DNA from: a virus
DNA: 29,126 nucleotides
Virus record (IMG/VR): IMGVR_UViG_3300046694_000174
Span: 1 to 29,126 of that record
Strand: one strand, 5' to 3'
A model generated the notes under the pieces. The model had not been told where the DNA came from. It did no database searches and saw only the letters and a list, made by a program, of their open reading frames with translations. Below are positions 1 to 29,126 of the stretch, in pieces (within the stretch, counting starts at the first letter, position 1; each line of letters starts with the position of its first letter). The position numbers and the translations under genes are program-made.

Positions 1-543
1 GTAACGCATACGTCCAATGGCCAATACTTCAAGTCCGAATAAAGCCCCGGCAAGAGGGGTGCCGAAGACGGACGCAAAGCCAGCGCTGATGCCGGCCATA
101 AGAATCACCCGGCGATCCTCGCGACGCAGCCGGAAGACATGCGTCAGTTGATCGGCAAGGGCCCCGCCCATTTGCACCGCCGTACCCTCACGCCCAACAG
201 ATGCGCCAAAGAGGTGGGAAACCACCGTTCCGATAAGCACCATCGGAACCATGCGCAAGGGGACAACCTTTTTAGGATCGTGGATCTCATCGATGATCAG
301 ATTGTTTCCGGCATCAACGGGCTTGCCTATCAAGTGATACGCAAGTCCCACGGCAAAGCCAGCTACGGGCAGGAGCCAGATGACCCAGGGATGGGTCTCT
401 CGCCACTGGGTGGCATGATCCAGGGAAAGCAGGAATAACGCAGAAGCAGAACCCGCCAAAAGCGCTACAAGACCTGCAAGCGCAAGCCATTTCGCTAGGT
501 AGGGCAGTAAGTCGAGTTGTTCAGGTCGTCGAAATTTAGACAT
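1..543 (-). CDS. eriC(F): ClC-family fluoride/chloride transporter, 5' part (cut by window edge)
   Basis: Reading leftward from the ATG at 543, the frame stays open to base 1 and gives 181 residues of a ClC-type membrane transporter; the rest lies outside the window. Visible signs are two N-terminal hydrophobic stretches (about 15-40 and 53-72), a GNNL motif at 79-82, the ClC signature GREGTAVQ at 117-124 with the gating glutamate at 119, and further hydrophobic helices from 145. The GNN(L) motif in place of the GSGIP motif of chloride ClCs, together with the fluoride riboswitch upstream, points to the fluoride/proton antiporter branch (CLC-F), which exports fluoride from the cytoplasm. This is host flank rather than phage. 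The family is certain from the motif; the fluoride assignment rests on the motif and the riboswitch. Confidence 0.88.
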   Translation of the reverse strand, partial: MSKFRRPEQLDLLPYLAKWLALAGLVALLAGSASALFLLSLDHATQWRETHPWVIWLLPVAGFAVGLAYHLIGKPVDAGNNLIIDEIHDPKKVVPLRMVPMVLIGTVVSHLFGASVGREGTAVQMGGALADQLTHVFRLRREDRRVILMAGISAGFASVFGTPLAGALFGLEVLAIGRMRY

Positions 544-600
544 TTGGCCAGCCACAAAAAAGTAAGTGGGCCTGACCAAAAACGGATGCTGGGCGCGAAC

Positions 601-637
601 GCCTACAGACCTGGTTTGATCAGGTTTCTGTAGGCAT
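601..637 (-). terminator. Expression-platform hairpin of the fluoride riboswitch
   Basis: A strong inverted repeat on the minus strand (arms GCCTACAG and CTGTAGGC, extended by ACCTG and CAGGT) begins within the last bases of the aptamer, so the two structures probably exclude each other. A TTTTT run follows only about 18 bases later rather than directly. It could therefore end transcription, or act through translation of the gene starting at 543. Confidence 0.6.
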
Positions 638-700
638 CATCAGCTGCTACGGGCGCAGCGGTTGGTTAATGGAGGAATGCCATCTCCAATGGGCCGATCT
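628..700 (-). promoter_or_regulatory. Fluoride riboswitch (crcB motif) aptamer
   Basis: On the minus strand, from about 690 down to 630, lie GGAGATGGCATTCCTCC, an ACC-containing joining segment, a GCTGCGCCCGTAGC hairpin and then TGATG-CCTAC. This order matches the crcB-motif aptamer, in which a pseudoknot holds Mg2+ and fluoride, and it closely resembles the P. syringae eriC leader from memory. It sits about 85 bases upstream of the ClC gene start, in the same orientation. A covariance-model search was not run. Confidence 0.88.
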
Positions 701-947
701 TAGCCAGCCCTGGCGAAAATGTAAAATCTTGTTACAAGGCTAGCCAGTATGAGAAGGATGTCGAGCTCAGTGGCTTTTTTGCCGACGAAGCTCATCTTGA
801 GGGGGGCGTCATGCAAACGGTTCATCGACGTGCCGGGCAGATCGTGAAGCCGATTCGCTGACCGCAATGTGCGGAGCGTAGCCCAAACCGCCTGAAATGG
901 TGCGCAAACGATCAAAGGTGCGAGGGATGGCTGAACCAACCCGCAGA
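701..947. other. Intergenic stretch without a supported gene
   Basis: Nothing here supports a gene. The one leftward frame (700-1059) has no ribosome binding site and runs through the tRNA-like repeat. The minus-strand promoter for the riboswitch transcript should lie around 705-760, where there are AT-rich patches but no clear -35/-10 pair. Confidence 0.5.
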
Positions 948-1053
948 AACGCAAAAGCCCCGCTAAGGCGGGGCTTTCGTTTGAATCTTGGCGGTAGACC
1001 GGGGATTCGGACCCTGGAGACGCTTTTAACGTCCTCCGGCTTTCAAAGCCACT
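948..1053 (-). repeat. tRNA-Ser(UGA) 3' half plus terminator, copy 1 (old attachment scar)
   Basis: Read on the minus strand, this has an anticodon-arm-like TTTGAAA loop, a long variable arm with GACGTTAAAAGCGTC, a T-arm (CCAGGGTCCGAATCCCCGG), an acceptor-like end with CCA, and then a perfect 10-bp GC-rich hairpin followed by a T run (953-978). The 5' half (D-arm and 5' acceptor strand) is missing. It aligns base for base, with scattered changes, to 2108-2214. Its changed T-arm bases suggest it is no longer a working tRNA. Confidence 0.75.
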
Positions 1054-1180
1054 ATGCAACTGCCCGCAGGCCGTGGCCTTGAATCCTCATCGATTCGCGC
1101 GAGGCGAGTATTTCACCAGAGAGGGAAGTCTTTTTCAGTGTCTCCCTCACGGGCAAAAGACTCACCCTAACGTGGAATCA

Positions 1181-1678
1181 TTACTTGGCTTGGCGAAGCA
1201 CGAGCTCCGACAAACGGGTCTTAACGCGGAAGCAGAACTCGCGAATCTGAAATTGATAAGCGGGCATGACCATATAGTTTAAATCAGGACCTAACGAGTC
1301 TTTGATTTCCATGTATTTAGCCGTCTTGGCTGCAATGGCTTGGTATTCCGCCTCGTATTTGTTGTACGACACTTTGTTGTAAACCTTCAGGACATCCAGC
1401 TCTTTACGGCATTGCTCAGCGCGGTTCTGGTTCAGGCTTGTCTCTGATTCTGACTGAACGGATTCCGGAGCGGCAGGGACGTGGGAATCAGCGCTGGCGT
1501 TCGCAGGGGCGGCCTCGTAGCGAACAGTCCAATTTTCTGGTGCCGGATGTGCGACTTCAGGGGGGGCTTCCTGGACAACGGCAGGAGGTGGAGCCACGTT
1601 AGGTTTTTCTGGAGTTTTCGTCGCGCATCCCGAGAGGGCCAGTCCTACCACTACAACGATGCCACACATTTTATCCAT
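1181..1678 (-). CDS. Predicted small lipoprotein of unknown function
   Basis: A 165-residue protein starting at the ATG at 1678. The frame is open further upstream, but this start is preferred because it gives a proper lipoprotein signal: MDKM, a hydrophobic run CGIVVVVGLAL, and the lipobox LSGC (Cys at about 18). A proline- and alanine-rich linker follows (about 22-80), then a charged, probably helical C-terminal domain rich in K, E and Y. A possible promoter is TTACAC (1754-1759), an 18-base gap and TACTTT (1730-1735). It lies alone between the two tRNA-Ser scars, so it may be cargo left by an earlier element. I do not recognise the family. It would be anchored in the outer or inner membrane. 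Confidence 0.7.
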   Translation of the reverse strand: MDKMCGIVVVVGLALSGCATKTPEKPNVAPPPAVVQEAPPEVAHPAPENWTVRYEAAPANASADSHVPAAPESVQSESETSLNQNRAEQCRKELDVLKVYNKVSYNKYEAEYQAIAAKTAKYMEIKDSLGPDLNYMVMPAYQFQIREFCFRVKTRLSELVLRQAK

Positions 1679-2107
1679 CGGTTCCACCAAGAGGTCATTA
1701 CGGTTGGCTGAGTCGTTAGGTTCTGGGTAAAAGTAATAACTCACTCTGATCGAGTGTAAATTTTCTACCAGACTCAAGGCGCTCAACCTCTCTTCCTTGA
1801 GTACGCAGATGGACGATAATAGTAAAAAAACAAAAAGATGACGAGTAAAAGCTCGCCCTAAAAGCCATAAATCTAATCGGATAATCAATGGGGGACTACG
1901 CTGCGCCTGCACCCCAAGGGTGGCGCGTGTAAATTGCAGAGACGATGGGGATGGGTGCCGATGTGGACCAAGCGCAAGCGCCTTGAACCGATTGCCGTAT
2001 AGGGACGGTCACCAAATACGTTGACCGAAGGATTGGTGAGGACGCCAAGCCCTTCGAACCCGTCAAGGTTTCGGTGCCCCATGAGAAACCGTCTTACGCC
2101 ATCAAAC
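1679..2107. other. Gene-free stretch between the lipoprotein gene and scar copy 2
   Basis: Apart from the possible promoter of the lipoprotein gene near 1730-1760, I see nothing that supports a gene. The leftward frame at 1885-2082 lacks a ribosome binding site and a recognisable product. The stretch may be degenerate remains of an earlier insertion. Confidence 0.4.
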
Positions 2108-2214
2108 CCCAGAAACGCAAAAGCCCCGCTACTGCAGGGCTTTCGTTCGAGTCTTGGCGGGAAACCAGGGATTCGAACCCTGGAGACGCTATTAACGTCC
2201 GCCGGTTTTCAAGA
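2108..2214 (-). repeat. tRNA-Ser(UGA) 3' half plus terminator, copy 2 (likely prophage attachment site)
   Basis: On the minus strand this gives TCTTGAAAACCGG (anticodon loop with UGA), a variable arm GACGTTAATAGCGTC, a perfect T-arm (CCAGGGTTCGAATCCCTGG), GTTTCCC, discriminator G and CCA, then a weaker terminator hairpin (2119-2143). The match to a tRNA breaks off inside the anticodon stem: GCAGT does not pair with ACCGG, and no D-arm follows. That is what a phage att core covering a tRNA 3' half leaves at the far end of a prophage. Phage-type genes begin right after it. The intact tRNA-Ser is expected beyond the other end of the prophage. Confidence 0.78.
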
Positions 2215-2422
2215 CTGCCGAGTTATCTATATTTATCAACTACTTACCATTTAATCATTTCCGCACAAGAGCATTTTTTACTGACATGAAAGCCGCGCAG
2301 ATCAAGGGGCATTCATCAGGTTGCGGAAATGATTTCTCCCCTCCCCGGCGTCCTGCCGACCGAACACAAACTACCCAAATAATACCGACTGCTAAGCTGT
2401 TCACTCCACCAGAGGAACACCG

Positions 2423-2632
2423 ATGCCCAACTCAGACCTGCTCCCTCCCCTGCTCTCCAAGCTCTACGAAAACCAGCTGGCCCTTGAGGCTTCCATCATG
2501 GAGCTATCGAACTGGGTGGAGCAGCGTGGCTCCACTGAGGTCGCAGAAAATATCCGGGGTGCGCTGCATACCATCGACGACAACGAAGAGTTCATCAAGC
2601 TCACCCTGGCTGTGCTGATGTCTCCTAAGTAG
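2423..2632 (+). CDS. Small acidic protein of unknown function
   Basis: A 69-residue protein on the plus strand with the ribosome binding site AGAGGAAC seven bases before the ATG. It is predicted mostly helical (LLSKLYENQLALEASIME) and has neither a signal nor a membrane segment. It resembles the small hypothetical genes found at the attachment-site end of Pseudomonas prophages (recollection, not a search). It points the same way as the next gene at 2712 and away from the late operon. No function is assigned. Confidence 0.7.
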   Translation: MPNSDLLPPLLSKLYENQLALEASIMELSNWVEQRGSTEVAENIRGALHTIDDNEEFIKLTLAVLMSPK

Positions 2633-2680
2633 CCCTAGCAGTTCGTCGCCTGGAATCGCGCAATCGGCGAACCTCGATTA

Positions 2681-2696
2681 CTGTACGCACATACAG
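2681..2696. promoter_or_regulatory. LexA (SOS) box upstream of the gene at 2712
   Basis: The 16 bases CTGTACGCACATACAG fit CTGT-N8-ACAG exactly, and the symmetry extends one base further each way (A...T). It ends 15 bases before the ATG at 2712, where bound LexA would block transcription. This implies the downstream gene is induced by DNA damage. Confidence 0.75.
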
Positions 2697-2711
2697 TACC
2701 GGACAAGCATT

Positions 2712-3095
2712 ATGAACGACATCGACGAAGACACCTCTGAGTGGCTTGGCTGCCCTACGCCCCTGGAAATGTACCAACACCAGTGTGCCCTGCTCGAGGA
2801 CGAGCTCATCCAGACTGAGGCGATGCTGCGAAAGGCACGGGCCAATGTGGCCGGCTTGGTGCAGATGAATGACCTGCTCGCCACCGGAAAAACCGCAGCA
2901 GAGACCCGGTTGAGGGAAGCCCTTGAGCGCGCATCAGCAATCAACGATCGGGAGCCTAACAATGTGAGCTTTCGCCCCATCGATCTGGTTACCGGTCAGC
3001 GCGATGAACTGCTCAGGGAAAACCAGCGATTGCTGGGCGAGCTGCGCGACCTCAAGGAGGCTTCAGCAGCAGCGCCTACTCGGCAAGCGCTTTGA
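2712..3095 (+). CDS. SOS-regulated coiled-coil protein of unknown function
   Basis: A 127-residue protein on the plus strand. The N-terminus is acidic (MNDIDEDTSEW). Two heptad-rich helical stretches follow (about 25-75 and 92-115, with runs such as RDELLRENQRLLGELRDL), so it is probably a coiled-coil dimer in the cytoplasm. There is no membrane segment. No good Shine-Dalgarno is visible before the ATG, and the LexA box lies only 15 bases upstream, so the leader is very short. Its 3' end overlaps the convergent gene at 3076-3303 by 20 bases. I do not recognise a family. SOS control is inferred from the box alone. Confidence 0.75.
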   Translation: MNDIDEDTSEWLGCPTPLEMYQHQCALLEDELIQTEAMLRKARANVAGLVQMNDLLATGKTAAETRLREALERASAINDREPNNVSFRPIDLVTGQRDELLRENQRLLGELRDLKEASAAAPTRQAL

Positions 3096-3303
3096 GTCGC
3101 TGCTCAGTGGCCGAGTCAAATATCACGTAGAGCCGGTCTGTTGTCGCTTCTGTCAGTGCGCGGGCCGACTCCAGGCCCAGCACGAAGCCCTCCGCCCTAG
3201 CACCAGCCTTCGCCGCAACAATCATCGAGTCAGCCCGGGCAATCTGCGCCAGCAGCTTGTCAGCCTCGCGCTCGATCTTTGGGCTGAGCGTCATGCCTTC
3301 CAT
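3076..3303 (-). CDS. Small helical phage protein of unknown function
   Basis: A 75-residue leftward protein and the last gene of the late operon. AAAGGGGAA before the ATG at 3303 favours this start over the ATG three codons later. It is rich in A, E, R and K and probably all helical. It has no transmembrane helix, so it is not a holin despite sitting next to the lysis genes. About 55 bases separate it from the Rz stop. It converges on the SOS gene at 2712-3095. Function unknown. Confidence 0.65.
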   Translation of the reverse strand: MEGMTLSPKIEREADKLLAQIARADSMIVAAKAGARAEGFVLGLESARALTEATTDRLYVIFDSATEQRLKALAE

Positions 3304-3360
3304 GCCGGTTCCCCTTTTCTAAAAGGGTCAAGGATAGCCCATTGCTAGAATTGGACGCAC

Positions 3361-3888
3361 TCAGGGGGCCACAGCCCTTACATACGCCTGGCAGGCCCGC
3401 AGCGCGATCAGTCCTTGGTCGCCGGCGTCGGTGATGGCGATAATTCTTTGAGCATGCGCTGGGTCAAGTTGGACTCGACGGGCTGCATGAACCACGCTGA
3501 CGGCGCTGGGGGCGGTAGGCACGTTACAGCCACTGGCTGCATCCTCGGCAAGGAGGACTGACAGCCGGACATCAGCAGTAGCAAGCTGGTCGCGCAGGCG
3601 AGCCTGGTTGCGCTGGGCATCGGATAATTCCTTGGTATGTTGTTTGTCTGAGGTGGCCAGGGCTTGTTCGGTGGCCAGGCGCTGGGCCTGCTCTGCTTGT
3701 TGCTGCTGCCAGGCTTCGCTGGTGATTGCGTCCAAGGCTTTCTGATGCGCAATCCCCTGATCCGACAGTTGCTCGGCGAGCTTTTTGCCCATGCGCCAGC
3801 CCTGAACCTGCCAGGCCACGCCCGCGGCGCTGGCCATCAGCACCAGGATCAGCATCACCAGCCCTGCCAGCTTCTGCACAGGCGTCAT
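3361..3888 (-). CDS. Rz: Rz-like inner-membrane spanin (i-spanin)
   Basis: A 175-residue protein when started at the ATG at 3888, chosen because AGAGGTG precedes it and because the ATG overlaps the endolysin TGA (ATGA). It has one N-terminal membrane anchor (about 6-25) and then a long periplasmic helical stretch rich in Q, A, K and E (about 35-110), typical of the lambda Rz / Phage_lysis family. Spanins fuse the inner and outer membranes as the last step of lysis. A second lysis gene, the outer-membrane spanin Rz1, is nested in another frame (3408-3620). The C-terminal 70 residues are less typical, as expected where the sequence is constrained by Rz1. Confidence 0.85.
   Translation of the reverse strand: MTPVQKLAGLVMLILVLMASAAGVAWQVQGWRMGKKLAEQLSDQGIAHQKALDAITSEAWQQQQAEQAQRLATEQALATSDKQHTKELSDAQRNQARLRDQLATADVRLSVLLAEDAASGCNVPTAPSAVSVVHAARRVQLDPAHAQRIIAITDAGDQGLIALRACQAYVRAVAP
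3408..3620 (-). CDS. Rz1: Rz1-like outer-membrane spanin lipoprotein, nested in Rz
   Basis: A 70-residue protein entirely inside Rz in another frame. The ATG at 3620 has AAGGA upstream. A positively charged start is followed by a hydrophobic run ending in the lipobox LMSGC (Cys20), and the mature protein is short and proline-rich (CLPPPAPSAW), as in lambda Rz1. The frame is open further upstream to 3752, but only this start gives a signal peptide. The lipoprotein would sit in the outer membrane and bind the Rz periplasmic domain to disrupt the envelope. The nested arrangement is the classic lambda one. Confidence 0.83.
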   Translation of the reverse strand: MPSATRLACATSLLLLMSGCQSSLPRMQPVAVTCLPPPAPSAWFMQPVESNLTQRMLKELSPSPTPATKD

Positions 3889-4418
3889 GCCAGCACCTCT
3901 TTCGCCCGCTCCCACAATTGCAGGCGATCGGCCATACCGGTGAGCCCACCATTGATGCGCCGCGTGATCTTCGTGAACTCACCCTGATCCGCGAGCGTGT
4001 TGAGCCCCTTGGTGGACCAGAACCAGGCCGCCGACATCGCTGCGTGCTGCGGCAGCTCAAGCAACTCCGGCTTGCCGATCAGGTCCAGGCCCAGCGCTTC
4101 CCCGCACGCCGCATAGTTCGCACGCCCGGTAATCTGGATCAGGCCACGGCCACGATATTTGGAGCCGTCCCCTTTGACGATGTTGCCCAAGTCGGCACGG
4201 CCTTCGTACGTGAGCTGCTGCGCGGTGGGCCCCCAGATCTCACGCACGTAGCGCAACTGGCCGGACTCATGCCCAAACTGGGCGATGAATGCGGTGGCGC
4301 GCGCGGTGCCCACGATGCCGTAGCGGTTCATGGCCGTGTTGAGCGCGGGAACAAAAACGCCGGCATTTCGGCCGGCGTTCGGGAGGATCTGCAGCAACTG
4401 CTGCTCGGTGATCGGCAT
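3885..4418 (-). CDS. Endolysin, GH19 chitinase-like muramidase
   Basis: A 177-residue cell-wall hydrolase. The start at 4418 is chosen for GGAGAAA just upstream; the longer frame to 4502 runs through a terminator. The GH19 signature is clear: AFIAQFGHESGQL (about 39-51, catalytic Glu in HESG), a second conserved acidic region around YEGRADLGN, and YRGRGLIQITGRANY (about 87-101). It would cleave peptidoglycan glycan strands. There is no signal peptide or SAR helix at the N-terminus, so it needs a holin to reach the wall, and none is visible nearby. The next gene, Rz, overlaps its stop by ATGA, completing the lysis cassette. Confidence 0.92.
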   Translation of the reverse strand: MPITEQQLLQILPNAGRNAGVFVPALNTAMNRYGIVGTARATAFIAQFGHESGQLRYVREIWGPTAQQLTYEGRADLGNIVKGDGSKYRGRGLIQITGRANYAACGEALGLDLIGKPELLELPQHAAMSAAWFWSTKGLNTLADQGEFTKITRRINGGLTGMADRLQLWERAKEVLA

Positions 4419-4432
4419 GGCTTTCTCCAGGC

Positions 4433-4460
4433 GAAAAAAAACCGCTCGATGGCGGCCGGT
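4433..4460 (-). terminator. Intrinsic terminator between the fibre chaperone and endolysin genes
   Basis: On the minus strand the hairpin CCGC-CATCGA-GCGG, with possible longer pairing ACCG/CGGT, is followed directly by a run of eight T. It lies just before the endolysin ribosome binding site, so late transcription must read through it. Confidence 0.7.
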
Positions 4461-4482
4461 TCTGCGTTCGCTTGAACGCGGG

Positions 4483-4854
4483 TTATTGGGCTGGCACAGC
4501 AAGCCAGTCCGGTGGAACAGGCCGGGCAGCTTGGTCAGGGAAGCCGGTGGCCTGCGGCCAAGTCCGCAGCTGCTGGATGTATAAGAGAAGGCCAGCGAAC
4601 TGCTCGGCTGACAGCGACGTCGTCACGCCCATGTCCATCTCGTCCCGGTGCCGATCGCGCAGCCACCTGACGCGCTCAATCTCGGCGTCACGCCATGCCC
4701 GCTCATCAATGGCCAGGTCATCAGGACTGCTTGGCGGTTCCACGAATTCCCAGTCATTCATCACCGTGCCGCCTGTTGAGGCCGCGTATTCGTGAATGTC
4801 CACATCCGGTGCCACAACCTGCTTGTAGCCTTCCAGCGTCCGGATTATCAGCAT
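4483..4854 (-). CDS. tfa: Tail fibre assembly chaperone (TAP/gpTfa family)
   Basis: A 123-residue protein whose ATG overlaps the fibre gene stop (TAATG). It fits the Caudo_TAP family: an N-terminal half starting MLIIRTLEGYKQVV, then the conserved charged helix WRDAEIERVRWLRDRHRDE (about 55-73) and the C-terminal motif LLLYIQQLRTWPQ...FP, as in lambda Tfa and P2 gpG. These proteins help the fibre C-terminus fold and trimerise and may stay on the fibre tip. The position right after a tail fibre gene supports this. The overlap suggests translational coupling to the fibre. Confidence 0.88.
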   Translation of the reverse strand: MLIIRTLEGYKQVVAPDVDIHEYAASTGGTVMNDWEFVEPPSSPDDLAIDERAWRDAEIERVRWLRDRHRDEMDMGVTTSLSAEQFAGLLLYIQQLRTWPQATGFPDQAARPVPPDWLAVPAQ

Positions 4855-5615
4855 TAGTTTTTACCCCCTGTGACAATTACGCTCATCAGCGTGAAGTCTC
4901 GCGTGCTACCACCAGGGACACCGGCCACCACGCGCACTTTGTTCACTGTTCGAGTATTACCACCTGCGCCGTTTTCATACATGATCGATTGAACTGCCGA
5001 ATCGTCGCAGGCCATGGCGACTACAACATACGCTGTATTATCCATAGGGCTTGCGAAGATGATGTCATAAATACCGGTCGTCACTTTCGTGATAGAGGCA
5101 ACATTGAAATTGTTGATGATGGTTGGGCCAGAACCTGAAAAGAGCACAGAAGCTGTGATCAGTCCTTGCTTGCTGCCAGACACCTTGGAGTCAAGAGCGG
5201 CTTTCAAGTCGTCCTGTCCAGTTATGTTCCCGCCGATGTACCCCCAATTAAGCCCATGATTATGACCAGTGCCACCTTTTTCGGCGGGCAATATATCGTA
5301 GTTGCCGGTAGTGCCCAACGCCGCGAGCTTTGCCCCAAACTGATTGACCAATGCATTAAAAGCATCAGACAACATCTTGTCGTAGCCCTGTACTGGCATT
5401 ATGGCGTAAGAAGCCCCACTTACCGTGGCGCCTTTATACGCTGGAAGAATCGATATAACCGTAGCACTGGCTACGTTCGCTACTTCGTAAGTCGCGCCAT
5501 CCGGACCAACAAACGAATCTCCACTGCGACAGCTTGCAGCGAAATCAACACTAGCACCTACTACAGTAGTGCTCCCGTTTTGAACGGATAATGTTCCAGA
5601 CCGTTGCCAAACCAT
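4854..5615 (-). CDS. Tail fibre protein
   Basis: A 253-residue protein starting at the ATG at 5615, which has CTGGAGAAA upstream; the longer frame adds ten residues without a binding site. The first 75 residues form a beta-rich head (MVWQRSGTLSVQNGSTTVVG...), a module I know from Pseudomonas tail fibres, where it would attach to the tail tip. Middle motifs TTGNYDILPAEKGGTG and ITGQDDLKAALDSKVSG are fibre shaft repeats. The C-terminal 100 residues would bind the host surface. GC content is visibly lower here than in the head genes, as is common for swapped host-range modules. The chaperone gene follows directly. Confidence 0.83.
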   Translation of the reverse strand: MVWQRSGTLSVQNGSTTVVGASVDFAASCRSGDSFVGPDGATYEVANVASATVISILPAYKGATVSGASYAIMPVQGYDKMLSDAFNALVNQFGAKLAALGTTGNYDILPAEKGGTGHNHGLNWGYIGGNITGQDDLKAALDSKVSGSKQGLITASVLFSGSGPTIINNFNVASITKVTTGIYDIIFASPMDNTAYVVVAMACDDSAVQSIMYENGAGGNTRTVNKVRVVAGVPGGSTRDFTLMSVIVTGGKN

Positions 5616-5672
5616 ATTTTTCTCCAGGGAAGCCACCAAAATCATGGGGAAGCAGTTTTGTTTTTTTGATAC

Positions 5673-6329
5673 TCAAGAAACTGGCCGAGCAAACACAACC
5701 GGCGTATAAAAAGCAGAAGATATATCTACTCCAACAACTTGCATCATAATCCGATTGTTAGCGAAATCCCATACAGCGTACTGATTCCCTTGCCTAGAAG
5801 TAAGGCCTGCCACATCCATAGCAATGTTGTTCAGCATTAAATAATCGCCAGTGTTCAGCGGGCTATTTGCAGACCAACTAAGTCTGTACAACCCTTGGCT
5901 AGTTTGCTCGGATCCTAGGTAGGTCCATGCTGTGATTGTTCTTGTGAATTGCGCCGCCGGGGCTGCACTATCGAACAAAAGTTTCGACGAGCCATCCCAA
6001 ATACGAAACCCGTAAGAGGCTTTTGGGGCCGACTGAAATGCAGCAGCGAACCATTTTCCACTTGAACTTTGACCTGAAATCCCCTTGAACGAAAATCCAG
6101 TCCATGCCCCTGGAGAACCATTGATCAAACAAAAGCACATGGTGCACGACTGATCAGCTCTAACAAATACAAGTGGTGGTTCGCTAGTGGTAATTGGTGA
6201 TGGAAACGCAACGCCGACACCTGAACCACCGTTGGCCCATGCCCCCTTATGTAAAACGCAGAGCCTTGCGAACTCTGAGTCAAGCACCACAACATCACTA
6301 TTGTTCGTGAATTGCACGCCGAAGGTCAT
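5673..6329 (-). CDS. Small tail-tip-associated protein, paralogue of the gene upstream
   Basis: A 218-residue protein starting at a TAATG overlap with the gene at 6329-6667. It begins MTFGVQFTNNSDVVVLDSEF and appears beta-rich throughout, with many G, S, W, F and Y. Its first 25 residues match in pattern the start of the neighbour (MT-aromatic-GV, then L-D/E and F), so the two may be diverged copies. Proteins of this type, perhaps DUF6453-like, occur after gpJ in other phages; they may decorate the tail tip or bind receptors. Function is inferred from position only. Low GC for the window. Confidence 0.65.
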   Translation of the reverse strand: MTFGVQFTNNSDVVVLDSEFARLCVLHKGAWANGGSGVGVAFPSPITTSEPPLVFVRADQSCTMCFCLINGSPGAWTGFSFKGISGQSSSGKWFAAAFQSAPKASYGFRIWDGSSKLLFDSAAPAAQFTRTITAWTYLGSEQTSQGLYRLSWSANSPLNTGDYLMLNNIAMDVAGLTSRQGNQYAVWDFANNRIMMQVVGVDISSAFYTPVVFARPVS

Positions 6330-6667
6330 TAGCGATACCTCACAACTATAAGCCGTTGCGCCCCAATACCAAGAGGCGCTCCCTCGCGCGAGCCTGGATG
6401 TCCAAAGTGAAGAGTCAGCCCGCCATTGCTGATAATGGGTGTGTATTGGATTGAGGCAAAGTTTTGCGCTGTAGTGTCATAACTTCCAGCTGGAAAACAC
6501 ACGGCTGAATGTGTTTCCGGCGTTATTCCAGGAATGGCTATGTACCTTGTCCTATTCTCCCCGGGTGCTTTCTGGACAACAGCGGTATACACGATCCTTA
6601 CCGTGAATGAATTTTCATCGAGTTCAAGGAGGCCATCAGCCCCCCATACTCTTACTCCATAAGTCAT
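6329..6667 (-). CDS. Small tail-tip-associated protein
   Basis: A 112-residue protein. I start it at the ATG at 6667, which overlaps the gpJ stop as ATGA and gives MTYGVRVWGADGLLELDENS, matching the start of the next gene; the longer frame adds six residues. It is beta-rich with no membrane segment. It lies between gpJ and a second protein with the same N-terminal pattern. Probably a virion or tail-tip accessory protein. No catalytic motif is visible. Confidence 0.62.
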   Translation of the reverse strand: MTYGVRVWGADGLLELDENSFTVRIVYTAVVQKAPGENRTRYIAIPGITPETHSAVCFPAGSYDTTAQNFASIQYTPIISNGGLTLHFGHPGSREGAPLGIGAQRLIVVRYR

Positions 6668-9600
6668 GCGGACATGTCTCCCCACTGATAACGCTTAACG
6701 CTGTTATCGTCATAAACTTTGCCGCCGCGGTTGTTGATGGTCTGACGACCGCCTACACCCACAGTGCTGTTTAGCTCGAACTCACCAGTTACAAAGTTGA
6801 TCATCAGACCGGTTTTGCCTGGCACGTAGTTCGCGGACTGGATGCTCTGGGTGAGCTTTGCCACACTGATAGACGCATCTTGGATAAACGCTTCACGAAT
6901 GAAGGTTTGACCCCCGCTCACGGTGAAGGGTGAAACCGGCGTCCCATTGATAAGGTTCAGCAACATGAACGTGTCGGCCCGCACAACGAACTGCGACGAA
7001 ACCCCAGAAGGATCCACCTGCAGGCCGAGCCCGAACGATGCTGCGTACTTCTGGCCGCCGGCGGTGGTCTCCATCTTCACTGACCACAGCGTCTGCAGTT
7101 GCCCGTTGGTGTTGGCCAGAGCCGATGACGTCTCTTGAATAGCCGAGGTGTTCTGCCCAACAGTCGCTTGCAACTGCGTGGTCTTAGTGGCCTCTGCCTC
7201 GATGGCAGTCGCTCGGACCTTGCTCTCTTGGACAATGGCGGCGGTGTTAGCCCAGCCCTTCAGTGCATCAGCCTTGGCTCCACTGCCGCTATCATCACGA
7301 GCAGAGGCACGCAGGGCGTTTGTGGTGCTGGCCTGGGCCGTGACCACACCGTCCAGTTCGTTGATATCGGCGGTATTGGTGGCAACCTGCTGGGCAAGGC
7401 CGTTTGCCGTCTCGACCGACTGCCCAACGTCCAGCCAGTAGGTGGCATTTGGCGGTGGGTTGTTGACCGGGACATCTACCTTCGCCTGGTAGATGCGATC
7501 CGCCTCCACCACCATCCGCCCTTTCAGGTAGACCTGGTTAGCCACGTAGCCGCCCAGTGCGTCCAGCGCGTCGATCTGGTCCTGCAGGCCGTCAATCTCG
7601 CTCAGCAGATCCTCACCGAGCTCGGTCTTGCTGATCTTGCCAGCAAGCATGTTCAGGATCGGCCCAGCATCAGAGCTGGCCTGGCCCATAACACCGCCCA
7701 CCACTGGATAGAACGGACCAACGTTGCCGGTACGGTCCACCAGGCGCGCCCAGAAGAAGAACTGCGCACCGGCCGCGAGGGACTGCATGCGGTAGTCGGC
7801 CTGCGGATATGCCAGGTCGGCTAGCTTGGTTGCGGCGCTCAGGTCGTTCGCGGGGCCATACCACAGCTCGGTGCGCTGCGTGTCCTCCGCACCTGGTGGG
7901 AAACCCCACTTGATGCTGATCCCGAACAGTTCGCTGGTGGTGTTGAGCGACGACACCGCTGGCGGAAGGCCGACTTTCCCTTCCAGGTTGGTCAGGTTGG
8001 AGCTCTTCCAGATCGAAGAGATATCGAAGGCGCTCACCGAGCGAACCCGGGCCAGGTAGGCGCCCGAGTAAATTCCGGTGACGTCAACGCTTGCCGAGCC
8101 CGTGCGCTGCACCTTGATCCAGTTGCCGTTGTCCTTGCGCCACTCCACGTCGTACGCCACGGCACCGGTGACCGCTGGCCAGGATATGTTCATGGTGCTG
8201 ATGGCCAGGCCCTGGTCGATCGACACGCTCGAAGTGATGGTCACGCTTTCTGGCGCCGGAACCACAGTGATTGGGATCACGCTGATTGGGCGTTCTTCCA
8301 GTCGCGCGCCGGCGTCGATGCTGGCGAACTTGCTTGGCTCATACTGCAGAGCACTGATGTCGTAATCGCCCTCTGTAGTGCGCGCCACCCTCATCACTCT
8401 GTACAGAGGTATCGCTAAGTCATCCGCGTCGATAGCCCACTGAAGCTGTGCAGCCGGCGCCTCGCTGTAGGCAACAGTCACGGTTACGTTACGGCCGTTC
8501 ACGCTCTCTACGGTTCGCCCCTCTGCACGCCCGCCGGGAAGGTTGATCACCAGCCGGTCACCTGCCTTGGCCAAGGTGTCACGGTCCAAGGTGACAACTT
8601 TTCCTGCCGCTGCCGCGATGCGCCCGCCGATCTCCCGACCAGCCAGCAGTGAGTCGGCTACAGGGATAATGAAGCCTGGCAACGGGATTCGCCCTTCCAT
8701 GCCGGTCCTGAAGCTTATGGTTCGGTCCTGGTTATTGCTCAGCACCAGCCATTTAGCGCGGCGCTGAGCCTCGGATGCCCGAGTGCAGCCGATGGCACTG
8801 ATCTCCGTTGGCTTGTCGCCCAGGCGGCGTTGTAGTGGCAGGTCTGAATAAACCGTGACATCGGTGTCGTAGTTGTTGAGCGGATTGTCGTAGCTGACCA
8901 GGCAGCGAGTGAATCGGGTCTTCGCCGATGCACTGCCGTAGGAGATTTTGCCGTCGATGACGTTGGACCGGGTGAAGACGTAATCGATGTCCTGCGCCCG
9001 AGGCATATCGGCCTGCATGACTAACTGGCCCTGGGCCCAGTACGTCATGCCGCGATAGATGCCGGCGATGTCGCGTAGCAGTGACCAGGCGTCGGCTTTG
9101 CCCTGCAGGTTCATGTCGCATAGAAAGCGCGGCTCAACGCCGTCGGCGCCATTGGGCACCATCTGGTCGCAGTACTGCGCGATGCGGTACAGCTCCCACT
9201 TGTCTACCATCCACGGCTTGATGCGCCGGCCTAGGCCGAAACGGTCCTGGGTGCAGATTCCGTAGGTGATCCAGGCCGGGTTATTGGTCCAGGCCTCCTT
9301 CATGGTGCCGTCCCATGCGCCAGAGTAGGTGCGAGCCACCGGGTCGTAGTTGCTCGGCACCTGCCAGCGGCGGGCCTTGCACTTCACCGTGACGGCCGGG
9401 ATGTTGGTGAACTGCTCGGCATCGAACTCGATGAACAGCAACGCCGTGTTCGGATAGCGCAATTTTGCGTCGATCACCTGGGTGTAGCCTGCAATGAACA
9501 GGCTGTCCGCGATCTTGTCGGTGTTTTGGTTTGGCGTAATGCGTCGAACTCGAATCAGCCAGCCGCTGGTGGCCGGCGGGAGATCGATGCGCATGGACTT

Positions 9601-10125
9601 TTCGTAACGAGTGGTGGCTTTGCCAGTAATAGTCCCGACCAGCACTTCCTGATACGCACCGCCATCGGTAGCCACATCAACCGCGTATTGGATGCTGTAG
9701 CCGCCAATGTTCCCTTCGCTGTCTTGGCTTGCCAGGCGAGGCGTTGCCAGCCGGATGCGTGCTGCCGACAACTGCAAGTTGGTCAGCGACTGCACCCAAG
9801 GCGTGCCGCTGCGCAGCTCGATGTTCAGCGATGTCTCATTGTCGACAGACGGGATTCCTGGGATGTAGGTCTGCTCGACGGAGCCCGGCCGCCAGTCCCA
9901 CTTCACGTTAGTAAAGTTGTAATTGCCGCTGGCGTCCTGGATGGGCGTGTTGTCGAGGAAGATATCGCGCGCGGTGGGCGTGCCGTCGAATTCACCCTCG
10001 CCTACGGCGATCAGGATCTTGGCCACGTTGGTGGAGCGCAGGCTGTCGGGTGACTCTACAGGCGACTTTGGCTTGCTCTCGCCACCCTTGGAGCCGTGAA
10101 TTTCCAGCTTCTGTGCTGCGCCCAT
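6664..10125 (-). CDS. J: Tip attachment / central tail protein J (host specificity)
   Basis: An 1153-residue protein with GGAGGAAAGC before its ATG. The N-terminal 600 residues follow lambda gpJ (KPKSPVESPDSLRSTNVAKILIAVGEGE near residue 18; PWVQSLTNLQLSAARIRLATP; the WYGICTQ/RFGLG region near 290). Two fibronectin-III-like repeats lie at about 615-815 (ending YLARVRSVS and FFFWARLVD). A chitin-binding-like YVANQVYLKGRMVV...YWLDVGQS segment follows (about 850-900), then a coiled coil, and a C-terminal DUF1983-like domain (from about 1020). The protein forms the tail tip and chooses the host receptor. It is separated from gpI by a terminator-like hairpin. Length and order match lambda. Confidence 0.95.
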   Translation of the reverse strand: MGAAQKLEIHGSKGGESKPKSPVESPDSLRSTNVAKILIAVGEGEFDGTPTARDIFLDNTPIQDASGNYNFTNVKWDWRPGSVEQTYIPGIPSVDNETSLNIELRSGTPWVQSLTNLQLSAARIRLATPRLASQDSEGNIGGYSIQYAVDVATDGGAYQEVLVGTITGKATTRYEKSMRIDLPPATSGWLIRVRRITPNQNTDKIADSLFIAGYTQVIDAKLRYPNTALLFIEFDAEQFTNIPAVTVKCKARRWQVPSNYDPVARTYSGAWDGTMKEAWTNNPAWITYGICTQDRFGLGRRIKPWMVDKWELYRIAQYCDQMVPNGADGVEPRFLCDMNLQGKADAWSLLRDIAGIYRGMTYWAQGQLVMQADMPRAQDIDYVFTRSNVIDGKISYGSASAKTRFTRCLVSYDNPLNNYDTDVTVYSDLPLQRRLGDKPTEISAIGCTRASEAQRRAKWLVLSNNQDRTISFRTGMEGRIPLPGFIIPVADSLLAGREIGGRIAAAAGKVVTLDRDTLAKAGDRLVINLPGGRAEGRTVESVNGRNVTVTVAYSEAPAAQLQWAIDADDLAIPLYRVMRVARTTEGDYDISALQYEPSKFASIDAGARLEERPISVIPITVVPAPESVTITSSVSIDQGLAISTMNISWPAVTGAVAYDVEWRKDNGNWIKVQRTGSASVDVTGIYSGAYLARVRSVSAFDISSIWKSSNLTNLEGKVGLPPAVSSLNTTSELFGISIKWGFPPGAEDTQRTELWYGPANDLSAATKLADLAYPQADYRMQSLAAGAQFFFWARLVDRTGNVGPFYPVVGGVMGQASSDAGPILNMLAGKISKTELGEDLLSEIDGLQDQIDALDALGGYVANQVYLKGRMVVEADRIYQAKVDVPVNNPPPNATYWLDVGQSVETANGLAQQVATNTADINELDGVVTAQASTTNALRASARDDSGSGAKADALKGWANTAAIVQESKVRATAIEAEATKTTQLQATVGQNTSAIQETSSALANTNGQLQTLWSVKMETTAGGQKYAASFGLGLQVDPSGVSSQFVVRADTFMLLNLINGTPVSPFTVSGGQTFIREAFIQDASISVAKLTQSIQSANYVPGKTGLMINFVTGEFELNSTVGVGGRQTINNRGGKVYDDNSVKRYQWGDMSA

Positions 10126-10141
10126 GCTTTCCTCCAGGCAA

Positions 10142-10166
10142 TAAAAAACCGGCTCATGGCCGGCTT
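10142..10166 (-). terminator. Intrinsic terminator between I and J
   Basis: On the minus strand the hairpin CCGGC-CATGA-GCCGG is followed by six T. It lies in the 57-base gap between the stop of gpI and the start of gpJ, so late transcription must pass it. Confidence 0.75.
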
Positions 10167-10182
10167 GTTTCGTGCGTTGCGC

Positions 10183-10761
10183 CTACGTTTTGTCTTCGGC
10201 GTAAATCGATGCAGAGATGATTGCCCCGCCCCATCGGCGGTCACCGATGCAGATCGGGACTGGGTTGCCGCTGGCCGTGGTGTTCTTTGCGCTGCCGAAT
10301 GCATAGCTGGGCATGTTTTCCGGCGATGCGCTCTGCTTGAGGCCGGCCGCCTGCGGGCTGAGCATCTGAATAACGCCGCCAGCCAGTAGCGCTATACCGG
10401 CAGGCGCTGTCGGCGCGCCGAAGTAGCTGGCCGCGATGAGCACGACGCCCAGCACAATCTGCAAAATGCCGCCGCGCTTGCTGCCCTCGACCACTGGGAC
10501 AATCCTGACTTCCTTGGTGCCACCCATGCCGAACTGGTCAGGCCCGGTGTTCTTCCGGTTGCGGAAGATGGCAAAGCGAAGTCCGAGGCGGTCAAGGCGG
10601 CGAATCTCAGCCTCGAATCCGTCAATCGTGGCCTTCAGCGCCCGGAAGACCTCCCAAGTGTCGCCAGACCCGACCTGGCGCCGGTGCAGCCTGCCGAACT
10701 TCTGAGCCAGCGAACCGGAAAGCTTGATGGTGGTCATCGGCGAATAAACGATGGCGCTCAT
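10183..10761 (-). CDS. I: Tail assembly protein I
   Basis: A 192-residue protein whose ATG overlaps the K stop (ATGA). The N-terminal half (TTIKLSGSLAQKFGR...EVFRALKATIDGF) is the ubiquitin-like domain of the lambda gpI family. A hydrophobic glycine/alanine-rich pair of helices follows (about 100-133, IVLGVVLIAASYFG and GIALLAGGVI), then the conserved end GNPVPICIGDRRWGG. Lambda gpI is needed to start tail-tip assembly but is not found in the finished virion. A later ATG (residue 9, MTTIKL) could also be the start. Confidence 0.9.
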   Translation of the reverse strand: MSAIVYSPMTTIKLSGSLAQKFGRLHRRQVGSGDTWEVFRALKATIDGFEAEIRRLDRLGLRFAIFRNRKNTGPDQFGMGGTKEVRIVPVVEGSKRGGILQIVLGVVLIAASYFGAPTAPAGIALLAGGVIQMLSPQAAGLKQSASPENMPSYAFGSAKNTTASGNPVPICIGDRRWGGAIISASIYAEDKT

Positions 10762-11513
10762 CGGGCCTCCTTGTGTCGAAGAATTAAGCGGGTGCGCTGC
10801 AGCCAGGGGCCGCCGTAGACGATTACCTCTGATGGCCGCCCGTACAGGTGGTGCAACACGAAGGGCCCAGGGCCGAACACGCCTGAATCCTCTCCAGGCA
10901 GCGCCGGGTCAGTACCAAGGTATATTCCTGCATGGTTCGGGTGTGCCGTGCGGCCTACCTCCATCACGATCATGTCGCCGCGCTGCGGGGTGTCGACCTG
11001 CTCGAAGCCGGCGGCGGCATAGTTCGCCTCGTACAGGCTGGTGCTGTCTGCACTCTCCCACCATCCCTCGGTGCGCTGGAAGGCTTCGAATTCCAGGCCC
11101 CATTCACGCTGGTACCAGTCAGCGCAGACCTGCCAACAATCCCAAGCGCCATGCACGAACGGTCGCTTGAGCAGCGGCGTGCTGCCGGTGGGCGTGATGG
11201 TGCGAAGGTCGCCTTCAGGCCATGACAGGATGTGCCAGGGCAAGGCCGTAGCCTCGCACATGGCCAGGTCGCGCGATGACGGCCGGCTGGTGGCGTCTGG
11301 GTGGGAGTGAACGATGCCGATCACCTCGCCCTGGTCTTCCGCCGCAGCGTAGTCCTCTGGATCAAGCCTGAACTCTTCGTTTGGCTCCGTTGCGATGTTC
11401 CGGCACTGGAAGTACTTCTGCGCTCGGCCTACGGCCAGCACCAGGCCGCAGCACTCTTTCGGGTACTCGGCCGCCGCATGCGCCTGGATGGCCGCAATGA
11501 TGTGTTTGCGCAT
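10758..11513 (-). CDS. K: Tail tip assembly protein K, JAB/MPN plus NlpC/P60 peptidase
   Basis: A 251-residue two-domain protein. The N-terminal domain carries the JAMM metalloprotease motif: Glu20, H69-S-H71-P, and Asp82 in PSSRD. The C-terminal domain is NlpC/P60-like, with the catalytic Cys126 in AWDCWQVCADWY and His194 in NHAGIYLG. In lambda, gpK has this same fusion and is thought to process a tail-tip component or cut peptidoglycan during entry. All key residues appear present, so both domains may be active. Its start lies two bases after the L stop and its stop overlaps I. Confidence 0.93.
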   Translation of the reverse strand: MRKHIIAAIQAHAAAEYPKECCGLVLAVGRAQKYFQCRNIATEPNEEFRLDPEDYAAAEDQGEVIGIVHSHPDATSRPSSRDLAMCEATALPWHILSWPEGDLRTITPTGSTPLLKRPFVHGAWDCWQVCADWYQREWGLEFEAFQRTEGWWESADSTSLYEANYAAAGFEQVDTPQRGDMIVMEVGRTAHPNHAGIYLGTDPALPGEDSGVFGPGPFVLHHLYGRPSEVIVYGGPWLQRTRLILRHKEAR

Positions 11514-11515
11514 GG

Positions 11516-12265
11516 TCAGCTCCTGGCGATGAGTGAAACAGCAGGGAAGCCGCCGAATGGCAAAGGGTTGCCCTCACCGAAGCGCGGGTCGCACCCTTTG
11601 CCAAGCGTGCCGTCGCATTCGTCGAGTTCCGGGTCATCAGTGATGACCCCATCCTTCGTAACGTAGGGGCCGGTGTAGCCGCAGTTCGGTCCTCTGTAGC
11701 CCCCGGTGAGGCACCAGTGGCACAGAGTGGTCATCTGCCGCCCGATGGTTTCGCCACCGACGTCCCCCGGACTGGCCAGGTCCCAGCTGACTGACTCGCC
11801 GTCCTCGTTGGTCTTCTGGTCCACATACCAGACCTCGATTGATTCCTGGGTGGGATCGGCCGCTGGGTTTCCGCCTTCGAAGTTCACAGCGTCCAGGTAC
11901 TCGGCCAGCGTGTTTCGAATAGTCAGCTTGAACTCGAGTAGATCCTCGAAGGCCAGGCAGAGCGCAGTGATTCGTCCGTTGACGTTACCCACCGACAGCT
12001 TGGGCCGCACCGCAGTGCCGTCACCATTTGCCTCACTACCCTCGTACTGCATGGGCCACGCGCCGTACTCTTTGCCCTTCCACCAGATCGACTTGGCCGG
12101 CAACTGGTCAGCGTCGACACCCGCGGCGATCAGTTCGGCGGGCGTATGCGGTATCGCATGGCCGTGGAAGCGCAGCACATCGGCGCCGTAATCGCTGCCG
12201 TCCAGTTCAAACAGCATGACTTCGTTGCCAGGCTCAAGAGTCTGGATAGCATTGATCAGCGACAT
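11516..12265 (-). CDS. L: Minor tail protein L (iron-sulfur tail-tip protein)
   Basis: A 249-residue protein of the lambda gpL family. The N-terminus MSLINAIQTLEPGNEVMLFELDG is typical. The C-terminal domain keeps the cysteines Cys185, Cys195, Cys217 and Cys225, with spacing close to the four that bind a [4Fe-4S] cluster in lambda gpL. Cys182, forming CHWC with 185, is extra. The protein sits in the tail tip between M and K. A weak AAAGGTC precedes the start. Confidence 0.92.
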   Translation of the reverse strand: MSLINAIQTLEPGNEVMLFELDGSDYGADVLRFHGHAIPHTPAELIAAGVDADQLPAKSIWWKGKEYGAWPMQYEGSEANGDGTAVRPKLSVGNVNGRITALCLAFEDLLEFKLTIRNTLAEYLDAVNFEGGNPAADPTQESIEVWYVDQKTNEDGESVSWDLASPGDVGGETIGRQMTTLCHWCLTGGYRGPNCGYTGPYVTKDGVITDDPELDECDGTLGKGCDPRFGEGNPLPFGGFPAVSLIARS

Positions 12266-12275
12266 GGATTGACCT

Positions 12276-12614
12276 TTACGGGTGAAAAGCGCGCTCGAAC
12301 GTCGCTGTCACTTTGAATACGCCCCCGCCCATAGGGGTGGGGGTTGGGTTCTTGCAGGTGAAAAGGCCGAGCTGGCCCAGCGGAGTGGTCCACAGGAATG
12401 CCTTAGCGCCCTGGTGCCGGTCGAAGAACGCCATCACGGCCAGAGCCGTGGTGGTATTACCCGTGTGGGTGACCGGGTAAGCATCTTCCTTGTTGTTTGG
12501 TCCGTCTCCGACGGTTTGCTTGTATCCCCCGCCGAATCTAGATTGCCGGGTTCTATATTCAATCGTGGGTGCCTCCCCGTGCTGGGTGGCCCAGGTGAAC
12601 GTTTCAATCGCCAT
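12276..12614 (-). CDS. M: Minor tail protein M
   Basis: A 112-residue protein with the strong binding site GGGAGGTAACC before its ATG. The start MAIETFTWATQHGEAPTIEYRT and the end GVFKVTATFERAFHP match the lambda gpM family (distal tail component). The motif FLWTTPLGQLGLFTC is also typical. It begins two bases after the tape-measure stop and ends ten bases before L. Confidence 0.93.
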   Translation of the reverse strand: MAIETFTWATQHGEAPTIEYRTRQSRFGGGYKQTVGDGPNNKEDAYPVTHTGNTTTALAVMAFFDRHQGAKAFLWTTPLGQLGLFTCKNPTPTPMGGGVFKVTATFERAFHP

Positions 12615-12616
12615 GG

Positions 12617-15600
12617 TTACCTCCCGTTGATCAGGCGCCAGATTGAGCCGCCAGGCTGCAGGCCCTTGGCAATGGCGGTTTCAGCCTCTGTTTTGGCAGC
12701 CTGCTGAATGCCTTTGCCCAGTTGCGTGGTGTCTTCCTGTGTCGCGGTGCCGCCATCGCCAGACGTTTGCACGGAGACCGAGACGGGGAAGTTGTAGGTG
12801 TTGCCACCTGCTCCCCCGCCACCACCACCGCCCAGCGCACGCACCCCAAGCTCTCCGCCGGCGGTCCTGGTCAGCGGCATGATTGCCTCCGGCCCGGCCT
12901 CGGCGAAGATGCCCGCACCCTTGGCGAACGCAAACATCTGAGGCTTGTCGTGCACCTGATTGCTGAAGCTGGACAGGCTTGGCGAGTCGTAAACGCCGCC
13001 CTTGGCATTGGCCGTGATCGCGCCGCCAATATCAGAGCCGAAGCTGGTCGCCCCGGACGACCCGCCACCGCCAAACCAGGCACCAATTGCAGTGCCCGCC
13101 AGGCCCGACAGCAAGCCGGAAGCAGCCTGCCGTGTGGCGATCCGCGCCATGTCGGCGATGATCGACTTGGCAAAGTCCGAGAACGACAACTTCCCAGTGA
13201 TGGCGAAGTTTGCGACAGCATCCTCCATGGAGCTAAACGCATTGGTGAAGAGGCTCCTGGTCTGCCCCGCTACATCATTGGCAAACTGCAGGTAGTTCTG
13301 GAAAGCTGACGATGCTCCGCTACGCCAGTCGCCCTGGGCCTCCGACATCTTGTCGTAGTTGTCGACCACCGTGTCGCGGTACTTCCTTTCCGCATCTTCA
13401 ACGCTGGCCAGGTCGCGCATGTAGTCTTCCTGGCTGTACTTGTCAGGCGCGGTCTTGCGGCGATCAAGCAGCTTGGCGCGCTCGTCGTTGAACTTGTCCG
13501 TGGTTGCGTCGAGACTCGCTTGTAGTGCTGCTTCCCGGTCTCCCAGGCCCAGCCCGTTCGCTGCGCGGGAGCCAGCAGCTTCCAGTGCGGCACGCTGACG
13601 TTCTAGCTGGTTGACGTACGCCTCCGAGGCGGCCGTCAGCTGCTCCAGCCGCCCCTTCTCGCTTGTGGCGATGATCGTCAGCTGACTGTCGGCATCCTTC
13701 TGAGCCTTGACCATCCCCTGCCTTGCATCGGCGATCTTCTGGTCAAGTTGGATGCTCTGAGCCGCCGTCGTGCCCTTCTTGGACTTGGCCGCCTCAAGCG
13801 CATCGATTTCAGCCTGGTACGCGGCCGTCACATCATCCTTTTCCTGATTGATCAGGGCCGACCGTTGCTTGGCATAGTCCGACAGCGAAACCACGCCAGC
13901 CTTCTGCTGCGCCTCCAGTTCCATCTGGGCGTTTCGGTAATCATTGACGATGCCGGATAGATTGTTTTTGGCGTTGTTGAAGCTTGTCAGGTCGACTTGA
14001 GAGCTGGCGGCCTTGGGGTCTTTGTTTTTGTCGTTGAGCCCTTTCAGCAAGGTATCGTAAGCCCCCCCTGAGAACTTTTTACCGTCAAAATCGACGCCTT
14101 CCAGAAGCTTAGACTTCTGGCCGGTCCTCTCAGCATTCTCGTACAGTGTTCTGAATTTATCGTTGAGCTTGTCCAGCCCTGCTGAGCGCTTGTTTAGAGG
14201 GTTAATCCCATCGAGCTGCGCATCCAGTTCTTTTTGGACCTTAATAGCTTTCTGGTTTGCGTCGGTGTTCTCGCCAGTGATGATTGCCAGATTGGCGCTG
14301 GCTGCCTGCCGGGCCTTGAGGCTTGCGAGCTTCTTCTCCAGCGCTTCAGTGGAATCGGTGTCCTCTAGTCCTAGAATCGAGTCAAATGCTGTGCTTGCCT
14401 TGCCCAGGCCCGCAGATATAGCCCCCGAAAACCCGCCCGCCTTGCGAGTATCCAGCACGCGCTGGGTTAGCTCTATCTGCTTTGCGAGGTCTGGAAACGC
14501 TTCCGACCGGATGTAGGAATATGCTCGTTTTGTCGCGTTTCCAATGTCATCCCAATCTCGCTCAATATCGGATAGAGACCCGCGATACGCCTTTAGACGC
14601 TCTAGCGCCGCCTCGTTCAAGTTCCCGCTCAGTACATCAAGTGCGCGCTGATGATCGCCTTGGTCATCAATCCCCTTGATCACCTGGTACTGATCTAGGG
14701 TGAGCAACCCATACTGGCTACTGATCTTGCCCGCAGCCTCCGTAGCTGTATCGCCTGCAGTGGCGAATGACTTTGCGAGTTCGCCAGCTCCCTGTCCCGT
14801 GATCTCGCTGATCGCTGCCGCAGCCTCAGCCAGGTTGCGCATCTGCGTGCCACTTGTGGCGGCCCCCGACGCAAGCGAAACAACCGCTTCACGCGCTCCG
14901 GATAGATTTCCAGTGATTCGCCCGGCGCCGTCCGCCATATCCTTCAGGCTGGCAATTGTCTGGCCGGCACCGTTGGTTCCGCCATTGATAGCGGCATTGA
15001 ACTCGCGAGCCTGCTTCATTGCATCAAAATAGGCGTAGCCAAGCGACCCAAGAACGGCCACCAGCAGGCCGGCGGGAATTAACATCCCCGCAAGACTTCG
15101 CGCTGATTCGCCGGCACCAGCACCCAGTTGTGCAATGGCGCGCGCACCGCTCCCCAGATCGCCCGACTGCAGGGCGTTGGCAAGCTGCATTACGTTCTCT
15201 TGGGCCTGGCGAGTGCCAAGCTTCAATTTGTCGAACGCAGTCTCCGTCGCGGTCAGCCCGGCACGGTCCTTACCGATCTTGGCCAGGGCCTCCTGGTATC
15301 GATCAGCATCTATCTGACCTGTTTTGTGCAGGTCGTTTAGCGCTTTCTCTTGGGCCTCCAACTTCGCCAGCTTGGCGGTCACCGGATCAATCCCATTGAC
15401 GGTTCGTTTCAGCGCCTCAATCTGGCGGTTTTCAGCATCAATCAGCTTCTGTTTCTGCGCCAACTCCTTGGCTTCGGCCTTCTCGATTTTGTCGTATGCC
15501 TTGCCCAGCTGATCTTGATACTTTGCTTGATCTTCGATAGTGGCCAAGCCGCCTTTGCGAGCGCGCTCCAACAAACCCTCTGCCCGCACTAAGGATTCAA

Positions 15601-15922
15601 TGCTGTCGATATTGCCCGTCATCGCCTTGTCGAGTTGGCTGATAACGGTGATCTCTGCTGCTGCGCTTTCAGTCGCTTTTCGGCTTGCACCGGACCTGCG
15701 ATCTATCGCGGCTGTGGACTTCTCGACGCCCTGGGCTACCTCATTTTCTGCCTGAGTGATCTTCTTGCCTGTGCTGGCTAAGCCTTCACCAGTCTTGCCT
15801 AGGTCGTCGATCGCCTTCTGTGCACCTTCTGCTGAGTCGACCAATTTATCCAGGTCGTCAGCGGCCTTTGCTGCTTGCGAGGACTCAACGGCAATGCCCA
15901 GGGAGGCGAAACTGGTGCTCAT
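12617..15922 (-). CDS. H: Tape measure protein
   Basis: An 1101-residue protein with GGAGAAAAATA before its ATG. Long A, K, Q and E-rich helices fill residues 1-260. Hydrophobic segments near 268-300 (LAGMLIPAGLLVAVLGSLGY) may cross the host membrane during DNA entry. The C-terminal 200 residues match the lambda gpH end (SSMEDAVANFAITGKLSFSDF, DMARIATRQAASGLL, a glycine-rich linker, then FAKGAGIFAEAGPEAIMPL). Its length sets tail length. In lambda it follows the G-T chaperone directly; here a 2.9 kb accessory island is inserted before it. Confidence 0.95.
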   Translation of the reverse strand: MSTSFASLGIAVESSQAAKAADDLDKLVDSAEGAQKAIDDLGKTGEGLASTGKKITQAENEVAQGVEKSTAAIDRRSGASRKATESAAAEITVISQLDKAMTGNIDSIESLVRAEGLLERARKGGLATIEDQAKYQDQLGKAYDKIEKAEAKELAQKQKLIDAENRQIEALKRTVNGIDPVTAKLAKLEAQEKALNDLHKTGQIDADRYQEALAKIGKDRAGLTATETAFDKLKLGTRQAQENVMQLANALQSGDLGSGARAIAQLGAGAGESARSLAGMLIPAGLLVAVLGSLGYAYFDAMKQAREFNAAINGGTNGAGQTIASLKDMADGAGRITGNLSGAREAVVSLASGAATSGTQMRNLAEAAAAISEITGQGAGELAKSFATAGDTATEAAGKISSQYGLLTLDQYQVIKGIDDQGDHQRALDVLSGNLNEAALERLKAYRGSLSDIERDWDDIGNATKRAYSYIRSEAFPDLAKQIELTQRVLDTRKAGGFSGAISAGLGKASTAFDSILGLEDTDSTEALEKKLASLKARQAASANLAIITGENTDANQKAIKVQKELDAQLDGINPLNKRSAGLDKLNDKFRTLYENAERTGQKSKLLEGVDFDGKKFSGGAYDTLLKGLNDKNKDPKAASSQVDLTSFNNAKNNLSGIVNDYRNAQMELEAQQKAGVVSLSDYAKQRSALINQEKDDVTAAYQAEIDALEAAKSKKGTTAAQSIQLDQKIADARQGMVKAQKDADSQLTIIATSEKGRLEQLTAASEAYVNQLERQRAALEAAGSRAANGLGLGDREAALQASLDATTDKFNDERAKLLDRRKTAPDKYSQEDYMRDLASVEDAERKYRDTVVDNYDKMSEAQGDWRSGASSAFQNYLQFANDVAGQTRSLFTNAFSSMEDAVANFAITGKLSFSDFAKSIIADMARIATRQAASGLLSGLAGTAIGAWFGGGGSSGATSFGSDIGGAITANAKGGVYDSPSLSSFSNQVHDKPQMFAFAKGAGIFAEAGPEAIMPLTRTAGGELGVRALGGGGGGGAGGNTYNFPVSVSVQTSGDGGTATQEDTTQLGKGIQQAAKTEAETAIAKGLQPGGSIWRLINGR

Positions 15923-15939
15923 TATTTTTCTCCGGGCAT

Positions 15940-15962
15940 AAAAAAACCCGCCGTAGCGGGTA
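15940..15962 (-). terminator. Intrinsic terminator between the Imm-like gene and the tape measure
   Basis: On the minus strand the perfect stem ACCCGC-TACG-GCGGGT is followed by a run of seven T. It lies downstream of the Imm-like gene and just upstream of the tape-measure ribosome binding site. Confidence 0.85.
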
Positions 15963-15978
15963 GTGGTTGTATTGATGT

Positions 15979-16317
15979 TCAGCTTCGAAGCAGTCTTGCT
16001 TTTTCGGCTTGGAACTCATCTTCCGAAATAAATCCGCGCTCCTTCATGGACACAAGCTTTTCAAGGGCTTCGTATCTGTCGATCTCTGGAGCGGTGGCGC
16101 TGTTCTTCGCTTCCACAGGCTTGCTTATGGCGGATGCTGACCAGACCAGCGCCACCACCCACCCTATGAGAGTCCATCCCAAAAATAAGTTAAGAAGAAA
16201 TATGGAGTCCGTATTTGGGTGCTTTCTGCTTTTGCCGTTAATAGTTGGCAAGAAATAAAGAACCGCACCAATAAAAAACAGCATTAGAGAGCCAATCACT
16301 CCCGATTCACTAGACAT
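15979..16317 (-). CDS. Superinfection-immunity-like membrane protein with SHOCT tail
   Basis: A 112-residue protein with the strong binding site AAGGAGAAGGG before its ATG. It has two membrane helices (about 7-24 and 39-61). The second carries NLFLGWTLIGWVVALVW, the mark of the Imm_superinfect family, to which T4 Imm belongs. A SHOCT module follows at 83-110 (ALEKLVSMKERGFISEDEF). Such proteins sit in the inner membrane, and T4 Imm blocks DNA entry by later phages. It points the same way as the late genes but has its own terminator and faces a promoter region (16318-16502), so it is probably a separately expressed accessory gene. A block on entry is inferred from the family. Confidence 0.8.
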   Translation of the reverse strand: MSSESGVIGSLMLFFIGAVLYFLPTINGKSRKHPNTDSIFLLNLFLGWTLIGWVVALVWSASAISKPVEAKNSATAPEIDRYEALEKLVSMKERGFISEDEFQAEKARLLRS

Positions 16318-16428
16318 AGACCCTTCTCCTTGATCAAGAAAAGCAATCTACCATTTTCAGCAGGAAGCGCCAAAGCCCCTCCCGCCTAGGCCAAAACCCT
16401 GACTCGCAGATGTTTCAACGCTTTAGAA

Positions 16429-16444
16429 CTGTCTAAATGAACAG
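16429..16444. promoter_or_regulatory. LexA (SOS) box in the intergenic region of the accessory island
   Basis: CTGTCTAAATGAACAG fits CTGT-N8-ACAG, with flanking A and T extending the symmetry by one base. It lies between the divergent genes at 16317 (minus) and 16503 (plus), 58 bases before the latter's ATG. TAAATG inside the box could be the -10 of a plus-strand promoter, with GTTTCA 16 bases upstream as a weak -35. Confidence 0.62.
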
Positions 16445-16502
16445 TGCCGCCGGACTCCGACCACATGTAGCATTAGGCCATCAATATTCCATGGAGGTCA
16501 AA

Positions 16503-16760
16503 ATGAGCAATTTCAGCGGCGCGTATTACGTAGTGAACGGCGTGGCATTTGCGGTTTTGCTGGTGACGAACTCATCGGTCAGCAGCCAGAAGGCTATAGA
16601 CGAGACGACTGCTTACTTTCGTCAGTTCATCCCTGGTGTTCCTATTGTTCTGTCAATTCAGCTTCAAGACGGAAGGCTAAAGTTTTGGGGCGACCAAAGC
16701 ATAACCAAATACCTAGCTAACTCTGGCGAAGTTCGCTGGTGCAATTGGTCGTTTAAATGA
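16503..16760 (+). CDS. Accessory small protein of unknown function, probably SOS-regulated
   Basis: An 85-residue plus-strand protein. I start it at the ATG at 16503, which has GGAGGTCAAA just before it; the longer frame would begin inside the LexA box. It has a hydrophobic stretch (YYVVNGVAFAVLLVTN, about 9-24) that may be a beta strand pair or a short membrane segment, then a mixed domain ending VRWCNWSFK. It forms a stand-alone unit: LexA box, binding site, gene, perfect terminator. It runs against the late operon, a typical accessory (moron) layout. No family recognised. Confidence 0.72.
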   Translation: MSNFSGAYYVVNGVAFAVLLVTNSSVSSQKAIDETTAYFRQFIPGVPIVLSIQLQDGRLKFWGDQSITKYLANSGEVRWCNWSFK

Positions 16761-16773
16761 TCCGCTGAGCCCG

Positions 16774-16799
16774 AAAGCCCGGTGCGACCGGGCTTTTTT
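16774..16799 (+). terminator. Intrinsic terminator of the 16503 gene
   Basis: The perfect 9-bp stem AAAGCCCGG / CCGGGCTTT with loop TGCGA is followed by T's on the plus strand, 13 bases after the stop codon. Confidence 0.88.
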
Positions 16800-16861
16800 C
16801 CGCCTGTACGAATCTCCAGTAACGCCCGACCATCGGCAAGTAGTAGCCTCCTGCCACACGC

Positions 16862-16907
16862 AAGGATTTCCCAGTCCTAAGCCAAGCCCAAGGACTGGGA
16901 TAGCGCC
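16862..16907. repeat. Hairpin element, copy 1
   Basis: AAGGATTTCCCAGTCCT, a 12-base loop and AGGACTGGGATAGCGCC. The 10-bp arms pair perfectly (16869-16878 with 16891-16900). The same element, with a different loop, is at 18316-18364. No T run follows, so it is not a plain terminator. It lies about 110 bases before the HEPN-like gene. Confidence 0.8.
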
Positions 16908-17015
16908 CAATGGTTGGAGTGTAATTAAGCCTTCCAAAAATCTAAACATAAAAATACCAAACTCGCATACCAGTATTTCACAAGATATCCCCATCTTAAA
17001 AGCCACGAGAAAATC

Positions 17016-17525
17016 ATGCAAAACACACTTGAATCCACTCCATATATATCTCGCTCACAGTCAAGATTAATCCATTGCTACGGATTATTCATGGTAGCTT
17101 GGTCAGCCCTTGAGGCGGTAATTCAAACTGCGATCATGAAAGAGCTGGGCATTACACCTGCTAAAGCCGTAATCATTACGGGAAAACTACAATTCCAACC
17201 TCGTGTTCAACTTTTGATAAACCTTTTAAAACTTAATGAAACCTCAGATAGAGAAACAATAAAACTATTGCAAAAGACCGAAGGCTTTTCTCATCGAAAC
17301 ACTATTGTGCACGGAATCATCATAATCGGTAATCCAGAGAAGCTAACCTTCGTTAAGTACGATGGTGGAGCAAGCGTAAAGCAAGCATTTACGGTCGACT
17401 CTATGGAAAAACACATTTCCGGACTGGCTGAACGAACAGTGAAACTACAAGCACTACTTAATGTAACGGACGAAGAAATGCAGAGAATCTGCGATGCAAC
17501 GTTAGAATTTTCAAACAAACCATAA
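17016..17525 (+). CDS. HEPN-like protein, possible defence RNase
   Basis: A 169-residue plus-strand protein, markedly AT-richer than the phage genes around it, which suggests recent transfer. It is predicted nearly all helical. An early helix LFMVAWSALEAVIQTAI (about 24-40) is followed later by SHRNTIVHG at 92-100, giving R94-N-x-x-x-H99, the R-X4-H motif of HEPN ribonucleases. HEPN proteins often act in phage defence and abortive infection by cutting RNA. No paired nucleotidyltransferase or antitoxin is obvious next door; the nearest small gene is at 17598. No strong ribosome binding site is visible. The HEPN call rests on motif and helix pattern only; a catalytically idle HEPN or an unrelated helical protein remains possible. 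Confidence 0.6.
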   Translation: MQNTLESTPYISRSQSRLIHCYGLFMVAWSALEAVIQTAIMKELGITPAKAVIITGKLQFQPRVQLLINLLKLNETSDRETIKLLQKTEGFSHRNTIVHGIIIIGNPEKLTFVKYDGGASVKQAFTVDSMEKHISGLAERTVKLQALLNVTDEEMQRICDATLEFSNKP

Positions 17526-17556
17526 CTTTGGAAAGAATCTGCTTTGAGCCAAGACG

Positions 17557-17583
17557 CAAAAAGCCCAGCGCGGGGCTGGGCCT
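17557..17583 (-). terminator. Intrinsic terminator downstream of the 17598 gene
   Basis: On the minus strand the stem GCCCAGC-CCCGC-GCTGGGC is followed by five T. It lies between the convergent genes at 17016-17525 (plus) and 17598-17777 (minus), and would also face late transcription. Confidence 0.8.
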
Positions 17584-17597
17584 TAAGTCATATATCT

Positions 17598-17777
17598 TTA
17601 CCGCTTCCGGCGCTCTTCGATCAGCGCATCTGCAATTTCCGCAGCTCTTTGTGTAGCTTTCAATAAGTAGTCACGCGCGTCATGACCCTTCACAGAGTTG
17701 TAAGCCGTGGCAATGGCTGCGGCAGCATATTGGTCCCAAGCCTGCACCTCGGCCTCGTTTTTTACCTTAATAACCAT
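17598..17777 (-). CDS. Small helical protein of unknown function
   Basis: A 59-residue leftward protein. I choose the ATG at 17777 because AAGGAAG lies five bases upstream; a start 12 codons earlier lacks such a site. Composition is A, E, K and R-rich with a long helix (QYAAAAIATAYNSVKGHDARDYLLKATQRAAEIADAL). There is no membrane segment. It converges on the HEPN-like gene and has its own terminator. It could be a partner or antidote of that protein, but this is only a guess from position. Confidence 0.6.
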   Translation of the reverse strand: MVIKVKNEAEVQAWDQYAAAAIATAYNSVKGHDARDYLLKATQRAAEIADALIEERRKR

Positions 17778-17963
17778 TACTTCTTCCTTGTTTGGCATTG
17801 AGCAATGGCTCAATCGCCGAGACGAATCTAGCGCCTCATGTGCTGCCTATCAACTTCGACTAAAGTCGACCCTGTCCACCTATCCAGCGTGGATGGAAAG
17901 CCAGTGGCAACCGGGGCGTCATCAGTAGTAGCTTTTGGCCCACAACCCAGAAGGAACTGAGCA

Positions 17964-18167
17964 ATGGCCAAGCAACCCACCAACAGCGGCAAGGAATGGA
18001 CGGCGGCAGAGATCACCCAACTCCGTACCCTTGCTGCTGGTAACACCCCTACGCGCGTGATCGGCCTCAAGCTTGGCCGCTCCGAGGCGTCCATCTACAG
18101 CAAGGCCGCCGAGCTGGGCATCAGCCTGAAGCCGACGAATCAGTCACCTTACAATCGCAAGCCTTGA
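17964..18167 (+). CDS. Small SANT/Myb-like helix-turn-helix DNA-binding protein
   Basis: A 67-residue plus-strand protein with AAGGA eight bases before its ATG. The core EWTAAEITQLRTLAAGNTPTRVIGLKLGRSEASIYSKAAELGISL forms three helices, with the third the likely DNA-recognition helix; the end is KPTNQSPYNR. This small family is common in proteobacterial genomes. It is probably a regulator in the cytoplasm. Its 3' end overlaps the convergent small gene at 18121-18291 by 47 bases. A short palindrome, TCGACTAAAGTCGA, lies about 95 bases upstream (17856-17869). Confidence 0.78.
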   Translation: MAKQPTNSGKEWTAAEITQLRTLAAGNTPTRVIGLKLGRSEASIYSKAAELGISLKPTNQSPYNRKP

Positions 18168-18291
18168 GGACTGCCGTGGCGCGCTCGTAGGAAGCTCTCA
18201 GCTCATCACTCCAGCTGTGCTCGTGATCAGCCAACGCCAACGCGAGGGCATCCAGCGTGCGCGCAATATCGCTACGTTCGATTTGAGTCAT
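18121..18291 (-). CDS. Small helical protein of unknown function
   Basis: A possible 56-residue leftward gene starting at the ATG at 18291 (MTQIERSDIARTLDALALALADHEH...). The helical, charged composition and tidy heptads look like a real protein, and I recall similar small proteins in Pseudomonas. The frame runs on to 18411, but that longer version crosses the hairpin repeat at 18316-18364. No convincing ribosome binding site. Its 3' end overlaps the HTH gene on the other strand. Moderate to low confidence. Confidence 0.45.
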   Translation of the reverse strand: MTQIERSDIARTLDALALALADHEHSWSDELRASYERATAVLKACDCKVTDSSASG

Positions 18292-18315
18292 TTCGAAATA
18301 CTCGAATGAGTGAAA

Positions 18316-18364
18316 AAGGATTTCCCAGTCCTTCGCCTGCAATCCCAAGGACTGGGATAGCGCC
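18316..18364. repeat. Hairpin element, copy 2
   Basis: AAGGATTTCCCAGTCCTT, a 13-base loop and AAGGACTGGGATAGCGCC. The 11-bp arms pair perfectly (18323-18333 with 18347-18357). The outer parts are identical to the copy at 16862-16907 while the loops differ. It lies 32 bases before the GTG start of the gene at 18397. Confidence 0.8.
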
Positions 18365-18396
18365 AATATCGGCGCGTTTATGACCTGGAGGTCAAT

Positions 18397-18651
18397 GTGA
18401 ACAAAGGACAAACCATCTTCCCCTACATCATCGTCACATCGAAAGAAGACTACATCCCTGTAGCGGAGAAATTCGCCTACAAAGGTGTTGAAGTCGGGTG
18501 CGGTGTCATCACCTTTTTGTCAGAGTCTGATTTTGGGACAATCTACGATGCGCTAAAAAGCGTTGGTTCAGGGTATGCGCTGATCTTGGCTGATGATCTG
18601 AACTACTTCGGCGACGGCAATTTCGATAGGGCCTTCCATCACATCAACTGA
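18397..18651 (+). CDS. Accessory small protein of unknown function
   Basis: An 84-residue plus-strand protein starting with GTG behind the strong site CTGGAGGTCAAT. It is a compact mixed alpha/beta protein (FPYIIVTSKEDYIPVAEKF, then GCGVITFLSESDFGTIYDAL, GYALILADDLNYFGDG) without a membrane segment. The leader GGAGGTCAA is the same as that of the gene at 16503. The hairpin repeat copy 2 lies directly upstream. Its end overlaps the convergent gene at 18644-18850 by eight bases. No family recognised. Confidence 0.68.
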   Translation: MNKGQTIFPYIIVTSKEDYIPVAEKFAYKGVEVGCGVITFLSESDFGTIYDALKSVGSGYALILADDLNYFGDGNFDRAFHHIN

Positions 18652-18850
18652 TCTTCGTTGTGCTTCCGGTAAAGAGAAGCTTGCCACCGACAACTTCGAT
18701 TTTACCGCCCTCGGAAAGATTGTACGGGCCGCTGAGCAAGTACTCGGCGCGCCCGTCCTGAACATCAACTTCGACTGGCTCCCGATTTGGCTTGTTACCC
18801 AGCATCGAGCGCCAAGCGATTACCGGGCCGAACTGATCGATCTTTTGCAT
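18644..18850 (-). CDS. Small beta-rich protein of unknown function, late-operon strand
   Basis: A 68-residue leftward protein. The ATG at 18850 is chosen for AGGAG shortly upstream; the longer frame to 18868 has no such site. It is rich in V, G, E and L with several short strands (PVEVDVQDGRAEYLLSGPYNL, GKIEVVGGKLLFTGST). It follows the G-T chaperone by 59 bases on the same strand, so it may belong to the late operon rather than to the accessory island. It might be a small virion or regulatory protein; nothing in it fixes the role. Confidence 0.62.
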   Translation of the reverse strand: MQKIDQFGPVIAWRSMLGNKPNREPVEVDVQDGRAEYLLSGPYNLSEGGKIEVVGGKLLFTGSTTKIS

Positions 18851-18909
18851 ACCCACTCCTGCGGCCATGCCGCGTCATGTTGGTTGTTTTGCGTCTTTGT
18901 GCCTGAGGA

Positions 18910-19248
18910 TCAGGCGCCTCTCGCACTCTCCCGCTGTTCCGCCATCACCTGCAGGGCTTCAGCCTCCATACGGCGGAAGTCGCTGAAAATGGTTTGTCGC
19001 TGGCTGATCGGTACCCCACACATCCGAATAACCCCGGAGAGAACGCTGTAGTCCATGCCTGTTGCGCCGCACGCACCTGTGCGCCACTGGGTGCTCATGG
19101 CCTCGAAGACTTTGAAGGCGTCCCAGTTGTCGGGCCAGATACCAACTTCCTTGTCGGGAATGTCCTGGCGAGACAAGCCGAAGGCCATCAGGTCTGAATC
19201 TGATGGCCCTGGCTCATACAGCGCGCGGGAGGCGCTTAGGAGTTTCCC
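18910..19248 (-). CDS. T: Tail assembly chaperone T part of the G-T frameshift product (DUF1799-like)
   Basis: This frame has no convincing start of its own. It is open from the slippery site at 19248 to the stop at 18910 and gives about 112 residues joined to G: LLSASRALYEPGPSD, then MAFGLSRQDIPDKEVGIWPDNW, FKVFEAMSTQWRTG...GMDYSVL, the DUF1799 pattern. A -1 shift at GGGAAAC would fuse it to nearly all of G, as in lambda G-T. G and G-T together coat the tape measure while the tail tube polymerises around it. The internal ATG at 19188 lacks a good binding site, so frameshift expression is favoured. Confidence 0.85.
   Translation of the reverse strand, partial: GKLLSASRALYEPGPSDSDLMAFGLSRQDIPDKEVGIWPDNWDAFKVFEAMSTQWRTGACGATGMDYSVLSGVIRMCGVPISQRQTIFSDFRRMEAEALQVMAEQRESARGA
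19220..19248 (-). promoter_or_regulatory. Programmed -1 ribosomal frameshift site (GGGAAAC plus hairpin)
   Basis: On the minus strand, codons ..CTG GGA AAC TCC TAA contain the heptamer G-GGA-AAC in the right frame for a -1 slip (19248-19242), three codons before the G stop codon. A 5-base spacer leads to a short GC hairpin, AGCGC-CTCCCGC-GCGCT (19236-19220), which could pause the ribosome. The -1 frame is then open through the T part. Lambda uses GGGAAAG at the same point. Confidence 0.85.
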
Positions 19249-19616
19249 AGGCGGGCCTCGCTGAAGGCTTCGGCGTACGCATTCAGCACTGCCTTCGGCG
19301 CCGAGTTGATCGAATTGACGAGAATGCGCACGTTTTCAGGCGTGAATTCCTCTTCGATATCCCAGCCCACCACCACATCCAGCAACTGCTCTACTTGAAG
19401 GGCGATCTGGGCGGCGGTGAAAGCTTTGAGGTCCATGTCGCCGACCAGCTTACTCAGCTCGTCGTGCCGCTCGTTCCAGCCGGTGTACAGCTCAGCCAGC
19501 GCGGTTCGGTCCAGGTACTTGAATTCAAACTCAACCTTTTCGGCGTTGTAACCAGCCCGCTGGATCATCACCGGCGCCTTGAAGGTCGGCTTCTGGATCA
19601 ATTTGAACTTGGCCAT
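19236..19616 (-). CDS. G: Tail assembly chaperone G
   Basis: A 126-residue protein beginning two to three bases after the tail-tube stop. The start MAKFKLIQKPTFKAPVMIQ and the helical middle (RTALAELYTGWNERHDELSKLVGDMD) match phage tail assembly chaperones of the TAC type. It ends EARLGNS next to the slippery site that also makes the longer G-T product. It acts on the tape measure in the cytoplasm and is not in the virion. Size and position match lambda gpG. Confidence 0.88.
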   Translation of the reverse strand: MAKFKLIQKPTFKAPVMIQRAGYNAEKVEFEFKYLDRTALAELYTGWNERHDELSKLVGDMDLKAFTAAQIALQVEQLLDVVVGWDIEEEFTPENVRILVNSINSAPKAVLNAYAEAFSEARLGNS

Positions 19617-19619
19617 GGA

Positions 19620-20267
19620 TTACACCGTGGCCGCGTAACGGGTTGGACGGCCGGTCAGGGCCAGGCTGATAACACGGGTCATCAGGTTGTTACGGGACAT
19701 GGTCGGGGTCGACGTGATGGACACGTAGCCGTTGTAGATAATACTGCTACCGCCTGGCAGGTTCAGGCGAAGCAACCGAGCCTGCTTATCATCGTCCGCC
19801 GCCTCACAGACGGCCACATATGGCTTGGACGGATCGTCGGCGACGGTGAAGGTCAGCGTGATCGGGTTCTTTGTAGTCGGCATCTGGCGATCATCATCGT
19901 CAGCCAGAAAGCCGAAGGTCAGGAACTGCTGATCACCACCACTGGAATTCATCTCAGTAATCTGCGAGATCTCGGTAAAGGCCGTCACCTCGCGAACGGA
20001 ACCAATCCCCGACCCCGCGGGATACTGTTGAATGCTGGTCGTATTGACGCTCTCCAGCGCGAACGTGCCGCTGGCGATCTCCCCAACTCGAACGCCGCGA
20101 CCATCCAGGCGTGTCCAGCCAGAATTTACGGCAATGATGTCGCCCTCGGCCAGGCCGTGCGCCGCAGCCGTCGCGACGGCTGGATTGGCGTTTGTCAGGG
20201 CGGTGAATGGGATCGGCGTGCCGTAGATGGACGCGATCTCAAGGGTGGCGCCGTTGGGCATTTGCAT
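19620..20267 (-). CDS. V: Major tail (tube) protein
   Basis: A 215-residue protein with AGAGGAAACACCC before its ATG. It starts MQMPNGATLEIASIYGTPIPF; a repeat-like DNANP/GLAEGDII region follows (ANPAVATAAAHGLAEGDII), then beta-rich sequence typical of siphophage tail tube proteins, with SSIIYNGYVSITSTPTMSRNN near the end. It would stack as hexamers to form the tube. The terminator hairpin at 20295-20316 lies upstream, so it may be made at a different level from the genes before it. Confidence 0.87.
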   Translation of the reverse strand: MQMPNGATLEIASIYGTPIPFTALTNANPAVATAAAHGLAEGDIIAVNSGWTRLDGRGVRVGEIASGTFALESVNTTSIQQYPAGSGIGSVREVTAFTEISQITEMNSSGGDQQFLTFGFLADDDDRQMPTTKNPITLTFTVADDPSKPYVAVCEAADDDKQARLLRLNLPGGSSIIYNGYVSITSTPTMSRNNLMTRVISLALTGRPTRYAATV

Positions 20268-20291
20268 GGGTGTTTCCTCTTTTCATAAATG

Positions 20292-20318
20292 ACAAAACCC
20301 GCGCAGAGGCGGGTTTCG
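20292..20318 (-). terminator. Intrinsic terminator between tail terminator and tail tube genes
   Basis: The perfect 8-bp stem AAACCCGC / GCGGGTTT with loop CTCTGC is followed on the minus strand by TG. The T run is short (the T's are part of the stem arm), so the terminator is weaker than the others in the window. Confidence 0.6.
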
Positions 20319-20339
20319 GGGTTTGCCCAACGGGCTTAT

Positions 20340-20759
20340 TCAGGTGGCGATGTCTGCTCGGTATTCGAACGACACCGGCACGGTAAATGTGGGTGCATCG
20401 GGGATGCCAGGGCCAGGATCAACTGGCGACATCGTAACGACGGTGACGCCCGCCTTCGTGTCTCTCGCATACAGCGGAAAGAGCGCGGTCAGCTCAGCTA
20501 CCAGCGGGTTCGTCTTTGTCTTCCCGGTATTCGCCGGAGCCACAATGCTGACCTGGTAGACGCCGATGAACGCGCGGTGGTCGCCAGCGAGCGTGCTGCT
20601 GGCGGTATCGCCTGGGAGCATGAACGCCCGCAGATAGGTCTCGCCGTCCGCCGGATCATATTGGACATTCTCGAACACCACCTTGACCGGCTCCGTCCGC
20701 GACCTGCTCCAGGCAATCAGCTTGGCTTCGTAAATTGAAGCAATGATGGCGTGGCTCAT
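20340..20759 (-). CDS. U: Tail terminator protein (DUF4128-like)
   Basis: A 139-residue protein whose ATG overlaps the stop of the gene before it (ATGA), with AGGAAC upstream. It matches the DUF4128 / phage tail terminator pattern: MSHAIIASIYEAKLIAWS, then VVFENVQYDPADGETYLRAFMLP and FIGVYQVSIVAPA. In lambda gpU caps the tube at the right length and joins it to the head. Its place just before the tail tube gene fits. Confidence 0.85.
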   Translation of the reverse strand: MSHAIIASIYEAKLIAWSRSRTEPVKVVFENVQYDPADGETYLRAFMLPGDTASSTLAGDHRAFIGVYQVSIVAPANTGKTKTNPLVAELTALFPLYARDTKAGVTVVTMSPVDPGPGIPDAPTFTVPVSFEYRADIAT

Positions 20760-21412
20760 ACCTGGTTGTTCCTTGTGGCTTCGTCTACGATCTGCTGGAA
20801 CCGGGCCAGGGTGATCCGGACCATGCCGCCGGGTGCCTGGGTCGAATGCCCATACTCCAGCGGGATGCCGTACGGGAGGTTGTTGACGATGTAGGCTGTC
20901 TCGCCGGCCGTAAGCGCCTGGACCTGTAGTCGCAGCTTGGCCAGCGTCACACCACCAGCCGGGTCGACCTGGTCAAGCGTGCCCTCCGCCGGCGTGCCGA
21001 TGGAGAACTGCCAATTCCCCCGAAACCGGCCGCCAACGTAGTCCTTGCCTGCCACCAAACCGTTCACGTTGAAGTTCTGGTCGCGCTCGGTCTTGGTCAG
21101 GGGTTTGGCGTACTTCACCCCGCGCCGCAGCTTGCCAGCCTTGGTGAAGTTCGATTCGTTGAGGTTGATGATCGTGTTGCGCACTGCAACCTTGAAGTCG
21201 TAGTCATCGGCCGCCCGCTTGTTCGCCTGTCGGTGAACGACGTTTGCAGCCCAGATCTCCGGGTTACCCACGGGAGACATCCGGATCACGCTGCTGCCGA
21301 TCTCGATAACGATCTCTCGGATGGTTGCGTCGATACCAGCCTGGGCCCGCTCAGCGAAGTCGCGAATGTTTTCGGCAAAGCTGCCGTTCATGCTCGCGTA
21401 TTTGCTCGTCAC
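20756..21412 (-). CDS. Tail completion protein (HK97 gp10-like)
   Basis: A 218-residue protein. The GTG at 21412 overlaps the stop of the previous gene (GTGA), which supports this start; an ATG lies seven codons later. The early helix FAENIRDFAERAQAGIDATIREIVIEIGSSVIRMSPVG is the typical gp10-family start, and the end (YIVNNLPYGIPLEYGHSTQAPGGMVRITLARF) carries the conserved N-x-x-x-Y-x-x-x-x-E-Y-G-x-S motif. It works at the head-tail junction. Confidence 0.87.
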   Translation of the reverse strand: MTSKYASMNGSFAENIRDFAERAQAGIDATIREIVIEIGSSVIRMSPVGNPEIWAANVVHRQANKRAADDYDFKVAVRNTIINLNESNFTKAGKLRRGVKYAKPLTKTERDQNFNVNGLVAGKDYVGGRFRGNWQFSIGTPAEGTLDQVDPAGGVTLAKLRLQVQALTAGETAYIVNNLPYGIPLEYGHSTQAPGGMVRITLARFQQIVDEATRNNQV

Positions 21413-21780
21413 GACCGCACCTGCAATTCATACAAGATCGGCGTGCCGGCGGGATTCACCTCTTTCAGCGGTGGGACGATTGACCAGGTGCGGCCCTGGG
21501 CAACCACTTTGTCGAGCAGACCCGGAACCCAGGCCAAACCCTGAGCGGCGATCTTGAGCTTCTTGTCGCCCTGCCGGATGAGGCTGTTGTTCTGGAATTC
21601 GATGCCGGTGAAGTCGAGCAGGATGCCCTGGGCGGTATGCTCGACGCTCGCGCCTGGCGACTCGCCGCCAGTCTCTGGGTCGTACTCGCCCGGCTCCGTC
21701 TTGCTGATGGTCACAGGCTGGCCGAACTCTGTGATCATCTCCAGAGCCATCACGGCCATTTCGTCGTAGAAGGTGGCCAT
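21409..21780 (-). CDS. Head-tail connector / stopper-type protein
   Basis: A 123-residue protein with CGGAGAACACC before its ATG. It is a small beta-rich protein (QPVTISKTEPGEYDPETGG..., RTWSIVPPLKEVNPAGTPILYELQVRS). Such proteins lie between the adaptor and tail completion genes in many siphophages and plug or extend the portal. The role comes from position, size and the strand pattern, not from a catalytic motif. Confidence 0.72.
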   Translation of the reverse strand: MATFYDEMAVMALEMITEFGQPVTISKTEPGEYDPETGGESPGASVEHTAQGILLDFTGIEFQNNSLIRQGDKKLKIAAQGLAWVPGLLDKVVAQGRTWSIVPPLKEVNPAGTPILYELQVRS

Positions 21781-21797
21781 GGTGTTCTCCGTTGCAG

Positions 21798-22301
21798 CTA
21801 TGCGCGGATCGCGAACAACCCGCGCTTTTGTAGATAGTCGGCAAACTGCGTAGCGCTCGGCCGATCCGGCGCCGCCGGCAGCAGTCGGCCACTGGTGTTG
21901 GAAATCGTGGCGTACTCGCGTGTTACCGCGCCTTCGACACGCTCCAGCGTTACAGCACCTTTGCGCTTGTCGACTGGGTCGATGTCGTCCTGATGGATCT
22001 CGGCGGCCAGGGCCATCTGGCCGTACTGGATCCGCGCCGGCAGGTAGTTGTCTGGCTTGATCTGGCAGTCCAGCTCAACACCCCGGCGCGGCCAGGCCAG
22101 TGCCTGCTCGCTGCTCATTTTGCGGCCTTTCCAGGTCTTGCCATCCATCGCCAAGGCGGCCCGGCGCAGCAACGCTTCCTGCTCGGGAACGCCTGCGGGG
22201 ATGACCGTGCCGAATTTCACGGCATAGAAGGCCAAGTCCTCGGCGCTCGCGTAGCTTTCGGCGTCAGGCTTGCCGGTGCCGTCCTCGATAATGAGTGTCA
22301 T
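21798..22301 (-). CDS. Head-tail adaptor, DnaT-like family
   Basis: A 167-residue protein of the family databases call DnaT-like ssDNA-binding: MTLIIEDGTGKPDAESYASAEDLAFYAVKFG, ALLRRAALAMDG, ALAWPRRGVELD, and LPARIQYGQMALAAEI. Despite the name, in phages this family sits at the head-tail adaptor position (helical, like HK97 gp6), and I favour that role here. Only a weak GCGAG precedes the ATG. The next gene begins 18 bases downstream. Confidence 0.82.
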   Translation of the reverse strand: MTLIIEDGTGKPDAESYASAEDLAFYAVKFGTVIPAGVPEQEALLRRAALAMDGKTWKGRKMSSEQALAWPRRGVELDCQIKPDNYLPARIQYGQMALAAEIHQDDIDPVDKRKGAVTLERVEGAVTREYATISNTSGRLLPAAPDRPSATQFADYLQKRGLFAIRA

Positions 22302-22360
22302 GCGTCAACTCGCTGGAATGGTTTGAAGATTGGACGCCGGGTCACCGGCAGCCAGCATTA

Positions 22361-22936
22361 TCACGCCTTGGGCAGATCAGCGACGAGCTTTTCCAAGGAT
22401 TCTTTCGAGGCGTTGGCACGGTACGGCACCTTGGCTTCATCAAGCTTTGCTTTCAGGTCGGCGATTTCCTTCGCGTCGGCATCTTCCCGACCCGCTTTGT
22501 CGACCTGCTGGAGAAGGTCATCTACCTGCAGTTGCAGAGTTTTCACCTTCTCAACTTCACCGTCACGCTCGCGGATGAGACTTTCAACGCCTGCGCTTAC
22601 CGCCTCGAAGACCTGAAACAGGCGATCAGCGATAGGGCCAAGCTCGCCTTCTGGGCGAGCCAGCGCTTGGTCAGCGAATGACTCAACGATCAGGCCGACA
22701 GATTCGAGTTCGGCGCGAAAGGCGTCGATATCGATGCTGGAACTGCCACCGTCTATCAGCAGCACCTTCGGCAACTCCTTGACAGTCACGTCAGGCACTT
22801 CGTCGGCGGCATCTTCACGACTTTCGGTAACGCTTGCGTCGACGATGCGCAGGCCGCTTGCTTTGGCGAGTGCCTTCACGTCTTCCTGGTACTGATGGAA
22901 CGGACCAGACAGATACCAGATCTTCTTGTTGCTCAT
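22361..22936 (-). CDS. Capsid-adjacent protein with C-terminal HeH/LEM-like domain
   Basis: A 191-residue protein with GAGGA upstream of its ATG. The N-terminus KKIWYLSGPFHQYQEDVKALAKASGLRIVDA is conserved in related phages as I recall. A coiled coil follows at about 118-165 (ESLIRERDGEVEKVKTLQLQ...), and the last 30 residues (DEAKVPYRANASKESLEKLVADL) fit a HeH/LEM helix-extension-helix domain, which often binds nucleic acid. It lies between capsid and adaptor genes, so a head or DNA-packaging role is likely. The exact role is unknown. Confidence 0.75.
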   Translation of the reverse strand: MSNKKIWYLSGPFHQYQEDVKALAKASGLRIVDASVTESREDAADEVPDVTVKELPKVLLIDGGSSSIDIDAFRAELESVGLIVESFADQALARPEGELGPIADRLFQVFEAVSAGVESLIRERDGEVEKVKTLQLQVDDLLQQVDKAGREDADAKEIADLKAKLDEAKVPYRANASKESLEKLVADLPKA

Positions 22937-22985
22937 GATCGTGTCCTCGCCAAGCCGGGCGCTGGGCCCGACTCAGCTTTCAGGG

Positions 22986-23954
22986 TTACTTGGAGGCGTC
23001 ACCGATCAGAGCCACACCGGCGGTGTGCTTGATGCTGGTAGCGGTCTTGTCCCAGTTGGTACCGGTGGCCAGTTCGGCGTCGGTTGGAGACTTGCCGCCG
23101 GTGGTGGTGTCCCAGGTGTAGCCCTTCAGGCCCAGGCCGAAGGTGTAGTCGGTCTGGAGCGTGGTTTCGATTCGCTCCTTGCCGTTGGTTGTCTGAACGT
23201 TGCTGATGATGTCGCGGCCGTCGTGGACCAGCGCAGCGCCTTGCACCAGGGACAGAATGATTTCTTTGTTCGGGGTGCCGGCCTGCATCAGCGCCGGGGC
23301 ATCCGTCACAACGGAGATCTTGCCGAGAATGTCCACCACACGGACGTTGCCCGCCTGGAACAGCTGCTGCTGATTCGCCAGGTTCTGGCCGACCAACTTG
23401 TGGTAGCTGGTGCCCTGCATCACCTGGGTTACCAGGTTCTGGCTCGCGTCACCGAACTTCGCATGAGCGTTGTTCAGGCCGGCGTAGGTAATGCCAGCGG
23501 TAGCCGACACATCGTTGACCGCTGCGGCCTGGGCAGTGATCGCTGCAACCAAGGCGGCGATCGCGGTGTTCAGCTGGTCCTTCAGCAGGATTTCAGCGAA
23601 CGCGCGGCTGGCGACTTCGATACCTTGCGCGGTTGGACGCTCCAGCCAGGTCATCTGCGACGGCTCGTAGCGGATTGGACCGAAGCCGCCGGCGACTTTT
23701 ACCGAAGTGTTCTTCAGTTCGGTCAAGTCGGTGGCAGCGACGGCGGCGTTCGCGCTGTAGCGATCCACCCGGCGCTGGGCAGCGGCCAGGGTCTGGAAGA
23801 ACGACTCCTGAAGGAAGTCACCAGTGAAGCCGTCCGGAGACAGCACGATCGCGCCACGGCTGGCGGCGTTGAAAGCGGCGAGATACTGATCCAGCGTCTC
23901 GAGAGTCGCCGGCATGATGTATTCGTTGAAAACCTGCATTTGCGACAGGGACAT
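22986..23954 (-). CDS. Major capsid protein
   Basis: A 322-residue protein with AAGGAAATAACTC before its ATG. The start MSLSQMQVFNEYIMPATLETLDQ, the aromatic QESFFQTL and RRVDRYSANA, and the long alanine-rich middle (LLKDQLNTAIAALVAAITAQAAAVN) match a Gp13-type major capsid family used by phages with DUF4055 portals. It would form the icosahedral shell with the HK97 fold. It follows the scaffold gene by 11 bases and no protease gene is present, so assembly probably relies on the separate scaffold. Confidence 0.9.
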   Translation of the reverse strand: MSLSQMQVFNEYIMPATLETLDQYLAAFNAASRGAIVLSPDGFTGDFLQESFFQTLAAAQRRVDRYSANAAVAATDLTELKNTSVKVAGGFGPIRYEPSQMTWLERPTAQGIEVASRAFAEILLKDQLNTAIAALVAAITAQAAAVNDVSATAGITYAGLNNAHAKFGDASQNLVTQVMQGTSYHKLVGQNLANQQQLFQAGNVRVVDILGKISVVTDAPALMQAGTPNKEIILSLVQGAALVHDGRDIISNVQTTNGKERIETTLQTDYTFGLGLKGYTWDTTTGGKSPTDAELATGTNWDKTATSIKHTAGVALIGDASK

Positions 23955-23965
23955 GAGTTATTTCC

Positions 23966-24673
23966 TTAAGATTGTGGGAGATCCGGGAACCGGCTCGCGA
24001 TCGCGGCCGTGCGTTCCTCTTTGGTGCCGCCGATTTTTCCTTTTGCGGCCCCGCCGCCACCTCCAGCACCAGCAGCCCCGCCGCCAGACGCCTTACTACC
24101 CGCGATCAACGGCGCGAAGGCCGTGTCGTTTGCGAATTCTGCTTTCAGCTCATCCAGCGTGGCCGCCGAGAGCTTGCCCTGCTGGTCGAGGACGACCACA
24201 ACAGGCTTCCCATCGCGCTGTTCGACGCTCAGACGGCGTTCGATGTGCGGCAACAGGGCTTTGGCGCTGCCTGGGATTGCCAGGGCAGACGCGATATCAG
24301 TAGCGGTACGGCCGACGGTCAGATCCCGGATCTGAGTACTCAGCGTCCCACGCTCCTGTTCCAGCATGCCGTTCAGCTCAGCTTCGCGGCGGTTGTACTT
24401 TTCAGACCAGGAACGTTCAAGTTCTTCAACGTTGCCTGATTTGCGAGCGGCTTCTTCACGCTCAGTGCGGGCCAGCTCTTCTGCCTCGCGGGCTTTCTTC
24501 TCGGCCAGCTTCTTCTCGCCGAGCAGTTCATCAACCTTGGCTTTCAGGCCGGTTACATCTTCTTGCTGCGGCAGACCTTCAATGCCGAGTACGAACTTGC
24601 CGTCCTTCTCGGTGTAAAGAGCGCGCACGGCTTCATCTACCCCTTCCAGGGTATCCAGTTGAAATTTCAGCAT
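23966..24673 (-). CDS. Capsid scaffolding protein
   Basis: A 235-residue protein with GGGAGACAACCG before its ATG. A long highly charged coiled coil fills about 40-120 (DELLGEKKLAEKKAREAEELARTEREE). A globular part with SALAIPGSAKALLPHIERRL follows, then a glycine-rich linker (SGGGAAGAGGGGGAAKG, about 197-213) and a short basic tail. This is typical of phage scaffolds (DUF6651-like) that sit just before the capsid gene and leave the head before packaging. No protease motif is seen. Confidence 0.85.
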   Translation of the reverse strand: MLKFQLDTLEGVDEAVRALYTEKDGKFVLGIEGLPQQEDVTGLKAKVDELLGEKKLAEKKAREAEELARTEREEAARKSGNVEELERSWSEKYNRREAELNGMLEQERGTLSTQIRDLTVGRTATDIASALAIPGSAKALLPHIERRLSVEQRDGKPVVVVLDQQGKLSAATLDELKAEFANDTAFAPLIAGSKASGGGAAGAGGGGGAAKGKIGGTKEERTAAIASRFPDLPQS

Positions 24674-24745
24674 CGGTTGTCTCCCAGAGACGTAGGTGCA
24701 GGCCCTGCCTGCTTAGAATCGAAGGTGCTACGTGTTGCTTTCACC

Positions 24746-24774
24746 CTAAAATCAAGGATGATTCACGATTTTAG
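24746..24774. promoter_or_regulatory. Perfect inverted repeat upstream of the accessory gene at 24795
   Basis: CTAAAATC (24746-24753), 13 bases, then GATTTTAG (24767-24774). The AT-rich arms and their distance from the ATG fit an operator overlapping a promoter. A weak -35 TTGCTT lies 10 bases before it. As a hairpin it is not followed by a T run. Confidence 0.5.
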
Positions 24775-24794
24775 ATATCAAAGGATGTTGAGTT

Positions 24795-25352
24795 ATGACT
24801 GCTGGTGATTGGGCAAACGCCATCGCTGCCTTCTCTGGTTCGGCAGCTGCAGTAGCTGCATTTGTAACTATCAGGATTACCGCGCGTGACAGGACTGATG
24901 AACGAATGGCTGGATATGCCGCACGCACATTAGAGCGGGCTTATCAGGCACTCGTTGGGCCCGACGGCGCAGGTCAGAAGCCACCCGCGCCCAACCGCCT
25001 GGCATGGCTGACTTCCGCGCGATTGATCGAGCAATACAAAGACGCCAAAGGGAGAATTAAGAGTAAGGTAGTTCTGCACGAGTGCGAGGGCCATGAAGAA
25101 CATTGGCGCCACCAGTTTTATCTGGCACTCGCGCCTTTAGAAAACACCAGCCCTGAGTTTTACTCGATCGGAGAGGGGAAGAAAAAAGGGCCCATAGAGA
25201 GCGTCTCAGCAATCATCATTCACGCCTTCGCATCATGGCCAGATGGTAAGAAAGATCCTCTAAACACTTACGAAACCACTGAAGATGCAATATCTAAGCT
25301 CGGAGTGAGCAAGTGGTGGATCACCTTGCGGCGGCACCTCAACATATTGTGA
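24795..25352 (+). CDS. Accessory protein with N-terminal membrane helix, unknown function
   Basis: A 185-residue plus-strand protein with AAAGGATG before its ATG. It has an N-terminal membrane helix (about 5-27, WANAIAAFSGSAAAVAAFVTIRI) and then a cytoplasmic helical domain with several W and H (ECEGHEEHWRHQFYLAL; ASWPDGKKDPL; SKWWITLRRHLNIL). It lies alone on the plus strand between the scaffold and MuF genes and has its own likely control region, so it is an accessory gene expressed apart from the late operon. No family is recognised. A role in lysogenic conversion or superinfection exclusion is a guess from layout. Confidence 0.75.
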   Translation: MTAGDWANAIAAFSGSAAAVAAFVTIRITARDRTDERMAGYAARTLERAYQALVGPDGAGQKPPAPNRLAWLTSARLIEQYKDAKGRIKSKVVLHECEGHEEHWRHQFYLALAPLENTSPEFYSIGEGKKKGPIESVSAIIIHAFASWPDGKKDPLNTYETTEDAISKLGVSKWWITLRRHLNIL

Positions 25353-25362
25353 TTTCCACTGA

Positions 25363-26448
25363 TTACACTCCCGCTCGCTCAAACGCCAGGGGCTCAAGAA
25401 CTTTCATCTGTACAAGCGTCAGCGGTGCGAAGTTCCGGTCCAGCTGCAACTCGGCGAAGCGCTCAACGCTCAGGCCGCCCTCGCGGAACAGCTTCGCGCG
25501 AATCGGGCCAATGGCCCTATCCTGAAACGCCGCCGGCTGTTGTTTGAGCCAGTCGTAATAGCTCAGGTCTGCCCTCACCTGCTGGGCACCGCCGTCACCG
25601 ATGGATGCGCGCGTGGCTTCCTTAGCTAACAGGGCACTGAAGCGCGTCACCGCCACCACCGTCGAGCGACAGTTGATGTGGATCGGCGGCCGGGGGCCCT
25701 CCGTCAGCTTGAACCGGCGCTTATCAAGCGTCCGGCACTGGCTGCTGGTCTTGGAGTCCATGGTGCTGACCCACTCCACCGACTGCACGACGTCGCTGTT
25801 TTCCTTAAGCGTCTCCATGCGCGCCTGGGTGGCGACGTGCTGCACCGCCGTCCGCACAATGGCGCCGGCGTTGCGGTTGGTCGTGGCCAGGATGCCGTCG
25901 TTGTACTGGAGCGCCTTGGTGCCACGGATATTCTTGATGATCTGGAAGTGAGTCTGGCCTTCGAAGAAGCCCTGTCGGATCGCACCTGTGAGGCGCTGCC
26001 GTTCGGTGGTGGTGAACCCATCAATGAACGACTTGAGCAGCTTCCCGCCGTCGGCGCCGCGCACACTGAGTGGGTTGGTGAGGATTGCCGCCCTGATTGC
26101 CGCCGCACCTGGCACCGCCGCGTCGAAGGTCACACCCACCGGTGCCGCCCTCGTCAGGCTGGTCGCTTCAAACTCGGCCTCGTAATTGGCGATGTCCACC
26201 AGGTCGAGGCTCAGCTTCTCGCTGTACCGGTCGAAGATGCCCAGCAGCAGGCTATCCACCTCACTCAACAACCGCTCTAGGCGGGCGACGGTGTAATCCG
26301 TCAGATCCGCCCGCGTCAGCCGCTCACGTATCGAGCGGTCGATCTCCTTGAGGAAGGGTGCGAACTTCGCCACCTCTCCCGACTTGAGCTGCTCCAGGAA
26401 GACGGCATGCCGGATGGTGGCGTCAAGGACTGCTTGGTTTGCCGCCAT
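25363..26448 (-). CDS. Minor head protein, MuF type
   Basis: A 361-residue protein with AGAGGTAATTCCG before its ATG. The C-terminal MuF module is clear: VEWVSTMDSKTSSQCRTLDKR (about 233-253) followed by PIHINCRSTVVAV, with the conserved D, C and HxxC. The N-terminal half is helical. MuF proteins bind the portal and aid head assembly and sometimes DNA ejection. Its start overlaps the portal by 26 bases, suggesting coupled translation. No toxin domain is fused at its end. Confidence 0.9.
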   Translation of the reverse strand: MAANQAVLDATIRHAVFLEQLKSGEVAKFAPFLKEIDRSIRERLTRADLTDYTVARLERLLSEVDSLLLGIFDRYSEKLSLDLVDIANYEAEFEATSLTRAAPVGVTFDAAVPGAAAIRAAILTNPLSVRGADGGKLLKSFIDGFTTTERQRLTGAIRQGFFEGQTHFQIIKNIRGTKALQYNDGILATTNRNAGAIVRTAVQHVATQARMETLKENSDVVQSVEWVSTMDSKTSSQCRTLDKRRFKLTEGPRPPIHINCRSTVVAVTRFSALLAKEATRASIGDGGAQQVRADLSYYDWLKQQPAAFQDRAIGPIRAKLFREGGLSVERFAELQLDRNFAPLTLVQMKVLEPLAFERAGV

Positions 26449-27883
26449 TCGGAATTACCTCTGTGTCGTCTAGGGCTGGCCCGGTGCTTTGTGCCTCCAG
26501 CTCATCCCGGATTTCGTCGTCCGTTTTCTCCGGGTTGATCACGCCGCGATCACGCAGGTATTGCCAGAAGTCACCTTCCGGCAGCTTGCCGCCCTGCACG
26601 GCAGTGAACAGCGCCGAAAGGATCGTCGCGTCCAGAGTGATCTGGCTGAAGTCTTGGTTGAGCTTGTAGACCACTTCGCCGGGGGCATTCACGAACTCGG
26701 CCATCCAGAGCAGGCACTGGCTGTAGGCCTCACTGACGTTACTCACCACCAGGGAGAGAACGCTGTGTTCGGCGGCGCTGTCGTTGTCGGCCTGGGTTGC
26801 AGTCTTCACCGCACTACCACGCTCGATCAGGCGGGCGCCGAGGGACACCATGTCCTGTTTCTTGGCGTCCATGGCCTCTTTCACCAGCGTGTTCGGTTCT
26901 GGCTGGGCAAATCCACACGAACCATTGGCAGGAAGCGTCAGCGGAGCTCTGGAGCCGACATAGATGCCGTTTGCCTCAAGGTGGTCGCGCCAGGCTTCGT
27001 CCAACCCTGAAATCCAGAACTGAGGCTGCCCGGAAAACCACACCGAGTCCTCGTAGTCCGCACTGTTGCAGTAATGGCCGATATTCAGCACCGCCATGTC
27101 GTACAACGGCGCGTCGTCGATGCTGGTGTCGTTGTTCTCGCTTCCGAGAAAGTGGAACGGGATGATCCGCCAAGGCTGGCCCGCGCCATTCAGCGGGGTG
27201 AATTGAGGGATGATCATAACCGTCTGACTTGCTCCCTCTTCCCACACCTCCTGGGTGTAAACGCCGGTCTCGTCCAGGCGTAGCACTCGGTACTGGGTAA
27301 CCTTTTCGCTACCGAAGCCATCATCGGTATCGACATCCACGGACTCCTGAAGCACAACCAGGCTCAGCAGATGCTGACCACCGACCTTACGAGTCTTCCA
27401 GTTCCTGATCGACTCAGCCGGATAGCTCGCAACACTCGCGCGAGCGCGACCCGCCTGTTCGTCCGCCTTGCTCACGGTGCCGGCCTGCACGGCAGCGTAG
27501 TCCACCAGCAAGCCGTGTCGACCAACCTCAAGCAGATGCCCGATGACCGACTGAGACTGCTGGTAAACGCTCACACCCTGCCCGTCGACGTCCGTGGCCA
27601 CGTAATCAAGCGCGACGGGGACGGTAAGCGTTGGCCAGGTGCGAAACACCGCCCCAACCAGGCTGTGTTTCGTGCGCCCCGTGGCGTTGTAGTACACGGC
27701 CCGCTGTTTGTAAGACTTGTACCGCTCAAGGTTTTCAGGGCTGGTGTCGTGCTTGTTGGGTCTGGGCAAATACACATCTCCGCGCCCCTTTACCGTTTCG
27801 GAGCCCTTGCACACGTCGCGCACCAGCCGCCAACGGGACTGTGCCGCGTCGTATTCCGGGCGGGTGTATGTGACGTCTGCCAT
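26423..27883 (-). CDS. Portal protein (DUF4055 family)
   Basis: A 486-residue protein whose ATG overlaps the terminase stop (TAATG). The start VTYTRPEYDAAQSRWRLVRD, then YLPRPN and YYNATGRTKHSLVGAVF, and later DVAVLNIGHYCNSADYEDS-like sequence (DMAVLNIGHYCNSADYEDSV) match the DUF4055 portal family. It forms the 12-fold ring through which DNA enters and leaves the head. Length is normal for the family. The genes before and after, terminase and MuF, support the call. Confidence 0.92.
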   Translation of the reverse strand: MADVTYTRPEYDAAQSRWRLVRDVCKGSETVKGRGDVYLPRPNKHDTSPENLERYKSYKQRAVYYNATGRTKHSLVGAVFRTWPTLTVPVALDYVATDVDGQGVSVYQQSQSVIGHLLEVGRHGLLVDYAAVQAGTVSKADEQAGRARASVASYPAESIRNWKTRKVGGQHLLSLVVLQESVDVDTDDGFGSEKVTQYRVLRLDETGVYTQEVWEEGASQTVMIIPQFTPLNGAGQPWRIIPFHFLGSENNDTSIDDAPLYDMAVLNIGHYCNSADYEDSVWFSGQPQFWISGLDEAWRDHLEANGIYVGSRAPLTLPANGSCGFAQPEPNTLVKEAMDAKKQDMVSLGARLIERGSAVKTATQADNDSAAEHSVLSLVVSNVSEAYSQCLLWMAEFVNAPGEVVYKLNQDFSQITLDATILSALFTAVQGGKLPEGDFWQYLRDRGVINPEKTDDEIRDELEAQSTGPALDDTEVIPNGGKPSSP

Positions 27884-29126
27884 TAGCGTGCGAATCCCAT
27901 TTTGATTGATTTGACTGGCTTCTTTGCGCTCTTGGCGACAGCGAAGTACCGGAATGCATCGGAGCCGTGAGACGTCCAGTCATGCAGCGGCTTGTCTTTC
28001 CAGCAGCCCTTCTTGTCGTCCCACTCCTTGCGATAGTTCTCAAGGCAGGCAATGCCCTCTTCGCACTTCGATTCGTCGAAGGCGCACTTGGACAGGATTT
28101 CGCGGGCCTGCTCGATGCCGTCGTCCACCCCGATCTTCGGGACAACCTGGAACGTCATCCGGTAAACCTGGCCATCGATCTCGTAACCCTCTCGGGCGAT
28201 GTCCTTTCGCGTTTTCGCATCACTGCCAAACTCACGATTCTCGATGTCATGCGGACCCCAGTGCTCGGAGTAGGTGTACCCCTTGTCCTTGAGCACCTTC
28301 ATGTAGTGCCGCAGACCTTCACCTGAGTTCTCGTAGTAATCGATGATGTGGTATTGCTCGCCAACCTGTCGCACGAACCAAATGGCGGTGGAGTCGCTCA
28401 CGCCGATGTCCCAAATGGTCATCACCGGAAGGTGGCTGTTGTCGGGCAGAGTGCCGATGCGCTGAGCGGCATACAGCTTGTTGAACTGCTGGGCGTAGTA
28501 AGCACCCTCGACCGATTGCTGGAAGGCCTCTACCGGGATTGAGGGGTACTCCCGCTTCATGTCGTCGCCGAGTGTCTTCTCCTTGGCCGCATACCATGCG
28601 CGCTGGCCGTCATTGGTGACGATCCCGTGCTTGGCGTGCAGTTCGTTGAAATAGTCGGTCAGGCGCTGTGGCAGCACCACGTCGGTGGCGTCCAGGCTGT
28701 AGGCCTTGTTGTTCCACCAACTGAAGAAAAAGAACTTCCAGTCCAGCAGGCCTAGCGGCACACCGGAGAGCAGCTGCCGCTCCGCTGACTGACTGTAATC
28801 GAAGAAATAACCGGCTCGACCTTCAGCCGTAGACTCGATTGTGACGAAACACTCAGCGGCCACAGCCTCGAAAGCGCCGGTGACGATCTCCCGCGCCTTG
28901 TGCGGAAACTTGGCGCAGATCTTCCCGAACTCGGATACGTGCAGGTAGCGCAGCGTGCCGCCCCGGAACGACGTGGAGACGTAAAGCGAGCCACCCTTGC
29001 TGAATACCAGTTCGCCGGCAGCGTCGTTTCTCGCCGGGTTGGCAGCGCGCAGCTCCTTCGGCAAGTTGTCGTAGGCGTACTTGACCTTTTCACGAAACAG
29101 GCGCTTCGCGTCGTTCAGAGTGTGCG
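27883..29126 (-). CDS. terL: Terminase large subunit, N-terminus cut by window edge
   Basis: The frame is open to the right edge, giving 413 visible residues; the TTG at 29064 is not the true start, because the frame continues upstream (LNDAKRLFREKVKYAYD). Visible ATPase motifs are the Walker-B-like LHVSEFGKI and the coupling motif ESTAEG. The nuclease domain begins with TIWDIGVSDSTAIWFV (first metal-binding Asp), has GPHDIENREFG in the middle, and ends with HDWTSHGSDAFRYFA (last Asp). Walker A is outside the window. The enzyme cuts and pumps phage DNA into the head. Confidence 0.95.
   Translation of the reverse strand, partial: HTLNDAKRLFREKVKYAYDNLPKELRAANPARNDAAGELVFSKGGSLYVSTSFRGGTLRYLHVSEFGKICAKFPHKAREIVTGAFEAVAAECFVTIESTAEGRAGYFFDYSQSAERQLLSGVPLGLLDWKFFFFSWWNNKAYSLDATDVVLPQRLTDYFNELHAKHGIVTNDGQRAWYAAKEKTLGDDMKREYPSIPVEAFQQSVEGAYYAQQFNKLYAAQRIGTLPDNSHLPVMTIWDIGVSDSTAIWFVRQVGEQYHIIDYYENSGEGLRHYMKVLKDKGYTYSEHWGPHDIENREFGSDAKTRKDIAREGYEIDGQVYRMTFQVVPKIGVDDGIEQAREILSKCAFDESKCEEGIACLENYRKEWDDKKGCWKDKPLHDWTSHGSDAFRYFAVAKSAKKPVKSIKMGFAR

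Follow-up and report, generated by a model that had tools for sequence, protein, structure and literature searches.

What lies between the T gene and the tape-measure gene of this phage, does it belong to the conserved tail module or to exchangeable cargo, and what might it do for the phage that carries it? In the window, by which we mean the whole 29,126-nucleotide stretch of viral DNA analysed, 2987 bp separate T (18910-19188, minus strand), a DUF1799 tail assembly partner (PF08809, E 2.6e-25) that marks the upstream border, from the tape-measure gene (TMP; 12617-15922, minus strand), which marks the downstream border, and open reading frames occupy both strands in between. The earlier note on this DNA had read the interval as an accessory island between the G-T chaperone and the tape measure, and comparison of the junction across relatives bears this out. 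The site is empty in 58 relatives, in which the end of T overlaps the start of TMP by 4 nt, and this rules out conserved core genes at T-TMP; the same genes are not fixed there, so that a core module can be set aside. Other relatives carry inserts of 0.5-6.5 kb at precisely this junction, and their contents differ among close relatives. Among 51 relatives, the island is found at T-TMP only in 15 and between K and I only in 36, with none occupied at both places and none at neither. The island is thus a moron hot spot, with genes inserted where relatives have two late genes side by side, and the empty sites and different fillings confirm the cargo hot spot that had been proposed. Its G+C content is 41-57%, compared with about 60% in the late genes.

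The T-TMP junction is already known as a moron site, since the superinfection-exclusion moron gp15 of HK97 sits at the same place, between gp13/14 and the tape measure, and there too a terminator precedes the tape-measure gene. HK97 gp15 is predicted to reside in the inner membrane (PMC10883804), and so, it appears, does the product of the island gene next to TMP (15979-16317, minus strand, 112 aa), although the two share no sequence similarity, which rules out homology. The window protein combines an Imm_superinfect domain (PF14373, E 5.6e-18; phrog_1039) with a SHOCT domain (PF09851, E 5.3e-8). It scores 65 bits for PF14373 against a Pfam gathering cut-off of 27.9 and is therefore a member of this family by sequence, differing in its SHOCT tail and with a putative role in exclusion; as family F0, it recurs in the islands of many relatives. 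In contrast to the window's island, HK97 gp15 is a single gene without a convergent pair or an SOS leader. What looks new is the inner organisation of the island, namely gene pairs that converge, covary and start behind constant leaders.

The gene content agrees in part with what had been described before, namely eight small genes that included Imm-like/SHOCT, SOS-linked, HEPN-like and HTH members. Small genes are indeed present on both strands, and the Imm/SHOCT gene, the SOS-linked gene and the HTH gene all exist. The SOS-linked gene (16503-16760, plus strand, 85 aa, phrog_23950) lies behind a LexA-type box and is related to B-family genes (see below) of L114 and L182. The HEPN-like assignment of an AT-rich gene (17016-17525, plus strand, 169 aa) reflects an RNTIVH motif (R-x4-H); its product has one viral relative, at 56% identity, and matched neither a Pfam profile up to E=1, that of the HEPN fold included, nor a PHROG. 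On the late strand, a 59-aa gene of family F46 (17598-17777, minus strand) is also found in the island of L089. Three further minus-strand frames need correction: 18121-18411 is mis-started, its apparent N-terminus being translated hairpin element and the gene being 18121-18291; 16713-17021 likewise consists of translated repeat; and 17828-18070 is probably not a real gene. The islands of relatives also encode AbiU2-HEPN, NYN and antirepressor genes.

The repeated hairpin proved to be the core of an 87-nt leader that comprises two hairpins and a ribosome-binding site and ends at a start codon. Both of the copies reported previously are present in the window, but only one is complete (18313-18399, plus strand; hairpins at 18324-18356 and 18360-18375, ribosome-binding site GACCTGGAGGTCA; 109.7 bits with our leader model R1), whereas the other is truncated (16859-16928, plus strand; 41.4 bits, E 8e-12) and lacks the second hairpin and the ribosome-binding site. 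Of 399 Pseudomonas genomes, 42 contain this leader, and a reversed control pattern gave no match. The leader precedes many unrelated small genes, here called B, that always lie antisense to the late genes. We distinguished 78 B proteins in 18 families, whose start codons fall 20-22 nt past the last arm of the leader. An alignment of 73 distinct, close copies was by itself too conserved to contain compensatory changes, which became visible in the hairpins once diverged copies were added in a structure-fitted alignment. Outside the Pseudomonadaceae, one borderline match was found among 195 genomes of the order. Several other identities of the element were rejected: a C4/CI-type RNA, since Rfam 15 gave no match up to E=10 and the hairpin runs into a ribosome-binding site; a REP-like host repeat, since a genome contains 1-3 copies at most and plasmids contain none; and coding sequence, since the apparent frame is interrupted by stop codons (GCG TAG) and varies in length. 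A literature search found no description of the B leader or of the class of gene pairs to which it belongs. There is an analogy, rather than a case of membership, to the SAS/ESAS elements of cluster K mycobacteriophages, conserved ribosome-binding-site sequences that sit immediately ahead of the coding regions of unrelated small genes and have an inverted repeat upstream of them about half the time (PMC3203893). Like these, the B leader is a constant ribosome-binding-site element ahead of unrelated genes, whereas SAS/ESAS have many copies per genome and another sequence and host, and the portion of that report describing them makes no mention of a convergent partner or a LexA box.

Predicted expression signals are also present in the island. 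LexA-type boxes were found in 25 of the 27 B promoter modules without an upstream gene, where 0.5 would be expected; they match the CTG-N10-CAG operator of the LexA regulon and are predicted operators. In the window, such boxes lie at 16429-16444 (CTGTCTAAATGAACAG, plus strand, 13/16 to consensus, with none expected by chance in the window), at 16804-16819 (CTGTACGAATCTCCAG, plus strand, 12/16 to consensus, in a promoter module) and at 17872-17887 (CTGTCCACCTATCCAG, plus strand, in the promoter module ahead of the HTH gene B16). Instead of two terminators on opposite strands, as first noted, there are three terminator-like hairpins: one at 15946-15961 (minus strand), directly ahead of the tape-measure ribosome-binding site, a position that it also keeps, at the right end, in most inserts of relatives; an intrinsic terminator at 17562-17577 (minus strand), after the 59-aa gene; and one at about 16773-16797 (plus strand; -17.3 kcal/mol), after the SOS-box gene. 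Together, the LexA-box promoter modules and these hairpins provide, as sequence features, the own promoter and terminator that are characteristic of morons.

Facing each B is a small late-strand gene, here called X, that follows T or K directly and has a constant leader of its own. The X leader is common to the sites downstream of T and K in relatives, and its hairpin is kept in 52 of 66 leaders; in the window it spans 18851-18909 (minus strand) and consists of a GCGGC-ATG-GCCGC hairpin and an AGGAG ribosome-binding site. The window carries two such convergent pairs. In the first, X1 (18644-18850, minus strand, 68 aa; dN/dS about 0.20) converges with B1 (18397-18651, plus strand, 84 aa, GTG start; dN/dS about 0.10), and X1 partners B1-family genes at both sites, after T and after K. 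AlphaFold2 models B1 as a small alpha/beta fold (pLDDT 91, pTM 0.82) for which a fold search returned no significant match; the model of X1 was poor, and a PDB sequence search with B1 and X1 gave no match. In the second, X2 (18121-18291, minus strand, 56 aa) converges with B16 (17964-18167, plus strand, 67 aa, HTH; phrog_323, E 1e-11) with a 3' overlap of 47 nt. B16 is found at 62-86% identity in six phage records, and X2 homologues are likewise convergent to an HTH gene in phages Cruim01, AUS531phi and YMC11/02/R656. Pairs of the same kind occur in named phages at T-TMP, K-I and I-J and adjoining L. These convergent, covarying pairs with constant leaders, the main feature of the island, had been overlooked in the earlier note.

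Across relatives, there is strong covariation of X with B families (Mantel r=0.605, permutation maximum 0.113), which persists when one site is compared with the other (0.515 versus 0.193) and under stricter deduplication (0.53 versus 0.115), whereas the controls of B against T, K, I, TMP and gene A gave -0.05 to 0.06 and hence no link to neighbours. These results show that the coding sequences of X and B, enclosed by the two leaders, are exchanged jointly and regardless of any neighbouring gene. Both genes are under purifying selection (dN/dS 0.10-0.39). Linkage alone could keep each X with its B, given that no constant sequence separates the two, and the pair might then consist of unrelated morons that travel together by recombination in the two constant leaders, with no functional pairing. 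Constant leaders on both outer sides are in line with such mechanical linkage, as are the findings that pairing is not one-to-one, a single X family occurring with several B families, and that a matching X was found in 3 of 8 held-out loci, a number limited by ORF calling. We nevertheless consider this explanation unlikely: the convergent layout, with 3' overlaps of mostly 4-48 nt, is kept across unrelated families, X is still homologous in about half of the comparisons at a B similarity of only 0.2-0.35, unrelated phages have preserved the HTH pair as a whole, and an analogous pair is known to be functional.

This analogous pair is Tab/anti-Tab of the P. aeruginosa phage JBD26, in which a reverse gene with its own promoter faces an antidote gene directly after a late gene, and in which Tab blocks tail assembly and anti-Tab binds Tab directly (PMC10884400). 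Tab/anti-Tab, like X/B, thus joins a reverse-strand gene in a late operon to a convergent late-strand partner; the Tab gene encodes 83 aa, and the 47-nt 3' overlap of the two genes is common to the X2/B16 pair. A convergent, 3'-overlapping small pair, of a moron and a reverse moron, is also formed by gp22 and gp23 of HK97, which lie between I and J within the tail operon. However, Tab and anti-Tab show no homology to any B or X (best phmmer E 0.045; no hhalign match), the R1 leader is absent from JBD26, and Tab/anti-Tab sits between terminase genes rather than in the tail operon. Moreover, Tab is reported to be constitutive (PMC10884400), whereas B appears from its predicted operators to be LexA-controlled, and Tab/anti-Tab is one type of pair as opposed to many exchangeable ones.

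Because this layout is equal, albeit without sequence homology, we read B as a putative inhibitor and X as its antidote, and give about even chances to the proposal that the hot spot holds an exchangeable X/B cassette in which B is expressed from the prophage and X late. B would be made from the prophage and derepressed on SOS, and may inhibit other phages, perhaps, by the Tab precedent, at virion or tail assembly; X would be made with the late genes and neutralise its cognate B, so that the phage assembles its own particles; and recombination within the constant leaders would swap the pair. The Imm/SHOCT gene beside the tape measure might add superinfection exclusion, as gp15 does at that site in HK97. 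The B1 fold itself points to no function, which speaks against this proposal. The defence or exclusion role suggested earlier for the island is partly supported by homology and analogy, given the Imm/SHOCT gene, the AbiU2-HEPN, NYN and antirepressor genes of relatives and the Tab/anti-Tab-like layout.

The cassette might also serve the phage itself, SOS-induced B delaying or tuning its own late functions (assembly or lysis timing) until X relieves this once late transcription runs. The SOS-type boxes, the place of X within the late operon, directly downstream of T or K, and the constant location of the cassette inside the tail operon would suit such self-regulation, but 18 B families that do not correlate with T, K, I or TMP sequence would be unexpected for the timing of conserved tail genes, and we regard it as distinctly improbable. 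Even less probable, in our view, is an addiction pair made up of a host-directed toxin, B, and its antitoxin, X: small paired genes, SOS-type control and a HEPN-motif gene in the same island are reminiscent of toxin-antitoxin systems, yet X, as part of the late operon, should not be expressed in a lysogen, the very state that calls for an antitoxin, the layout is convergent and not operonic, and neither B1 nor B16 matched a toxin family in Pfam and PHROG profile searches. That the leader acts as an RNA, or through transcription running antisense to X and the late genes, with the proteins incidental, is very improbable despite the double hairpin with compensatory changes and the convergent overlapping genes, as both proteins are under purifying selection and covary as proteins.

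Finally, should B prove to be an inhibitor and X its antidote, Pseudomonas prophages would carry dozens of easily recognised pairs that settle the competition between phages in lysogens or multiply induced cells, and the B leader would provide a search key for new phage-defence genes. Tab/anti-Tab would then be no isolated example but one instance of a general arrangement. The covariation supplies ready cognate and non-cognate pairs for direct tests, and even if the pairing were only mechanical, the constant leaders show how cargo genes are swapped at fixed points of the tail operon. With somewhat less than even confidence, we suggest that these loci could form a large, unrecognised class of polymorphic weapon-and-immunity cassettes of prophages, in which SOS-induced B would act against co-induced or incoming phages and X would confer cognate immunity from the late operon, the whole being shuffled by two constant start-associated leaders. 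If true, these cassettes would be the phage counterpart of the colicin/immunity pairs of bacteria.

The window, one IMG/VR record, is a lambda-like Pseudomonas siphovirus with its late genes on the minus strand, where 2987 bp separate T, the DUF1799 G-T partner gene (18910-19188, minus), from the tape-measure gene (TMP; 12617-15922, minus). Among relatives retrieved via T and G, the two genes overlap by 4 nt (ATGA) in 58 loci, and inserts of 0.5 to 6.5 kb lie at precisely this overlap point in about 17 distinct relatives, with several contigs stopping inside the longer ones. The left end of the insert is constant ('CCTCAGGCACAAAGACGCAAAACAACCAACATGACGCGGCATGGCCGCAGGAG' 3' of the T stop), and the right end in most cases supplies a terminator and a new ribosome-binding site ahead of the tape measure. 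The cargo is highly variable and includes Arc, antirepressor, Rha, KilA-N, AbiU2-HEPN, NYN, DUF4747 and HIRAN genes. The earlier note was right to propose a cargo hot spot here, and right in part about its meaning. The site is already known in kind, since in HK97 the superinfection-exclusion moron gp15 plus a terminator occupies it too. In five relatives (L003, L004, L005, L010 and L089), the T-TMP island combines Arc-like genes with antirepressor/Rha/KilA-N genes and resembles a P22 immI-type region, here within the tail operon.

Within the window island, we verified the Imm-like/SHOCT gene (15979-16317) as Imm_superinfect plus SHOCT; it takes the position of HK97 gp15, no homology to gp15 was found, and by analogy it may plausibly act in superinfection exclusion. 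The HTH gene (17964-18167) is D5-like, and the small gene described as SOS-linked (16503-16760) does have an SOS-type box 5' of it. The gene called HEPN-like contains an R-x4-H motif, the sole basis of that label. At the left end of the window, a fluoride riboswitch (624-696, minus) precedes an open ORF (1-579, minus), and two serine-tRNA-like stretches lie near 1000-1090 and 2157-2264; ARAGORN called no complete tRNA in 1-2264. This segment appears to be host chromosome, and the two stretches may mark an attachment site.

Both hairpin copies noted in the window are members of one 87-nt element which, read antisense to the late genes, is AAGGATTCCCCAGTCCTTCGCCTGCAAGCCCAAGGACTGGGATNGCGCCAATATCGGCGCGTTTATGACCTGGAGGTCAA followed by a start codon, almost always 20-22 nt past the last hairpin arm. 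The element is a start-associated leader. It is present in 42 of 399 Pseudomonas genomes (reverse control: no match), was found in no plasmid, occurs at one borderline place among 195 genomes of the order outside Pseudomonadaceae, and has no Rfam match. Near copies show no informative stem variation; with diverged copies included, four pairs changed on both sides (7 cells; 0/500 shuffles) and covariation reached 0.122 versus at most 0.028 in slid controls, which is support short of proof because that alignment was itself fitted to the structure. One copy (L263, ~1530-1600) carries a tandem expansion of GGGACT within its first hairpin. Where the leader runs into a GTG start, that codon is in most cases (window 18395-18400 among them) overlapped by ATG-TGA (GGTCAATGTGA), a start-stop arrangement that could influence translation of the gene behind the leader.

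The genes behind the leader, termed B, encode 78 distinct proteins in 18 families (phmmer E<1e-3), and profile comparison of the six larger families linked only B0-B4, weakly. Leader/B copies sit at T-TMP or between the tail genes K and I, antisense in every case. Across 51 non-redundant loci showing T, TMP, K and I, the insert lies at T-TMP only in 15, at K-I only in 36, and at both or neither in none (p = 3e-13, nominal because the loci are related and came from searches with T, with G or with the element). The leader is preceded either by another gene (A) or by a constant promoter module; CTG-N10-CAG occurs in 25 of 27 distinct modules (0.5 expected), placed at either of two sites that are spaced by 17 nt and differ in their inner bases. 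The window island holds three LexA-type boxes matching at least 11/16 positions of CTGTATAAATATACAG, with 0.6 expected over the whole 29 kb. These excesses over expectation make control of B by LexA likely, as judged from sequence. A further box, CTGTACGCACATACAG (2681-2696, 12/16 to consensus), lies directly 5' of a plus-strand ORF (2712-3095).

Facing B, between its stop codon and T or K, the late strand carries a small gene, X, which has a constant leader of its own; X and B are convergent and commonly overlap by 4-48 nt. In 61 deduplicated loci (5000 permutations), B similarity predicts X similarity with r=0.605 versus a permutation maximum of 0.113 (0.53 versus 0.115 under stricter deduplication; T-TMP loci versus K-I loci only, 0.515 versus 0.193). 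Covariation of B with its neighbours is flat (T -0.05, K 0.06, I -0.005, TMP 0.03, A 0.05). X-B pairing is not one-to-one, and only 3 of 8 held-out loci matched (0.25 expected). Purifying selection acts on X and B alike (dN/dS: B1 0.10, X1 0.20, B2 0.15, X2 0.39). The main rival reading is mechanical linkage, in which X and B remain joined solely since no recombination is possible between them. B1 is predicted with good confidence to be a small alpha/beta protein with only weak ferredoxin/HMA-like matches; the X1 prediction is poor. Many X proteins with unrelated B partners have EKADLLERRLSRLExALGL as a shared C-terminal motif, which suggests a common X module.

The window carries two pairs, X1/B1 (18644-18850 / 18397-18651) and X2 with the HTH gene (18121-18291 / 17964-18167). 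The second recurs in Cruim01 as two hypothetical proteins, with chaperones on one side and the tape measure on the other, and in AUS531phi and YMC11/02/R656 at K-I; a different leader-bearing pair stands at I-J in R656 and adjoins L in phita81A.

This layout equals that of Tab/anti-Tab in JBD26, where a defence gene of 83 aa, placed on the reverse strand under a promoter of its own, faces a late-strand antidote immediately 3' of a late gene (PMC10884400); their 3' ends overlap by 47 nt in the JBD26 record. The two systems share no sequence homology, and JBD26 is without the B leader. From the match in layout we infer that B is probably an inhibitor and X its antidote. The literature searched appears not to describe convergent pairs that covary and have constant leaders of SOS type. 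The pairs, with constant leaders, LexA-type boxes and selection on both proteins, are exchanged as units, for which recombination would occur within the leaders. Inhibition, its target and neutralisation would follow the JBD26 analogy: B would be SOS-inducible, expressed from the prophage and inhibitory to other phages, and X would be its late-expressed cognate antidote.
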